A DNA stretch of 64,000 nucleotides from Bacteroidales bacterium (GTDB taxonomy: Bacteria > Bacteroidota > Bacteroidia > Bacteroidales > UBA10428), in the NCBI GenBank assembly GCA_016935435.1, contig JAFGQZ010000062.1:1-64000 (forward strand), in the 5' to 3' direction. A program made the translations under genes and the position numbers. Of the stretch, positions 1 to 64,000 are shown piece by piece; the first letter of the stretch is position 1; each line of letters begins with the position of its first letter. The notes under the pieces were generated by a model. That model saw only the letters and a list, made by a program, of their open reading frames with translations, ran no database searches and had not been told where the DNA came from.

Positions 1-48
1 GTTTCCTTGTATCCCCATCTATTCCTAAACTCCCTCTCAAAGCGGCTG

Positions 49-80
49 CAAATGTATATCCTTTTTTTTTACCCTCCAAA
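49..80 (-). promoter_or_regulatory. Leftward Bacteroidota-type promoter
   Basis: Read on the minus strand, a TTTG (-33 element, 80-77) is followed by a 20-bp spacer and TACATTTG (-7 element, 56-49), an exact match to the Bacteroidota consensus TTTG-N19/20-TAnnTTTG. Transcription would leave the window to the left, so the gene served is not visible. A second copy lies about 155 bp upstream. Confidence 0.65.
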
Positions 81-203
81 TGTTTTTTTGCCTTTTTACG
101 ATTTTTTTTCTCTTTTTTTCTTTAAGGTTTAAAATCAACATTTTAACTTTTCATGGAGGCGATATACCCTTGTAAAGAACTTCGCTGTTTTTTTTAGCGG
201 GTG

Positions 204-233
204 CAAATGTATATGCTTAATTTGAAATTACAA
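204..233 (-). promoter_or_regulatory. Second leftward Bacteroidota-type promoter
   Basis: On the minus strand TTG (233-231), a 19-bp spacer and TACATTTG (211-204) match the Bacteroidota promoter consensus. The core ATATACATTTGC followed by a C-rich start region is nearly identical to that of the promoter at 49-80, so the two look like duplicated tandem promoters for the same off-window gene. Confidence 0.6.
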
Positions 234-530
234 TACCTGACACACTATTTTTTTCTAATTATTTTTCTTCATGCTGAAAATCAATTTGTTTTGAATTGAT
301 TTTTTCGGTATTTCTTAAAAAGAAAACTGTAATTATTCGATTTATGGTATATTCGCAACTAATTAATTGATGTTCGAAACTTAGCCTGCTATCAAAGGCC
401 GTTAAGGAACGGAAACTAGCCATTTGCCAGCAAACAAGGCACATTTCCGGGACAACCAGGCAAACGATATTCGGCTTTTTACTAAAAAGAACTTTAAAAA
501 CATATTATAAAGCTAAACACAATTGTAATA
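234..530. other. Intergenic region, no gene seen
   Basis: AT-rich stretch between the leftward promoters and the first rightward gene. A 61-codon minus-strand frame here has no family resemblance and low-complexity flanks, so it is not called. No structural RNA was recognised. Confidence 0.5.
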
Positions 531-1283
531 ATGAACAAAGCCCTTGTAATAATACCCACTTACAACGAAATTGAGAATATCGAAAAGATGGTTCATGCCG
601 TTCTATCGTTAAAACAGTTATTTGATTTATTAATAATCGATGACAACTCACCAGATGGAACGGCTGTTAAGATAAAAGAATTACAGGGCACCTACCCCTC
701 GAGGTTGCACCTGTTGCAACGAAGTGGGAAACTAGGTTTAGGCACAGCCTACATTACGGGTTTTAAATGGGGCATCAAACATAACTATGATTATATTTTC
801 GAGATGGATGCCGATTTCTCTCATAACCCAGCCGATTTGGAGAAACTTTATGAAAGCTGCCTGAATGGCGCCGATTTGGCAATCGGATCGAGGTATAAAT
901 CGGGTGTAAACGTAGTTAACTGGCCTATGGGCAGGGTTCTCATGTCGTATTTTGCCTCTAAATATGTACGCTTTATAACCGGCTTACCGGTACACGATAC
1001 CACAGCCGGTTTTAAGTGCTACAAAAGCTGTGTGCTGAAATCGATTAACCTCGATAAAATAAAGTTTAAAGGTTATGCCTTTCAGATAGAAATGAAATTT
1101 ACCACCTGGAAAATGGGATATAAAATAGAAGAAATCCCTATAGTGTTTACCGACAGAAGGGAAGGTAAGTCGAAAATGTCGGGGGGTATTTTTAATGAAG
1201 CTTTCTGGGGGGTTATTAAACTTAAATCTGCCAGTTTCTTTAAAAACTATAAAAAGGCTGAAAATGGGTTCGCTACTAATTAA
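531..1283 (+). CDS. Polyprenol-phosphate mannosyltransferase (DPM1-like, GT2)
   Basis: A 250-residue family GT2 glycosyltransferase of the dolichol/polyprenol monophosphate mannose synthase group, which moves a sugar from a nucleotide donor to a lipid phosphate at the cytoplasmic membrane face. Visible features are the N-terminal IIPTYNE motif, LLIIDDNSPDGT (residues about 35-46), the metal-binding EMDADFSHNP around residue 90, AIGSRY, and the late FTDRREGKSKM segment typical of the family. There is no C-terminal membrane domain, so it is the short soluble form. The 3' end overlaps the dihydroorotase start by 20 bp, suggesting coupled translation. The exact sugar cannot be read from sequence. 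Confidence 0.9.
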   Translation: MNKALVIIPTYNEIENIEKMVHAVLSLKQLFDLLIIDDNSPDGTAVKIKELQGTYPSRLHLLQRSGKLGLGTAYITGFKWGIKHNYDYIFEMDADFSHNPADLEKLYESCLNGADLAIGSRYKSGVNVVNWPMGRVLMSYFASKYVRFITGLPVHDTTAGFKCYKSCVLKSINLDKIKFKGYAFQIEMKFTTWKMGYKIEEIPIVFTDRREGKSKMSGGIFNEAFWGVIKLKSASFFKNYKKAENGFATN

Positions 1284-2601
1284 AAATGCTTTAATTGTTA
1301 ATGAAGGCCGGCAATACAAGGCCGATATCTTCATAAACGACGGATATATCCAAAAAATATATTCGGCCCCCGAAAACGAAAAAGCCGACAGGACTATACT
1401 TGCCAACAACAAGCTTCTCTTGCCGGGCATTATTGACGACCAGGTACACTTTCGCGAGCCGGGGCTAACCCATAAAGGCGATATTGCCTCGGAATCGGCA
1501 GCAGCTGCAGCTGGTGGTGTTACGTCGTATTTAGAAATGCCTAATACAAGCCCACAGGCTGTTACCCACGACGAGTTGGAAAAAAAATTCGACCTGGCTG
1601 AAAAAAAGTCGGTTGTGAACTACTCGTTTTACCTGGGCGCAACGAACGACAATATTGAGGAAATTAAGAAAACCGACCCCGAAAAAGTTTGCGGCATAAA
1701 GGTTTTTATGGGGTCATCTACGGGAAACATGCTGGTGGACAAACCAGCAAGCTTGCAAAAGATTTTCGCCGAGTCGCCCACCATTATTGCCACCCATTGC
1801 GAAGACGAATCGATAATCAGGGACAACACTGCCCGTTTTAAAGATAAATATGGGGAAAACATGCCTTTTTCTTTTCATCCGCAAATACGCAGCGAAGAAG
1901 CATGTTACAAATCGTCGGCATTAGCGGCAGAATTAGCCGACCGATACAACTCGCGGCTTCACATTCTGCACCTTTCTACTGGCCGCGAACTGGCGTTGCT
2001 TACAGCAAACCCTAATGTACGTGAAAAGAAAATAACCGGCGAGGTTTGTGTACACCACTTATGGTTTAGCGACACAGATTATGCGTCAATGGGGGCAGCT
2101 ATAAAATGGAACCCGGCAATAAAAACCGAATCGGACAAGCAGGCATTGCTGGCCGGTTTGCTCAACGATAAAATTGATGTGGTTGCAACCGACCATGCAC
2201 CGCACACGATTGATGAAAAAGCCCGCGATTATTTTAATGCACCCTCGGGGGGCCCTCTTGTGCAACATTCGTTGGTGGCCATGTTGGAGCTACATCACCG
2301 TGGACTAATCTCACTCGAAACAATAGTAAAAAAAATGTGCCATGCCCCGGCCGATTTGTTCCGTATTAAAGACAGGGGCTATATACGCCAAGGGTACAAG
2401 GCCGACCTGGTGCTGGTAGATATAAATTCGCCATGGAAGGTTGACAAATCGAATTTATTATATAAGTGCAAATGGTCGCCCTTTGAAGGAATGGTTTTTA
2501 ATTCGAAAGTTTCTGCCACTATTGTAAACGGACAAATTGTTTATGAAAACGGAGAAGTAAAAATAAAAGCAGGTGAAAGGCTCAGTTTTGAACACCGGTA
2601 G
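1264..2601 (+). CDS. pyrC: Dihydroorotase
   Basis: A 445-residue amidohydrolase interconverting carbamoyl-aspartate and dihydroorotate in pyrimidine synthesis. The frame is open further upstream, but the conserved N-terminus begins at the ATG at 1264 (MGSLLIKNA), which overlaps the preceding gene by 20 bp. Active-site elements are visible: QVHFREPG (60-67), candidate carboxylated Lys146 in GIKVFMG, His178 in HCED, HILHLSTG, and Asp310 in ATDHAPHT. The first metal ligand of the usual HxH pair is Gln60 instead of His. The rest of the active site is intact, so this looks like a lineage variant rather than an inactive enzyme. Length and motifs fit the class I type. Confidence 0.93.
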   Translation: MGSLLIKNALIVNEGRQYKADIFINDGYIQKIYSAPENEKADRTILANNKLLLPGIIDDQVHFREPGLTHKGDIASESAAAAAGGVTSYLEMPNTSPQAVTHDELEKKFDLAEKKSVVNYSFYLGATNDNIEEIKKTDPEKVCGIKVFMGSSTGNMLVDKPASLQKIFAESPTIIATHCEDESIIRDNTARFKDKYGENMPFSFHPQIRSEEACYKSSALAAELADRYNSRLHILHLSTGRELALLTANPNVREKKITGEVCVHHLWFSDTDYASMGAAIKWNPAIKTESDKQALLAGLLNDKIDVVATDHAPHTIDEKARDYFNAPSGGPLVQHSLVAMLELHHRGLISLETIVKKMCHAPADLFRIKDRGYIRQGYKADLVLVDINSPWKVDKSNLLYKCKWSPFEGMVFNSKVSATIVNGQIVYENGEVKIKAGERLSFEHR

Positions 2602-2634
2602 GTTTTATAAGTATCATTTTATAAATTTATTGCC

Positions 2635-3132
2635 ATGAGAAAGATAGGTTTTATTTTAATGGTATCAATAGTTGCGGCAGCTTGCAACAAAAAACCCCAA
2701 GCACCCCAGACTGTAAAGTACGTTGAAAGAGACAGCTTAAGTTTTGATGTTATTGCCGACACCATTACCTACGATGTTATTATTAAAAATACAGTTATAA
2801 CCGACCCTGTAACAGATGAATTTTTAAGGTACCTTGACAAAACCAGTTTAATCGACTGGATTTTTTCATCGGTATATTCCGGCGAGATAATTGCATACGA
2901 TTATTTTTCGGGCGCAGTAATTAGTACGGACGACCTAAAAGATATTGAGAAAAGCAAAAGCTTTTCGCGCGAATCGATAGGAAAGATCCAGTTTGCCGAA
3001 GCCTGGTATTACAACAAAGAACATAATATTTTCAAAAAAAAAGTTATAAGTATGGTACTGGGGCTTGAGCAATTTAACTCCGATGGCACTTTGCGCGGGT
3101 ATAAGCCGGTATTCAAACTATACCTAAATTAA
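2635..3132 (+). CDS. Small lipoprotein, weakly GldN/PorN-like
   Basis: 165 residues. A hydrophobic N-terminal segment ends in VAAACNK, a plausible lipobox with the modified Cys at residue 17, so the product is probably an envelope lipoprotein. The family is not firmly recognised. The segment around FAEAWYYNKEHNIFKKKV in the C-terminal half resembles the EDWFFDK...VRI motif of the gliding/T9SS ring proteins GldN/PorN, but the protein is about half their length and such a lipoprotein would be unusual. It lies 33 bp after pyrC in the same direction, a position where Bacteroidota often carry a small lipoprotein. The GldN link is inference. Confidence 0.75.
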   Translation: MRKIGFILMVSIVAAACNKKPQAPQTVKYVERDSLSFDVIADTITYDVIIKNTVITDPVTDEFLRYLDKTSLIDWIFSSVYSGEIIAYDYFSGAVISTDDLKDIEKSKSFSRESIGKIQFAEAWYYNKEHNIFKKKVISMVLGLEQFNSDGTLRGYKPVFKLYLN

Positions 3133-3162
3133 ACATCAGGCACTACAAATCTAAAAAATAAC

Positions 3163-3170
3163 TATTTTTG
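3163..3170 (+). promoter_or_regulatory. -7 promoter element upstream of the Ask_Ect-like gene
   Basis: TATTTTTG matches the Bacteroidota -7 consensus TAnnTTTG and sits 26 bp before the aspartokinase ATG. No TTG is visible at the right distance upstream, so this may be a weak or activated promoter. Confidence 0.4.
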
Positions 3171-3196
3171 CCCCCCTATTAAAAATTAAAAGAACG

Positions 3197-4582
3197 ATGC
3201 TTACAGTAGAAAAAATTGGTGGAACCTCGATGACCCGCTTTCAGGATGTGCTTAAGAACATAATTATAGGTCAACGTGGCGATTACGATTTGTATAACCG
3301 CATATTTGTGGTTTCGGCATACGCCGGGGTTACTAACTGGTTGCTCGAACATAAAAAAACCGGCGAACCCGGGGTTTACGAAAAGTTTGCCAATGGCAGC
3401 GACTACAACAGTGCGTTGCAGGAAGTGCTAAACAAGCTGCTTGAACTTAATAAATCTTTTACCGAAATAAAGCTCGATTTGGCAAAGGCCGAATATTTTA
3501 TCTCCAGGCGCATGCTTCAGGCAAAGAACTACCTGAACAGCCTTGCCGATGTTTTGGCCACTGGTTACGTAGGCCGTAACAACATTTTGCTGGCCGCACG
3601 CGAAATACTTGCTTCAATCGGCGAAGCCCATTCGGCATTCAACTCAGCAAACATACTCGAAAACAACGGTATCGATGCCACCTTTGTTGACCTGAGCGGA
3701 TTTAACGACCCAGAATACCTAACTATTGACGAGCGCATTCATAAGTCGTTGAAAAATATCGACTTTAGCAAAACAATTGTAATTGCCACTGGTTATACAA
3801 AAGGTACCGAAGGTATTATGCGCGAATTCGACCGCGGCTATTCCGAAGTTACCTTTAGTAAAATTGCTGTTGAACTGAAAGCCGATGAAGCAATTATCCA
3901 TAAAGAATTTCATTTGTCGTCGGCCGACCCGAACATTGTGGGGGTTGAGAATTCAATTCCTGTTGGGCAAACAAATTATAACGTTGCCGATCAACTGGCC
4001 GATGTCGGAATGGAGGCTATCCACCCTAAAGCTTCGAAACCTTTGGAAATGGCCAATATTAACATTCGTATAAAAAACACTTTTGAGCCGGAACACCCGG
4101 GAACAGTAATTTCGAAAAATTATGTCGATACCAGGGCCAACGTAGAAATAATCTCAGGGTCGAACAAAGTAGTGGCTATTGAAATCCACGATCCAAATAT
4201 GGTTGGTGAGGTTGGTTTCGACCTTCAGATAATGGACCTGTTAAAAAAACACAATATCAGTTACATACTAAAAGCAACCAATGCCAATAGCATTACCCAG
4301 GTTTTATGGGAGAAAGATGCAAAACCTACAATTATTCAGGAACTACAAGAACGCTTTTTTGAGGTAACCATTAAACCGGTAGCCATTGTGTGCGCGTTGG
4401 GCACCAATATAGCCCACCCGGGAATCCTGGCCAGGGCAGCCTCTGCCTTGTCGGAAAATAAAATTAATGTTGAAGCCATTTCGCAGTCGTTAAAGCAAGT
4501 GAACATGCAGTTTGTAATAAACCGGCACGATTATGAAAAGGCCATTAAGATATTGAATGATGCCCTTTGTGTGAAGCAGTAA
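3197..4582 (+). CDS. Aspartokinase resembling the ectoine-cluster type (Ask_Ect)
   Basis: 461 residues; phosphorylates aspartate as the first step of the aspartate-family pathway. It opens with VEKIGGTSM rather than the common KFGG, and carries IFVVSAYAGVTN and the LLEHKKTGEPGVY segment that I recognise from the Ask_Ect aspartokinases encoded with ectABC. The kinase domain spans about residues 1-300 and two ACT-type regulatory domains follow (about 315-385 and 390-460, the second with ALGTNIAHPGILARA). No ectABC gene is in the window; neighbours are a lipoprotein and a convergent second aspartokinase. A role in ordinary lysine/threonine/methionine supply, or feeding an ectoine locus elsewhere, are both possible. 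Confidence 0.85.
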   Translation: MLTVEKIGGTSMTRFQDVLKNIIIGQRGDYDLYNRIFVVSAYAGVTNWLLEHKKTGEPGVYEKFANGSDYNSALQEVLNKLLELNKSFTEIKLDLAKAEYFISRRMLQAKNYLNSLADVLATGYVGRNNILLAAREILASIGEAHSAFNSANILENNGIDATFVDLSGFNDPEYLTIDERIHKSLKNIDFSKTIVIATGYTKGTEGIMREFDRGYSEVTFSKIAVELKADEAIIHKEFHLSSADPNIVGVENSIPVGQTNYNVADQLADVGMEAIHPKASKPLEMANINIRIKNTFEPEHPGTVISKNYVDTRANVEIISGSNKVVAIEIHDPNMVGEVGFDLQIMDLLKKHNISYILKATNANSITQVLWEKDAKPTIIQELQERFFEVTIKPVAIVCALGTNIAHPGILARAASALSENKINVEAISQSLKQVNMQFVINRHDYEKAIKILNDALCVKQ

Positions 4583-4600
4583 AATACAACGATATTTATG

Positions 4601-4637
4601 AAGTTGCCTTTCAAAAACAGATTGGCAACTTTTTTTT
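4601..4637 (+). terminator. Rho-independent terminator
   Basis: Perfect 8-bp stem (AAGTTGCC 4601-4608 with GGCAACTT 4624-4631), 15-base loop, then a run of T to 4637. It ends the rightward aspartokinase transcript before the convergent gene. Confidence 0.75.
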
Positions 4638-4695
4638 GCCCACTAGGTATTGATGGAGATATCCTGTTCCTTCACAGCCCCAGGAGCTGTATAGG

Positions 4696-5952
4696 TTAAA
4701 GCACCTTCCTCACCACCATTTGTACCGTTCTCTGGTTATGTTGTTCCAACAACACTTCTTTTTTCTCCAGCACCCTGTCGATGGTTTGCTGATCGTAATA
4801 TCTTATAGTAATTAATTCAAGGCCGCTTTCCATTGAAATACGGTAATATTCTTCGAGTTCTTCAATTACCAACGGAATACGGGTTGAATCGTTATTTACA
4901 CAAATCCTGAAACTCACAGCCGTATTTTGCATGAGGTTTACTTTAAGGCTGTACCTGGCAAGCACACTGAAAATATATTGCAGGTTTTCTTCGGCAATAA
5001 ACGATAAATCTATTGGGTGGATGTTTATTAAAACCTGATCGATTTTAAAAATAAAACAAGGTATAAGCTTATCGTACATAAAATTTCCGATTACCGTGCC
5101 TTCTTCAGCCGGATTAACAAATGATTTAACATATAAAGGGATATTGTTCTGCTTAACCGGTTGAATAGTTTTAGGGTGGAGCACACTTGCCCCGTAAAAT
5201 GCAAGTTCAATAGCATCGGTATAGGTTAGTTTGTCGAGTTTAACAGTATTGTCGAACCATTTCGGGTCGGCATTTAAAACGCCGGGGACATCTTTCCAAA
5301 CAGTAACAAATTCCGCATTCAGGAAGGCTGCAATCATTGCTGCAGTATAGTCCGATCCTTCTCTGCCCAGGGTGGTTGTCAGATTATTTTTTGTTGAGCC
5401 TATAAACCCCTGGGTTAAGTAAACCTTCCCTTCGCCATGCTTAATGGTTTCTTTAGCCAGCTTAGCCGATAGCTCGAAAAGCACATTTGCTTCGCGGTAA
5501 TTATCGTCGGTTTTCAGTATTTTTCGAACATCAAGCCATTGCGATTTCACCCCGGCATAATTCAGGTATTCGTTCACAATAGTTGTTGAAATCAATTCGC
5601 CATAAGGCACAATTTGGTCGTATTCAAAATTATAGGTCATAGAAGGTTCGGTACTGATTTTTTCAAACAACTCGTCAAACCATTTTACAGTTTTTTCAAA
5701 GGCGGCATGCCCTGCCGGAAAAAGCTCTTCAACAATTTTCAAGTGGTAGTCTTTTACATTCAGAAAATATTGTGTTTTCTCTGGTTTATTTTCGAAATAT
5801 GCCTTTAAGACCAATTCCAGTGAATTTGTGGTTTTTCCCATGGCCGACACCACTATTACCAACGAATTATTGTACATTTTAACTATCTCAGCCAGGTTTT
5901 TCACTGCTGCTGCATCTTTCACCGATGCACCTCCGAACTTGAATACTTTCAT
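4696..5952 (-). CDS. Aspartate kinase (conventional type)
   Basis: 418 residues. The N-terminus MKVFKFGGASVKD has the canonical KFGG substrate motif. VVSAMGKTT, the LTTTLGREGSDYTAA nucleotide-binding segment (about 190-205) and WKDVPGVLNADP follow, so the kinase domain is complete. The C-terminal roughly 130 residues hold ACT-like sequence that is more degenerate than in LysC. It catalyses the same reaction as the convergent gene but belongs to a different subfamily, so the two probably respond to different end products or serve different pathways. Their convergent arrangement suggests independent regulation. Confidence 0.9.
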   Translation of the reverse strand: MKVFKFGGASVKDAAAVKNLAEIVKMYNNSLVIVVSAMGKTTNSLELVLKAYFENKPEKTQYFLNVKDYHLKIVEELFPAGHAAFEKTVKWFDELFEKISTEPSMTYNFEYDQIVPYGELISTTIVNEYLNYAGVKSQWLDVRKILKTDDNYREANVLFELSAKLAKETIKHGEGKVYLTQGFIGSTKNNLTTTLGREGSDYTAAMIAAFLNAEFVTVWKDVPGVLNADPKWFDNTVKLDKLTYTDAIELAFYGASVLHPKTIQPVKQNNIPLYVKSFVNPAEEGTVIGNFMYDKLIPCFIFKIDQVLINIHPIDLSFIAEENLQYIFSVLARYSLKVNLMQNTAVSFRICVNNDSTRIPLVIEELEEYYRISMESGLELITIRYYDQQTIDRVLEKKEVLLEQHNQRTVQMVVRKVL

Positions 5953-6147
5953 ATAAAGGTAATTTATTGAATGCTAATTTATGTTTTGCTATATATAAAG
6001 GTATGATTTTAGTCAAGCTGCCCGGTTTTCAGTAAATTTTTCAAGTATAAAATGCATTTGGAGGCTTAGGCTATTAATAAACATTATGCTTATTATTTTT
6101 AAAAGTGCCTAAGTGATAATACTAAATTCTCAATTCAAAATTCAATT
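5953..6147. other. Intergenic region upstream of the repeat element
   Basis: AT-rich, no gene seen. Its right part carries the CAATTCAAAATTC simple-sequence motif that flanks both copies of the inverted-repeat element. A promoter for the leftward aspartokinase should lie here but no clear TAnnTTTG was found. Confidence 0.45.
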
Positions 6148-6277
6148 CGTTTAGTTAAGAAAAATAGAATTTCTAACTCCCCCGCGCACCCCTCAAATCC
6201 CCTAAAGGGGAAGGTCTGCGCGTTGATCCCTTTAGGGATGACAGGGTGTGTGATGGCAAAATATTGTTAACTAAACG
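6148..6277. repeat. MITE-like intergenic element, copy 1
   Basis: A 130-bp segment bounded by perfect 11-bp terminal inverted repeats, CGTTTAGTTAA (6148-6158) and TTAACTAAACG (6267-6277). Inside are two mutually inverted palindromic blocks, CCCCTAAAGGGG (6199-6210) and TCCCTTTAGGGA (6227-6238), followed by AGGGTGTG. It has no coding capacity. The same structure recurs at 25620-25754. It is flanked on both sides by AATTCAAAATTC-type simple repeats. It could be a non-autonomous mobile element or a REP-like repeat; no transposase is in the window. Confidence 0.7.
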
Positions 6278-6345
6278 ACCTTTGATTCAAAATTCTCAAT
6301 TCAAAATTCTCAATTCAAAATTCTTCAAACTATTATCTTGCTTAT
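6278..6345. repeat. AATTC-rich simple-sequence tract
   Basis: Near-tandem units of the form TCAATTCAAAATTC, repeated about three times between the inverted-repeat element and mfd. A similar but diverged tract (CACAATTCACAATTCA) follows the second copy of the element near 25765-25795. Confidence 0.55.
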
Positions 6346-6384
6346 CCCAATTCAAAAACCGAATTTTGTGGGTCTTAAAAAAAT

Positions 6385-9300
6385 ATGAAATTGCAGCCCG
6401 GGGAAATTATTAAAAGTTATAGCAGCCATCCACATTTCAATCAGGTTAAAAATCTTATTGAACGCAACAAAACAGAACGGATATCACTCCGAGGGCTTTC
6501 GGGTTCGTCAGTTTCGTTTTTACTGTCGGCAGTTTTGGAAACCAATACAAACATACATTTCGTTGTTTTTGAAGATAAAGATACAGCAGCGTATGTTTAC
6601 AACGACCTTCAGGTACTTTTGGCCGATAATGAAAACATTCTGTTCTTTCCATCGGCATTTAAGCGTTCTGTGCAATACCAACAAAAAGAAAACGGAAATA
6701 TTATATTAAGGGCCAATACCTTAAACCGCATAAGTTCGTATGAAGCAGGCAAATCGGGGAGGTTAATAATAGTTAGCTATCCCGATGCCCTGGCCGAGAA
6801 AATCCCCACCCGGCAAAAACTGTCTGAAAACACCCTGCACATTCATACAGGGGAAAAACTCGACTTAGAGTTTGTTCATGAAGTATTGAACGAATATGGG
6901 TTCGAGCTTGTCGATTTTGTTTTTGAACCAGGCCAGTATGCGCTCCGTGGGAGCATTGTCGATATTTTTTCGTTCACTGCCGAATATCCGTACCGCATCG
7001 ATTTTTTTGGCAACGAAGTAGAGTCGATACGTTCTTTCGATGCAGAAACCCAGCTATCGAAAGCCAAATTCGATAAAATTTCGGTATTGCCCGATATTGA
7101 AAACCAGGCAGAAAATTCGGAAACGATATCGATTATTGAATCAGTAACAGACGATAGCATTATATGGTGCAGCAATATTGACATAGTAGCCGGGAACTTA
7201 ACAACTATCCATGCAAGTGTAAACGATGGCAACAGCAGCAACCAGGCAATATGGAGCGGCAGCGGCTTTTTAGAAGAAATATCGCGGCATAGCGTAGTTG
7301 AAATTGGCGGGCAACAATACTTTACCGATGCAGTCACATTTAATTTCAATACCAGCCCCCAGCCTGCTTTCAACAAAAATTTTATGTTGCTGGGCGACAA
7401 CCTAAAAAATTATATCGAAAAAGGCTTTGTCCCGTATATTTTTTCGGAAAGCGAAAAACAGTTCGATCGGCTGCACGATATTTTCACCGACACCCACAAG
7501 GGAATTTCTTTTAAAGCCATAAACAGTGCCATTTTTGAAGGGTTTATCGACAACGATCTGAACATTTGCTGTTATACCGATCACCAGATTTTCGACCGGT
7601 ACCATAAATATAAGGTACACAATTACCAGTCGGGAAAAGCAACACTTTCGTTAAAAGAGCTTAAAGATTTAAAGCCCGGCGACTATGTGGTTCACATCGA
7701 TCATGGTATCGGAAGGTTTGGCGGCCTCGAAAAAGTAAACCAGAACGGAAAAATACAGGAAGCTATAAAACTGGTTTACCGCGACAACGATGTTCTTTTT
7801 GTATCAATACACAACCTGCACCGCATATCGAAATATAAGGGGAAAGACGATTCGCCCCCCAAAATATATAAGTTAGGCTCCGGCGCCTGGGAAAAACTCA
7901 AAACAACAACCAAGCGCAAAGTAAAAGATATTGCCAAAGACCTAATACAGCTCTACGCACAACGCAAAGCGCAGGAAGGTTTTAAGTTTTCGCCCGACAC
8001 GTATTTACAGGAAGAGCTCGAAGCTTCGTTTATATACGAGGATACCCCCGACCAGGAAAAAGCTACCCTTGCCGTTAAAGGCGACATGGAACGCCTAATG
8101 CCAATGGACAGGCTTATATGCGGCGATGTGGGTTTCGGGAAAACAGAAATTGCTATTAGGGCCGCATTTAAGGCTGTTACCGACAACAAGCAGGTGGCTG
8201 TTCTTGTGCCAACAACAATTTTAGCCCTGCAACACTTTAAAACCTTTAAAGAAAGGTTAAAAAACTTTCCTTGTTCGATAGATTACATAAGCAGGCTAAA
8301 AAAAGCCGCCGACCAAAAAGCTACCCTTGCCGCTGTTGCAGAGGGTAAAACCGATATTATAATAGGTACCCATAAGCTTATTGGCAAAGAGGTTAAGTTT
8401 AAAGACTTAGGCCTGCTCATTGTCGATGAAGAACAACATTTTGGCGTAAGTGCCAAAGAAAAGCTCAAAGCCCTGAAAGTAAATGTCGATACCCTAACAA
8501 TGACCGCCACGCCAATTCCCCGAACCTTGCAATTTTCGCTTATGGGCGCCCGCGACCTGTCGGTAATTAACACCCCGCCGCCAAACCGCCACCCAATAGT
8601 TACAGAAATTCATGCCTTTAACGAAGACATAATTTCCGAAGGCATTAATTTCGAAGTTTCGCGGGGCGGCCAGGTATTTTTCATCAACAACCGCATTCAA
8701 AATATTGCCGAAATTGAAGCCCTGGTTAAAAGGCTGTGCCCTAAAGTAAAAACCGTTATAGGGCACGGACAGATGGAAGGCGAAAAACTCGAACAAATAA
8801 TGATCGATTTTATGAATGGCGATTACGATGTGTTAATTTCGACCACCATTATTGAGTCGGGACTGGATATACCAAATGCCAATACCATATTTGTTAACAA
8901 TGCCCAAAACTTTGGCCTGAGCGATTTGCACCAGCTTCGCGGAAGAGTTGGCCGCTCAAACAAAAAAGCTTTCTGCTATCTCCTGGCACCCGATGCAATA
9001 ACACTTACCCCTGAAGCAAGGCGCAGGCTGAGGGCAATTGAAGAATTTTCGGATTTAGGCAGCGGCTTTCACATAGCCTTACAGGATTTAGACATCCGTG
9101 GCGCCGGAAACATGCTCGGGGCCGAACAAAGCGGTTATATTGCCGATATTGGCTTTGAAACATACAACCGTATTCTCGATGAAGCAATGCTGGAACTAAA
9201 AGAAACAGAATTTAAAGATCTTTTTCAGGACGAAACCCCGGCACAGAACGAAAAAGTTTCGTTTATTGCCGATTGCATAATAGACACCGACCTCGAAATT

Positions 9301-9732
9301 CACATTCCCGAAAGTTATGTTGGGAACATTGCTGAGAGAATCCGCCTCTATCGCGAGCTCGATAATATTAAAACCGATAGCGGGCTTAACAGTTTTGCCG
9401 AAAGCCTCACCGACAGGTTTGGCCCGCTGCCACTGCCTACCCGCGAATTACTTAAAGTTGTAGGCCTGCGACGGATTGCCATTGAATTAGGTTTCGAAAA
9501 GCTTGTGCTTAAAAACCGGAAACTGGTACTGTACTTTATTGCCGATAAGCATTCGGCCTATTTTTCTACCCCTGTTTTTATAAATATCTTAACTTTCGTG
9601 CAAAAAAAACCTTCGATGTTTCAAATGAAAGAAAGTAAAGACAGGCTTACCCTTACAATCGATAACATCTCCGATATTTCATCGGCAATGGTTATGCTGG
9701 AAAAAATGAAAACAGGAACCGAAACCGAATGA
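6385..9732 (+). CDS. mfd: Transcription-repair coupling factor Mfd
   Basis: 1115 residues, close to the usual 1100-1150. Mfd binds stalled RNA polymerase, pushes it off the DNA and recruits UvrA. Domains in order: UvrB-like N-terminal region (about 1-330), RNA-polymerase interaction domain with GDYVVHIDHGIGRFGG (about 430-450), superfamily 2 translocase with Walker A GDVGFGKTE (about 579) and DEEQHFG (about 681), motif VI region HQLRGRVGRS, the translocation-in-repair segment, and a C-terminal TRCF domain (about 990-1090). Its last four bases overlap the coaX start (ATGA). Confidence 0.97.
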   Translation: MKLQPGEIIKSYSSHPHFNQVKNLIERNKTERISLRGLSGSSVSFLLSAVLETNTNIHFVVFEDKDTAAYVYNDLQVLLADNENILFFPSAFKRSVQYQQKENGNIILRANTLNRISSYEAGKSGRLIIVSYPDALAEKIPTRQKLSENTLHIHTGEKLDLEFVHEVLNEYGFELVDFVFEPGQYALRGSIVDIFSFTAEYPYRIDFFGNEVESIRSFDAETQLSKAKFDKISVLPDIENQAENSETISIIESVTDDSIIWCSNIDIVAGNLTTIHASVNDGNSSNQAIWSGSGFLEEISRHSVVEIGGQQYFTDAVTFNFNTSPQPAFNKNFMLLGDNLKNYIEKGFVPYIFSESEKQFDRLHDIFTDTHKGISFKAINSAIFEGFIDNDLNICCYTDHQIFDRYHKYKVHNYQSGKATLSLKELKDLKPGDYVVHIDHGIGRFGGLEKVNQNGKIQEAIKLVYRDNDVLFVSIHNLHRISKYKGKDDSPPKIYKLGSGAWEKLKTTTKRKVKDIAKDLIQLYAQRKAQEGFKFSPDTYLQEELEASFIYEDTPDQEKATLAVKGDMERLMPMDRLICGDVGFGKTEIAIRAAFKAVTDNKQVAVLVPTTILALQHFKTFKERLKNFPCSIDYISRLKKAADQKATLAAVAEGKTDIIIGTHKLIGKEVKFKDLGLLIVDEEQHFGVSAKEKLKALKVNVDTLTMTATPIPRTLQFSLMGARDLSVINTPPPNRHPIVTEIHAFNEDIISEGINFEVSRGGQVFFINNRIQNIAEIEALVKRLCPKVKTVIGHGQMEGEKLEQIMIDFMNGDYDVLISTTIIESGLDIPNANTIFVNNAQNFGLSDLHQLRGRVGRSNKKAFCYLLAPDAITLTPEARRRLRAIEEFSDLGSGFHIALQDLDIRGAGNMLGAEQSGYIADIGFETYNRILDEAMLELKETEFKDLFQDETPAQNEKVSFIADCIIDTDLEIHIPESYVGNIAERIRLYRELDNIKTDSGLNSFAESLTDRFGPLPLPTRELLKVVGLRRIAIELGFEKLVLKNRKLVLYFIADKHSAYFSTPVFINILTFVQKKPSMFQMKESKDRLTLTIDNISDISSAMVMLEKMKTGTETE

Positions 9733-10463
9733 ACCTGGTTATTGACATAGGCAACACTTTTGTTAAGTACGGTGTTTTCAGCGGAAACGAGGAAATATAC
9801 AGCGACATTGCCCCTATGCCGGCCATCGGAACTGTGCAAAATATTTGTACAAAACACCCCGAACTGGGGCAGGCGATAATTTCGGCAACAGGAAACCTGC
9901 AAGATATTTTTGTTGAAAAATGCAGGCAATTGCTCCCAAAAACTTTTGTTTTCAGTGCACAGGCATTGTTACCGTACAAATTGCACTACAACACCCCACA
10001 AACAATAGGGCTCGACAGATTGGCCGCAGTGGCCGGTGCACAAACCCTATTCCCGGCTAAAAACATTTTGGCAATCGATATGGGCACAGCCATTACTTTC
10101 GACCTGCTTACCAGTGGCGGCATATTCAAAGGCGGCAATATATCGCCCGGAATGAACATGCGATTTGCTGCCTTAAACCATTTTACCCACAGGCTGCCCC
10201 TGGTAAATGCAACAGACAATTTACCAATACTGGGAAAAAGCACCGAACAGGCCATGCAATGCGGGGTAATTAATGGTATTATTTACGAAATTGAAGGCAC
10301 AATAACTGAAATATCAAAAAATTATGAAGATTTAACAGTTATACTTACGGGCGGCGACGCCAAGTTTTTTGATAATAAATTAAAAAAAACCATCTTTGTC
10401 GTGCAAAATTTAGTTCGAACTGGTTTAAACACTATATTAAATTACAATGCCCCGAATATATAA
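9729..10463 (+). CDS. coaX: Type III pantothenate kinase
   Basis: 244 residues; phosphorylates pantothenate as the first step of coenzyme A synthesis, using the ASKHA fold. Diagnostic motifs are DIGNTFVKYGVF at the N-terminus (phosphate-1), the GLDRLAAV segment (about 97-104), DMGTAITFDLL (phosphate-2, about 118-128) and GGNISPGMNMR. The start overlaps the mfd stop by 4 bp and the end overlaps the next gene by 17 bp, so the three genes are probably co-transcribed. No other pantothenate kinase appears in the window. Confidence 0.95.
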   Translation: MNLVIDIGNTFVKYGVFSGNEEIYSDIAPMPAIGTVQNICTKHPELGQAIISATGNLQDIFVEKCRQLLPKTFVFSAQALLPYKLHYNTPQTIGLDRLAAVAGAQTLFPAKNILAIDMGTAITFDLLTSGGIFKGGNISPGMNMRFAALNHFTHRLPLVNATDNLPILGKSTEQAMQCGVINGIIYEIEGTITEISKNYEDLTVILTGGDAKFFDNKLKKTIFVVQNLVRTGLNTILNYNAPNI

Positions 10464-11760
10464 AGCAGTACTCTGTTTATTGATAATTGTTTCAACAGAA
10501 GCATTTACACAAAACTATATTAATTCGCCCTATACCCTTAACAACATTGGCGACATTCTCGACGAAGGGCTTGTGTATAACCGTTCGCTAGGGGGCAGCT
10601 CGGCTGCACTGCGGCCACACAATGTGGTAAATTACCTTAACCCGGCATCGTACACCAACCAGGATACCAACTCCTTTATTTTTCAGGCCGGTTTTACAGG
10701 CCGCAGTTCAGATATATATACAGCAAACGAAAAATTCAGGACCTACAACTCCAACATAGAATACCTTGCTATGGGATTTCCGGTAACCAAATGGTGGAAC
10801 ATGAGTGTTGGGGCAGTTCCTTTTTCAAGGGTGCATTTTAATGTAAGGGAAAAACTCGACAGTACTGTTGTGGGGGAACATTTCAGTTTCGATTATGCAG
10901 GTTCTGGTGGTTTCAACGAGTTTTACTTCGGCAACGCTATAAGACTTGGCAACCTCTTATCGGTTGGCGCAAATGTTTCGTACCTTTTTGGGGCACTTAA
11001 CTATACAACGAATTCGTATTTGCCCGGTATAAATTATTATTCGGCCAGGGTTGAACAAAAAACCGATTATATAGCCTCTGATTTCTATTTAAAGCTGGGC
11101 GCACAGTTTCACCCTCTTATTAAAGAAAAACACCGTATTGTTTTAGGGGCTGCATACGACCTGGAAACAAACATTGGTTTGGAGAAAAAGATACAAACCA
11201 GGCATTTTAACGATGCTGGTTTGGACAACAGCTCAAACTGGTATATCGACACGCTCCTTCAATCGAACGATACCCTGGCCCCACTGGTTATGCCACAAAA
11301 AATAAGCCTGGGGCTTTCGTACAGTTACAACAAAATTTTAACCATTACCGGCGAGTATATCAGGCAAGACTGGACCGGAAAAACAATTAACAACAGTTCG
11401 TACCTCAGCCAGGGAGTTTACGAAAGCCTCAGGTTTGGTATAGAATATGTTCCGGTGCCAACCGAAAACAAAACACGCATACCTTATTATAAACGCATGC
11501 ATTACAGGGCAGGTTTTTTCAACACCAACACCTACCTGGTTTATAACGACATGAATATTAAAAACTTTGGTGCAAGTTCAGGAATTTCATTTCCAATTAA
11601 ATACTCCAGAAAAGCTTACACCGGCACAACATTTGACATTGGTTACCAATACAGCATAAGGGGCACAACAAACAACGGATTAGTAAAAGAAAACACACAT
11701 ATTGTTACATTTGGGTTAACATTGCACGATTTTTGGTTCCTAAAACCAAAATACGATTAA
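10447..11760 (+). CDS. Outer-membrane beta-barrel protein
   Basis: 437 residues with an N-terminal signal sequence (LCLLIIVSTEAFTQ, cut near residue 22). The remainder has the alternating hydrophobic/aromatic pattern of a membrane beta-barrel and a GGSSAALRPHNVVNYLNPASY segment like that near the N-terminus of FadL/PorV-type proteins. It resembles the barrel protein Bacteroidota commonly encode after coaX and before the LptC cluster. Cargo or partner is not known; a link to envelope assembly is suggested only by the neighbours lptC and ppiD. The start overlaps coaX by 17 bp. Confidence 0.8.
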   Translation: MPRIYKAVLCLLIIVSTEAFTQNYINSPYTLNNIGDILDEGLVYNRSLGGSSAALRPHNVVNYLNPASYTNQDTNSFIFQAGFTGRSSDIYTANEKFRTYNSNIEYLAMGFPVTKWWNMSVGAVPFSRVHFNVREKLDSTVVGEHFSFDYAGSGGFNEFYFGNAIRLGNLLSVGANVSYLFGALNYTTNSYLPGINYYSARVEQKTDYIASDFYLKLGAQFHPLIKEKHRIVLGAAYDLETNIGLEKKIQTRHFNDAGLDNSSNWYIDTLLQSNDTLAPLVMPQKISLGLSYSYNKILTITGEYIRQDWTGKTINNSSYLSQGVYESLRFGIEYVPVPTENKTRIPYYKRMHYRAGFFNTNTYLVYNDMNIKNFGASSGISFPIKYSRKAYTGTTFDIGYQYSIRGTTNNGLVKENTHIVTFGLTLHDFWFLKPKYD

Positions 11761-11771
11761 AAACAGAGGTT

Positions 11772-13112
11772 ATGAAGGGAATTAGCACAATACTAGTAAC
11801 AGCATTAACAGCAATATTGTTAATGCCATTCAATATTAAAGCCCAGACCGGCAGAAGCGATGGCTCCAGGTTTGGCCACGGCGAAGACAGCATTCGCTGC
11901 CTGAGAAACAATTCGCTGTACCGCGAAAACATCAGGAACAACGACATAATAACGGCTTACGGTTATTGGGTACCGGTTTTCGACGAGTGCCCGCAAGTTT
12001 CGAAAAACCTTTACCTCGACGGGGCAAAAATATACAGGTATTTTCTTGACAATGAAACTAACCCCAAACGTTATGCCGAATTGTCCGACACCCTAATGCT
12101 TATTTATGATCAGCGCATAGAATATTTCGGCGAAAAAGGCAAAGTAAGGGGCTTCCAGGGAGCCGACCTGCTAAAATACCGGCGTAACGATGGAATTGAA
12201 TTTGTGCAGCAAGGCTACAATTACCTGAAAGAATCGCTGGAGCTTAAAGAAGACGACGCTTCAAGGGCCGTGCTGCCAACCCTGCTTTCGGCATCGATAA
12301 CCTTGTATAAAGACGGAAAGCTGTCTGCAAAACAAACGATTGAAGACTACATACAGGTTTCGGAAATTATCGACAAAATGATTATGGAAAAACCCGGCGA
12401 TGAAAAACTGGCAGAACTTAAAAGCAGCCTCGATAACAACTTTGTAAGCGAAGGCCCCGGCGATTGCGATGCCCTTATTGAATATTTTACAGGGGAGCAC
12501 CAATCGAAAAAAAACGATGCAGCTTTTCTTACCATGCTCACCAATTTATTGTCGGCCCGAAAATGTACCGATGCCGATTTATACTTTGTTTCCATAAAAG
12601 ATTTGTTCAAGCTTGCCCCATCGTCCGAATCGGCAGTTAATATTGCCCTTTACGCACGCGACAAATGGCACAATGAAGAAGCCATAGCCTACTTCAAACA
12701 AGCCCTCGAAATGGAAACCGACGAAAACAAAAAGGCCGATTACCATTTAGGAATGGCAATTTCGTACCAGCGCCTCGAAAACAAGCCGGCTGCGCGCGAA
12801 GCAGCCCTAAAAGCCGCTGCTGCACGGCCAGGTTTTGGCGAACCTTATATACTAATCGGCCAGCTTTATGCCGACAGCAAAAACGAGTGTGCCGGTGAAA
12901 AGCTCCCAAATGCAATTTTCTGGGTTGCTGTTGATATGTTTATAAAAGCTAAAACAATTGATGCCACCCTCGAAGAAAGGGCAAACAAGCTTATTGCAAC
13001 TTACAGCCCGTATTACCCCGATAAGGAAAAAGCCTTCTTCGAAAATATCCTTGAAGGATCGACATACACTATTGGATGCTGGATAAATGAAACAACCAGG
13101 GTCAGGTTTTAA
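11772..13112 (+). CDS. Secreted TPR-repeat protein
   Basis: 446 residues from the ATG at 11772, which follows an AGAGGTT Shine-Dalgarno-like stretch; the frame is open upstream to 11733 but the hydrophobic signal segment (STILVTALTAILLMPFNIKAQ) begins here. The mature part is alpha-helical, with TPR-like helices clearest at about 285-400 (AVNIALYARDKWHNEEAIAYFKQAL type pattern). Cysteines are scattered. It is likely periplasmic or peripheral at the outer membrane, acting as a scaffold for partners. The 3' end overlaps lptC by 26 bp. Specific function is unknown. Confidence 0.8.
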   Translation: MKGISTILVTALTAILLMPFNIKAQTGRSDGSRFGHGEDSIRCLRNNSLYRENIRNNDIITAYGYWVPVFDECPQVSKNLYLDGAKIYRYFLDNETNPKRYAELSDTLMLIYDQRIEYFGEKGKVRGFQGADLLKYRRNDGIEFVQQGYNYLKESLELKEDDASRAVLPTLLSASITLYKDGKLSAKQTIEDYIQVSEIIDKMIMEKPGDEKLAELKSSLDNNFVSEGPGDCDALIEYFTGEHQSKKNDAAFLTMLTNLLSARKCTDADLYFVSIKDLFKLAPSSESAVNIALYARDKWHNEEAIAYFKQALEMETDENKKADYHLGMAISYQRLENKPAAREAALKAAAARPGFGEPYILIGQLYADSKNECAGEKLPNAIFWVAVDMFIKAKTIDATLEERANKLIATYSPYYPDKEKAFFENILEGSTYTIGCWINETTRVRF

Positions 13113-13686
13113 CACATTTCAGGTGCTGAAATATTTCATGCTGTTTGTATTAGCATGCTTTAGTACGCTATGCTTTTTTTCGTGCAAAAACGACATCGAA
13201 AAAATTAACCTCTTTGCCGAAAACCTTGAAATACCCGATCAGTCGGGACTGAATGTGATGGTTGAATATACCGATAGCGGCAAGCTTCAGTTGCAGTTTA
13301 ACACCCCGGAGTTAAAACGGTTTATGCACAAAAACAACCCTTATTACGAATTTCCAAAGGGAATTGAAGTATTTTTTTACGACGAAAATGAACAACTCGA
13401 ATCGATAATTACCGCCAATTATTCGCTATATAAAGAAAATACCCAGATTTGGGAAGCACGCGACAGTGTTGTGGCACGGAACATCCAAACCGGCGAGCGT
13501 ATCGACACGGAACAACTATTCTGGGATCAACCTAAGAAACTGATTTATTCAAACGTATTTACAAAAATAATCGATTCCGATGGTGTACATTATGGCGAAA
13601 GGGGCTTTGAAGCAGCACAGGACCTGTCGCACTATAAACTTATCGGCGGAAGCGGTACTGTTCGTGTAAAAGATGAAGGGCAATAA
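13087..13686 (+). CDS. lptC: LptC-like LPS export lipoprotein
   Basis: 199 residues. A hydrophobic segment ends in CFFSCKND, a lipobox-like site near residue 32. The body shows the beta-strand pattern of LptC, with YEFPKGIEVFFYDE, IITANYSLYKENTQIWEARDSV and a C-terminal GERGFEA segment typical of the Bacteroidota form. LptC passes lipopolysaccharide from the LptBFG transporter to the periplasmic bridge. The gene overlaps both neighbours (26 bp upstream, 14 bp downstream). Position before a CorC-like gene and a PpiD-type gene matches the usual Bacteroidota arrangement. Confidence 0.88.
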   Translation: MKQPGSGFNTFQVLKYFMLFVLACFSTLCFFSCKNDIEKINLFAENLEIPDQSGLNVMVEYTDSGKLQLQFNTPELKRFMHKNNPYYEFPKGIEVFFYDENEQLESIITANYSLYKENTQIWEARDSVVARNIQTGERIDTEQLFWDQPKKLIYSNVFTKIIDSDGVHYGERGFEAAQDLSHYKLIGGSGTVRVKDEGQ

Positions 13687-13873
13687 AATTAGCTTTATTA
13701 TGGAAATCTTTTGGCTGGTAGTTTTCATACTATCTGTGGCCAAAGGCGCTTATGAATTTTATGCAAACGGGTTTGCAGCATCGAAATACTTTTTTGTCAT
13801 TAGCATATTGTCGTTTCTTTTGTATATTGCGCGCAAAAGCTTAAGAAAAAAAGAATCGAAATCTGCCGATTAA
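13673..13873 (+). CDS. Small membrane protein of unknown function
   Basis: 66 residues with two predicted membrane helices (about 8-25 and 42-56) and a basic C-terminus (ARKSLRKKESKS). It overlaps lptC by 14 bp and ends 3 bp before the next gene, so it sits tightly within the operon, the main reason for accepting it. No family recognised. Confidence 0.7.
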   Translation: MKGNKISFIMEIFWLVVFILSVAKGAYEFYANGFAASKYFFVISILSFLLYIARKSLRKKESKSAD

Positions 13874-13876
13874 ACC

Positions 13877-15139
13877 ATGCTTGGCTACACAGGATATATA
13901 CTAATAACCCTTGTTTTAAGTGCATTCTTTTCCGGAATGGAAATTGCCTATGTTTCGGCCAATAAGCTCCGGCTTGAGCTCGACCGCAAGCAAGGCGGCT
14001 ATGCTTCACGAATGCTGGCTGTTTTTATCGGAAACCCATCGAAATACCTTACCACAATGCTTGTAGGCAACAATATTGCGCTTGTTGTTTATGGCATGTT
14101 AATGGCAGCAATACTTGACCCAATAATCGGGCTGTATTTTAATAACGAAATTATATTACTAACTGCCCAAACCCTAATTTCAACCGTTATAATATTGGTA
14201 ATAGCAGAATTTATACCCAAAATAATATTCAGGGACATTGCCAATAGTTCGATAAAATACCTGTCGGCCCCAATTTTTTTCTTCTACATATTATTCTACC
14301 CGGTAACCACTTTTATCAATTTTATTTCGCAGATATTGCTCATGCGAATAAAAAAATTTAATGCCGGCACACCAGAATCGAAAGATGTCTTCAACAAAAT
14401 CGACCTTATGTTCCTTATTAACCAGGCAGGCACAAACCAGGAAGGAACAACAAAAAAAACCGATGAAATTAAATTGTTCAGGAACGCACTCGATTTCAGT
14501 TCGGTAAAAGTGCGCGACTGTATGGTTCCACGCACCGAAATTGTTGCCCGCGAAGATGGTGTAGCCAAAAGCGAACTTATTAACACCTTTGTTGAAACAG
14601 GTTTTTCGAAAATTATTATTTATCGCGAAAATATCGACAACATAATCGGTTATATAACATCAAAAACCCTTTTTACGGCAGGCATAGGCAGCAAGCTCCC
14701 GATTATTGAAGTATCGTTTGTGCCCGAAACCATGACAGCTAACAAATTGCTTAAGAAGCTTATACAGGACAAAAAAAGCATGGCCATTGTTGTAGATGAA
14801 TTTGGAGGGGTTTCGGGTGTTATAACTATCGAAGATATAATTGAAGAGATTTTTGGGGAAATAGAAGACGAACACGATTACTCAGGCTTAATAGAAAAGG
14901 TTATTTCTGAAAAAGAATATATATTGTCGGGCCGACTGGAAATCGACCACCTGAACGAAACTTACCATCTGGGGATTCCCGAATCGGAAGAATATGAAAC
15001 CCTTGCCGGGTTTATCATTAACCGGCACGAAAGCATTCCTAAAATAAACGAGCATTTCACCATCGACAATTTCGAAATAAAAACCCTAAAAGCTTCTAAC
15101 ACCAAGGTTGAACTTGTGCATTTGAAAATTATTGCCTGA
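13877..15139 (+). CDS. CNNM/CBS/CorC-domain membrane protein (HlyC/CorC family)
   Basis: 420 residues. Order: N-terminal CNNM (DUF21) membrane domain with several helices (about 1-180, including FFSGMEIAYVSANKLRLEL), a paired CBS module (about 205-320, with VRDCMVPRTEIV and MAIVVDEFGGVSGVITIEDIIEEIFGEIEDE), and a C-terminal CorC/HlyC domain (about 335-415). The family is linked to magnesium/cobalt efflux or resistance; Bacteroidota relatives include GldE. The neighbours are envelope-biogenesis genes, so the true role may be in the envelope. Substrate unproven. Confidence 0.9.
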   Translation: MLGYTGYILITLVLSAFFSGMEIAYVSANKLRLELDRKQGGYASRMLAVFIGNPSKYLTTMLVGNNIALVVYGMLMAAILDPIIGLYFNNEIILLTAQTLISTVIILVIAEFIPKIIFRDIANSSIKYLSAPIFFFYILFYPVTTFINFISQILLMRIKKFNAGTPESKDVFNKIDLMFLINQAGTNQEGTTKKTDEIKLFRNALDFSSVKVRDCMVPRTEIVAREDGVAKSELINTFVETGFSKIIIYRENIDNIIGYITSKTLFTAGIGSKLPIIEVSFVPETMTANKLLKKLIQDKKSMAIVVDEFGGVSGVITIEDIIEEIFGEIEDEHDYSGLIEKVISEKEYILSGRLEIDHLNETYHLGIPESEEYETLAGFIINRHESIPKINEHFTIDNFEIKTLKASNTKVELVHLKIIA

Positions 15140-15328
15140 TACAATATTTTTGAAAGGTTTTGCCCGGGCTTTTTACCGATTCCGACATGACGGCAAACCA
15201 TATATTTTTCAAAATCAAGAGCTATAATTTGCATTTTACTGTATATCTGTTGTTTAACAATCTGTTTTAACCATAAATCTATATTCATCTAAAATTTATT
15301 TTTTTTTCTTTTAGTTTCTTTTAATTAC

Positions 15329-15336
15329 TATATTCG
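15329..15336 (+). promoter_or_regulatory. Candidate -7 element upstream of ppiD
   Basis: TATATTCG matches the Bacteroidota TAnnTTTG box at seven of eight positions and lies 36 bp before the ppiD start. The preceding 230-bp gap (15140-15328) is otherwise AT-rich and featureless, which suggests ppiD has its own promoter. Confidence 0.35.
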
Positions 15337-15372
15337 TAGCCGATTTTACAAACCGTATAAAAGAATTATTCA

Positions 15373-17487
15373 ATGGCAATTATTCAGAGTATCAGGAATA
15401 GAGCTGGAATTTTAGTGTCAATCATAATTGGTATGGCACTGGTAGCATTCATCCTTGGCGATTTTCTAACCTCGGGGGGCACATACTTCAGGAAGAACCG
15501 CACACAAGTTGCAGTTATTAATGGCGAAGGCATTAGTTACGAAACCTACCAAAGAAAAATTGAAGAGCTCGAAGAAATAACAAAAATGCAAATGGGCACA
15601 AATGCCCTCGACGAAAGGGCATCGGAAGAAATTCGCCAACGTACCTGGCAGGAATTCACCCAGGAAAAAATAATGAACCGCGAATACAACAAACTCGGCC
15701 TAACCGTGCACAGCGATGAACTGTACGACCTTATTGGCGGAGAAAACCCCCACCCATACATTCAACAGTTTTTTGCCGACCCCAACACCGGTGTTATTAA
15801 CCGGGAAAACCTGCACCAGTTTCTATCGCAAATGAACCAGGTGGAATCGGACAACGAAAACAAAAAAGTATGGCTTTATATCGAAGACCTGATTTATAGC
15901 GACCGGAAAATAACTAAATACCGCAACCTATTAAGAAAAGGCCTTTACGCCACATCGCTTGAAACCAACCGTAAGTTTGACGACTTTAACAAATCGGTCG
16001 ATTTTTCGTACATTGTTAAACCCTACACCGGAGTTGCCGATACTACAGTTTCCTTCTCAGAAAAAGACATTAAAGAATACTATAAGAAACACAAAGAACA
16101 ATACAAGCAAAAAGCATCGCGCGATATTCGTTATGTTGTTTGGGAAGTTATCCCTTCGGAAAACGACTATAACGAAACAAAAACCTGGATTACCGAAGTA
16201 GCTGAAGAACTTAAACAAATCGATGCCGAAAATGCAATGCAGTATATAAGGGCCAATTCCGATGTTGTGCCGGATGCCCGTAACTTTGCGAAAGGCGAAT
16301 TGCCTTATCAAATCGACAGTTTTGCATTTGCTGCAAATACCGGCGATATTTACGGCCCCTATTTCGAAGACAATTCTTACAAACTTGCCCGTTTAGTTAA
16401 AGTGGTTTATCTGCCCGACTCGGTTAGGGCAAGCCATATTCTGCTTCAACCCAACCAAAACAATTATGCACAGGTACAGGCCTTGGCCGACAGTTTGCTA
16501 AACCTTGTTAAAAGCGGCGCCGACTTTGAAACACTTGCCCGCACACATTCGGCCGACGGTTCGCGCGAAAAGGGCGGCGACCTTGGCTGGTTTAAGGAAG
16601 GACAAATGGTTAAGCCCTTCAACGACACCTGCTTCGAAGGCAAAACAGGCGATATAAAACTGGTAAATTCCCAGTTTGGCATACACATTGTAAAAATTGT
16701 TAATCAATCGAAACCCTCGAAAAAAGTTCAGGTTGGCATATTATCGCGCGAGGTAAAACCAAGCGAAGAAACCGATCATTTATACTATACTAAGGCCAGC
16801 AGCTTTGGAGGGACAAACACCACCGCAGAAAAATTCAATGCTGCAACAGAGGCCGACAAGTCGCTTAAACTTCTTACAGCTTCGTCGTTAACCCAACAAG
16901 ATCAGAACATACCGGGAGTTGAAAGGTCGAGGGAATTAGTGCGCTGGGCCTTTAATGCCGAAGTAGGCGATGTAACCAATAAAGTTTACCAATTCGACAA
17001 TAAATATGTTGTGGCTGTTCTGGACAAAATTCGTGAAGAAGGCTATACACCGCTGGAAGAAGTTAAAAATATAGTTCAAATAGAGCTCCGCAAACAAAAA
17101 CAAGCTGAGAAGCTAATTTCAGAGCTTGAGCAGTATAAATCTCAAGGAAGCAGCCTGAACGACATTGCAGCAAAAATTGGCGCAGAAGTAAAAACGGCCA
17201 CCAACATCAGGTTTTCGTCATATTCAATACCAGGTTTAGGCGTTGAGCCTAAGTTAGTTGCAGCGGCCACCAACATAGAACAATCGGTTGTATCGGACGC
17301 AATTGACGGAAATAACGGAGTTTACCTTATACAGGTCGATAAAGTTAATTTGCCCGATGAAAGCATGAAGAACAACTTTAACAATAGCTTTGTTGAGCGC
17401 ACATACATGTCGAAAGTTTTTTCGGGTTCGACAATAGTATTAAACGATTTGGCAAAAATTAAAGACAATAGGATTAATTTCTATTAA
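15373..17487 (+). CDS. ppiD: PpiD/SurA-type peptidyl-prolyl isomerase, membrane anchored
   Basis: 704 residues. A single N-terminal membrane helix (AGILVSIIIGMALVAFILGDFL, about 13-34) anchors a periplasmic chaperone. A SurA-like N-terminal domain (about 45-200) is followed by a parvulin domain (about 345-455) with VRASHILL, the ARTHSADGSREKGGDLGWF segment and QFGIHIVKI, which are the hallmark rotamase motifs. The C-terminal 250 residues resemble a second degenerate parvulin-type region plus linker. The protein assists folding of secreted and outer-membrane proteins. A strong bidirectional terminator follows 20 bp after the stop. Confidence 0.93.
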   Translation: MAIIQSIRNRAGILVSIIIGMALVAFILGDFLTSGGTYFRKNRTQVAVINGEGISYETYQRKIEELEEITKMQMGTNALDERASEEIRQRTWQEFTQEKIMNREYNKLGLTVHSDELYDLIGGENPHPYIQQFFADPNTGVINRENLHQFLSQMNQVESDNENKKVWLYIEDLIYSDRKITKYRNLLRKGLYATSLETNRKFDDFNKSVDFSYIVKPYTGVADTTVSFSEKDIKEYYKKHKEQYKQKASRDIRYVVWEVIPSENDYNETKTWITEVAEELKQIDAENAMQYIRANSDVVPDARNFAKGELPYQIDSFAFAANTGDIYGPYFEDNSYKLARLVKVVYLPDSVRASHILLQPNQNNYAQVQALADSLLNLVKSGADFETLARTHSADGSREKGGDLGWFKEGQMVKPFNDTCFEGKTGDIKLVNSQFGIHIVKIVNQSKPSKKVQVGILSREVKPSEETDHLYYTKASSFGGTNTTAEKFNAATEADKSLKLLTASSLTQQDQNIPGVERSRELVRWAFNAEVGDVTNKVYQFDNKYVVAVLDKIREEGYTPLEEVKNIVQIELRKQKQAEKLISELEQYKSQGSSLNDIAAKIGAEVKTATNIRFSSYSIPGLGVEPKLVAAATNIEQSVVSDAIDGNNGVYLIQVDKVNLPDESMKNNFNNSFVERTYMSKVFSGSTIVLNDLAKIKDNRINFY

Positions 17488-17508
17488 TAATAGAAATAAT
17501 AATACAAA

Positions 17509-17541
17509 AAAAAAGCCGGCCCATAAAAGCCGGCTTTTTTT
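17509..17541. terminator. Bidirectional terminator between ppiD and yqeY
   Basis: AAAAAAGCCGGC (17509-17520) pairs perfectly with GCCGGCTTTTTT (17529-17540) around an 8-base loop. A and T runs on either side make it functional for both converging transcripts. Confidence 0.88.
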
Positions 17542-17575
17542 AACCTAAAAATTTAGCGCCATATAGCGCCGACCC

Positions 17576-18025
17576 TTAACCTAGAAGTTGTTTAACCAGT
17601 GCCGATATTTCTTTTCCATCGGCTTTTCCGGCAAGTTCTTTAGTAGCAACACCCATAGCTTTGCCCATATCGGCAGGTGATTTTGCACCAATTTTTTCAA
17701 TAATTTCTTTTATTACGCGCAACAATTCCGCCTCGCCCATTTTGGCCGGAAGGTATTTCTCCAGCACTGTGGCTTCGGAAAGTTCTTTTTCGGCAAGTTC
17801 TGCCCTGTTTTGACCACTATAAATCTGTGCCGACTCCTTACGCTGTTTAACAAGCTTTTGAACAATACTTATCTCTTCAGCTTCGCCCAAAACAGCCTCG
17901 GCGCCTTTATTGGTGCGGGCAATTGTAAATGCAGTTTTTGCAGCACGCAAAGCTTCGAGGGCAACTTTATCATGCGCCTTCATGGCTTCTTTAATATCGT
18001 TTGAAATTTTTTCGGTTAGCGACAT
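17576..18025 (-). CDS. GatB/YqeY domain protein
   Basis: 149 residues, full length for the stand-alone YqeY family, which shares the helical C-terminal domain of the GatB amidotransferase subunit. Recognised segments are the N-terminal DIKEAMKAHDKVALEALRAAKTA, the VQKLVKQRKESAQIY helix, EKELSEATVLEKYLPAKM and the terminal GKADGKEISALVKQLL. Some relatives bind tRNA; its cellular role is not settled. It lies downstream of ftsZ in the same direction with a 182-bp gap containing degenerate heptamer repeats, so it may have its own promoter. Confidence 0.92.
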   Translation of the reverse strand: MSLTEKISNDIKEAMKAHDKVALEALRAAKTAFTIARTNKGAEAVLGEAEEISIVQKLVKQRKESAQIYSGQNRAELAEKELSEATVLEKYLPAKMGEAELLRVIKEIIEKIGAKSPADMGKAMGVATKELAGKADGKEISALVKQLLG

Positions 18026-18154
18026 TTTTATTGTTTTTAATGTTCAATTTTATTGGGTTATTTATTGATGTTGGGGCTGGGTGATAAAGGGTATATAAAT
18101 TAAGAATTAGTATTGTTTTGTTATTACATTCAAATTAAACCATTTCAATTTTAA

Positions 18155-18195
18155 CTGTTTACCAAACCTTTGAACTTTAACTTTGAACTTAAATA
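18155..18195. repeat. Degenerate CTTTGAA heptamer repeats
   Basis: The tract CCTTTGAACTTTAACTTTGAACTT contains the reverse complement of the GTTCAAA/GTTCAAG unit found upstream of ftsZ at 19689-19751. The ftsZ gene is therefore flanked by related simple repeats in opposite orientation. Confidence 0.5.
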
Positions 18196-18207
18196 TTAAC
18201 CCACTAT

Positions 18208-19680
18208 TCAGTCAACATTTTCATGCAAATACCTGTTGTTTTCACTTAGGCGCACCCCTCCGGTTTCATCGTCGCTTTCAAGTGTAAATTTCGATACCCT
18301 TTTTTCTACAGAAATCTTTGAGTTATCGAGTTGTATGTTTTTGCGGATATATGCAGGTTGGTTTTCCAAATCTTCGATATTTGATTGCCGCTGACGATTG
18401 CTCAGGTTTAACTCGCGCATTTGTTCATAGTTTCGTTTAATGCTTTTAACCCTTTCGGCAGCCTTGTGTGTTTCAACCGATTTACTGGTTCTTTCGGCAT
18501 TATCGAGCTGAGAGAAAAGGTCGTTGCTAACATCGAACTCAATGGTACGTTGGGTAACAACATTATTATCGCGGCGCACAGCAGCAGGCTTTTTTTCTTT
18601 AATTTCGAAACCACCGGGCAAATCTGTTGCACATGGCAAATCAAGCATATTTGCTTTTTCCAGTGGCACTTTGTCGAGTTGTCGCTTACGAATATAGAGT
18701 TCAGGGATACTGTTGGTTTCGAAACCAGTGGCAATAACCGTAACACAAAGGGCATCTTCAAGTTTTTCATCGATGCCGTTCCCCCAGATGACATCGGCAT
18801 CGTCGCCGGCACAATCCTGTATAAAATCGGTAATTTGGCCTATTTCATCCATGGTAGCTTCGTTAGCCCCCGAAGTAATATTAATTAATATGTTTCTTGC
18901 CCCTTCGATATTATTGTCGTTCAGTAGCGGGGAATTCAGTGCCATTTGCACGGCATCAAGTGCACGGTTTTCTCCTGAGGCGCTGCCAGAGCCAAGAATA
19001 GCAACGCCCGATTTCGACATAACTGTTTCAACATCGGCAAAATCGACATTGATATAGCCATGCACAGTAATAATTTCTGCAATTCCCTTGGCGGCAATTG
19101 CCAAAACATTATCGGCGCGGGAGAAAGCTTCGGAGACTTTCAGATCGCCGTATATTTCACGAATTTTCTCGTTATTTACGACCAAGAGCGAATCGACATA
19201 CTTTTCGATTTCGGCAATGCCTTCCATAGCCTGGTTTATGCGCCTTTGCCCCTCGTTACGGAAAGGTATGGTAACAATGGCCACGGTTAAAATACCCAGT
19301 TCGCTGGCAGCTTTTGCTATAACAGGAGCTGCACCGGTACCGGTACCACCGCCCATACCGGCAGTAATGAATACCATTTTGGTATTGTTGGCAAGCACAT
19401 CAATAACATCGTCGATATTTTCAATGGCTGCCTCGCGCCCAACTGCCGGTTTGTTGCCTGCACCACGCCCCTCTGTAAGCGAAGCGCCAAGTTGAATTTT
19501 AACAGGTACCGGACTGTTTGCCAAGGCTTGGGCATCGGTATTGCAAATAACAAAATCGACATCTTTTATCCCTTTACGGAACATGTGGTTTACTGCATTG
19601 CTGCCGCCCCCGCCAACCCCGACAACCTTAATTATCGAAGAGCGGTTAACCGGTATGTCAAAATTCATCAAATCTTCCAT
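18208..19680 (-). CDS. ftsZ: Cell division GTPase FtsZ
   Basis: 490 residues from the ATG at 19680 (MEDLMNFDIP), similar to the N-termini of Bacteroidota FtsZ. The frame extends to a TTG at 19701 inside a repeat tract, an unlikely start; an ATG at 19668 is the alternative. FtsZ polymerises into the division ring. Visible motifs are VGGGGSNAVNHM, the tubulin signature GGGTGTGAAPVIAK, and the T7-loop region DFADVETVM. A long variable linker (about 330-480) ends in the conserved tail NRYLHENVD, which binds FtsA and other partners. It is the last gene of the dcw cluster. Confidence 0.97.
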   Translation of the reverse strand: MEDLMNFDIPVNRSSIIKVVGVGGGGSNAVNHMFRKGIKDVDFVICNTDAQALANSPVPVKIQLGASLTEGRGAGNKPAVGREAAIENIDDVIDVLANNTKMVFITAGMGGGTGTGAAPVIAKAASELGILTVAIVTIPFRNEGQRRINQAMEGIAEIEKYVDSLLVVNNEKIREIYGDLKVSEAFSRADNVLAIAAKGIAEIITVHGYINVDFADVETVMSKSGVAILGSGSASGENRALDAVQMALNSPLLNDNNIEGARNILINITSGANEATMDEIGQITDFIQDCAGDDADVIWGNGIDEKLEDALCVTVIATGFETNSIPELYIRKRQLDKVPLEKANMLDLPCATDLPGGFEIKEKKPAAVRRDNNVVTQRTIEFDVSNDLFSQLDNAERTSKSVETHKAAERVKSIKRNYEQMRELNLSNRQRQSNIEDLENQPAYIRKNIQLDNSKISVEKRVSKFTLESDDETGGVRLSENNRYLHENVD

Positions 19681-19688
19681 TTCATTAA

Positions 19689-19751
19689 GTTTAAAGTTCA
19701 AAGTTCAAGGTTCAAGGTTCAAGGTTCAAGGTTTAAAGTTTAAGGTTTTAG
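19689..19751. repeat. Heptanucleotide repeat array before ftsZ
   Basis: Nine consecutive 7-bp units: GTTTAAA, GTTCAAA, four copies of GTTCAAG, GTTTAAA, GTTTAAG, GTTTTAG. The array fills most of the 85-bp gap between the ftsA stop and the ftsZ start and comes within 9 bp of the start codon, occupying the place of the ribosome binding region. Identical adjacent units could change number by slippage. Confidence 0.85.
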
Positions 19752-19765
19752 GGTTGAACTTATAT

Positions 19766-21112
19766 TTAGTCTTCCATGCTTGCCCCTTTTTCCTCAAAAA
19801 TGTTTGTAAAGCCACGCTTTATGGCATCGAACAACCTGCCGGAACCCGGTGCTTTTTCTTCAACAAGTTCATCTTCTTCAACTTCAACAGCTTTTTGTGT
19901 TACCTTCTCGGGCTGTGCCGGCTCTTTAGCCTCGACAAAGTTTATTTCGGAATCTTTTGAAAGTTCTAAGCCTTTAAGCAATAAACCCACACTGGTTGCG
20001 TACATTGGCTGGTTAATTTCGGCTAGGCTGTTTGATGCCAGGTACTCGTTCGGGAACCCCACACGCACATCCATACCCGTGCGGAACTTAACCAGCTGCG
20101 GGAGGTGCTTGAGCATTGCCCCGCCACCAGTAATAACTATACCGGCACTAAGTTTTTCAAGGCACCCCGAGCTTTCAAGTTCAAATAAAACTGCATCGAT
20201 AATTTCTTCCATGCGCGACTGAATAATATAAGCCAGGCTCCTGAAGGAAATTTCTTTAGGTTCGCGCCCGCTGATACCCGGAATAGTAACCACCTTGTCT
20301 TCGGGGGCCAAATCGCCCAAAGCCGAGCCAAACTGTGTTTTTAAGGCTTCGGCCTGTCGTGTTAGTATTGAGCAGCCTTCTTTAATGTCGGAGGTAATAA
20401 CATTCCCACCGAAAGGAATAACAGCGGTATGGCGTATGGCATCGTCGAAATAAACAGCAACATCGGTTGTACCGCCACCAATATCAACCAGGGCAACGCC
20501 AGCTTCCTGTTCATCGCGGGTTAAAACCGCCGCCGACGAAGCAAGAGGTTCCAATATTAACTGGTTGACTTTCAGCCCTACACGGTTTACACATTTCTCA
20601 ATATTTTTTGCCGAGGCCACTTCGCCGACAACAATATGAAAGTTGGCTTCCAACCTTCTACCAGACATGCCAACAGGGTTTTTAATGCCTGTTTCATGAT
20701 CGACAATGTAGTTTTGGGGCAGCACATGTATAATTTCTTCGCCCAAATCGATGGGTATTTTCTGCATATCGGCAATAAGGGCATCGATATCGGCTTTGGT
20801 TATTTCATCGCGGTTGGGCCCAAGGTTTAAATACCCCCTGTTTTTTACACTTTTTATATGTTGACCGGCAATGCCAACAAAAACATCGGAAAGTTTAATG
20901 CCCGACTGTTTCTGGACCTCATCAACAGTTAAACGTATAGCATTTACAGTTTCTTCGATATTTAACACAACACCACGTTTAACCCCGGTCGATGCTGTTT
21001 TGCTCATGCCAAGTATTTCGAGCTTCCCGTTTTCATTAAGCTTACCAACAAGGGACACAATTTTGGTAGTTCCTATGTCGATTGCTGCAATATGTTTAAT
21101 TTCCTGCCTCAT
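19766..21112 (-). CDS. ftsA: Cell division protein FtsA
   Basis: 448 residues. Actin-like ATPase that tethers FtsZ to the membrane. AAIDIGTTKIVSLVG (phosphate-1) opens the protein, followed by the FtsA-specific 1C domain (about 85-160), VDIGGGTTDVAVY (phosphate-2, about 205-217) and ITGGGAMLKHL (adenosine motif, about 325-335). The C-terminus carries an acidic linker and the amphipathic membrane-targeting helix GRLFDAIKRGFTNIFEE. The start lies 4 bp after the ftsQ stop. Confidence 0.97.
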   Translation of the reverse strand: MRQEIKHIAAIDIGTTKIVSLVGKLNENGKLEILGMSKTASTGVKRGVVLNIEETVNAIRLTVDEVQKQSGIKLSDVFVGIAGQHIKSVKNRGYLNLGPNRDEITKADIDALIADMQKIPIDLGEEIIHVLPQNYIVDHETGIKNPVGMSGRRLEANFHIVVGEVASAKNIEKCVNRVGLKVNQLILEPLASSAAVLTRDEQEAGVALVDIGGGTTDVAVYFDDAIRHTAVIPFGGNVITSDIKEGCSILTRQAEALKTQFGSALGDLAPEDKVVTIPGISGREPKEISFRSLAYIIQSRMEEIIDAVLFELESSGCLEKLSAGIVITGGGAMLKHLPQLVKFRTGMDVRVGFPNEYLASNSLAEINQPMYATSVGLLLKGLELSKDSEINFVEAKEPAQPEKVTQKAVEVEEDELVEEKAPGSGRLFDAIKRGFTNIFEEKGASMED

Positions 21113-21116
21113 ATCG

Positions 21117-21905
21117 TTATTCTGTTTTTGTACAAACTATTTGATCTCTATATTTCAGGTTTATTTTTAAATACTGGTTCCAACCTACATTTCTCAGCCC
21201 CTCGTTATAAAAGAGCCAAAGTTTTTCGAATTTGCCTTCATAATCGTCGATACTGCCAAGAATTATAATATGAGGCCCTATTCGGGGCACCAATTCAAAT
21301 TCTCCCTGGTTGTTTACATAAATTTGTTCAATCTGGGCTTTCCAAAAACTATGTCCATTAATAAAATTTGCCAATATAAAAATATCGCGCAGTTTATCGG
21401 CCTTTCCGTCAAACCTTCGGTCGAAAATATTTTCAACCTTGTTTAATTTAAAGGGTGTACGGATATGTCCATTTACAACCAGTAAATGAGGTGTAAACCT
21501 TCGTGATTTCTGTATAATGCTTCCGCTTGCATCGAGATAATAACTTTGTCCCAACCCGTCGATAATACGAACTATTGGTTCGCGCTGGGCAATTTCAATA
21601 TTTATTGTGCCATCGACAGTAGAGTACACTTTGCAATCTTTTATCAGGGTATTGTTTAAAACAATTTTCTCTATTTCGTCGGTATTTATTTTCTGAACCT
21701 GGTACCCAAGGCATACCTGTTTGTTTTTATTAAGCATATCAACAATATCGGTTGGTTTAACAAACCGACGGGCAAGGCTGTCGGCAACCACCACATTTAC
21801 AGTATGGCAAAGGGTATTATGTTGCTGTATGGAAATAAATCCCGAAACAACAAAAAGGTATATTACAACCATACCCCAAAGCACTATATATTTAACCTTT
21901 TTCAC
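21117..21905 (-). CDS. ftsQ: Cell division protein FtsQ/DivIB
   Basis: 262 residues. One N-terminal membrane helix (YIVLWGMVVIYLFVVSGF, about 5-22) and a periplasmic region with a POTRA-like domain (about 35-105) followed by a beta domain (YYLDASGSII and LANFINGHSFW segments). Sequence conservation is low in this family, so the call leans on topology, length and the position between murC and ftsA. The first 14 bases overlap murC. Confidence 0.88.
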   Translation of the reverse strand: MKKVKYIVLWGMVVIYLFVVSGFISIQQHNTLCHTVNVVVADSLARRFVKPTDIVDMLNKNKQVCLGYQVQKINTDEIEKIVLNNTLIKDCKVYSTVDGTINIEIAQREPIVRIIDGLGQSYYLDASGSIIQKSRRFTPHLLVVNGHIRTPFKLNKVENIFDRRFDGKADKLRDIFILANFINGHSFWKAQIEQIYVNNQGEFELVPRIGPHIIILGSIDDYEGKFEKLWLFYNEGLRNVGWNQYLKINLKYRDQIVCTKTE

Positions 21906-23271
21906 GTTCAGTTAAAAATTGTTTTACCGGCCCAACTATTTGATCGATATCGCCTGCCCCGGCGGTAAGCAACACCTCAATATTTAAACCTTTTAGCGTA
22001 TTTAACAAGTTTATTTTTGAACAAAGGTGCTTTTGCTGAACAGAAACCATATTGAAAAGCATATCGGAAGATACACCAGGAATTGGTTTCTCCCTTGCCG
22101 GGTAAATATCAAGAAGTACCAGCTCATCGAGCGCCGAGAGGCTTTTGGCAAATTCCTGTGCAAAATCGCGTGTTCGTGAATATAAATGGGGCTGAAAGAT
22201 ACCGGTTATTTTACGTCCTTTGTACAAATCGCGCAGCGAACCAATTATGGCATCGAGTTCGCGCGGATGATGGGCATAATCGTCGATATAAACACATTTA
22301 TCATCCTGATATTGTATATCGAACCTTCGCACAACCCCTTTTAAACCTGGAAGGGCATCTTTTAACCTTTCGGGGGAAATGCCCAGGACATAGCATACCG
22401 ACATGGCTGCAACAGCGTTTTCAATATTGGTTTTTCCGGGAATAGAAAGCAACATGTCGGGAACAACCCCTGAAGGTGTATTAAAGGAGAAAACATATTT
22501 CTCGTCGGCAATACGAATATCAGAAGCATAAAAATCGCTTTCGGCATTATCGAGCGAATAGCTAAATGTATTACAGTTTGGGGGCACTTTTAAATCGACC
22601 CCTTTTTTTAAAATAACAGTGCCTCCGGTTGCCGTTTGCGACAGAAAGCCCTGAAAAGCATCGTTAATTTCGGAAATATTGCGATAAATATCGAGGTGAT
22701 CAGCATCGACCGTTGTAACGAGCGAAACAAAGGGGTGCAATTGCAAAAACGAACGATCGAACTCATCGGCTTCAGCAACAACAACATCCGATTTCCCAAG
22801 CAAAAGGTTAGTGCCATAATTTTTCGATATGCCCCCAAGAAACGCACTACAATCGATACCGCACTCCTTTAGAAGGTACGATGTAAAAGTAGTTGTTGAA
22901 GTTTTGCCATGTGTACCGGCAACAGCTACTCCTTTAAAAGCATTGAATATTAGCCCCAAAACCTGGGCACGCTTTAAAATATCGAACCCCTTGTTTTTAA
23001 AATACAGGTACTCCTTATGATCGTCGGGAACAGCGGGAGTAAGAACAATTAATGTACCCGTTTTCGATAAATATTGCGATGGGATGCTATCAACCGAATC
23101 GGTAAAATGCACATCAATTCCCTGTTCGGCCAGGCTATCGGTTAGCGCGGTTGAAGTTTTATCGTAGCCTGCAACAGCTTTTCCATTAGCCTTGAAGTAA
23201 CGTGCCAGGGCGCTCATGCCTATGCCGCCAATACCCAGGAAATAAACTCTATGTATTTTTTCAAAGTCCAT
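21892..23271 (-). CDS. murC: UDP-N-acetylmuramate--L-alanine ligase
   Basis: 459 residues; adds L-alanine to UDP-MurNAc in peptidoglycan precursor synthesis. The N-terminal UDP-binding motif FLGIGGIGMSALA, the ATP loop VAGTHGKTSTTTF (about 115-127), AEADEFDRSF, TVDADHLDIY and YIDDYAHHPREL are all present. It overlaps ftsQ by 14 bp and starts 2 bp after the murG stop. Confidence 0.97.
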   Translation of the reverse strand: MDFEKIHRVYFLGIGGIGMSALARYFKANGKAVAGYDKTSTALTDSLAEQGIDVHFTDSVDSIPSQYLSKTGTLIVLTPAVPDDHKEYLYFKNKGFDILKRAQVLGLIFNAFKGVAVAGTHGKTSTTTFTSYLLKECGIDCSAFLGGISKNYGTNLLLGKSDVVVAEADEFDRSFLQLHPFVSLVTTVDADHLDIYRNISEINDAFQGFLSQTATGGTVILKKGVDLKVPPNCNTFSYSLDNAESDFYASDIRIADEKYVFSFNTPSGVVPDMLLSIPGKTNIENAVAAMSVCYVLGISPERLKDALPGLKGVVRRFDIQYQDDKCVYIDDYAHHPRELDAIIGSLRDLYKGRKITGIFQPHLYSRTRDFAQEFAKSLSALDELVLLDIYPAREKPIPGVSSDMLFNMVSVQQKHLCSKINLLNTLKGLNIEVLLTAGAGDIDQIVGPVKQFLTEREKG

Positions 23272-23273
23272 TC

Positions 23274-24380
23274 TCAGCTAATAAGTTTAAAAATTTCATC
23301 GACAATATGCTCAGTTGCATTGGGTTTTGCCAGTTTCTGCGCGTTTTCGCCCAGGGTTTTCAGTTTAATTTTATCGGCCAATAAAGTAAGCGCTTCATCA
23401 ATTAAACGATTGCCAGCATCGGAATCGTTAATAGTAACAGCCGCACCTGCATTTGACAAGGCCAGGGCATTTTTTGCCTGGTGGTCTTCGGCAACGTTTG
23501 GTGAAGGCACCAAAACCGAAGGTTTGCCAACAACACAGATTTCAGAGAGGCTGAGGGCGCCTGCCCTGCTAATAATGAGGTCGGAAAGGTTATAGGCCAG
23601 GTCCATGCGCGAAACAAAATCGAGCACATGCACATTTTCAGGCACCTTTCCCTCAAGTTGTTCAAGAATATCGTTATAATAATATTTGCCTGTTTGCCAT
23701 AGCAGCTCAATACCGGCATGGGCAACTTTTTCAATTTTTGACAGTACAGCCCTGTTAATGGTACGTGCCCCCAGGCTGCCCCCCATTACAAACAATACCG
23801 GGTTTTCACTTTTTATCCCGAAATGCCTTCTTGCTTCGGCATGTAATTCGGGCGATATTTCAATTTTGCGCACGGGGTTTCCAAGGTTGACAATTTTTCC
23901 GGCAGGGAAATAGCGTTCCATATTGTTGTATGCCACACAAATTTTCGACACTTTCTTTGCCAGCATTTTATTGGTAAGCCCTGCATACGAGTTTTGCTCC
24001 TGTAAAAGACAGGGCACTCCCATTCGCGAAGCTGCCCTTAGTACAGGCGCCGAAGCATAACCGCCAACGCCGACTGCCACATCGGGTTTAAAATCTCTTA
24101 CTATTTTACGTGCCATTTTTTGGCTTTTCAGAAAATCTAACAATACCCTTATATTTTCAAGCGTGAATCTTCTGATAAGCCCCCTGACAGGCAGGCCGAC
24201 AATTTTATAGCCAGCTGCAGGCACGCGCTCCATTTCCATCCGGTTATTTGCCCCGGCAAAAAGAATTTCGGCGTCGGGCAAGCGTCTTTTTATTTCATCG
24301 GCAATTGCCAATGCCGGGAAAATATGCCCCCCGGTGCCGCCGCCACTTATTATTGCCCTTATATTTTTATTGTTTTTCAT
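23274..24380 (-). CDS. murG: MurG N-acetylglucosaminyltransferase
   Basis: 368 residues from the ATG at 24380 (MKNNKNIRAI); an upstream in-frame start at 24443 would add 21 residues inside ftsW with no family match. MurG transfers GlcNAc onto lipid I to make lipid II at the inner membrane face (GT28). Visible are IISGGGTGGHIFPALAIA near the N-terminus, GVGGYASAPV, FVMGGSLGARTIN and the SRAGALSLSEI donor-binding motif followed by PSPNVAEDHQAKNA. It overlaps the ftsW end by 14 bp. Confidence 0.96.
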   Translation of the reverse strand: MKNNKNIRAIISGGGTGGHIFPALAIADEIKRRLPDAEILFAGANNRMEMERVPAAGYKIVGLPVRGLIRRFTLENIRVLLDFLKSQKMARKIVRDFKPDVAVGVGGYASAPVLRAASRMGVPCLLQEQNSYAGLTNKMLAKKVSKICVAYNNMERYFPAGKIVNLGNPVRKIEISPELHAEARRHFGIKSENPVLFVMGGSLGARTINRAVLSKIEKVAHAGIELLWQTGKYYYNDILEQLEGKVPENVHVLDFVSRMDLAYNLSDLIISRAGALSLSEICVVGKPSVLVPSPNVAEDHQAKNALALSNAGAAVTINDSDAGNRLIDEALTLLADKIKLKTLGENAQKLAKPNATEHIVDEIFKLIS

Positions 24381-25548
24381 CGGTAGTTTCGGTAACAGTT
24401 TGAGCTTTAAGTTTTTTATCCTCGTCGATACAGCGGCTAACACTTAGTATCATGCCAAAGGCTGCTGCAGTAAAGAGCATCGAAGTGCCCCCCATTGATA
24501 TCAAGGGCAAAGGCTGACCGGTAACCGGTACGAGCCCCACTGCCACTGCCATGTTTACCAGGGCCTGCATTACCAGCATAAGGGCAAGCCCGAAAGCCAG
24601 AAATGCCTGAAAAGTTCGGGTACTCTGCCCTACAATTACCCCTGCCCTGTAAAGCAGGTATAGGTAAAGAAATATAACCAGCATGCCACCCCAGAAACCG
24701 TATTCTTCGAGAATAATAGCAAAAATAAAATCGGAATAAGGATGCGGCAGAAAGTCGCGTTGCATGCTGTTCCCCGGCCCCTTTCCAAAGAACCCCCCGG
24801 TTACAATGGCAATTTTCGACTGATCGGCCTGGTAATTTTCATCGCCGACATCGTCGGTTTCAATAAAATTTACTACCCTGTTCCTCCATGTGCCCCATCG
24901 GCCTTCCCAATCGGAGTTAAGGGCAAAAAGCACCAATACTACAACAATACCGGCCGACAAACCCGAAAGCCCCAGAATATAAACAAACCTTACCCTGCCG
25001 ATGAACATCAATACCAGTGAAACAACAAACAAAATAACTGCTGTAGAGAGGTTTGCCGGCATAATAAGCGAACACACCACCAAAACAGGCACTACCAGTG
25101 GCAAAAAACCCTGCCGGTATGTTTTAATGGTTTCCTGCCTGAGCGAAAGCATACGGGCAAGGAACATTATTAGCACCACCTTGGCAAGGTCGGAAGTCTG
25201 AAACGTAACACCCAGCCCTGGAACTTCCAGCCACCTCGAGGCCTGGTTTATTGTTGCCCCAAAAAGCAGTGTAACAGCAAGCAGTGGTACCGACAAATAC
25301 AATAAAAGCTGCGATAGCTTAGAAAAATACCGATAATGAATGCGGTGAACAAAATATATGGTAATAAAACCAAAAAATAAAAAGAAAGCATGCCGGAACC
25401 AATAATAAAGAGAATTCCCTCCCCTATATTGGTAAGCAAGTGTTTTAGTTGAACTAAAAACAGCCAGCATTGAAAATACCATAAGGGCAATAACCACTCC
25501 CCATAGTACCGGATCGCCTTTTAAATATTTCTTCAACCTTTCGGGCAC
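24367..25548 (-). CDS. ftsW: Lipid II polymerase FtsW (SEDS family)
   Basis: 393 residues with about ten membrane helices. SEDS glycan polymerase that works with FtsI at the division septum. Recognised are the GKGPGNSMQRDFLPHPYSDFIFA region (about 250-275), where the family signature lies, and PVTGQPLPLISMGGTSML near the C-terminus. It is followed by murG with a 14-bp overlap. Upstream is a 247-bp gap containing the second copy of the inverted-repeat element, the only large gap in the dcw cluster. Confidence 0.95.
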   Translation of the reverse strand: MPERLKKYLKGDPVLWGVVIALMVFSMLAVFSSTKTLAYQYRGGNSLYYWFRHAFFLFFGFITIYFVHRIHYRYFSKLSQLLLYLSVPLLAVTLLFGATINQASRWLEVPGLGVTFQTSDLAKVVLIMFLARMLSLRQETIKTYRQGFLPLVVPVLVVCSLIMPANLSTAVILFVVSLVLMFIGRVRFVYILGLSGLSAGIVVVLVLFALNSDWEGRWGTWRNRVVNFIETDDVGDENYQADQSKIAIVTGGFFGKGPGNSMQRDFLPHPYSDFIFAIILEEYGFWGGMLVIFLYLYLLYRAGVIVGQSTRTFQAFLAFGLALMLVMQALVNMAVAVGLVPVTGQPLPLISMGGTSMLFTAAAFGMILSVSRCIDEDKKLKAQTVTETTDEKQ

Positions 25549-25619
25549 GATAGTTAATATTTTTTTAATTTATGATGGAAGTAGGCATATTCATCCTTCA
25601 CAATTCAAATTTTAAAGGC

Positions 25620-25754
25620 CGTTTAGTTAATAAAAAAAAGCAATAGATGAAACCCTATCAATCACCCCATAATCCCCTAAAGGGGAAAACCAAACCCGCT
25701 GTTCCCTTTAGGGAATTTAAAGGGTGTGCGTGGGAAAATCTTGTTAACTAAACG
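25620..25754. repeat. MITE-like intergenic element, copy 2
   Basis: 135 bp bounded by CGTTTAGTTAA (25620-25630) and TTAACTAAACG (25744-25754), the same 11-bp terminal inverted repeats as at 6148-6277. The internal blocks CCCCTAAAGGGG and TTCCCTTTAGGGAA and the following AGGGTGTG are also shared, while spacer sequence between them differs. It sits between murD and ftsW inside the dcw cluster, flanked by CACAATTCA-type simple repeats. Confidence 0.7.
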
Positions 25755-25795
25755 ACATTGATTCACCATTCACAATTCACAATTCATAATTCAAA

Positions 25796-27133
25796 TTAAA
25801 GCTCCCTCACACATTCTTTAAACTGGGTACCACGATCTTCGTAATTCTTAAACAAATCGAAGCTTGCACAACAGGGAGAAAGAAGCACAACATCGTCTTT
25901 TACGCCATGTTTATAAGCTTTCATTACAGCTTCCTTCATAGATGAAGCATCATCGATAATATCGACAATACCCTTAAAAGCAGAATGAATTTTAGAATTA
26001 TCGACACCCAGGCAAACAATGGCCTTAACCTTTTCTTTTACCAGGGGCTCCAGGCTGGCATAGTCGTTTCCCTTATCAACACCGCCAACAATCCATATCG
26101 TGGGTGCGGTCATACATTCCAGGGCGTACCAGGTAGAATTTACATTAGTGGCCTTTGAGTCGTTAATAAATTCAATTCCATGTACTTTAATAAAACGTTC
26201 AAGGCGGTGTTCAACACCGGCAAAATCCTGTAAGCACTCCCGTATAATTTCCTTCTTAATATCGAGTACCCGCGATGCAATGCTGGCCGCCATGGAGTTA
26301 TAAGTATTGTGCTTGCCTTTAAGCGAAAGCTCCGACAATGGCACCGACATTTCGTCGTTATTGACTTTAATAACCATATTGCCATTTTCGACATGTGCCC
26401 CCTGTTTAACTTTTTTCTCCTGCGAGAATTCGAGTTGTTTGGCACGCAGCACAATTTTTTCGAGTTCAGCTATTGTTATTTCATCGTCGGAACAGTAGAT
26501 AAAGTAGTCGTCTTCAGAAAGGTTTTGTGTTATGCGGAATTTTGAATCGACATAATTCTGCATATTATATCCATACCTGTCGAGATGATCGGGGGTAATG
26601 TTGAGCAAAATTGAAATGTCGGGTTTAAACTCGAACATTCCATCGAGTTGGAAACTGCTAAGCTCAATTACATAGTAGTCGTATGTTTTTGTTGCCACCT
26701 GCATGGCGAAGCTTTTCCCCACGTTACCGGCAAGGCCGCAGTTGAGGCCAGCCCGGCGCAACATGTGGTGCAACAACGAGGTTGTAGTTGTTTTACCGTT
26801 ACTGCCAGTTATACATATTTTTTTTGCTGTGGTGTACCTGCCGGCAAACTCTATCTCAGATATTACAGGTATTTTTTTCTTTTGTATAAGTTGAATTATT
26901 TCGGCCTTATCGGAGATGCCCGGGCTTTTAATTACTTCATCGGCACTAAGTATAAGGCGCTCGGTATGTTGCTCCTCTTCCCAGTCGATTTCGTAATTGA
27001 ACAAAATTTCTTTATAGGCAGGTTTTATTTTACCCAGATCCGTTACAAAAACCTCGAATCCTTTGGTTTTAGCCAGCACAGCAGCACCTGTTCCGCTTTC
27101 GCCGGCCCCGAGAATGACAATACGTTTATCCAT
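25796..27133 (-). CDS. murD: UDP-N-acetylmuramoylalanine--D-glutamate ligase
   Basis: 445 residues. Adds D-glutamate to UDP-MurNAc-Ala. ILGAGESGTGAAVLA at the N-terminus, the ATP loop ITGSNGKTTTTSLLHHML (about 110-127), LNITPDHLDRYG, EHRLERF, NDSKATNVNSTWYAL and LLSPCCASFDLFKNYEDRG all match the family. It starts 3 bp after the mraY stop. Confidence 0.97.
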   Translation of the reverse strand: MDKRIVILGAGESGTGAAVLAKTKGFEVFVTDLGKIKPAYKEILFNYEIDWEEEQHTERLILSADEVIKSPGISDKAEIIQLIQKKKIPVISEIEFAGRYTTAKKICITGSNGKTTTTSLLHHMLRRAGLNCGLAGNVGKSFAMQVATKTYDYYVIELSSFQLDGMFEFKPDISILLNITPDHLDRYGYNMQNYVDSKFRITQNLSEDDYFIYCSDDEITIAELEKIVLRAKQLEFSQEKKVKQGAHVENGNMVIKVNNDEMSVPLSELSLKGKHNTYNSMAASIASRVLDIKKEIIRECLQDFAGVEHRLERFIKVHGIEFINDSKATNVNSTWYALECMTAPTIWIVGGVDKGNDYASLEPLVKEKVKAIVCLGVDNSKIHSAFKGIVDIIDDASSMKEAVMKAYKHGVKDDVVLLSPCCASFDLFKNYEDRGTQFKECVREL

Positions 27134-27136
27134 AGA

Positions 27137-28384
27137 CTACCTTATTTTGAGTGTTACAAATGTTATTACTGCAAGTAAAATCCCGACAATCCAGAAACGG
27201 GTGACAATTTTCGGCTCGGGATATCCTTTTTTCTGAAAATGGTGGTGCAGGGGCGACATAAGGAACACCCTTCGGCCCTCGCCATATTTGCGTTTGGTTA
27301 TTTTAAACCAGCTCACCTGAATTACAACCGAAAGGGTTTCCACAACAAAAACCCCACATAGAATAGGAATTAATAGTTCTTTTCGAATAAGAATGGCAAA
27401 AACAGCAATAATGCCGCCAATTGACAGGCTGCCTGTATCGCCCATAAAAACCTGCGCCGGGTAAGAGTTATACCACATAAAACCCACCATGGCACCAATA
27501 AAGGCACTTATAAAAACAACCAGCTCGCCTGAATTTGGGATATACATAATATTTAAATAATCGGCAATAATAGTATTGCCCGATACATAAGCCAAAATGC
27601 CCAGGGTAGTCCCGATTATGGCAGAACTCCCGGCAGCAAGGCCATCCAAACCATCGGTAAGGTTTGCCCCGTTCGACACGAATGTTATAATAAGAATAAC
27701 AGCTATTACAAAAGCAAGCCAGGTAAATTTTACAGCATTGTTGCCCAAAAAGCCGATAATGCTTTTATAATCGAACTCGTTATTTTTAAAGAATGGCACA
27801 TTTACTTTGGTCGATTTTACATCGCGGGTAAGGTTTACCCTGGTATCAAGTCCTTCGTCATTCTCAACAATTTGTGTGGCATACTGCCCGCTCTCCAGCA
27901 CAATTTTTTCCCTTACAACAATATCGCTATGGAAAAACATAGTAAGCCCAACAATAGATCCCAGGGCAATCTGCCCCAAAATTTTAAACTTACCGCGCAA
28001 GCCTTGTTTGTTCTTCTTAAAAACCTTAATGTAATCGTCGATAAAACCAACTATGCCAAGCCACACTGTAGTAAGCAACATTAGCAGCACATAAATATTG
28101 GTCAAATCGCAAAAAAGCAAAACAGGTATGAGCAATGATGAAAGAATAATTATGCCCCCCATGGTAGGAGTGCCTTTTTTTTGCATTTGCCCCTCGAGCC
28201 CCAGGTCGCGAACAGTTTCGCCAATTTGTTTACGCTGAAGGAGATAAATAATTTTTTTTCCGAAAACCAGGGAAATTGTTAACGAAGCAATAACTGCCAT
28301 TGAGGCCCTGAAGGATATATACTGGAATACCCCTGCCCCTGGAAAATCGAATTGGTTTAAATAGTCGAACAGATGATATAACAT
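27137..28384 (-). CDS. mraY: Phospho-N-acetylmuramoyl-pentapeptide transferase MraY
   Basis: 415 residues, with about ten membrane helices; attaches the MurNAc-pentapeptide phosphate to undecaprenyl phosphate to make lipid [11 protein letters not shown] (about 69-78), GFIDDYIKV (about 112-120), the [13 protein letters not shown] motif and [12 protein letters not shown] are diagnostic. It is longer than the usual 360 residues because of an insert of about 55 residues (about 150-205, rich in charged residues), which I recall as common in Bacteroidota MraY. Confidence 0.97.
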
Positions 28385-28385
28385 A

Positions 28386-29855
28386 TTATTGAGGGTTAAC
28401 CTGGTTTAACATAAATATTTCTGCTACCACCTCTTTGTCGCTGAAATGGCTTTTCTGCCCTTTCACATCCTGATAGGTTTCGTGGCCTTTTCCGGCAATA
28501 AGTATAGTATCGCCTGGCGAAGCCATCATAACAGCTGTACGGATTGCTTCGCGCCTATCGACAATTGAAAGCACCTTTTTCATCAGGTGGGGGCCAACGC
28601 CGGCCAGCATATCGTTAAGTATATCCTGCGGTTCTTCGAACCTGGGGTTATCGGATGTCAGAATTAGTTTATCGCTGCCGTTTGCAGAAATTCGGGCCAT
28701 TTCGGGCCTTTTGGTCTTGTCGCGGTTGCCGCCAGCCCCAACCACAGTAATTAGTTGTGCTCCTCCCTGGCGTATCTGGTTAATGGTGTCGATAACATTT
28801 TTTAGTGCATCGGGGGTATGTGCATAATCGACAACAGCCGTTATCCCATTTTGTGAGCGTACATATTCGAAGCGGCCATCGACTGTTTCGAGCATACTCA
28901 GTTGTTTCAGGACTTCATCAGGTTCTTGTTTCAGCAAACATGCTGTACTGAAAACAGCCAGCAGGTTACTGGCATTGAACTGCCCGATAAGCTTTATCCA
29001 TACTTCTTTGGAATTAATTTGCATAAGGGTGCCATCGAAATGGCTTTCAATAACTTTTCCTTTAAAATCGGCAATAGAATGCAAGGCATAAGAATTTTTT
29101 GATGCTGTTGTATTCTGCACCATAACAGATGCGCGTTTATCGTCGAGGTTCACAAGGGCAAAAGCCGACGATGGCAAACCATCGAAAAAACTTTTTTTTG
29201 CTTTTATATAAGCGTCGAAAGTTTTATGGTAATCGAGGTGATCATGTGTTATGTTGGTAAATATGCCTCCATCGAATTCCAGTCCGGCAATACGTTTTTG
29301 ATCGACAGCATGCGAACTAACTTCCATAAAAACATAACTGCAACCGGCACCGGCCATTTCAGCCAATAATGCATTAAGGCTAACAGCATCGGGGGTTGTG
29401 TGGGTCGATTCAACTTTTTTTGCCCCCACATAGTTGCACACGGTCGAAAGCAAGCCGGCCTTATGCCCCAGGTTTGTGAACATGCGGTACAAAAGGGTTG
29501 CAATTGAGGTTTTACCGTTTGTGCCGGTTACGCCTATCAATTTAAAATTCGACGAAGGCCTGCCGTAAAAATTCGACGCTGCCAAACCCAAATCGCGATG
29601 TGTATCGTTGGATTGTATATAGGTAACTCCCGCCTGCAGGTCGGCTGGAAGGTTTTCGCAAAGGATGCAGTTTACACCCGCTGCAATAACTTGTGGGATA
29701 TACTGGTGCCCATCGCCGCTCCAGCCCTTCTGTGCAACAAACAAGTCGCCGCTGCGGGCTATGCGCGAATCGAATACCAACCGTTTAATATCGACATTTT
29801 CGTTGCCGGTTACCTTAACATCAAGGCCTTCAATTATTTTATTCAAATGTGCCAT
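28386..29855 (-). CDS. murE: UDP-MurNAc-tripeptide synthetase MurE
   Basis: 489 residues; adds the third amino acid of the stem peptide. Visible are [15 protein letters not shown], the ATP loop [14 protein letters not shown] (about 111-124), the TTPDAVSLN segment, [23 protein letters not shown] and [10 protein letters not shown]. The DNPR motif is associated with specificity for meso-diaminopimelate, so a DAP-type peptidoglycan is expected. The start overlaps the ftsI stop by a single base. Confidence 0.96.
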
Positions 29856-31987
29856 TATCCTTCGGTAAAACTCATTTCAAGTACTACTGTTTGTCCATTT
29901 GTAATGCGGGTGCCGGGTGGAACCGACTGGTGCCGTACACTTCCCCTGCCTTTAACCTGAACATTAAGCCCAAGGTTTTCAATTAAGTACAAAGCATCTT
30001 TTAGCCCCATGCTCACTACATCGGGCATAAGGTGCCCAATTATTTTTTTATTGCCTAAAACAACCTTATCGCCATCGCGTTGTGTAGTTACCCAGTCGCC
30101 AATATTGTCGCCAACAACAGTTTTAATGCCCAATTCGCGAAGGGCTTTCCGGGTTTCTGCTGACAATCCGTTTTTTGAATAGGGTATTTCAACATGATGG
30201 TTTTTGCCATTGTTTACAGCCGGCTGCAACTCAAGGCTGGTAGCGTAAACCTTATTGGCGATTTCGAGAAAAACCGGGCCTGCGACCTGGTTGCCATAGT
30301 AAACATTCTTTGAAGGGGCATTAATAACCACAATACATGAATACTTAGGCCTGGCCGAGGGGAAATACCCTACAAACGAAGCCTGGTAACTAATAATCCC
30401 GGCGCCTTTATACCCATATCTTTCGTTAAAAATCTGGGTTGTGCCGGTTTTTCCGGCAATCTGGAAATGCGATGCCTTAAGATTAACAGCAGTACCTCTT
30501 TCAACAACCCCTTCAAGCATTTTATGAACCTTTTTGAGTGTTGACCTGGAACATATCGACGGGTTTATAATTTCGACAGGGAACGATTGTTCAATTTTTC
30601 CTTTGTTCCTTATTTCCTTTACAAAACGTGGTTTTACCATTTTGCCCCCATTGGCAATAGCATTATAAAAAGCAAGGATATGCAAAGGCGTAAGCGTAAC
30701 CTCGTAACCGTAGGCCATTTGCGGAAGCGAAACCCCAGACCAAAGCGGGTCGCCCGGATAGTTTAACCTGGGCAGGCCTTCCCCGGGTATGGCAATATTT
30801 AAAGGCTCTTTTAGCGACATTTTATGTAAATGGTCAACAAATTTTTTCGGGTCGCGTTTATAAGCATTGTTAATTAGTTTTGCCATGCCCACATTCGACG
30901 ATTTTTCGATAACCTGCTGCACTGAAATTTTTCCATAACCGCCGTGCTCTGAACTTTCGTCCCTGATAGTAAAATCGTGGCTTGGGGCATATTTTCCGTT
31001 TTCGGTATCCACAGTATCGTTTAAATCGTAAGCCCCATCTTCGAGGGCTATCATAATAGCTGGCACCTTAAAAGTTGAACCCGGCTCGGTACTAGCACCT
31101 ACGGCGTAATTATAAATCTCGCGATAATCGTTTCCTGTCCTGCTCAGGTTAACCATTGCCTTAATATCGCCCGAGGCAACCTCCATTAAAACCGCAGTGC
31201 CATACTGTGCCCCATGCAGCCTTAATTGTTCAAGCAGTGCTTTATGGGCAACATCCTGAAGGTCGATATCGATAGTGGTAACAATACTGCTGCCATCTTT
31301 TGGATCTACCTGGTTGTCGTCGCTTACGGGCATCCATGCACCACCCGACAATTTCTGCATTTTTTGGTACCCCTCTGTGCCCCCCAGGTATTTATTAAAG
31401 CCTCCTTCGAGCCCTACATCGTTATCGGTTTTGCTGTCGGTAACAAAGCCAATGGTACGGCGGGCTAAGTCTTCATGCGGCCTCACCCGCATGGTGCGCG
31501 GAACAAATATTATCCCACCTTTGTTACGGCCCAGCCTGAAAATCGGGAATGTTTTAAGCTTTTTAAGCTGCAGGTAATTTACATTGTCTTTCAGTAAGAA
31601 ATAGCGGTCGCCGGCGCGCCGGGCATTTATGAGCTCGCGCTTGTACATGGCTTGCGGTTTATCGCGAAAAAGAACCGATAGGCAATGCGAAAGTGAGTCG
31701 ATATTATCGCGGAAAATTTTTTCGGTAACAAATTCTGTTCGCATATCGAGCCTGACTTCGTAGTAAGGCACCGAGCTGGCCAGTAGCCGTAAATCGGAAG
31801 CATAAATATCGCCCCTGGCAGGTGAAACCTTAAAATTTCTTATCCTGACTTCCTGGGCAATTTCTTTCCATTTCTTATCGTCAACGAACTTAAGGAAAAC
31901 TACTTTCGAAGCAATTAACACGGCAAAAAGGAACACAACCAGGTAAACCAGGCCAACCCTCCATACTATGTCTTTTTTTATCGACAT
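29855..31987 (-). CDS. ftsI: Septal penicillin-binding protein FtsI (PBP3) with PASTA domain
   Basis: 710 residues. Division-specific transpeptidase. A single N-terminal membrane helix (about 10-30) is followed by the PBP dimerisation region and a transpeptidase domain with the nucleophile motif STFK (in EPGSTFKVPA, about residue 305), SSN (KSSNVGM) and KTGTTQ. A C-terminal PASTA domain (about 650-708) is present, unlike E. coli FtsI but usual in Bacteroidota. It works with FtsW. Confidence 0.96.
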   Translation of the reverse strand: MSIKKDIVWRVGLVYLVVFLFAVLIASKVVFLKFVDDKKWKEIAQEVRIRNFKVSPARGDIYASDLRLLASSVPYYEVRLDMRTEFVTEKIFRDNIDSLSHCLSVLFRDKPQAMYKRELINARRAGDRYFLLKDNVNYLQLKKLKTFPIFRLGRNKGGIIFVPRTMRVRPHEDLARRTIGFVTDSKTDNDVGLEGGFNKYLGGTEGYQKMQKLSGGAWMPVSDDNQVDPKDGSSIVTTIDIDLQDVAHKALLEQLRLHGAQYGTAVLMEVASGDIKAMVNLSRTGNDYREIYNYAVGASTEPGSTFKVPAIMIALEDGAYDLNDTVDTENGKYAPSHDFTIRDESSEHGGYGKISVQQVIEKSSNVGMAKLINNAYKRDPKKFVDHLHKMSLKEPLNIAIPGEGLPRLNYPGDPLWSGVSLPQMAYGYEVTLTPLHILAFYNAIANGGKMVKPRFVKEIRNKGKIEQSFPVEIINPSICSRSTLKKVHKMLEGVVERGTAVNLKASHFQIAGKTGTTQIFNERYGYKGAGIISYQASFVGYFPSARPKYSCIVVINAPSKNVYYGNQVAGPVFLEIANKVYATSLELQPAVNNGKNHHVEIPYSKNGLSAETRKALRELGIKTVVGDNIGDWVTTQRDGDKVVLGNKKIIGHLMPDVVSMGLKDALYLIENLGLNVQVKGRGSVRHQSVPPGTRITNGQTVVLEMSFTEG

Positions 31988-31988
31988 G

Positions 31989-32369
31989 CTATTTTCCGGT
32001 TACTATTTTATAGGGCGGTTCTACAGGCTGTTTCAACCCCAGTCCGCGCTGTTCAACCATATTTTCGAGTGTCGAAGGCTTGCTCAGGTTCATTAACTCC
32101 GAAGCGGTTGTAATTTGTTCCGAGCGCATATTCGCCACCTCTTCCTGTACCGATATCAGCCTGCGTACCACCTTTTCGGCCTGAAGCCTGTTGCCGATGT
32201 ACAGCACCGCAAGAAAAACCAGGAAAAAAATATAGTTCAATTGCCGGGCAAAAATTGCCCCCGACAACAAACTCCCGTCGAGTAGTGTTTTAAGCGAGAA
32301 ATTTTTTATCTCGTCGCGTTCAACCCTGGAGTCAACAAACTCAATTTTTTCTTTTTTTCTCCCCAGCAT
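31989..32369 (-). CDS. ftsL: FtsL-like cell division protein
   Basis: 126 residues with one membrane helix (LNYIFFLVFLAVLYIGNRL, about 46-64) followed by a coiled-coil-like periplasmic segment (RRLISVQEEVANMRSEQITTASEL). Sequence conservation is low; identity rests on topology, size and location between rsmH and ftsI. FtsL would bridge FtsQ and FtsB-type partners in the divisome. Confidence 0.85.
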   Translation of the reverse strand: MLGRKKEKIEFVDSRVERDEIKNFSLKTLLDGSLLSGAIFARQLNYIFFLVFLAVLYIGNRLQAEKVVRRLISVQEEVANMRSEQITTASELMNLSKPSTLENMVEQRGLGLKQPVEPPYKIVTGK

Positions 32370-32372
32370 TCT

Positions 32373-33272
32373 TTAAATTTTTTCAGCTATTCTGAGCTTT
32401 GCGCTTCGCGCACGGTTATTGGTCCTTATTTCTTCGTTGCAAGGCACAATTACTTTTTTGTTTACCTGCCTGAAAACCTTGTTTTTTGTTCCGTACAAAT
32501 CGGGTTCGGTTTCTTCGTTAAAAGTTCCGTTTCTGATAAAGTTTTTCACCAACCTGTCCTCAAGCGAATGGTAGCTTATTACTACAAGCCTGCCACCGGG
32601 ATTCAAAAACTCAAGGGCTTGTTCGAGCAATTCTTTCAGGTAATCGATTTCGTGGTTCACCTCGATACGTATTGCCTGGTATAACTTAGCAAGAAACTGG
32701 TTTTCGGCCTGCCGTGGCAATTTGGCCGATACCGCTTCAATAAGGTTTCGGGTATTGGCAATAGTTTCGTGTTCGCGGTATTTAACAATTTGCCGGGCTA
32801 TTTGCCTGGAATTGCGGAGTTCGCCATATTCAAAGAAAACCCTTGCAAGTTCTTCTTCTGAATATGTGTTCAGAAGTTCACGTGCCGAAAAACCAGATTG
32901 CTGGTTCATGCGCATATCCACAGGGGCATCGAAACGGAACGAAAACCCTCTGTGGACAGTATCGAAATGATGCGACGAAACCCCCAGATCGGCAAGTAGT
33001 CCGTCAATTTTTTCGATGCCATAGTACCGCAAAAAATTTCTTAAGAACCTGAAATTGTGTTGGGCAAAAAGTATCCGTTCATCGTCGGGCAGGTTTTCCA
33101 AAACGTCCTTATCCTGATCAAAGGCAAGAAGCCTGCCGTTTCCGAGGCGCTTAAGTATTTCGCCAGAATGGCCGCCGCCACCGAAAGTTGCATCGACATA
33201 AACCCCTCCCGGCTTTACATTAAGCCCGTCAACACTTTCGTGCAACATTACCGGTTGGTGATAATCTGTCAT
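32373..33272 (-). CDS. rsmH: 16S rRNA (cytosine1402-N4)-methyltransferase RsmH
   Basis: 299 residues; uses S-adenosylmethionine to methylate N4 of C1402 of 16S rRNA. HQPVMLHESVDGL at the N-terminus, VDATFGGGGHSGEIL (SAM-binding, about 25-39), LLADLGVSSHHFD, GFSFRFDAPVDMRMN and VISYHSLEDRLVKNF are all characteristic. Its ATG overlaps the mraZ stop (ATGA). Confidence 0.97.
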   Translation of the reverse strand: MTDYHQPVMLHESVDGLNVKPGGVYVDATFGGGGHSGEILKRLGNGRLLAFDQDKDVLENLPDDERILFAQHNFRFLRNFLRYYGIEKIDGLLADLGVSSHHFDTVHRGFSFRFDAPVDMRMNQQSGFSARELLNTYSEEELARVFFEYGELRNSRQIARQIVKYREHETIANTRNLIEAVSAKLPRQAENQFLAKLYQAIRIEVNHEIDYLKELLEQALEFLNPGGRLVVISYHSLEDRLVKNFIRNGTFNEETEPDLYGTKNKVFRQVNKKVIVPCNEEIRTNNRARSAKLRIAEKI

Positions 33273-33736
33273 TCTATAGCTTCGTCTGTTAATCCATCTA
33301 AAAGTTTTTCGGCCAGTGCAGCAAATTCGTCATCGGCAAGCTCAACTTTATCGTACCTGGCTTTTGCCCATATTTCAATTTTGCCAGACTGGCCGGCAAG
33401 TACAATATCCTTATCGGCCTCAATTTCGTCGAGCAGCCTTTTGGGCAACAAAATGCGGTTATTGGCATCGGGCTCAACTTCGGCCACTCCCTTATAAAAT
33501 ACCCGTAAAAATGTGTTGTGTTCTTTTTTGTAGGGATTAAGCTTTTTCTTCAGAAGGGCAACCTGCCTGTCCCACTCATCGGAAGGATACAGTACAAGGC
33601 AGCTTTCAAACACATCTTTTTTTACAATGAATTTTGCCGGCACACCCCCGCTCATTTGCTTTAAAAAGCCCGATGGAAGCATCACACGGCCTTTCGCATC
33701 AAGTTTACAGGTATGGTCACCAACAAAGTTTATCAT
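33269..33736 (-). CDS. mraZ: Transcriptional regulator MraZ
   Basis: 155 residues from the ATG at 33736. The frame is open to 33856, but the conserved MINFVGDHTCKLDAKGRVMLPSGF begins here and the upstream part covers the operator. MraZ is a ring-forming AbrB/SpoVT-fold DNA-binding protein with two repeats (each with a DxKGR-type motif: DAKGR near residue 13, and the second copy diverged to DANNRILLPKRL). It regulates its own dcw operon. The gene heads the leftward division cluster. Confidence 0.95.
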   Translation of the reverse strand: MINFVGDHTCKLDAKGRVMLPSGFLKQMSGGVPAKFIVKKDVFESCLVLYPSDEWDRQVALLKKKLNPYKKEHNTFLRVFYKGVAEVEPDANNRILLPKRLLDEIEADKDIVLAGQSGKIEIWAKARYDKVELADDEFAALAEKLLDGLTDEAIE

Positions 33737-33776
33737 TTGGTCAGGGTATAATTGGGGTAAAAATATGAAATTTCTT

Positions 33777-33810
33777 CCCACATTGATCCACTTTGACCCA
33801 TATTTTACCA
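33777..33810 (-). promoter_or_regulatory. MraZ operator (four TGGN repeats, 10-bp period)
   Basis: On the minus strand TGGT, TGGG, TGGA and TGGG begin exactly 10 bp apart (33810, 33800, 33790, 33780), two of them in an AAAGTGG context. Known MraZ sites are tandem TGGGN or AAAGTGG-type boxes on a 10-bp period upstream of mraZ. The array lies 40-74 bp upstream of the mraZ ATG. Confidence 0.85.
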
Positions 33811-34260
33811 CTTTTGTTGAAAACTTTATTTTTTTGTTGAAAGAGGCGTTAGCCAAAAACCTTTAAAAACCAACTGAAACCAGCTGGCAGGGTGGATTTT
33901 AAGAAATTATAACAGCGCCCCCAATGGCGTGCTTTATTTGTTCAGCATAGCATTGGCGAAGTTTGGATATTTCGGTGATGTTGATTTAAGCGTGCTGAAT
34001 TGTTTTTAAACATTTGGACAGGAATTGAAATCCGCTGTTTTTAGTAAAATGCCGCTTATTGTATGTTTTAAAAAATGCCGGATAAATTTTAAGTGATGGA
34101 TTCGGAAATTTTTTTTCCATCGTGATTTTAAAATCATTAAACAAATCAATAATCTCCTTTTATACCGAACCCTGGTTAATAAAACCTTTCATCAATACAA
34201 TAGACAATAACTGGATGGTGGCTGATAGTATCTTTATCGGGATTTTAAATCTTGTATAGA
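33811..34260. other. Intergenic region upstream of mraZ
   Basis: About 450 bp between the regulator gene and the mraZ operator. It should contain the dcw promoter, but no clean TTG-N19-TAnnTTTG was found. No gene or stable RNA recognised. It also marks the left edge of the compositionally distinct glucan locus. Confidence 0.4.
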
Positions 34261-37200
34261 TTAACTTGACCTGTCTGTTCTATAACTCATTGGACTGGTT
34301 GAGAATTTATTTTTAAAACAACGGCTAAAATACCTTGCTGAACTAAAGCCTAAAGTTTCTGATATTTCGGTAACATTTAATTCCGGATTGTTTTTTAGCA
34401 TAATTGCTGCTCTTTTAAGGCGGATTGTATTAATAAAATCAATAGGCGTTTGACCCGTTACGGCTTTAATTTTTGTGAATAAATTGGTTCGCGACATACC
34501 CATTTCATTAGAAAAGTTCTCAATTTTAAACCCGGGATCGCCTAAATGCAAATCAACAATCTTCATTATTTTATCTAACAGAACCTTATCAAATTCGTTT
34601 GTAGCCAACATTTGATGGTTAACCTGTGGCTGTTTACTAAACTTCTCCTGAAGCATTTTTCTACTGTTAACCAAGTTGTTGCACCGCGAAACAAGAATAC
34701 TTGTATTAAAAGGCTTAGTTATATAATCATCTGCACCGATACGCAAACCCTCTAAATTATGCTCAATAGCTGCCCTTGCTGTTAATAATACTACCGGTAT
34801 ATGACAAGTAACCGGATCTCTTTTAATGTGCTTACACAATTCTGTCCCGGACATTTTGGGCATTAACACATCGCTAAGAACTATTTCCGGAAATTCTTTA
34901 ACAACTAAATCATGTGCCTCTTCGCCGTTACATGCTGTAATAACTGAATAATATGGTTTAAATAAAGAAACTAACATTTCCCGAACCGAATCGTTATCTT
35001 CAACAATTAATATTTTAGCGGCACTTTTTGTTTGGGGATATTCAGCTTGAGTATTTAAAACAGAATCATTCATCGCCTCAGCTTCAATTGGATATTCAGC
35101 TTTTTCAGATAATTCTTCTGTATTGCTAAAATCATTCTTGCTGAAATGAGAATTGCCCAGCGGCAATATTATGGTAAAAGTTGTACCTTTTTCAGGGTTG
35201 CTTTCCACGGCAATATTTCCATGATGAAGTTCTATAATACCTTTAGTTAGAGCCAAACCAATACCTGTTCCAAAGGCTGCACGCTTTGGGTCTTTATTAA
35301 CCTGATAAAAACGATCAAAAATACGATCTAAATCTTCCGGTGGAATACCTACCCCGTTATCATTCACCTGAACTTTAACATACTTATCATCGTGCGCTAT
35401 TGATAATATAATCGTCCCTCCTTCCTTACTGTAATTGAATGCATTAGACAGTAAATTATTTATAACCTTTTGCATTTGGTTATGATCATACCAAACTCTT
35501 ATTTGTTCTGCTTCTTTATTAAATGTAAAGTTTAATTTCTTTTTCGATGCATATTCTAAAAACAACAGGTAATTCTCACTTAAAAACTCTACCATATCGT
35601 GCTCCGATACTTGGATTTTCATGTGTCCCTTAATTTGTTTGCGAAAATCAAGCAGCTCAGAAATGAGATCTTTCATTTGCAAACTACTTTTATATACAAT
35701 CAGAATCTTTTTATAAATAAAAGGGGCAATGTTTTGCTGTTGTAAAACCGTTTCAATCTGTCCTATAATAAGCGAAAGCGGAGTTCGAAACTCATGAGAA
35801 ATATCGGTGAAAAAGCGCAATTTAGTTTCATTAAGTTCTTCTAAATCGCGAATATGCTTTTCTTCGTATTTTAAAGATTCTTGCAGTTTAATTCTTTTGT
35901 TATTTAAATAGAGCAGGTAATATATGATAGAAGCAAGAATCAGTATATAAATTAAATAGGCAAGTTTGGTTTTATAAAAGGGTGGCAAAACCTTTATATC
36001 AATAGTTCGCTCTGGTAAATAATCTCCAATTCTTTCTTTTGCTTTAATATGCAATTTATATGTTCCCGGATTTAAATTCGTATAGGTTATACTCTGGTTT
36101 TCCCTTGCTTCAGTCCAATTGTCAGAAAATCCTTCAAGTTTGTAAATTATTTCGGGGGTCTTAGAAGGCATATAATTTGAAAGAGCGTATTCAATGCTAA
36201 ATACATGTTGTTTGCTGTTTAAAACGATTTTTGAAGTATAGTTTAACGCTTTTGAGAGAATGCTGTTTTTATCACCAACAGTTACTTCTGAGCCGTTAAC
36301 ATACAATTTGTGCAGAAGAATTTCATAAGGCTTTCTGGGGAATTCCAGATCTTTTAAATTGAAAGATACCATTCCTTCGACACCACCAATAAATATTTCT
36401 CCATTACTTTTTAAATAAAATGCATTTTCATTTATTCCTCTCAACGGTGAGTTAATATCAAGTTTATAGTTTTTCGAACTTTGTGTTTTAATATTAAAGC
36501 TTGCCAACCCGTTATCAGTCAATAGTATTAACTCACCATTATTAAATTCACTAATGCAATAGATTGAATTACCCGGCAGGTTATTTGATTTCATGTCAAA
36601 ATTCTCAAAGTCATCCGTTTCATATCTGTATCGGTCCAGTCCACCGCCCAAGGTGCCAAACCAAAGGTTATGTTTACTATCTTCAAATATGGTGTTAACG
36701 CTATTGCTACTTAAGCAATTTGTACAACCATCAACTTGCTTGTAAAATTTCAATTCACGATTGTCAAAATTATAGGAGGCAATACCTTTATCAACCGACA
36801 TCCAGAGAATTCCTTTTTGATCAAGGAATATATCTACAACCACATTTATTTTATGGTTGTCATTATTACTTTTAAACAAACGCTCACTTTTTCCATTTTC
36901 GCGGTTAAATAAGAATACTCCATTTTGGGTGGCAACAATCAACTCATCGTTAAATGGTAAAATGTCATAAATAATATTTGAGGATAAGGTAGCCGAATCC
37001 TCAGCGATAAAGAAATAATGGGTAAAAACTTCAGATTTTATATCGAATTTATTTAATCCTCCCAGGTGAGTACCAATCCACATGATCTCTTGAACAGAAT
37101 CGTAATACAGAGTTGTAACATTATTGTGTGAAATGCTATTTTTTGGGGAATTGCTTTTTTTGTACCATCTGTATGTATTCAATTTTGGGTTATAGATATT

Positions 37201-38286
37201 TAACCCGCCTCCGTCGGTACATATCCACAAGTTTCCAAATTTATCTTCTGTCATTTTACCCACAATAGAAATACTTAAGCCAGCACCTTCTGTTTCGGAG
37301 GGCCCGTATTGAGTATAAATCTGATATTCGGGATTAAAATAATTTACGCCACCATAATAGGTGCCACACCAAATGTTGCCTTGTTTATCTTTAATGATAC
37401 CCCAAATGGAAGAACTTGAGAGGCCTCCGGATGACTTATCCTCAAAAAAAGAGGTAAATGTATTGGTAGATTGATTAAAACGGCATAATCCATTGAATGT
37501 CCCTATCCAGATATTTCCGTTATTGTCTTCGGTACAGCTTCGAACAAAGTTGGAGCAAATAGAATTGGTATTTGTTGAATTATTTTTAAAGTTGGAGATT
37601 TCATTTTGGTTTATTCTGAATAAACCTAAATCTGCACTTGCTACCCAAAACTGACCTTTCGAATCCTGAAAAATACTATTGATATCGCCTTTAGGTAATT
37701 TATGAAAAAATCTGTTCGCTTCCAGTAAATACAATCCCTGGTTATGAGTTCCAATCCAAAGGGTGTTGCCGCTTTTAAATAAACATGAAATTTTAGCATT
37801 TTTATCGGGCAACTCATAGAATTTATTAAACGATTTTGTGTCCTCGGAATAAACTGATATTATGTTATTGAATGTCAAAAAAAGATTTTTATCAAAATAG
37901 ATGGATGAAACATCGCCGTAATAAAGGGTTGTAAATTTATTCAGCTTATAATTATACTCCGATATGCCTTCGGTACACCTAATAAATATTTTACCATCGT
38001 TATTGCCGATAATATCTTTTACATAATTATTTATCAAGCTATTTTTATTGCCTTTTTCAGCTTTGAATACTTCAACATAATTTCCGTTATATAAGTTTAA
38101 TCCATCACGTGTACCAATCCAAATTAAACCTCGTTCGTCCTCGTAAACGGTTAGTGCTGAAAAATTTGACAAGCCATTATTTGTAGAAATCGTATTAAAT
38201 ATAACATCTATTGCCGATAACCTGGTGGAGATAATTATCAGCAATACTGTTAAGGCCAATATTTCTTTAATATAACCTTGTCTCAT
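34261..38286 (-). CDS. Hybrid two-component sensor/regulator (HTCS) of the glucan locus
   Basis: 1341 residues combining sensor and DNA-binding regulator in one chain. Signal/anchor segment (about 8-25), roughly fourteen periplasmic propeller repeats of the WIGT..GL..YN type (about 30-690), a Y_Y_Y domain (about 710-760), membrane helix (about 772-792), HisKA with SHEFRTPL (His near 830), HATPase with NNLLSNAFNY (about 942) and GTGIGLAL (about 1007), receiver with EDND (about 1096), phospho-acceptor in LSDVLMP (about 1137) and TKPFN Lys, then an AraC-type HTH (about 1240-1341). Such proteins bind an oligosaccharide in the periplasm and activate the adjacent polysaccharide locus. Composition is AT-rich like the locus. 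Confidence 0.95.
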   Translation of the reverse strand: MRQGYIKEILALTVLLIIISTRLSAIDVIFNTISTNNGLSNFSALTVYEDERGLIWIGTRDGLNLYNGNYVEVFKAEKGNKNSLINNYVKDIIGNNDGKIFIRCTEGISEYNYKLNKFTTLYYGDVSSIYFDKNLFLTFNNIISVYSEDTKSFNKFYELPDKNAKISCLFKSGNTLWIGTHNQGLYLLEANRFFHKLPKGDINSIFQDSKGQFWVASADLGLFRINQNEISNFKNNSTNTNSICSNFVRSCTEDNNGNIWIGTFNGLCRFNQSTNTFTSFFEDKSSGGLSSSSIWGIIKDKQGNIWCGTYYGGVNYFNPEYQIYTQYGPSETEGAGLSISIVGKMTEDKFGNLWICTDGGGLNIYNPKLNTYRWYKKSNSPKNSISHNNVTTLYYDSVQEIMWIGTHLGGLNKFDIKSEVFTHYFFIAEDSATLSSNIIYDILPFNDELIVATQNGVFLFNRENGKSERLFKSNNDNHKINVVVDIFLDQKGILWMSVDKGIASYNFDNRELKFYKQVDGCTNCLSSNSVNTIFEDSKHNLWFGTLGGGLDRYRYETDDFENFDMKSNNLPGNSIYCISEFNNGELILLTDNGLASFNIKTQSSKNYKLDINSPLRGINENAFYLKSNGEIFIGGVEGMVSFNLKDLEFPRKPYEILLHKLYVNGSEVTVGDKNSILSKALNYTSKIVLNSKQHVFSIEYALSNYMPSKTPEIIYKLEGFSDNWTEARENQSITYTNLNPGTYKLHIKAKERIGDYLPERTIDIKVLPPFYKTKLAYLIYILILASIIYYLLYLNNKRIKLQESLKYEEKHIRDLEELNETKLRFFTDISHEFRTPLSLIIGQIETVLQQQNIAPFIYKKILIVYKSSLQMKDLISELLDFRKQIKGHMKIQVSEHDMVEFLSENYLLFLEYASKKKLNFTFNKEAEQIRVWYDHNQMQKVINNLLSNAFNYSKEGGTIILSIAHDDKYVKVQVNDNGVGIPPEDLDRIFDRFYQVNKDPKRAAFGTGIGLALTKGIIELHHGNIAVESNPEKGTTFTIILPLGNSHFSKNDFSNTEELSEKAEYPIEAEAMNDSVLNTQAEYPQTKSAAKILIVEDNDSVREMLVSLFKPYYSVITACNGEEAHDLVVKEFPEIVLSDVLMPKMSGTELCKHIKRDPVTCHIPVVLLTARAAIEHNLEGLRIGADDYITKPFNTSILVSRCNNLVNSRKMLQEKFSKQPQVNHQMLATNEFDKVLLDKIMKIVDLHLGDPGFKIENFSNEMGMSRTNLFTKIKAVTGQTPIDFINTIRLKRAAIMLKNNPELNVTEISETLGFSSARYFSRCFKNKFSTSPMSYRTDRSS

Positions 38287-38475
38287 CTGCCTCTTTTATT
38301 TCATGGACGTTTCATTTAATAAGCAATAAAAAACCTAAACCCTAATTTAATTAAAGAAATCGAATAATTCATTTGTATCAAAATATCAAATAGTAACCTA
38401 AAGTCCTAAAAGTTAATATAAAACCTTACAAATTGATTTTTTTATTTGCTTTTACAATAATTAAATCACTGCTAT
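38287..38475. other. Upstream region of the HTCS gene
   Basis: AT-rich sequence, no gene seen. It should hold the promoter of the HTCS gene; no clear consensus was found. Confidence 0.4.
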
Positions 38476-38528
38476 ATGATAAAAATTTCGACAGTTGGGC
38501 TGAAGCCTTTAATCAGTGAGGCATCTAT

Positions 38529-38633
38529 TACCCCGGGCTTAAGCCCGGGGTTATTGAATAAAACAAAATATCTGTTTAAAATAAATTCTCAGAATTTAAA
38601 ACAATATGACCGCAGAAAATTTTCTACGGTCAT
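38529..38633. repeat. Intergenic palindromic element with possible terminator
   Basis: Contains a perfect 20-bp palindrome CCCCGGGCTTAAGCCCGGGG (38531-38550), strikingly GC-rich in an AT-rich gap, and a 28-bp inverted repeat at 38606-38633 (ATGACCG at one end, CGGTCAT at the other, one mismatch). The second hairpin lies about 75 bp past the last GH16 gene on the minus strand and is followed by ATTGTTTT, so it may terminate that operon. A TTGGGCTGAAGCC block at 38496-38508 looks related to the palindrome. A short rightward frame across the region appears fortuitous. Confidence 0.6.
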
Positions 38634-38706
38634 TCACTATTACCAACTCACAACTAACTAAAAGAAACTCAACATGAATACTACTTTTATAAATGATATA
38701 TTCTGG

Positions 38707-39597
38707 TTATAATGTTCTTTTATCCACTGTCACATAATCGACCCACATCATTGTTTTGCTAAAAACATTAATACGGCTGTTGTCAAAAGCATTCCACGAA
38801 GTACAACCAACACATAAATTCAATATAATATTATGTGGCCCGAAGCTTTCCAGCCTGAGGTTACCGTTTACGTTATTGGTATAAGTGGCTACAGTATAAC
38901 CATCGAGTTGGATAGTTACAGTAACCCAACCATTTTCGTTTTTCCAGTATTCATCATACATGTGCCAGCCATCGCTCACACCATAGGTTCTTTCGCAGCT
39001 GTTCCCCAGGGTATTTTGTCCAGAAGTATTTCCAAAGAAAAGATTACTGGCAAACTTTGTGCTGCCTCCATAAGAGTAGCCTTCCATAATATCGATTTCA
39101 CCGTTTACAGGCCACCAGCTTTCCTGAACAGTCCAGAATGCAGGCCAAACACCATAAGTGCTTGAAAAGCTTGTCCATGTATTTCCATTCATGGCTATTA
39201 GTTTAATTTGTGCAGATACCCGATATTCTTCGTTTCTAGCAGGTTTAAAGCTGAAGTAAGATTTTACATGACCGGAGTTCCAGATATTTCCGTTTTTAGT
39301 GGCGGTGAGAACCAAAACGTTGCGCCAATCATAATTGGCAATCTGAGGATTGGAGGAAACATACTGGCATAACGATGAATTATAGTCCATACGTTGGGTT
39401 CTGGCCCAATTGTTCCAACTTCCGGTATTGTCGAAATTATCGGTAAAAACGCGCGTCCAGGCTGATGCTTTTAAATGATTTGAATTTTGGGATATCTCAT
39501 CGACGATATCGTCTTCCTTTGAACAATTGCTGAAAATGGTTACAGTACTTAAAATTAATACAGTAATTTTCGCAAGATTTTGAATCTTTGTTTTCAT
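38707..39597 (-). CDS. GH16 family lipoprotein glycanase
   Basis: 296 residues. Lipoprotein signal (TIFSNCSKEDD, Cys near 26), so probably displayed on the outer membrane. A single GH16 domain (about 45-295) with the catalytic motif GEIDIME near residue 165 (two catalytic Glu and assisting Asp) and the typical GVWPAFW aromatic segment just before it. The six-residue ExDxxE form is that of laminarinases, agarases and carrageenases rather than lichenases. It is the most divergent of the three GH16 enzymes here and may have a distinct linkage preference. Last gene of the operon. Confidence 0.92.
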   Translation of the reverse strand: MKTKIQNLAKITVLILSTVTIFSNCSKEDDIVDEISQNSNHLKASAWTRVFTDNFDNTGSWNNWARTQRMDYNSSLCQYVSSNPQIANYDWRNVLVLTATKNGNIWNSGHVKSYFSFKPARNEEYRVSAQIKLIAMNGNTWTSFSSTYGVWPAFWTVQESWWPVNGEIDIMEGYSYGGSTKFASNLFFGNTSGQNTLGNSCERTYGVSDGWHMYDEYWKNENGWVTVTIQLDGYTVATYTNNVNGNLRLESFGPHNIILNLCVGCTSWNAFDNSRINVFSKTMMWVDYVTVDKRTL

Positions 39598-39696
39598 AAC
39601 TACGTTAGTTTTTAGATTGTTATTATTAGTGTTAGGGAATTCTATAATATACCTTCTAAAAAGACAATTCAGATAAACAATATTTTAAAATGTAAG

Positions 39697-40470
39697 CTAT
39701 TCAAGGCTGTACACCCTTACATAATCTACAAATAGCTTTGCCGGGAAAACGGTTGTTGAATCGGGGCTTCCGGGCCAATCTCCACCGACAGCCAGGTTAA
39801 ATAATATATAATGTGGTTTATGAATTTCCTCTGTACCGTTGATCCCATCAGAAATAATTACCTTGTGAAATTGCCTGTCATCGATATACCATGCAATGCT
39901 GTCTGCATTCCAGAGAATTGCATAATTATGAAATTCAGTAACATCAATAGCACTAAATCCTTGATTTTGAACATGGCTGTGATTTTCTTCATTCGCCCAA
40001 TGCAGTGTACCGTATGTAATCTCCTCATTGTTAATATGCTCCATGATGTCGATTTCTCCGCATTTCGGCCAACCGACTTCATTAATATTTTTACCAAGTG
40101 TCCAAAACGCCGGCCAGATACCCTGGCCCTTTGAAAACTTCATCCGGGCTTCAATCCGGCCATATTTCCAACTGGCTTTTCCCAATGTATTTATACTTGC
40201 AGATGTATATGAATAACCTTTATAAGCTTCTTTAAGAGCAATTATTTCCAGACAACCGTTCCTTACAATCTGATTTTCTTTTCTATCGGTATAGTATTGT
40301 AATTCATTGTTTCTAATATAGCCTATTTCATTTCCCCATTTATTGGTATCAGGCAAACCGTTATAATTAAATTCGTCAGACCAAATAAGAGTTTGAGCAT
40401 TAAGAACATTATGGCAAAAGGCATTATATAACAGAATTAGTAATAGTATATTAAATCTTATGTGTTTCAT
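39697..40470 (-). CDS. GH16 family endo-beta-glucanase (laminarinase-like)
   Basis: 257 residues. A signal peptide (FNILLLILLYNAFCHNVLNAQ) without an obvious lipobox, then one compact GH16 domain: LIWSDEFNYNGLPD at the start, YTSASINTLGKASWKYGRIEARMKF, GIWPAFWTLG, catalytic GEIDIMEHI near residue 138, and YILFNLAVGGDWPG and FVDYVRVY at the end. This is the classic beta-1,3-glucanase (laminarinase) layout, cutting internal linkages. It is likely secreted to the periplasm or outside. Gap to the upstream GH16 gene is 41 bp. Confidence 0.94.
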   Translation of the reverse strand: MKHIRFNILLLILLYNAFCHNVLNAQTLIWSDEFNYNGLPDTNKWGNEIGYIRNNELQYYTDRKENQIVRNGCLEIIALKEAYKGYSYTSASINTLGKASWKYGRIEARMKFSKGQGIWPAFWTLGKNINEVGWPKCGEIDIMEHINNEEITYGTLHWANEENHSHVQNQGFSAIDVTEFHNYAILWNADSIAWYIDDRQFHKVIISDGINGTEEIHKPHYILFNLAVGGDWPGSPDSTTVFPAKLFVDYVRVYSLE

Positions 40471-40511
40471 AAAAATTCTTTTTGATTTTATAGGTTTTTT
40501 ATTCTAATGAA

Positions 40512-41717
40512 TTATCGCTTTTGTGATACCCTAACCCAGTCTATTTCCATTATTGCTGGTAATTCTCCATTCGTTATGGGACCAGGCCATGTTCCAGGGC
40601 CTCCGACAGAAACATTTAGAATAATAAAGAATGGAGCATCGAATGGCCATTGCATTTTGTCGGTTTCATCGTCAAGATGAAGGTTTCTATAACGATGAGT
40701 TACCTCTCCATTTACTAAAAATTCAATTTGTTCATTGTCCCATTCAATGCCATAAATATTATATTCCCCAAAGTTATAACCAGTTGTAGCATTGGGTTTT
40801 GGCTCGATGATACCTAAATTATCATAATAATGACTATGAATACTTTGATGGATAACTGTTTCGTGGTTTAGCTGTTCCATAATATCAATTTCGCCGCCTT
40901 TTGGCCAGCCTCCAGTGTATTTTGGTGTTTCTGGCATCATCCATATAGCAGGCCATGCCCCCTGGGCCATTTTTGTAAATCTGGCTTTTACTTCAATTCT
41001 GCCATATTGAAAAAAGAATCTTCCTTTACTTTGTATTCCACCGGTTAAATAACTGCCTGACCTGACCTCAGCTTTTAAAACCAGATTACCGTTCTCAACA
41101 TAGGCATGATCGTAACTATTGGAAAGATATCGGCTCCAATCAGCAGCCTGACGAGGGCATAGTTCCCAATTAGAATGATCCGGGATTTTATCTGCCTGGT
41201 TGAAATTTTCTTCAAAAATCAAATGATCGATCCGGAATGAATAAATAATTACAGACTTATCCGGATTTACCTTTAATCCTTCTGCAGAGCTTAAAGAAAT
41301 CGGCAATATATATTCCTCCTTATTAACCGATGTCAGCTCTGCTATTTTAAAGGGATTGTACCTAAAAAAACCCGATCCGGCTTGTTGGCCAATGGGTAAT
41401 GAAATATCCAAATCATTTAATGAATAGCATGATTCCGGTAATAATTTGTAATTCTTATTTTCTGATTCATTGATTCTTGCCACATAGGAATCATCGACAT
41501 TTAAACTCACCAGGGATAATGCATCATCAAGACCACCTTTTGAAAACGATATCTTAACTTCAACATCTTCATTAATATCAGGATTTACCAGTGATTTAAA
41601 CCCATAGTCATCTAAAGATATCCAGCCGTTTGAATACTTGGGAGGATCAGTATCGTTATTGCATCCCAATAAAAGTACCAACAGACTAATAAAATTCAGC
41701 TTTATTATATGTTTCAT
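40512..41717 (-). CDS. GH16 lipoprotein with DUF1735-like N-terminal domain
   Basis: 401 residues. Lipobox LLLGCNND (Cys near 19), then a domain at about 35-160 resembling DUF1735/BT_3987-type modules (the YKLLPESCYSLNDLDISLPIGQ pattern and YILPISL), and a C-terminal GH16 domain (about 170-400) with WPAIWMMPE, GEIDIMEQL near residue 276 and FFIILNVSVGG. DUF1735 domains are often found in surface glycan-active lipoproteins and may aid binding or display. Likely a cell-surface endo-beta-glucanase that trims polysaccharide before uptake by SusCD. Confidence 0.93.
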   Translation of the reverse strand: MKHIIKLNFISLLVLLLGCNNDTDPPKYSNGWISLDDYGFKSLVNPDINEDVEVKISFSKGGLDDALSLVSLNVDDSYVARINESENKNYKLLPESCYSLNDLDISLPIGQQAGSGFFRYNPFKIAELTSVNKEEYILPISLSSAEGLKVNPDKSVIIYSFRIDHLIFEENFNQADKIPDHSNWELCPRQAADWSRYLSNSYDHAYVENGNLVLKAEVRSGSYLTGGIQSKGRFFFQYGRIEVKARFTKMAQGAWPAIWMMPETPKYTGGWPKGGEIDIMEQLNHETVIHQSIHSHYYDNLGIIEPKPNATTGYNFGEYNIYGIEWDNEQIEFLVNGEVTHRYRNLHLDDETDKMQWPFDAPFFIILNVSVGGPGTWPGPITNGELPAIMEIDWVRVSQKR

Positions 41718-41771
41718 AACAATTTAAATTATGTGAGAGAAGAGGTGTTAACCTCTTCTCTGATTGCGGTT

Positions 41772-43292
41772 TTATGGCCTTTTATCTTGCAGGTTTAAAT
41801 AAAAATCGTCGAAATAATATGTGCCATTTTCATAAGGATGAACCATTAAAAACTGGTCGGTTCTTCCCGGACCGGCAGTATATTCATGTTTTACGGTTAC
41901 CCATTTGCCCTTTTCAATATCGGGTATCCATAATAGTAACTGAGGATTCCAGGTCGGCAACATCCAAACATTTAATGCACTTCCAGTAGAAGATGGATCA
42001 ATCCATGTTTTGTATTGGATGTCATACGTTTTGCCTTCCTCCAAATCAAACAATCCTTTATCGCATTGAACTTTTACATTATCGTTGTTTGAAACTACTA
42101 TTTTCAAACTGTAATCTCCACTATATGCTTTTTCGGTTGTAAACTCATATTCAGCAGTTCCCTCCAGGTAACTCCAACTGGCCCCTCCATCTTCAAAACC
42201 ATAGACTGCCTCCGATAACATATTAATATCGTGCATTACAACCTTTACATTTTCAAACGACTCGGCAGGCCTTCCGTCGGTTGAAATCAATTCACCCCCG
42301 GAATAGGATATTAAAATTGAATCGGATCGGTAAATCCTATCCTTTAGAATGATACTCAATGTTGAAAAATCGTTTTGGTCGGGTTGTACCGATAATATCG
42401 GAAATTCAACTCCATTAACCATTACGGTAAAAAACTCCTCTTTATTGGTAAAAGGCTCAAACTCACCCGTAAATGGAACTTTTATGCTTTGATCCTCTTC
42501 TTCATAAATATTGCCATACAGTATAAAAGGCTGGGTAGATTTAATTACTTTAATTGGATTAGGAATTTGTAAATCATCCCAATCGCCCGGCATGTTTTGT
42601 CCAACACGGCTGGATTGAAAAGAAACAGTGTAATTTCCCAACTTCCGAAACATAATTTTTGCCACTGAATCGGTACTGGTAATTGTGTTTGATTCGCCAA
42701 TAATCTGCCATGTTCTGCTATTGGGCCTTCCAACAGTCGATAAATCAACAAACTCTAAAAAACTACCTGCTTCAAGGTAAATAGTATCGTTTCCAAAGGG
42801 TATTTCTACTCCATCTTTGCGAATCATAGCCTGGGCAACAATAGTATCGTAAACATCTACCATAAAAGTTGTATCCAGTACATATATATCCCCTACTTTT
42901 TCTGCGAATGGTACCGAATCGTTAAATGTATTATACAAGCGAACCGGATAGATTCCCCCTTTTTTAAATAATACATGTACTGTTTTTTCACTCGACTCTG
43001 TTTGATCACCTATTATATATTTGTCTAAATCAGTATCGCTATTTGATATGTCTCCTTTAATGAAAAAACTTCCTTCAGGAATTTTCCAGGTATGTGATGT
43101 TGCATTTTGTGACAGATCGCTAAAAGAAATAAAATCATTAATACCTATTCTGTACTGTTCATTTTGAAACTGACTGGTATAAACAACAGCATCTGAAAAA
43201 ACGTTTGGTTGTATATATTCATCCATCTTTTCACAGCTGTAAAAAAAAGCCGTTATTGTAAGTATGAAAATTATTAAACTATTTGATTTCAT
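41772..43292 (-). CDS. Surface glycan-binding lipoprotein (PKD-like domains and CBM-like C-terminus)
   Basis: 506 residues. Lipobox FFYSCEKMD (Cys near 20). Two PKD-like domains (about 45-135 and 165-255, each with an FSDLS or FVDLS motif and a TWKI/TWQI strand), an Ig-like domain (about 260-350) and a C-terminal carbohydrate-binding domain of CBM4/9 type (about 355-500: YGFEDGGASWSY, AYSGDYSLKIVV, YYFDDFYL). No catalytic residues recognised. The position just after susD is where surface glycan-binding proteins (SusE/SGBP) are encoded, so it probably captures beta-glucan at the cell surface. Confidence 0.85.
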   Translation of the reverse strand: MKSNSLIIFILTITAFFYSCEKMDEYIQPNVFSDAVVYTSQFQNEQYRIGINDFISFSDLSQNATSHTWKIPEGSFFIKGDISNSDTDLDKYIIGDQTESSEKTVHVLFKKGGIYPVRLYNTFNDSVPFAEKVGDIYVLDTTFMVDVYDTIVAQAMIRKDGVEIPFGNDTIYLEAGSFLEFVDLSTVGRPNSRTWQIIGESNTITSTDSVAKIMFRKLGNYTVSFQSSRVGQNMPGDWDDLQIPNPIKVIKSTQPFILYGNIYEEEDQSIKVPFTGEFEPFTNKEEFFTVMVNGVEFPILSVQPDQNDFSTLSIILKDRIYRSDSILISYSGGELISTDGRPAESFENVKVVMHDINMLSEAVYGFEDGGASWSYLEGTAEYEFTTEKAYSGDYSLKIVVSNNDNVKVQCDKGLFDLEEGKTYDIQYKTWIDPSSTGSALNVWMLPTWNPQLLLWIPDIEKGKWVTVKHEYTAGPGRTDQFLMVHPYENGTYYFDDFYLNLQDKRP

Positions 43293-43313
43293 TGTTTTGC
43301 TATTTTTTATGAA

Positions 43314-45059
43314 TTATTTTAAAACCGGATTTGCAATAATTTCTCTTGAAGGCAAAGGCCAATAAGCATGCGCCTCTTCGTTATAATTACTTGCTGCCTG
43401 TATATAGTCCTGAACATTTGTTGTTGTATTGGAGGATCCCCCTTCAACAAGTATGGATTGCCAGCGCACATCCGATTCGCCATTAATTTTGGTATAAGGA
43501 AAATCCACCAAATGATAAATTTGCTGTGAAAGATCCATAAAACGCTGCCTGGTAATTCCCCATCTCCTCAAATCAATGGTACGTATAGCGTGGCCCTCAA
43601 CCGATAATTCCAGCGGTCTTTCAACATACATTAAATGATCCATAACCATTTTTGCGTTGTAGGTTTTATTATCGTGGTCACTCGAAGGGTATTCACCTGA
43701 ATTTTGCAGGCCCAACAATTGTAAAGCAGAACGCTTGCGTACCCTGTTAATATATTTTAATGCTTCCTGAACACCAGATTCATCAGAACCTCCCTTTATT
43801 AAACATTCTGCATACATTAAATAAATATCAGCCAAACGAATAACCCTTACATTAACCCCGGAACGTAAATTCGGAACAATGTCATTCTCATTTGATACAA
43901 TGTCCCAGTTGGTATATTTTCTGTAATATGCGCTTTTCTTTTCGTTAAACTCAGCCATCTGGGCCGGAGCTGCTCCATAATAATCTAAATCGGGATCATC
44001 AACAAGTGCAATAGAATAAGATGTTCTTAAAGAATATTTCCTTAACCGGGTATTTCCATTTTCATCGGTCACATAATTTCTGGGATCGTTTATGTCTATG
44101 GAGTCGTTCTTGTATGCCATAATTAACCAGGCACTTGGATATACCAGGCTCCAGCCTCCAACTCTGCTAAAGCTAAAATTTAAATTATTCGCAGTTTGTA
44201 AATCAGACCAGACATTTACCTCCGATTTATAATTCAGAGAATATACTATCTCTAAAATAGACTCGGAATTTAACTCATTGCGGGTTGTGAAATTATCGCC
44301 AACATGAGGTGCCAGGGCATATCCATAATCTGCATTTTCAATTACATCTTTAAAGTACAAGGCTGCTATTTCATAATTTTTATCATACAAATAACTTGTT
44401 CCTAATACTGAAGCTGCAGCACCTGCTGTAACCCTTCCTTTGTCTTTTTGCCACTGGGCAGGCAGGTTTTCGTAAGCAAAGTTCAAATCTTCACGAAAAA
44501 ATTCCTGTACTTCTTCCTCCGGGCTAAGCGGTTTATAAAAATCAGACTCTTCTTTAGGAACATTTTTATAAATAACCACACTACCTTTATTGAAAGAACT
44601 ATGTAAATAAAAATAGAACAGGCCACGAAAGAACCTGGCTTGTGCCATTATAATATCCGCTCGTTGAATATCTTCGTTTGTTGTTAACTGGCTACTCAAA
44701 TTTGAAAGTCCCTCAATTACCTGATTTGTCCTGAAAATCCCGGTATAAAGAGCATTCCACTTATCATTCGGCCCATCAGAAGCATCGGTAAACGTTTGAT
44801 TATAGTAAGGATTTGTAGCATCTTCAACCGCAGTGTGGGTTAAATCGCTTCTATGTGATTCCTGCTCAATAGATAAGAGTTTGATATCATTAAATGTACC
44901 ATATACCGAAATTAAACCTGTTTCGCAATCATCAAGTGTTTTCCAGAAATTATCGGTCGATAATTCATTTGGATTTACCTCTTCCAAAAAGTCATTGCAC
45001 GAATAATTCAGTATTAAAATAAAAACCAATAATATATATTTAAAGAATCTAGCTTTCAT
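43314..45059 (-). CDS. SusD/RagB-family glycan-binding lipoprotein
   Basis: 581 residues. Lipobox LNYSCNDFLEE (Cys near 21) followed by the helical TPR-like SusD fold: NFWKTLDDCETGLISVYGTF near the N-terminus, AQARFFRGLFYFYLHSSF in the middle and the C-terminal RPLELSVEGHAIRTIDLRRWG segment. SusD caps the SusC barrel and delivers oligosaccharide to it. It is separated from susC by 21 bp. Confidence 0.96.
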   Translation of the reverse strand: MKARFFKYILLVFILILNYSCNDFLEEVNPNELSTDNFWKTLDDCETGLISVYGTFNDIKLLSIEQESHRSDLTHTAVEDATNPYYNQTFTDASDGPNDKWNALYTGIFRTNQVIEGLSNLSSQLTTNEDIQRADIIMAQARFFRGLFYFYLHSSFNKGSVVIYKNVPKEESDFYKPLSPEEEVQEFFREDLNFAYENLPAQWQKDKGRVTAGAAASVLGTSYLYDKNYEIAALYFKDVIENADYGYALAPHVGDNFTTRNELNSESILEIVYSLNYKSEVNVWSDLQTANNLNFSFSRVGGWSLVYPSAWLIMAYKNDSIDINDPRNYVTDENGNTRLRKYSLRTSYSIALVDDPDLDYYGAAPAQMAEFNEKKSAYYRKYTNWDIVSNENDIVPNLRSGVNVRVIRLADIYLMYAECLIKGGSDESGVQEALKYINRVRKRSALQLLGLQNSGEYPSSDHDNKTYNAKMVMDHLMYVERPLELSVEGHAIRTIDLRRWGITRQRFMDLSQQIYHLVDFPYTKINGESDVRWQSILVEGGSSNTTTNVQDYIQAASNYNEEAHAYWPLPSREIIANPVLK

Positions 45060-45080
45060 TATTATAATGTAATTAGGTTA

Positions 45081-48000
45081 TTAAAAATTAATTTGAACCC
45101 CTATTCTATATTGAGAACCAATAGGGTAATTTCCTTTGTCAATACCACGGCTTTGCAAACCGTCATTTCCAACTTCTGGGTCAAAACCGGTATATTTTGT
45201 AATGGTAATTGGGTTTTGTGCCGTTAAATAAACACGCAGCTTGCCAGCTTTAATTTTGGATGCAAAAGCTTTAGGTAATGTATATCCGAGCGATATGTTT
45301 CTCAATCGGATAAAACTTCCATCTTCAATCCAATAATCGGAATAACCCCTGTAATTTTCATGGGTAAAACCCCTGAACGCCGGTATCTCTGAATCCGGAT
45401 TATTTGGAGACCATTGATAAACCAGATCTTTATGGGTCTCGTACATATAAGAATATGTTTTACTACTGTTTACAACTTTATTGCCATACGATCCATACCA
45501 TTGCATACTTAGATCAAATCCCCGGTAATCGCAACCAAAATTTAAACCTATAACAAACTCGGGAGCCCCGCTTCCATAGTAAATCCTATCGTTATCATCT
45601 ATTATTTCGTCTCCATTAGTATTTACATACTTTAAATCGCCAATTCTTGCGGTTGGGACCAACTTTCTGTATTCTTCAAGTTCTTCTTCTGTATTTAAAA
45701 CTCCGTCTGTAGGTACCAGGAAAAAGGCCCCTGCTTCGTAACCTTCACGAATAACAGTAATCCTATCGGGATTTGCTATACCATCAACCGCAGTGCCTCC
45801 TGCCAGATAGGCTATTTTATTGGAGCCACTCATTTTTGTTATTTCATTTTTGTTTTTTGAAAAGGTTAATCCGGCATTCCATGAAAACCTTCCGGAATGG
45901 CGATAATTAGTTGCCAACTCAATACCTTTATTATTCATATCCCCTACATTCAAAATTACAGTACCATCTCTACCTGCACCTGTTGAAGGAGGCAATATTA
46001 ACGGAAACAGCATATCAACCTTATTAGAATTATAAAGGTCGCCGGTAAAGGTTAGTTTATTTTCAAAGAAGCTTAAGTCAAAACCAACATTGGATTGTAC
46101 CGTTGTTTCCCATTTTACGTTTTTGTTTGCATAGCCAGTTTGAATAGCTCCTAAAGCCATATTATCACCCGTTTCAGGCCCAAAAACATAATCGTTACCC
46201 AAACTGATTGTTGCAGCATTGCTGTAGTCAAGAAAGTTTTGGTTACCTGTTGTTCCATAACTTGCCCTTATTTTTAATGTATGAAAAGCTGTTGGAAGAA
46301 CATCCCAAAACCCTTCATCGGATATATTCCAACCTACAGAAACGGAAGGGAAAATTCCCCAACGGTATTTTTCAGAAAACCGGGAAGACCCATCGCGGCG
46401 AATGCTGGCACTTAATAAGTATTTCTCCTGATAATCGTATTGTACACGACCTAACATTCCTATTAAAGAATTTGTCCTATCCTGGTTCCAGTCGATGCCT
46501 GAGCCGGCATTAGCGTCTAATGTGGCACCATTTATAACTGTAACATCATTATTTACAAGATCAAATTTTTCGCCAAAGAATGAACTATACGAATAGCTCT
46601 CCATTGAATATACACCGAGTAGTTTAATCGAATGGTCGCCAATTTGTTTACCATAATTTAAGTTACTTTCCCAAATAAAATTTGAAGATTCGCTGCTTGA
46701 ATTGTATATTCCGGAACGTTGTATCATAGGTATTAATTCCCCTTCATCGTCATAAGCCTTAAATAGCGGGTTAATCCGGACCCTCTTATCGTTGCCATAA
46801 CTACCTCCAATCCGGGTTGCTATTGTAAGATCTTTCACAATATTATAATCAACCTGAAAAAACATATCGGTTTTATGTCCATTGCGCACATCTGTCTGTT
46901 TCAGCATTGCAGTCATTGCACTTAGATTTGTTGTTTCGCTGCTGCCGGGTATCCCGCCATTTTGAATTGTTTCCATATCCGGATCAATTTCTTGTTGGTA
47001 TGGTTTATACTTATAGGTTTGCAATAAAATTTGCCAGGGTTCGTAAGCCTGTCCATCCATTAATATACCTAATCCGGTTTTGAAAGACCACTTTCCTCTT
47101 TCTAATGACATATTTGTTCTAATATTAAAACGGTCGTACCCCGAATTAATAAGTAGTCCCTCCTGATCGGTGTAATTTGCAATTATGCTGTAGAGCAAAT
47201 CTTCCTTACCGCCAGACATGGTTAAACTGTAATTCTGAACTGGAGCGTAGTCATTCTCAACAACATCAATCATACGACTGTCATTAAAAAACATATACCT
47301 GTCGGTTTCCAGAGGAGTCCAGGCATGGCCCATTGCTGTCCCTTCGTTATTTAACCGTATCAATTGCATGGTATATAACGATTCCTCAAAATTCATTAGT
47401 GGTACGCCGGATGTTATCTTTTGAATTCCATAATTAAAATCCATATCAACTTTCATTGCCCCGGCTTTACCTTTTTTTGTCGTAATCAGAATTACCCCAC
47501 CAGAACCACGGGTTCCGTATATTGCCGCAGAAGCCGCATCTTTTAAAACGTCAATGGTTTCTATTTCATTTATACTTAACCTGGGATCTCTCTCGTATGG
47601 TATTCCATCAACAACATAAAGAGGCGCATTAGCCCCGATTACAGAGCTAAGGCCACGTATTTGAATATTTGAAGATGAGCCAGGCTGGCCTGAACTGGCC
47701 ATAACTGTAACGCCTGCAATCTGTCCCTGCAAGGCAATACCTAAATCGGGTGTAGTTGATTGTGAAAGTATTTCATTGCTTACCTGCGCCACTGCCCCCG
47801 TTACTTCCTTCTTCTTCTGTGTTCCGTATCCTACTACTATTACTTCACCAATTTCTGTAATATCTTCAATTAGAGTAATCTGAAAATCAGTTTGATCAAC
47901 AACAACTATCTCCTCCGAAAGGTATCCGATAGAACTGATTACAATAATTGAATCGTTTCCGCTAATAGCCAAAGTGAATTTGCCATTATTATCGGAAATT

Positions 48001-48227
48001 GCACCAATAGTTGTGCCCTTGATAACAATACTAACTCCCGGAAGAGTGAGCCCTTCAATGCTTTTTATAACGCCTGTTATTTCTCTTTTTCCAGTTTTAG
48101 TTAAAGTCTCCTGGCTAAATAAATTAGTTTTTAAGCCAATTAAAATAAGGACTAAAAAAACCAGCCTTATTGAAACAATAGATTTATCTCTTGCTCCGGA
48201 TAGTTTATAATAAAATTTACTTCGCAT
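45081..48227 (-). CDS. SusC/RagA-family TonB-dependent outer-membrane transporter
   Basis: 1048 residues from the ATG at 48227 (MRSKFYYK); an upstream in-frame start at 48272 adds 15 residues lacking signal character. A signal peptide (LVFLVLILIGLKTNLFSQ) precedes a carboxypeptidase-D-like domain (about 45-125), a plug with EVIVVGYGTQKKKEVTGAV, IQIRGLSSV and PLYVVDGIP, and the C-terminal 22-strand barrel ending in GSQYRIGVQINF. It imports glucan oligosaccharides with TonB energy together with SusD. Confidence 0.97.
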   Translation of the reverse strand: MRSKFYYKLSGARDKSIVSIRLVFLVLILIGLKTNLFSQETLTKTGKREITGVIKSIEGLTLPGVSIVIKGTTIGAISDNNGKFTLAISGNDSIIVISSIGYLSEEIVVVDQTDFQITLIEDITEIGEVIVVGYGTQKKKEVTGAVAQVSNEILSQSTTPDLGIALQGQIAGVTVMASSGQPGSSSNIQIRGLSSVIGANAPLYVVDGIPYERDPRLSINEIETIDVLKDAASAAIYGTRGSGGVILITTKKGKAGAMKVDMDFNYGIQKITSGVPLMNFEESLYTMQLIRLNNEGTAMGHAWTPLETDRYMFFNDSRMIDVVENDYAPVQNYSLTMSGGKEDLLYSIIANYTDQEGLLINSGYDRFNIRTNMSLERGKWSFKTGLGILMDGQAYEPWQILLQTYKYKPYQQEIDPDMETIQNGGIPGSSETTNLSAMTAMLKQTDVRNGHKTDMFFQVDYNIVKDLTIATRIGGSYGNDKRVRINPLFKAYDDEGELIPMIQRSGIYNSSSESSNFIWESNLNYGKQIGDHSIKLLGVYSMESYSYSSFFGEKFDLVNNDVTVINGATLDANAGSGIDWNQDRTNSLIGMLGRVQYDYQEKYLLSASIRRDGSSRFSEKYRWGIFPSVSVGWNISDEGFWDVLPTAFHTLKIRASYGTTGNQNFLDYSNAATISLGNDYVFGPETGDNMALGAIQTGYANKNVKWETTVQSNVGFDLSFFENKLTFTGDLYNSNKVDMLFPLILPPSTGAGRDGTVILNVGDMNNKGIELATNYRHSGRFSWNAGLTFSKNKNEITKMSGSNKIAYLAGGTAVDGIANPDRITVIREGYEAGAFFLVPTDGVLNTEEELEEYRKLVPTARIGDLKYVNTNGDEIIDDNDRIYYGSGAPEFVIGLNFGCDYRGFDLSMQWYGSYGNKVVNSSKTYSYMYETHKDLVYQWSPNNPDSEIPAFRGFTHENYRGYSDYWIEDGSFIRLRNISLGYTLPKAFASKIKAGKLRVYLTAQNPITITKYTGFDPEVGNDGLQSRGIDKGNYPIGSQYRIGVQINF

Positions 48228-48303
48228 ATATTTTATAGTGTTGTTTGTTATTAATGTTAATTCTCTTGGCAAATCTGATCTGAACGATGATGGTGTTAGA
48301 TTT

Positions 48304-49575
48304 CTATTCTTTAATAATTTTTATTACCTGGTTATTTTCTATCAGGATAAAATATAAGCCGGGTGAAAAATCCTCAATATTTAGTATAGAATCATAATTG
48401 AGTGTTTGTTTGAATACTATCTGACCCTGGGAATTGAATATTTCAATATTGGAATTACCGCTAATATTGGATAAACCAAGGTAAGTCTTAGCAGGATTAG
48501 GGTAAGCAATAACGGCTGGCGGGTTAATTTGATTAATTGTTGATGTGGCAATATGGGTACCCAATTCAAACGCTTCGATTGAAATCGTTCCTGCACCCGG
48601 ATCAACTTCTGTTGCAATTTCAACTTTATTAATTTTGGTAAAATCGAACGTATTATCAGTTCCATCCGGAAATGCCTGACTTAGATCAAATTCTTCGGTA
48701 TAACTGGTTCCACCGGCCTTTTCAAACGAAGCAATATATTTACCTGGAGAGTCCTTTTGATACACTCTGAATATTAATTTGGTTGTTCCTTCCAAATCCA
48801 ATCCTTCTGTTAGCAGTTTAACTTTTAGGTATTTATTGTCAGAAATATTTATCAGGTTTCCGTTAAAATCTACAGTGGCTAAAACATGCCAGGCAGAAGC
48901 TGATTCTTTAACATTAATAAACCAGTGATTATCTTGAATTTCAACTGTGGAATGCTCGCTGGCAATGAGATTCTGTTTGTCATTTGTTAAAACACTGCAG
49001 TCTGCTATAAATTGAGTATAGGTGTTAACATTATTAAAATATGTCCCCAGTTCTAACTCTTCAATTGTTATAGTGCCTGCTCCCGGGTTGACCTCTGTTG
49101 CAATTTCAACTTTCTCAATTTTTGTGAAGTCAAAGGTGTTATCAACGCCATCGGGCCATCCTTGAGCAATGTCATAGATTTCTGAATAACTTTGTCCTTC
49201 GGCTTTTGAATAGAAAGTGATATACTTTCCGGGCGAATCCTTTTGATACACTCTGAATATTAGTTTTGCTACTCCATCTATGGCTAAACCATTGGTTGAG
49301 ATTTTAACTTTCAAAAACTTATTCCCTGAAATATCAATGGTTTTACCATTAAAATCGATGGTGGCAAAAATTGACCATGCCTCTGCCGCTTCTCCAACAT
49401 TTATCGACCATTTGTTATCGACGATTTCAACATTAGAGAATTCTCCAGCAACTAAATTCTGACTGTCATCAGATAATAAACTGCAATCGGCTATGAATGA
49501 TGTATCAGAAATAACCGATGAAGCATAGATTTTTAAAGAGAAAAAAATCAGTGCAATGAATATTAACCTTTTCAT
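48304..49575 (-). CDS. T9SS-secreted protein with a duplicated domain
   Basis: 423 residues. Signal peptide (FIALIFFSLKIYAS), two tandem copies of a domain of about 155 residues (about 27-180 and 188-345) and a C-terminal T9SS sorting domain (about 350-423: VIAYPNPAKTYL, GLYFILIENN). Both copies share FIADCS.L, LIFRVYQKDSPGKYI, DNTFDFTKI, KVEIATEV and PGAGTI, so the duplication is recent. The beta-rich pattern suggests a carbohydrate-binding module, but no family was identified. It is the first gene of the SusCD operon, probably exported to the surface to bind the same glycan. Confidence 0.85.
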   Translation of the reverse strand: MKRLIFIALIFFSLKIYASSVISDTSFIADCSLLSDDSQNLVAGEFSNVEIVDNKWSINVGEAAEAWSIFATIDFNGKTIDISGNKFLKVKISTNGLAIDGVAKLIFRVYQKDSPGKYITFYSKAEGQSYSEIYDIAQGWPDGVDNTFDFTKIEKVEIATEVNPGAGTITIEELELGTYFNNVNTYTQFIADCSVLTNDKQNLIASEHSTVEIQDNHWFINVKESASAWHVLATVDFNGNLINISDNKYLKVKLLTEGLDLEGTTKLIFRVYQKDSPGKYIASFEKAGGTSYTEEFDLSQAFPDGTDNTFDFTKINKVEIATEVDPGAGTISIEAFELGTHIATSTINQINPPAVIAYPNPAKTYLGLSNISGNSNIEIFNSQGQIVFKQTLNYDSILNIEDFSPGLYFILIENNQVIKIIKE

Positions 49576-49603
49576 ACTTTTTAGGGTTTAAAAATTACTG
49601 CAC

Positions 49604-49611
49604 CAATATTA
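49604..49611 (-). promoter_or_regulatory. Candidate -7 element of the SusCD/GH16 operon
   Basis: On the minus strand TAATATTG matches TAnnTTTG at seven of eight positions, about 29 bp before the first operon ATG. No TTTG lies at the right distance upstream, which fits an activator-dependent promoter next to the TAGTACA repeats. Confidence 0.4.
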
Positions 49612-49641
49612 AATAGCAGATTGATTTTAAACCTGCCTAAA

Positions 49642-49669
49642 TAGTACAGGAAAGATGCTTTTTAGTACA
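49642..49669 (-). promoter_or_regulatory. Candidate HTCS operator: TAGTACA direct repeats, 21-bp period
   Basis: TAGTACA occurs at 49642-49648 and again at 49663-49669, two helical turns apart, centred about 50 bp upstream of the presumed -7 element. AraC-family regulators commonly bind direct repeats with 21-bp spacing. The GTACA core recurs in the inverted repeat at 49776-49790. Confidence 0.5.
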
Positions 49670-49775
49670 TATTTTAAGTTCGCATTTTGTGATTCTTGCT
49701 CGATGCTGTTGACCCTAGATTGTGAGTTTTTCATGGTTTGAAGAAATTGTAAAATGAACGAAATTGTAAGTATTA

Positions 49776-49790
49776 TGTACTTTTTGTACA
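49776..49790. promoter_or_regulatory. TGTAC-N5-GTACA inverted repeat upstream of the GH94 gene
   Basis: A perfect inverted repeat TGTAC (49776-49780) and GTACA (49786-49790) around five T, about 100 bp before the GH94 start. It shares the GTACA core with the TAGTACA pair in the same divergent region and may be a second regulator site. The rest of the 313-bp gap holds nothing else recognised. Confidence 0.4.
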
Positions 49791-49888
49791 CCTCCAATCC
49801 TGCCAAAGAAACTATACTCGCATCATAAAAAAAGTATAAAAATTAGCTTGCGAAATATTATTTCAACTGATTCTCAAACTTTAAGAAA

Positions 49889-52204
49889 ATGAAAAACAGT
49901 TTTGGCTATTTTCAGAGCAATGGTTCTGAGTTTGTAGTAACAGAGTGCAATACACCAAGAGCACTGGTAAACTATTCCTGGAATAAAAAAATCATTTCAG
50001 GTGTAAGTCAGCATGGCGGAGGCGATGGTGTATATAAAGAAAGGTGTTTGCAGTATATAGATCAAAGAGGTAGAAACCTGATGATAAAAAACGGACACCG
50101 ATATTTTTATTTGCGAGATGAAAAAGATGGTATGTTTTGGTCTCCCGGTTGGCATCCGGTACAAGAAAATGTTGACAATTTTAAGTGCACACATGGTTTA
50201 GGTTATTCAATCATTGAATCAGAGAAAAGAGAGGTAGAAACCAGCATGCGAATGTTTGTGCCGGAAAATGACCCATGTGAAATCTGGACAATCAGGGTTA
50301 AGAATAATTCTAAAGATTCTAAAAAGTTAAAACTATACACCTTTGTTGATTGGCAATTATTAGGATATACAGGATATTCTGACTATTTCAGTTATTTATC
50401 GGGTGAATACTACGATCATTTGAATGCTGTACATGCCAAAAACAGAGCAATTGAACGCCCCCATAATTTCTTTGATGGATTTGTAGCTTCTGATAAAAAA
50501 CCAAGCGGTTTTGATACCAGCCGAAGAGAATTTTTAGGAAATTTTGGTCATACGAAAGCACCACAAGCAGTAGTAAACGGGAGTTGTACCAATAGTTTAG
50601 CTTCCTGTGAATATATGGTTGGTGCCATGGAGCATACCTTTGAACTCCCTCAGGGAGCGTCAATTACTGTAAACATACTTATTGGTGCTACGGATGGAAT
50701 TGAAAACATGAATCAAACCATAAAGAACCTGTTTTCTGATCCCAAAACAATTGAAACTGAATTCTTGAAATTAAACCAACGTAATCAGTCTCTGTGTGAA
50801 AAAACAATTGTAAACACTCCCAATGAACATGTAAATTATTTAATGAACCACTGGCTCAAAAAACAAATTCAAATATATGCAGAGGTTGGTAGTGATAATG
50901 GAAGAGGTTTTAGGGATGCTTTGCAATTACTATGGGCGGCTGCAAGTTTTGACCTTGTATTTACTAAATCGATGATGGAAGAATGTCTTCGTCATCAGTT
51001 TGCCGATGGACATACATTAAGGGGTTGGCTGCCCACTGATGATCATCATTATTCCGATGGTCCGGTATGGATTGCCCCTGCCCTCGAAGCTTATCTAATT
51101 GAAAGTGGCGATTATGAATTCCTTAATAAGGTAATACCCTATTTCGATGAAGGCGAGGCAACGGTTCTAGAACACATGTTACAAGGTTTAAGGCATGCTT
51201 CTGATGATACAGGAGAACAAGATCTTATACGTTGTCATTTTGGAGATTGGAACGATTCTTTAACAGGTGTTGGAATTAAAGGCAAAGGTGAATCGGTATG
51301 GACAAGTATTGCAATTGTTTTTAGTTTGAAAACTGCCGCAAATATAGTTTCAGCAGTATTAAATGACGATACCCTCCGGTATGAATTATTGGCTCGGGCT
51401 GATATTTTAATTGATGCAATAAAAACGAATGCCTGGGATGGTGAATGGTTTTTAAGAGCTATTAATGACGCTGGTGAAAAGGTGGGAACACATACAGAAC
51501 AAGAAGGTAAAATTTATTTATTACCCCAGGTTTGGGCTATATTGGCTGATATCGTTGATAAAAAGACAATGCAACAGCTCTATAAAGCAATAGATGAGCA
51601 TTTAGATAGCCCTTATGGTAGTTTAACTCTAGCACCTCCATACACTAAACATAATGAAGGTATTGGACGCTTAACAAGTTTTGAACCTGGTATCTGGGAA
51701 AACGGATCACCGTATTGTCATTCAAATGGTTTTAAAATTATCGCTGATTGCAAAGGTGGTCGCGGAAATCAGGCCTGGAGTTCATATCAAAAGGCTATGC
51801 CCGATAATCCTATTACACCCTCTACCCATTCAAGATGCGAACCCTATGCATTTACAAATCAATATTTGGGGCCTGATAACCGAAGAGCTGGTCAAACTCA
51901 GTTTGCATGGATGACGGGTACTGCAGGATGGTATTACAGGGCTATGAATGAATATATAATAGGGGTAAGAGGTCAGTTTAATGGATTACTCATCGATCCA
52001 TGCTTGCCAGACTCATGGAAATCGTGTTCGATAGAACGAGACTTTAGGGGAGCCAGATACCGCGTTTTAATTGAAAATCCATTGGGCCTGCAAAAAGGGA
52101 AAGTTAGTCTTGAAATTGATGGTAAAGCAATTGAAGGGAACTTAGCTCCTATATTTTCAGATGGAAAACTTCACACTATAAAAGCAACAATTCAAAATTT
52201 TTAA
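49889..52204 (+). CDS. GH94 glycoside phosphorylase (cello/laminari-oligosaccharide type)
   Basis: 771 residues with no signal peptide, so cytoplasmic. GH94 enzymes cut beta-glucosidic oligosaccharides with phosphate to give alpha-glucose 1-phosphate. Features: N-terminal beta-sandwich domain (about 1-290), helical linker, (alpha/alpha)6 catalytic domain (about 310-700) with RGFRDALQ, LRGWLPTDDHHYSDGP, GDWNDSL (453-458; the family general acid Asp is in this motif), GIWENGSPYCHSNGF and TGTAGWYYR. The subfamily substrate (cellobiose, laminaribiose or longer beta-1,3-oligomers) cannot be fixed by eye; laminari-oligosaccharides are favoured by the GH16 neighbours. It is divergent from the SusCD operon and ends at a strong terminator. 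Confidence 0.92.
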   Translation: MKNSFGYFQSNGSEFVVTECNTPRALVNYSWNKKIISGVSQHGGGDGVYKERCLQYIDQRGRNLMIKNGHRYFYLRDEKDGMFWSPGWHPVQENVDNFKCTHGLGYSIIESEKREVETSMRMFVPENDPCEIWTIRVKNNSKDSKKLKLYTFVDWQLLGYTGYSDYFSYLSGEYYDHLNAVHAKNRAIERPHNFFDGFVASDKKPSGFDTSRREFLGNFGHTKAPQAVVNGSCTNSLASCEYMVGAMEHTFELPQGASITVNILIGATDGIENMNQTIKNLFSDPKTIETEFLKLNQRNQSLCEKTIVNTPNEHVNYLMNHWLKKQIQIYAEVGSDNGRGFRDALQLLWAAASFDLVFTKSMMEECLRHQFADGHTLRGWLPTDDHHYSDGPVWIAPALEAYLIESGDYEFLNKVIPYFDEGEATVLEHMLQGLRHASDDTGEQDLIRCHFGDWNDSLTGVGIKGKGESVWTSIAIVFSLKTAANIVSAVLNDDTLRYELLARADILIDAIKTNAWDGEWFLRAINDAGEKVGTHTEQEGKIYLLPQVWAILADIVDKKTMQQLYKAIDEHLDSPYGSLTLAPPYTKHNEGIGRLTSFEPGIWENGSPYCHSNGFKIIADCKGGRGNQAWSSYQKAMPDNPITPSTHSRCEPYAFTNQYLGPDNRRAGQTQFAWMTGTAGWYYRAMNEYIIGVRGQFNGLLIDPCLPDSWKSCSIERDFRGARYRVLIENPLGLQKGKVSLEIDGKAIEGNLAPIFSDGKLHTIKATIQNF

Positions 52205-52278
52205 GTTGGTTTCATTACTAAATAGCCGATTCAGGTTAATTTAAAACCATATTTTTTGTCTCATGTGGGTTATCAATT

Positions 52279-52315
52279 AAAAGGGCTGGCCAGAAATATT
52301 GGCCAGCCCTTTTTA
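52279..52315. terminator. Strong bidirectional terminator after the GH94 gene
   Basis: A perfect 14-bp stem, AAAAGGGCTGGCCA (52279-52292) with TGGCCAGCCCTTTT (52300-52313), around a 7-base loop. A-run and T-run flanks let it serve both the rightward GH94 gene and the convergent large secreted protein gene. Confidence 0.9.
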
Positions 52316-52341
52316 ATTACAAAGATTAAATTACCTTATCT

Positions 52342-55300
52342 CTATTCTTTTACAATCTTTATAGTTTCGATTTTAGTACCAGCAATAACCTTGACGAAAT
52401 ATACGCCATTGGTTAAGCCTGAGATATCAACTTCAGTATTGTTTCCAAAAGCTTTTTCATACTTCACAATAGCTCCGACAAGGTTGTAAACATAAATGTT
52501 TGTTTCATTTACATTGTTGCTCAAACGAACTATGAACGTGCCTTTTGTTGGGTTAGGATAAACAATTGTTTTTTCAGCAAAATTTGAAGAAATGCCTACT
52601 GTAGCAGTTTTTTCTTGTTTAATCCTTACCATAACCGTGTCAGCACCTGTGCCGGTAATAAGCACAGTGTCATACAAGAAGTCAGAAGTAGTATTAGGCT
52701 GAAGGGTAAATGTTACATCGGCTGTATCTGCACCCTCGGTAATATCAACGCTTACTCTTGGATTTAAAGCTGTCACTTTCCAATTTATGTTAGAGAAAAC
52801 TTTAAATGTACCAGTAAGTTGGGTTGAATCAACATTTACTATGGTTTTGTCAGTCACTAATACAACGTTTGCGGCTGCTTGCTTAACAATTACTGTTTTG
52901 TTGTCAACACCCTGGGCAGCAACTGTTATTGTTGCTATTCTCTCGGTTGGGCGTATATTTTTAACAACATTAACGGTAACAGGTTTTAGGTCAAGCGAAC
53001 CGGTTTCTTCGCTAACTGTTAACCATGACTGGTCGAAAGCTATTGTCCAATCGGCATTCGATGTAATATCAAATGTACCCGAACCGGCAGCAGCGCCAAC
53101 TATTATAGAATCTGTTGAAAGAGTTAATGCAGGAGCCTTTTGTGTAACCACAATCGTATCATTTTCGATACCTGTACCCGAGATTATGACATTAGCAATC
53201 CTGTCAGCACTTGTTGTGTTAGCCTCAGCGGTAAAATTTATAACAGCATCGGCATTACCGTTCATTTCACTTGCTGTTAACCAGCTTTCTAATCCAGATA
53301 AGCTCCAGCTTGTATAAGATGCAGTAAGGTTTACACTTTCGGCACTTCCGGCAGCAGCATTTAAGCTTATTTCATCAGCAGAAAGAAGCAACATAGGGAT
53401 TTGGCCATACTGCTCAACAGGTAAGTTAAGCTTTTGGTTATCGCCATAAGTAATCCTTATAGTATCGCGACGGCTGGTAGTTGCAGTATTTTCAGTAATT
53501 GCTTTTATTACTACTGTATCAGAGCCAAAACCACTTGTCTTGTCCAATGCTATCCATGCTGAATCGTTCGCTAACGACCAGCTTGTGTTGGAAGTAATTT
53601 TGAAACCGGCAACACTGTTTGCAGTATCTTTAAGAGTAAAAGCAATCGGAGAACTTGATAAATAAGGTGTGTAGCAAAGCAATTCGTTGTATGAGTTGCC
53701 CAAAGAGAAATTATCAACTGCGATAAGACCGGTATTTGAATTGCAAGCGAAACGTACACGGTTAAAGCCATTTACACCATTTGGCCAGGTAACTTTAACT
53801 TCTGCATTGGCAGTATCGGGCACTTCGTTGTTGCTTGGGTTTGACCAACCGTATAAGTACGGGTCTTGTCCATCTTTGTAAACAATACAACATACTAATA
53901 ATGCGTTGTCTTCGTAATTGGCTGAGAAATTAGCCTTTCCTGTACCTACGCTGCTAGCGCCTAATGTAGTCCAAGCACTGGTAGGGTGCCCGAGGAAGAG
54001 TATTTCATCGTTATTATTGTATAACGAAACACCGCCCCAATCTGAGCCGCCATTGGCATTTACCCTTGTATATTTAAAGTCGAAACTTAACCAGTAAGTT
54101 CTTGTCTGGCCGGCAAAAGCAGTATAACTTTCTTCGAAACTTCTGAAACAATTAGCAAAACCAAAACCCTGAACCGATTCAACATAGTTGCCTTCTTCGT
54201 CATTGTTTAAGTTTCCTGTTTTTACAACCCAGGTATTGGCATCGCCCGACCATGCATCTTTCCAGCCTGTTCCGCCTTTATTTCCAGCAACCTGGCCATC
54301 AGCGGTATAAGTATTAAAATTATCGGTTACAACAAGTGATGGCAGATACCCATTAACACTGGCTTGTTTTACCACTACTTTTTTGGTAATGCCACCGCCT
54401 GTAACTGTAATAGTATCAACCCTGAAATCGCCTGTATTGGCTTGGGCTGTAATGTCAATATCAACATTTCCTTCGCCAGCTTCAGCACTTAAAGAAATCC
54501 AGCTGGCCGGGGTCGAGGCTGTCCATTCGATAGTTGAAGTGATAGCACAGGCTAATGTTAAATTAGCAGCTTGTTCAAACCTAACAAGCGATGGAGAAGT
54601 TGAAAGTGCCGGCGTGGCTGCTTTTTGTGTAACAAATATGGTGTCGTTATCAACGCCTGTACCTGATACAACAACAGTATCAAACCTTTCGGCAAGTGTA
54701 TAATTGGCACTTGCAGTAAAGGTAACAGTAGCATTGTCAGAACCACTTTCAGCACTGGCTGTGAGCCATGGTTTTAGGCCACTTATAGTCCAGTCTGTGT
54801 AGGAAACGCTAATATTTACTGCTCCATTACTACCAGCAGTTGCGTTTAATTCTAAGGTTTTGGGCAGCAGCGACAAAATTGGAGTTTTCCCAAATTGCTC
54901 AACAGGTAAATTAAGATTGTTGGAGCCACCATAAGAAACCCTTATTGTATCCAGCCTGCTATCTATTGATGTGTTTTCGGTAGTTGCTGTTAGCGTTATA
55001 GTATCGTTTCCAAAACCGCTTGTTTTATCAAAGCTAACCCATGCCGAATCGCTTGTTAATGACCAGAATGTATTAGATGATAAATAAAACTTAGTGGTAC
55101 TGTTAGCAGTATCTTTTAAGGTTACTTTAACCGGCTCGAGGTTACAATAAACAACTTCGCTATATGAATTGCCTATTGCAAAATTATCTACCGATGTTAT
55201 ACCATCGTCAGAATTACCTGCAATGCGCACACGGTTGAAGCCAAACTTTCCATTGGGCCATCTTACTTTTACCGGGGCAGTAGCTGTATCAGGCACTGCT

Positions 55301-56571
55301 GTATTGTCAGGGTTAAACCATGCATAAATATAAGGGTCGCGGCCATCGCTATACATAAAAATGGTTATAAGCATGGTACCTTTTGCATCGAAAGGTTCAG
55401 AGAACAATTGACGGCCAACACCACCGCCAAGTCCATCGATACCAACGTTAGGGACATCACCTCCAGGGTGGCCGATAAATAGTTTCTCGTCTCCATCTTT
55501 ATATAATGAAACACCTGACCAGGCGCCTTGTGTCGCGTCTCTATTCTGATAGTCGAAAGCTAACCAATATTGCCTTGTCTCGCCATATAGGCCAGCACTG
55601 AATTTATTGGCAAAATTTCTGAAAACAGGAGTATAACCACCCTGTCCGGCTGTATTTTCAACGTGGTTGCCACTGGCATAATTGAGCATGTTGCCTGCAA
55701 CAACTTTAAAATATTCGCCCCCGTCATTTGCCCAGGGTGCGGCCCAGCCACCATCGATATTAGTGTTACCTGGTGCAAGGAATTCGCCCGGAACATAAGC
55801 ATCAAAATTATCTGCTGCTTTTTTTGGTGTAGGTATGTTTAGAGCTTCAAGTTCACCTTCGACTCCCGGTGTTTGATAATCAACAGCGGCAAAACTGCGG
55901 CCAACGCGAATATTGTCGTAACGCAAATTAACATCGCCCGCACTGGCAATACGTATGCGGTTAAAGCCGTCTTTTAGGTTGCCACTGTATTCGGTTATGT
56001 TGGCTTTGGTTTCATCTGGTTCACTGCCATCCATTAAATTGTCAGCAATAGGGTTGAGCCAAAGTTTCACTTCCGGGTCGTCAAAGTTCTTGGTTTCGTC
56101 ATTCCAGCGGTTTTTTATCCTAACGACTACCCAATAGGTTGAGTCCTTCCCGGCCTGGTTACTGCCAGTTCCAAAACCATCGTCTTTTTTACCCATGTAA
56201 AAAAGCTCATTGCCATCGCGGAAAAGGCTCAAACCACCCCATCCGCCAGTCCAGGCAGCGGTTGAATTGGTAATATTAAAACCAATCCAATAAACTCCAT
56301 TTGTAGCTGTGCCAGGATATAGCTGTTGAAGGTTGCGAAAAATGGTAGGCCCACCATTAGCATCAATTTGTTTGCCGGTAGGGGTGCCTGAAATAACGGT
56401 TCCGGTACCCCCTTGTACATCCCAACTACCGCCCCACCCGTCGGTGGCAGAACCTAAGCCATGGATGCTCCCTTCGGCATACGATTCAAAATCTTCAGAT
56501 GCTTTGTATTGAGCATTCAGCCCAATATTCAAAGCCAGTAGTAAAAGAAAAGTGTAATAGATTTTTTTCAT
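52342..56571 (-). CDS. Large T9SS-secreted multidomain protein with BACON repeats
   Basis: 1409 residues. Signal peptide (TFLLLLALNIGLNAQ), three lectin-like beta-sandwich modules beginning DFESYAEG, DNFDAYVPG and DNFNTYTADG (about 23-250, 253-475, 748-960; each with a WGGLSLF or SGVSLY strand and a GFNRVRIA motif), about three BACON-type domains after the second module (about 478-745), about four more after the third (about 965-1320; repeated WxxLSxxSG and RxDTIxVxG patterns with VTQK ends), and a T9SS sorting domain (about 1330-1409: IVYPNPTKGTF, GVYFVKVIAG). No catalytic motif is visible. Likely a cell-surface or released glycan-binding/adhesive protein. A lectin-BACON block looks internally duplicated. 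Confidence 0.88.
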   Translation of the reverse strand: MKKIYYTFLLLLALNIGLNAQYKASEDFESYAEGSIHGLGSATDGWGGSWDVQGGTGTVISGTPTGKQIDANGGPTIFRNLQQLYPGTATNGVYWIGFNITNSTAAWTGGWGGLSLFRDGNELFYMGKKDDGFGTGSNQAGKDSTYWVVVRIKNRWNDETKNFDDPEVKLWLNPIADNLMDGSEPDETKANITEYSGNLKDGFNRIRIASAGDVNLRYDNIRVGRSFAAVDYQTPGVEGELEALNIPTPKKAADNFDAYVPGEFLAPGNTNIDGGWAAPWANDGGEYFKVVAGNMLNYASGNHVENTAGQGGYTPVFRNFANKFSAGLYGETRQYWLAFDYQNRDATQGAWSGVSLYKDGDEKLFIGHPGGDVPNVGIDGLGGGVGRQLFSEPFDAKGTMLITIFMYSDGRDPYIYAWFNPDNTAVPDTATAPVKVRWPNGKFGFNRVRIAGNSDDGITSVDNFAIGNSYSEVVYCNLEPVKVTLKDTANSTTKFYLSSNTFWSLTSDSAWVSFDKTSGFGNDTITLTATTENTSIDSRLDTIRVSYGGSNNLNLPVEQFGKTPILSLLPKTLELNATAGSNGAVNISVSYTDWTISGLKPWLTASAESGSDNATVTFTASANYTLAERFDTVVVSGTGVDNDTIFVTQKAATPALSTSPSLVRFEQAANLTLACAITSTIEWTASTPASWISLSAEAGEGNVDIDITAQANTGDFRVDTITVTGGGITKKVVVKQASVNGYLPSLVVTDNFNTYTADGQVAGNKGGTGWKDAWSGDANTWVVKTGNLNNDEEGNYVESVQGFGFANCFRSFEESYTAFAGQTRTYWLSFDFKYTRVNANGGSDWGGVSLYNNNDEILFLGHPTSAWTTLGASSVGTGKANFSANYEDNALLVCCIVYKDGQDPYLYGWSNPSNNEVPDTANAEVKVTWPNGVNGFNRVRFACNSNTGLIAVDNFSLGNSYNELLCYTPYLSSSPIAFTLKDTANSVAGFKITSNTSWSLANDSAWIALDKTSGFGSDTVVIKAITENTATTSRRDTIRITYGDNQKLNLPVEQYGQIPMLLLSADEISLNAAAGSAESVNLTASYTSWSLSGLESWLTASEMNGNADAVINFTAEANTTSADRIANVIISGTGIENDTIVVTQKAPALTLSTDSIIVGAAAGSGTFDITSNADWTIAFDQSWLTVSEETGSLDLKPVTVNVVKNIRPTERIATITVAAQGVDNKTVIVKQAAANVVLVTDKTIVNVDSTQLTGTFKVFSNINWKVTALNPRVSVDITEGADTADVTFTLQPNTTSDFLYDTVLITGTGADTVMVRIKQEKTATVGISSNFAEKTIVYPNPTKGTFIVRLSNNVNETNIYVYNLVGAIVKYEKAFGNNTEVDISGLTNGVYFVKVIAGTKIETIKIVKE

Positions 56572-57217
56572 TTCTGATTAATTTAGTTAAAAAATATGCG
56601 TGGATTGGAAAAAACATTAATAGATATCGCTTTGGTACTATAAGCCTGTAATGCTTATTTAGGCAGAAATAGCCGATGGCGGATAACTGAATGACTGGTT
56701 GATAAAAGATTGTGCTGAAATATGACCAATGTTTAAAAATGGAAATAGAACCCCCATGGATGACTGGAAATTGGCACATGCAAATACTTTTAAAAAATTT
56801 AATAACTTGTTTTATCAATATAACTTATTATATAAAGACAGGAAAAAACAGGGTACAGGGTGAAACAAGTTTCGTTTTTTTTTCTAAAATTCTTATCAAC
56901 CATGCTCGAAATATCAGCCATTGCCTGATAATTAACCATTTACTGGCAAGGAAAAGCGGTTTATTTTCGAGTTTTTATTTTTGAGGGCAATAGGTTCATT
57001 GATATCTGAAAAACTCGCCAGGTTGACAACTCAAGTTTTGTATGGCAAATATATCCTGGGGGGCCCTATAATCGGATTGTACAATTGCTTATAATGTCGA
57101 TAAGCCACAGATGGTTTTTAAAATTGAATCTGTAATAGTCATTTTTTAACTTGTGTCCTATAATTTTTAGAAATAATAATTTAACTTTAATAGAACTGAA
57201 AATACGGAGGGCAAGTT
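56572..57217. other. Intergenic region between the BACON protein and MEDS genes
   Basis: 646 bp between divergent genes. Two open frames (56495-56818 minus, 56712-56984 plus) are low-complexity and unconvincing. Promoters for both flanking genes must lie here; none matches the consensus well. A GGAGGGC ribosome-binding sequence precedes the MEDS ATG, strong for this phylum. Confidence 0.4.
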
Positions 57218-57844
57218 ATGGAAAAGGAACACAAAAAAATATCGCTTGGCTTTACCAGCCAGCAATTTGATGCCGGCGTGCACATTTGCCAGATATTTAA
57301 CGATAACGACGAGCGCCACAATGCAATTATAAACTTTATTGTAAGCGGTATGCAGGCTGGCGAGAAAACTGCCTGTTTTTCGGAACAGGAATCGAAAACA
57401 ACACTTGCATCATTTTTTGCCGAAAACGGCATTGAATATAATGAGGCTGAGCAATCGGGCGACTTTAAATTGTCGAAAACGGCCGAGGTATATTTCGAGG
57501 GAGGTGAATTTGAACCCGACAGAATGATTGACCTGCTGAAAGGGTTTTATAAAAAAAGCATTGAACAAAACCACACAGGAGCCAGGGTAATTGGCGAAAT
57601 GACCCCTGAAGTAGAACAAATTAAAGGGGGCTCAAGACTGCTGGAATACGAATCGAAAGTAAACCTCCTGATAAAAACCTGCCCGGTTAATGCTGTATGC
57701 CAGTATGATGCCCGCTTGTTCAATGGTTCAACAATAATGGATATTCTAAAAGTACACCCCTACATGATTATCAGGGGTGCCGTAGTTCGCAACCCGTTTT
57801 TTGTTCAGCCCGAGGAATTTCTGGCAAAGAATAATGCACATTAA
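57218..57844 (+). CDS. Stand-alone MEDS-domain sensory protein
   Basis: 208 residues matching the MEDS domain (methanogen/methylotroph, DcmR sensory), a RecA/KaiC-derived fold. HICQIFNDNDERHNAIINFIVSGMQAGEKTACF (about 26-58) is the typical N-terminal portion, and ARVIGEMTP and NAVCQYDARLF (about 130-165) the later strands. Unlike DcmR it has no DNA-binding domain. A good GGAGGGC ribosome site precedes it and the next gene, a histidine kinase, starts 8 bp after its stop, so it probably presents a signal to that kinase. The ligand is unknown. Confidence 0.88.
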   Translation: MEKEHKKISLGFTSQQFDAGVHICQIFNDNDERHNAIINFIVSGMQAGEKTACFSEQESKTTLASFFAENGIEYNEAEQSGDFKLSKTAEVYFEGGEFEPDRMIDLLKGFYKKSIEQNHTGARVIGEMTPEVEQIKGGSRLLEYESKVNLLIKTCPVNAVCQYDARLFNGSTIMDILKVHPYMIIRGAVVRNPFFVQPEEFLAKNNAH

Positions 57845-57852
57845 TTCCATAT

Positions 57853-59463
57853 ATGGCGAATGACAAACTAGATCCAAAAGTTATCGGGCAATTATCGTTA
57901 ATGCAAAGTGTGGTCAATAACCTGCCCGACACAACGTCTATTTTTAGTTTTGTCTGTAAAGGGCTTGTTGATATTCCGGGCATCGACCGTATTCTGGTTA
58001 TAGGCCCTGGCGAATCTGTACCAGTAGATCATGTGGCACAAATGTCAATTCCCATTTGTACGGCCGACTCAGATTATGGCCAGCTTTCACTAAGCTTTTC
58101 AGACAAAACCCTGTTTATGCCCTATGAGCCATATCTTAGCAACTTTGCCTTTATGATTGGGGTAATATTGGAACAGCGGTGCCAACGACAGCAAATTGAA
58201 GAACATAAACAATTGTTGGAGCAGCGCATACAGGAACGTACCATAGAACTTCAGGAAAAAAACGCCGAAATTAAGGCTCAGAACGAGGAATACCAACAAC
58301 TTAACGAAGAACTTAGCCAAATAAACCAGGAACTATACAGGGCAAAACAACAGACAGAAGAGAGCGAAGAAAAATTCCGCCTGATGATTAAAAACTCAAA
58401 CGACACTATTGTTTTAATAAACGAAAAGGGCGAACAGTTTTACATTAGCGATGCAGCTATGCGCGATACCGGCTTTACTATTGAAGAACTAAAAGGCCCC
58501 ATAAGAAATGTTATATACCCCGACGATTTGAAAATTGTTTTAGAAGCCTGGAGCCTGGTATTAGCAAGAAAAGGGGAAGCAATAAGAGTTCAATACCGGC
58601 ACAAGCACAAATACAAAGAATATATCTGGTTCGAAGCTGTGGGCCAGAACTTTCTGGACAACCCTGCAATTAAAGCTGTAGTTTTAAATGTAAGGGACAT
58701 AACCAAAATAAAAGAAACCGAAAACGAACTTATTAAGGCAAAAGAAAAAGCCGAAGAAAGCGACAGGCTCAAAACTTCATTTTTACAAAACATGAGCCAT
58801 GAAATACGCACCCCCATGAATGCAATTATGGGCTTTGCTGATTTATTGGCCGACAATTTTAACGACAAAGAAAAACTAAAAAAATTCTCGGGCATAATTT
58901 CGAAGCGGAGCAAAGATTTGCTTGAAATTATTAATGACATACTCGATATTGCAAAAATCGAATCGGGACAATTAACCGTAAAAAACAACGAATTTAAACC
59001 TATTGAACTCATCGAAGAACTATCGGCATTTTTCAGCGAATATCAGGAACGTATTAACAAAGGGCACATTCTGTTTGAAATAAAAACAAGCAGCGAATTG
59101 CCGTATATTACTATTATTTCCGACAAAATTAAGCTCAAACAGATTTTAATAAACCTCATTACCAATGCTTTTAAATATACCGACAATGGAAGCATTACCA
59201 TTGGTTGCAAAGCAGGCCCCGGCAACTATCTTCATTTTTATGTTTCCGACACAGGAATAGGCATACCCAAAGAGAAACACAAACTGGTATTTGAACGCTT
59301 TACCCAAATCCACAACAATACGGAAAGAAACGTAAGCGGCACCGGCCTGGGCCTTCCTATTGTAAAAGGCCTTATAGATATTCTGGGGGGCAAAATCAGC
59401 CTCGAATCGGAAGCCGGTACCGGAAGCACCTTTGCATTTTCAATACCCGTTATCATTAGTTGA
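57853..59463 (+). CDS. GAF-like/PAS sensor histidine kinase
   Basis: 536 residues, no membrane helix. A GAF-like N-terminal region (about 10-120), a coiled coil (about 120-180: QERTIELQEKNAEIKAQNEEY), a PAS domain (about 180-290: FRLMIKNSNDTIVLINEKG), HisKA with NMSHEIRTPMNAIMGF (phospho-His near 315), and HATPase with NLITNAFKYTDNG, DTGIGIPKE and GTGLGLPIVKG. Soluble, so it likely senses an intracellular signal, perhaps relayed by the MEDS protein encoded 8 bp upstream. No receiver in the same chain. Confidence 0.95.
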   Translation: MANDKLDPKVIGQLSLMQSVVNNLPDTTSIFSFVCKGLVDIPGIDRILVIGPGESVPVDHVAQMSIPICTADSDYGQLSLSFSDKTLFMPYEPYLSNFAFMIGVILEQRCQRQQIEEHKQLLEQRIQERTIELQEKNAEIKAQNEEYQQLNEELSQINQELYRAKQQTEESEEKFRLMIKNSNDTIVLINEKGEQFYISDAAMRDTGFTIEELKGPIRNVIYPDDLKIVLEAWSLVLARKGEAIRVQYRHKHKYKEYIWFEAVGQNFLDNPAIKAVVLNVRDITKIKETENELIKAKEKAEESDRLKTSFLQNMSHEIRTPMNAIMGFADLLADNFNDKEKLKKFSGIISKRSKDLLEIINDILDIAKIESGQLTVKNNEFKPIELIEELSAFFSEYQERINKGHILFEIKTSSELPYITIISDKIKLKQILINLITNAFKYTDNGSITIGCKAGPGNYLHFYVSDTGIGIPKEKHKLVFERFTQIHNNTERNVSGTGLGLPIVKGLIDILGGKISLESEAGTGSTFAFSIPVIIS

Positions 59464-59549
59464 ACAATATTTTGACATGCAGCAAGGCTGTCCCTTTACA
59501 ATTCAAAATGTTATTTTGAAAGAACATCAGTTTTTTATAAATTGTAAAC

Positions 59550-60974
59550 ATGAACAAGCCCGAATTATCAAAGGCAGGCAACAACCAGCAAAATGTGTAT
59601 GAGCTTGGTATTATTGTTAAAATAATACAGAGCATTATAAGCACGTTAGACTATGAGAAAATACTGCAAATTATAAGCGATGGGATGTCGGAACTACTGG
59701 GCATAGAATCGGCAGCTATATACCTTCTTGATAACCCCGAAGAATTGCTTCTAAGCGCCACTACCCCGCCCTTAGGCACCGACATGCCCCTTTATTTGCG
59801 CAAAGCATTTTTAAAAGATCACCCTCATATCGAAGAAGCCGTTTCTGAAAGGAAACCGGTATTTTTGCCAAACACACAAACGGCCAAACTTTCCGATGCA
59901 GAAAGAAAAATAACTGAAATGCGCAACCTGCGTAGCTTGCTATATTTGCCCTTTGTACAGGAAAACACTGTATTGGGCATACTAATACTGGGCACATGCA
60001 AAGAATCGCGAAAATTTTCGCCGAAAGAAATTGAATTCGGCCAAACCCTTGCCAACCAGCTTTCAATAGCTATTCAAAACAGCCGTTTCCACACCGATTT
60101 AACTAATTACAAGAACAACCTCGAGAAAATTGTAGCCGAACGCACAAGCGAATTAGAAGCTGCCAACGAAGAACTAAAAACCATAAACGACGAGCTAAAC
60201 GAAAGAAACAACCTGGTAATAAAACAAAAAAAAGAAATAGAAATATCGCTGGAAGCCCTAAAAGCCATGCAGGTAAAACTGATACAATCGGAAAAAATGG
60301 CCTCACTGGGGGTGCTAACAGCCGGTATTGCCCATGAAATAAACAATCCGCTAAATTTTATGATGGGGGCTTACCAGGGGCTCAACGAGTTTTTTAAAAC
60401 CAACGCCCCGGAACACCAGCAATATGTATCGGTTTTGCTCGACGGGCTGAAATCGGGCATCGAGCGGGCATCGGCAATTGTTATAGGCCTTAACCAGTTC
60501 AGCCGCGACAATAAAACATACAACGAAAACTGCCATATCAATGCAATTATCGACAATTGCCTCGTAATGTTGCACCACCAATTTAAAAACAAAATACACA
60601 TCGACAAAAATTACGATAAAAATAATTTTACCATAAAAGGAAATGTTGGCAAACTCCACCAGCTTTTTACCAATATCCTGTTAAATTCGGTTCAGGCAAT
60701 TGAAAACCACGGCAACATTCAAATATCAACCCTAAGAAATGCCGACATGGTTAACATAACAATAAGCGACAATGGCTGCGGCATTGAAGCTGCCAACCTG
60801 CCAAAAGTTATGGATCCTTTTTTTACCACCAAAGAACCAACAAAAGGCACCGGCCTGGGCCTGGCAATTGCCTATAATATTATAAAGGACCACAAAGGCC
60901 AAATCGACATTAATTCGATTATTAACAAAGGCACTACCGTTAGTATTAACTTACCCATATTCAACAAGATATGA
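59550..60974 (+). CDS. GAF sensor histidine kinase, NtrB-like
   Basis: 474 residues, soluble. GAF domain (about 25-180: [40 protein letters not shown]), a long coiled coil (about 185-250), HisKA of the [12 protein letters not shown] class (phospho-His near 262), and HATPase with [18 protein letters not shown] and [12 protein letters not shown]. This class of kinase often autophosphorylates in response to redox or small-molecule signals sensed by GAF. It overlaps the downstream receiver gene by ATGA, so the receiver is its probable partner. Confidence 0.94.
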
Positions 60975-61351
60975 ACAAAAAGAAAATACTTTATATCGAC
61001 GACGAAGAATTAAATGTTAAGTTGTTTGCCCACAATTTTTCGCGCAATTTCGATGTAGTTACCGGGTTAAGCGGCATCGACGGCCTTGCCCTTCTGGAGA
61101 AAAACCCCGACATTAAGGTGGTTATCAGCGACATGAAGATGCCCTATATGCATGGTTTAGAATTTATTGCCATTGCCAGCGAAAAATACCGAGAAAAGAA
61201 ATACTTTATACTTACCGGCTTCGACATAACAGAAGAAATTCAACATGCCCTCGACAGTAAACTTATTGTTAAGTATTTCAGTAAACCACTAAATGTAAAA
61301 GAAATTGAAACAGCCATAAATGAAGTACTTTTGTATATACAAACATTTTAA
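60971..61351 (+). CDS. Stand-alone response-regulator receiver
   Basis: 126 residues, one REC domain: acidic pocket YIDDEELN, phospho-acceptor Asp in VVISDMKMP (near 53), switch Thr in ILTGFD and Lys in YFSKPL. No output domain, so it passes phosphate or works by protein contact (CheY-like). Translationally coupled by ATGA to the kinase before it. Confidence 0.94.
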   Translation: MNKKKILYIDDEELNVKLFAHNFSRNFDVVTGLSGIDGLALLEKNPDIKVVISDMKMPYMHGLEFIAIASEKYREKKYFILTGFDITEEIQHALDSKLIVKYFSKPLNVKEIETAINEVLLYIQTF

Positions 61352-61378
61352 TATAGTATTAACATAACTCCTGCAAAC

Positions 61379-61615
61379 ATGGAACCAAAGATTGCACAAA
61401 AAGCCCCTTTTGCTGTTGACCTCGAAGCCGGAAAAAAATATTTCTGGTGTGCCTGCGGGCAAAGCAACAACCAGCCCTTTTGCGATGGCTCGCACAAAGG
61501 AACAGGGCTTAGCCCTGTAGCTTATGCCCCTGAGAATTCGGGCAAAGCCTATTTATGCGGGTGCAAACACACAAAAAACCAACCCCTTTGCGACGGCTCA
61601 CACAAAAACCTTTAA
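61379..61615 (+). CDS. Double CDGSH iron-sulfur protein
   Basis: 78 residues with two CDGSH domains: C-A-C...PFCDGSHKG (about 24-41) and C-G-C...PLCDGSH (about 60-75), each with the three Cys and one His that bind a [2Fe-2S] cluster. No membrane anchor, unlike mitoNEET. Such proteins are redox or cluster-transfer proteins of the cytoplasm. It starts 27 bp after the receiver gene in the same direction, so it may be co-transcribed with the signalling cassette. Confidence 0.94.
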   Translation: MEPKIAQKAPFAVDLEAGKKYFWCACGQSNNQPFCDGSHKGTGLSPVAYAPENSGKAYLCGCKHTKNQPLCDGSHKNL

Positions 61616-61645
61616 CCCGATAAATATTTGTGCAGGAAAAATTGT

Positions 61646-61690
61646 ACAGGAAGAGTATCTTTTGATTTAACAAACAGTAACTCTTCCTGT
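61646..61690. terminator. Hairpin after the CDGSH gene, possible terminator
   Basis: ACAGGAAGAGT (61646-61656) pairs perfectly with ACTCTTCCTGT (61680-61690), 31 bp after the CDGSH stop. There is no long T-run after it, so termination is uncertain. Confidence 0.35.
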
Positions 61691-61780
61691 GTGTTTACAT
61701 TGTGTAAATGCAAAACAACCAGAAAAGGCCTGCAATAAGAATCGAAATACAGAAATCTGTCATGCCCATACTATATGGTT

Positions 61781-61906
61781 TTAATTCCACATGGTAGGCA
61801 CATATAAATAAACTTCTATACCACATTTCTCTGCCGCCTTTATCAGGGCATCGATATGCTTGGCCTTCTCCACAATCATCAACTTTTCTTCTGACATAGC
61901 ACTCAT
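61781..61906 (-). CDS. Possible 41-residue small protein
   Basis: Starts at the ATG at 61906 and stops with TAA at 61781-61783. The peptide begins MSAMSEEKLM, has an amphipathic helical stretch (EKAKHIDALIKAAEKCG) and ends in VYLYVPTMWN. Its composition looks protein-like rather than random, and it lies in an otherwise empty 387-bp gap, opposite in direction to its neighbours. No Shine-Dalgarno sequence, no known family. It could be a small protein or a remnant of a larger gene. Confidence 0.4.
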   Translation of the reverse strand: MSAMSEEKLMIVEKAKHIDALIKAAEKCGIEVYLYVPTMWN

Positions 61907-62002
61907 ATTTTTCTATATTAAAGCATACAGTTTTTTTAATGACAGGGTTTGCTTAATTTGCGCAATATATACCTGTATTATATTAAACCCTCTTTTTTTT
62001 AC

Positions 62003-64000
62003 ATGAGTGGCTACCAGACAAAAATTAAAAACCGTGAATTTGTAAGGACAGAAGAACTATCGGTATTTGTTTCAAGTAATAATTCTGCCTTTTGTGTTTT
62101 TCAGCCTGTGTCAACCATTAAACTTTTATTTTTGGTTTTTCTGGTTATTCAATCGGGCTTAATCTTCTGCCAGTACGAAAACTTTTTCTTTGAACCAATA
62201 AACAAAAAAAACGGATTGCCCGATAATTCAATCTATTCCATATACCAGGACAAAACTGGCTATATATGGTTATGCTCAGCCAATGGGATTATTCAATTTA
62301 ACGGCAACAATTTCAAGCATTTCCTGAAGGGCGACACTACAATGGGCAGAAATATAAACAGCAACAGGGTGGCGCATGTAATGCAGGACAGTAAAGGCCA
62401 ATTCTGGATTTCGACCTCAAACAGCGGTATAAACATTTACAATCCCGAAACTGAATTGTTCGAATATCTTTATTTCAACAATACTTCTAATTGTATTTCG
62501 GGCAATAATGTTAACAAATGTTTCGAAGACTCGAAAGGACAAATATGGATTGGCACCCTGGGAAACGGCTTGAACATGTACAACCCAAAAACAAAAAAAA
62601 TCAGTCGTTTTTTGCACTCTGTAGCCGACACTAACTCTTTGCCGGCAAACAATGTAACCGATATTACCGAAGACCTGCACGGAAATCTATGGGTTGCCAC
62701 CGATGGCCCTTACATTAGCAGGTATAATAGAGAAACCGGCAAATTCAAAAGGTTTAAAACCTCGTTTCCTGACATAAACCTGGGGGGCTACTTTAAAAAG
62801 TTGTACTTTACCAACGACAGCACACTTTGGATTGCTACAGACGGAACCGGGCTTTACCAACTCAACACACATACCCACAAGTTTAAACAATATTACCACA
62901 ACTTTAAGCCGGGCAGCCTTAACAGCAATAACCTTAAAGGCCTGATTGCCGATAATGAAGGTAATTTAATTATTATTACCGATGGTGGCGGCATAAATAT
63001 AATGAATATAAAAACCAGCCTGTTTAAACACATAACCTACACCTTTAACAACCCAAACGGAATAACTACTAATGCCCTGCTGTCGATTTATAAAGACAGG
63101 GGCAACAATATCTGGATTGGCACCTATAAAGCCGGACTGCTATTATATAAAGAAAACACCAGGGATATAAACATTGTTTCACAAACAGGCACAAACAGCG
63201 GACTGTGCCATAAATCGGTACTTAGCATACATGCAGGTACCGATGGGAAAGTATGGTATGGTACTGATGGTGGCGGGCTGAGCTGTTATGACATTAAAAC
63301 CCGAAAATTTACCTGCTACATGAACAACCCGACAGATCCAAAAACAATTTCCAACAATGTTATTAAAGATATTCACGAAGACAAAGACGGAAATTTATGG
63401 ATTGCAACATTTTTTGGAGGGTTAAACAAATTCGACCGTAAAAGCAGGGAATTTAAACGCTACATGGCAAGCTATACGGCGCAAAACAGCATCAGCAGCA
63501 ACAACACCTGGTGTATTATGGAAGATAGCGAAGGAAAGCTTTGGATTGGCAATTTCTCTACCGGGCTTGACATTTTTAACCCCAAAACAGAAACCTTTGC
63601 CCATGTACACCAAAACTATACCGATTCATCTACCCTTTCGCATACACAGGTTTCGTCGATGGTGCAAGACTCTTTGGGAAATATTTGGGTGGGAACACTG
63701 AATGGGCTGAACTATATGGATTATAAAACAAAAAATTGCCGCAGGTTTTACCATAACCCCAACAATAAAAACAGTTTGAGCGACGATTTTATCACGAGCT
63801 TGTACTATGACTCAAAAAACCGCTTGTGGATAGGCACCGATGGCGGAGGCCTTAACCTGCTTGAGGGTACCGGAATTTTTAAGTCGTTTGGCACAACAGA
63901 AGGGCTTCCGGGCATGTCGGTACAAAGCATGCAGGAAGATTGCGATGGAAATATATGGATTAGCACCAAAAACGGGCTTGCAAAGCTAAACCCCGAAAAA
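62003..64000 (+). CDS. Large beta-propeller sensor, 3' end off the window
   Basis: Open from the ATG at 62003 to the window end (666 codons, no stop). After an N-terminal stretch of about 35 residues, a hydrophobic segment (IKLLFLVFLVIQSGLIFCQ) serves as signal or anchor. From about residue 70 there are at least thirteen two-component-regulator propeller motifs, such as QIWIGTLGNGLNMYN, NLWIATFFGGLNKFD and RLWIGTDGGGLNLL. By analogy with the gene at 34261-38286 it should continue into a Y_Y_Y domain, membrane helix and a kinase or other output, but none is visible here. A GAF/HTH-type regulator is also possible. Codon use is that of the core genome rather than the glucan locus. Confidence 0.85.
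   Translation, partial: MSGYQTKIKNREFVRTEELSVFVSSNNSAFCVFQPVSTIKLLFLVFLVIQSGLIFCQYENFFFEPINKKNGLPDNSIYSIYQDKTGYIWLCSANGIIQFNGNNFKHFLKGDTTMGRNINSNRVAHVMQDSKGQFWISTSNSGINIYNPETELFEYLYFNNTSNCISGNNVNKCFEDSKGQIWIGTLGNGLNMYNPKTKKISRFLHSVADTNSLPANNVTDITEDLHGNLWVATDGPYISRYNRETGKFKRFKTSFPDINLGGYFKKLYFTNDSTLWIATDGTGLYQLNTHTHKFKQYYHNFKPGSLNSNNLKGLIADNEGNLIIITDGGGINIMNIKTSLFKHITYTFNNPNGITTNALLSIYKDRGNNIWIGTYKAGLLLYKENTRDINIVSQTGTNSGLCHKSVLSIHAGTDGKVWYGTDGGGLSCYDIKTRKFTCYMNNPTDPKTISNNVIKDIHEDKDGNLWIATFFGGLNKFDRKSREFKRYMASYTAQNSISSNNTWCIMEDSEGKLWIGNFSTGLDIFNPKTETFAHVHQNYTDSSTLSHTQVSSMVQDSLGNIWVGTLNGLNYMDYKTKNCRRFYHNPNNKNSLSDDFITSLYYDSKNRLWIGTDGGGLNLLEGTGIFKSFGTTEGLPGMSVQSMQEDCDGNIWISTKNGLAKLNPEK

Follow-up and report, generated by a model that had tools for sequence, protein, structure and literature searches.

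The two repeated sequences in the window (the whole stretch analysed, 64,000 nucleotides of Bacteroidales DNA) are, with a probability of about 95%, gene-less MITEs of IS4 type that have 17-18 bp ends and 10-bp target-site duplications, use AATTC-type repeats as insertion hot spots and carry a palindromic core as a passenger. Copies throughout the genome, the fixed-length duplications and a transposase situated between the same ends in related organisms all support the MITE reading that had been proposed from the window.

Two Copies in the Window and Their Genomic Family

The original prediction described two copies with perfect 11-bp inverted ends, CGTTTAGTTAA, and the sequence is exact at all four ends: 6148-6158 (+) and 6267-6277 (-) in copy 1, and 25620-25630 (+) and 25744-25754 (-) in copy 2. 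The repeat is real, but its full length was underestimated, as it extends outward to 17-18 bp (CAATGTCGTTTAGTTAAG). The inverted repeats of both copies were also recovered independently by a repeat search of the window. A third exact CGTTTAGTTAA at position 16390 is unrelated; it lies within a coding sequence and has no element around it. The parts of the two copies and their surroundings are as follows (gene names were read from translations).

6143..6284 (about), + strand: MITE copy 1, full element with extended terminal inverted repeats; left end CAAT-TCGTTTAGTTAA, right end TTAACTAAACGACCTTTG
6133..6142, + strand: left 10-bp target-site duplication of copy 1, ATTCAAAATT, identical to 6285-6294
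6285..6294, + strand: right 10-bp target-site duplication of copy 1, ATTCAAAATT, among the highest-scoring 0.025% of positions in the window with the relatives-only target matrix
6199..6210, no strand: core palindrome CCCCTAAAGGGG of copy 1
6227..6238, no strand: core palindrome TCCCTTTAGGGA of copy 1
6285..6345, + strand: AATTC-type simple repeat with seven overlapping matches to the consensus AWTYNNRAWT
25614..25760 (about), + strand: MITE copy 2, full element; left end AAAGGCCGTTTAGTTAA decayed, right end TTAACTAAACGACATTG intact
25761..25770, + strand: right target-site flank of copy 2, ATTCACCATT
25674..25685, no strand: core palindrome CCCCTAAAGGGG of copy 2
25703..25714, no strand: core palindrome TCCCTTTAGGGA of copy 2
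24367-25548, - strand: ftsW, neighbour of copy 2
25796-27133, - strand: murD, neighbour of copy 2

The left end of copy 1 has one base fewer than CAATGTCG and its right end has one base more. The left flank of copy 2, ATTCAAATTT at 25603-25612, matches ATTCACCATT at 7 of 10 positions, with the left end shifted by 1 nt. The internal palindromes CCCCTAAAGGGG and TCCCTTTAGGGA are found in both copies, as had been predicted. The interiors have indeed diverged, yet they are clearly homologous, matching at 80% over 84 bp by BLAST and alignment. Copy 2 occupies the interval 25548-25796 within a cell-division gene cluster, and it is probably transcribed as part of an operon, because the flanking murD and ftsW are both on the minus strand of this cluster.

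The genome from which the window comes (G000) is a draft of 3.94 Mb in 107 contigs, estimated to be 93.5% complete. When copy 1 was compared with it by BLAST, 55 pieces were obtained; with further searches, these resolved into 13 complete copies, a degenerate one at C52:95053 and another 14 that are truncated at contig ends, so that the expectation of additional copies was borne out. The copy number is about 20-28; two truncated pieces may in some cases belong to a single copy. The extended 17-mer end, with up to three mismatches, has 46 matches (32 of them with two or fewer) vs. 25 for the reversed pattern. The repeat in the window is not due to chance, since the element is repeated genome-wide and the 17-mer exceeds its reversed control. 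Elements in this genome are ~141-211 bp long, contain no coding sequence and have inverted repeats of 17-18 bp. The basic form measures ~141-149 bp; another has gained a 35-nt insert (CTTAGCGAAGCGATCTCATGAGCTAAGCGAATAA), and the form represented by L155, L156, and L160 is more distant. Fourteen contig ends are situated inside or beside an element (C3, C5, C12, C17, C18, C20, C35, C39, C65, C68, C69, C81, C97, and C101), marking this family as a main cause of breaks in the draft.

A 10-bp Target-Site Duplication

Flanking sequences were compared, with fixed boundaries, for 35 elements with both ends from this genome and from related Bacteroidales. Left and right flanks are 77% identical at a length of 10; at the remaining lengths between 6 and 14, identity is 26-40%. 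At least 8 of 10 positions match in 24 of the 35 elements, and all 10 match in 12. When the pairings were shuffled 2,000 times, an average of 4.8 positions matched, compared with 7.7 in the real pairs, and never more than six elements reached 8 or more. The 10-bp direct repeats flanking the elements are a target-site duplication, and the search for duplications suggested from the window thus returned a length of exactly 10 bp across the 35 elements. The duplication of copy 1 is ambiguous when taken alone, because it lies inside a local AATTC-type tandem repeat, but its 10 bp agree with the length found throughout the family. Of 393 sampled genomes of the order, 43 contain the exact 17-mer end, and none contains the reversed pattern. 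The family thus shows the features by which MITEs are recognized: a length below ~500 bp, non-coding sequence, terminal inverted repeats, a duplication of fixed length, dispersed copies and sites in relatives that lack the element.

IS4-Type Parent Elements

In related genomes, the same ends surround different interiors. Two copies in G029 (L097 and L098) are internally deleted insertion sequences that retain part of an IS4-family transposase. The search for a transposase with the same ends also led to complete elements, with the transposase intact, in related Bacteroidales.

L105: 1500 bp, transposase of 394 aa, Salinivirgaceae MAG
L106: 1480 bp, transposase of 424 aa, Bacteroidales MAG
L124: 1498 bp, transposase of 399 aa, genome G307, with a perfect 10-bp duplication ATACTTGAAT

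The L105 and L106 transposases match the NCBIfam model NF033592 ("IS4 family transposase") with 148 and 176 bits against a cut-off of 115, and both score above the cut-off of Pfam PF01609 (DDE_Tnp_1). Published features of the IS4 subgroup are a size of 1400-1650 bp, ends of the form -AATR--------WTW, direct repeats of 10-13 bp and the YREK motif (PMC2266710, Table 1). The parent elements are 1480, 1498, and 1500 bp long, CAATGTCGTTTAGTTAAG agrees with the end consensus at all fixed positions, the direct repeats are 10 bp, and the DDE transposase has the YREK motif, seen as YHFRWNEEEAYKLLK in L105 and L124. By size, ends, duplication length and motif, the parent thus appears to fit the IS4 subgroup of the IS4 family, the comparison with Escherichia coli InsG being pairwise only (22% identity over 276 aa, E 2e-16). 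The ends of IS4 from E. coli K-12, TAATGCCGATCAGTTAAG, match CAATGTCGTTTAGTTAAG at 14 of 18 positions, and that element likewise has a DDE transposase with YREK and a long duplication, although the latter is 12 bp there and 10 bp here. The two differ in that the transposases are only 22% identical and in that the window copies have no gene.

That no source transposase is visible, as stated in the original prediction, holds for this draft genome, in which none of IS4 type was found by Pfam family or protein search; the type of the source was nonetheless identified from relatives. One could have been missed, because a multi-copy 1.5-kb element easily drops out of a short-read bin and multi-copy elements break contigs. 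Among the viral contigs searched, no relative of the transposase was found, and the plasmids searched contain relatives only below 60% identity, mostly annotated as IS4 family. In genome G022, two IS4-type MITEs (L090, 100-222 and 1739-1861) flank a single polysaccharide deacetylase-like gene in a layout resembling a composite transposon.

The window copies, judged by eye, resemble REP/BIME-type repeats in being GC-rich imperfect palindromes in intergenic DNA, which would imply movement by a REP-associated tyrosine transposase through the single-strand Y1 mechanism. Transposition of the Y1/HUH type, however, leaves no target duplication, whereas one of 10 bp is present here; the ends match those of a parent element that encodes a DDE transposase, and the elements are discrete units of 130-180 bp with long AT-rich inverted ends. 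A REP origin is therefore extremely improbable, and we retain the IS4-type reading. An integron attC site was also considered from the GTT/AAC-like ends and was rejected, as the RYYYAAC/GTTRRRY pattern misfits by eye.

Target Preference and Insertion

The duplications give a palindromic target consensus, AWTYNNRAWT. With a target matrix derived from relatives only, 8 of the 64 highest-scoring positions in the window fall within the flanks of the two copies, where 0.2 would be expected, and nowhere else in the window does AWTYNNRAWT form runs as dense as in these flanks. The AATTC-type repeats, correctly noticed round both copies, are thus arrays of target sites and are best read as preferred landing sites; they probably predate the insertions.

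A divergent gene pair, lysC-mfd (aspartate kinase and mfd; names read from translations), is conserved in four genomes of the same genus. The gap between the two genes is ~134-257 bp and has no such ends in G001, G002, G004, and G006, and it is 432 bp with the element here. The proposed check for empty sites thus yielded an orthologous region lacking the element, although the same-genus lysC-mfd regions are too diverged to be aligned base by base and provide no base-exact empty site.

These observations are consistent with the following mechanism. An IS4-type transposase would bind both MITE ends in trans and excise the element, which would then be joined to a staggered 10-bp cut at an AT-rich palindromic AWTYNNRAWT site. 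Repair of the gaps would yield the 10-bp duplication, and insertions would be concentrated in the AATTC-type repeats, as these are arrays of such sites. The core, with two hairpins inside the outer inverted repeat, may be a passenger module; it is also found between quite different transposon ends.

Folding and Selection on Structure

Conserved ends and palindromes had suggested selection on structure or mobility, and the 10-bp duplications speak for mobility. If selection acted on structure, the element might be a structural RNA or DNA element, such as a terminator, an mRNA stabilizer or a protein-binding palindrome, with its ends belonging to one long hairpin and not being those of a transposon. 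The whole element folds well (z of -4 to -7 for the copies in the genome of origin), the core palindromes are conserved whereas the spacers diverge, and the copies are intergenic, one being between ftsW and murD. Against this, RNAalifold on 13 copies predicts 25 pairs, none of which has a compensatory change, so that selection at the RNA level is unsupported despite the strong folding. None of the Rfam gathering thresholds is reached; a chance match to SCARNA7 has 16 bits against a threshold of 65 bits. Furthermore, the exact 10-bp duplications and the occurrence of the same ends round transposase genes require transposition, and the element is absent at the orthologous positions of same-genus genomes. 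A structural element is already refuted as the sole explanation and is improbable as a reading of the family, and mobility is the part of the earlier suggestion that stands.

A Palindromic Core Between Different Ends

The core of the IS4-type MITEs has the layout CACCCCT, hairpin, AACGCGCTG, hairpin, AGGGGTG, and the hairpins contain CCCCTWWAGGGG palindromes. The genome of origin contains CCCCTNNAGGGG at 32 sites and the control at two. Seventeen of the 32 sites are in IS4-type elements, and most of the other sites that were read out lie within elements with other ends. The same core is surrounded by AGTGCCTGCAAGAAAACT-type ends in five copies (L162, L163, L164, L212, and L213, on contigs C52, C3, C58, C25, and C74). 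Flanks in the AGTGCCTGCAAGAAAACT family show a 4-bp duplication, with 75% identity at length 4 vs. 29-46% at the other lengths (26 element pairs, including a few spurious overlaps).

Several related elements were observed alongside. The genome of origin contains a second MITE family, consisting of AGTGCCTGCAAGAAAACT ends, 4-bp target duplications and the same core, and a third type of element in which GAGGMTGTCTCAAAAGT ends surround this core (L161, 175-327, on contig C42). In other Bacteroidales, further end types, GAGGCTGTCCAAAAAG and AGTGTCTGTCTATAAACT, are situated round related palindromes (L177, L181, and L187 in G151; L064, L184, L189, and L194 in G035 and G062). Two loci on contig C52 (L210 and L211; 155450-155950 and 160800-161150) have runs of CCCCTTTAGGGG / CCCCTAAATCCCCTGGAGGGG palindromes near genes and no recognized transposon ends.

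A profile was built from the interiors of the IS4-type family only, with the ends removed. Scores of 34-45 bits are obtained for most of the cores with other ends (families B, C, and D), and weaker ones of 20-26 bits for L163 and L213; no reversed-sequence control is among the 60 best matches. In G139, a genome from another family, IS4-type ends enclose a core that is 81-87% similar. Conversely, unrelated palindromes lie between these same ends in G014, G022, and G032. The same core between different ends and the same ends round different cores imply that ends and cores combine freely, although the loci were picked by core similarity, so that the frequencies of the combinations are unreadable from them. 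We tentatively suggest that the core is a unit passing between small transposons of unrelated transposases, represented in the genome of origin by IS4-type, AGTGCCTGCAAGAAAACT and GAGGMTGTCTCAAAAGT ends; this is possible rather than established. Such exchange may reflect hairpins that shield the element from transcription or promote its transposition, a good core being kept whichever enzyme moves it.

Alternatively, GC-rich palindromes may have been captured independently, the shared core being a case of convergence and not one module exchanged between transposon families. Capture seems easy, as several unrelated GC-rich palindromes lie between IS4-type ends in other genomes, and palindromes match in both orientations, which inflates similarity scores. 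However, the profile reaches the cores of the other families at the scores given above with reversed controls absent from the best 60, and the match covers both hairpins plus the spacer AACGCGCTG. Convergence thus appears unlikely.

Relation to Known Elements and Significance

The mobile insertion cassettes of IS231 in Bacillus cereus are non-autonomous, are bounded by IS4-family ends and often carry passenger genes. The window elements are likewise non-autonomous with IS4-family ends, but the ends of the IS231 subgroup differ, and where those cassettes often have passenger genes, a palindromic core is all that is found here. As far as the general accounts of the family go, mobile insertion cassettes are named alongside IS231 (PMC2266710, PMC6542083). 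MITE239, MITE464, MITE700, and BrickBuilt of Porphyromonas gingivalis are also miniature, intergenic Bacteroidales elements with IS-like ends (PMC4596501). Unlike the window elements, they have IS5-type ends and short or irregular duplications, and no IS4-type ends. Tn3-derived inverted-repeat miniature elements (TIMEs) are described in outline as generating mosaic non-autonomous transposons (PMC4133298) and so offer a precedent for mosaic small elements; the ends there are of Tn3, whereas here one core is common to IS4-type ends and to ends with a 4-bp duplication.

The reading of the elements as a MITE of the IS4 subgroup is well supported; such a MITE is ordinary in kind and, as far as the open literature searched shows, newly described. 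The modularity of the core is the less ordinary part. A repeat family that had no annotation in uncultured Bacteroidales can now be placed in a named transposase family; its ends, the length of its duplication and its target site can be tested, and the location of the elements in AATTC repeats is explained by target preference. If the modular reading is true, small transposons in these organisms would be built from interchangeable ends and cores, and the question of why many bacterial MITEs have strong palindromes would become directly testable by swapping ends against cores.
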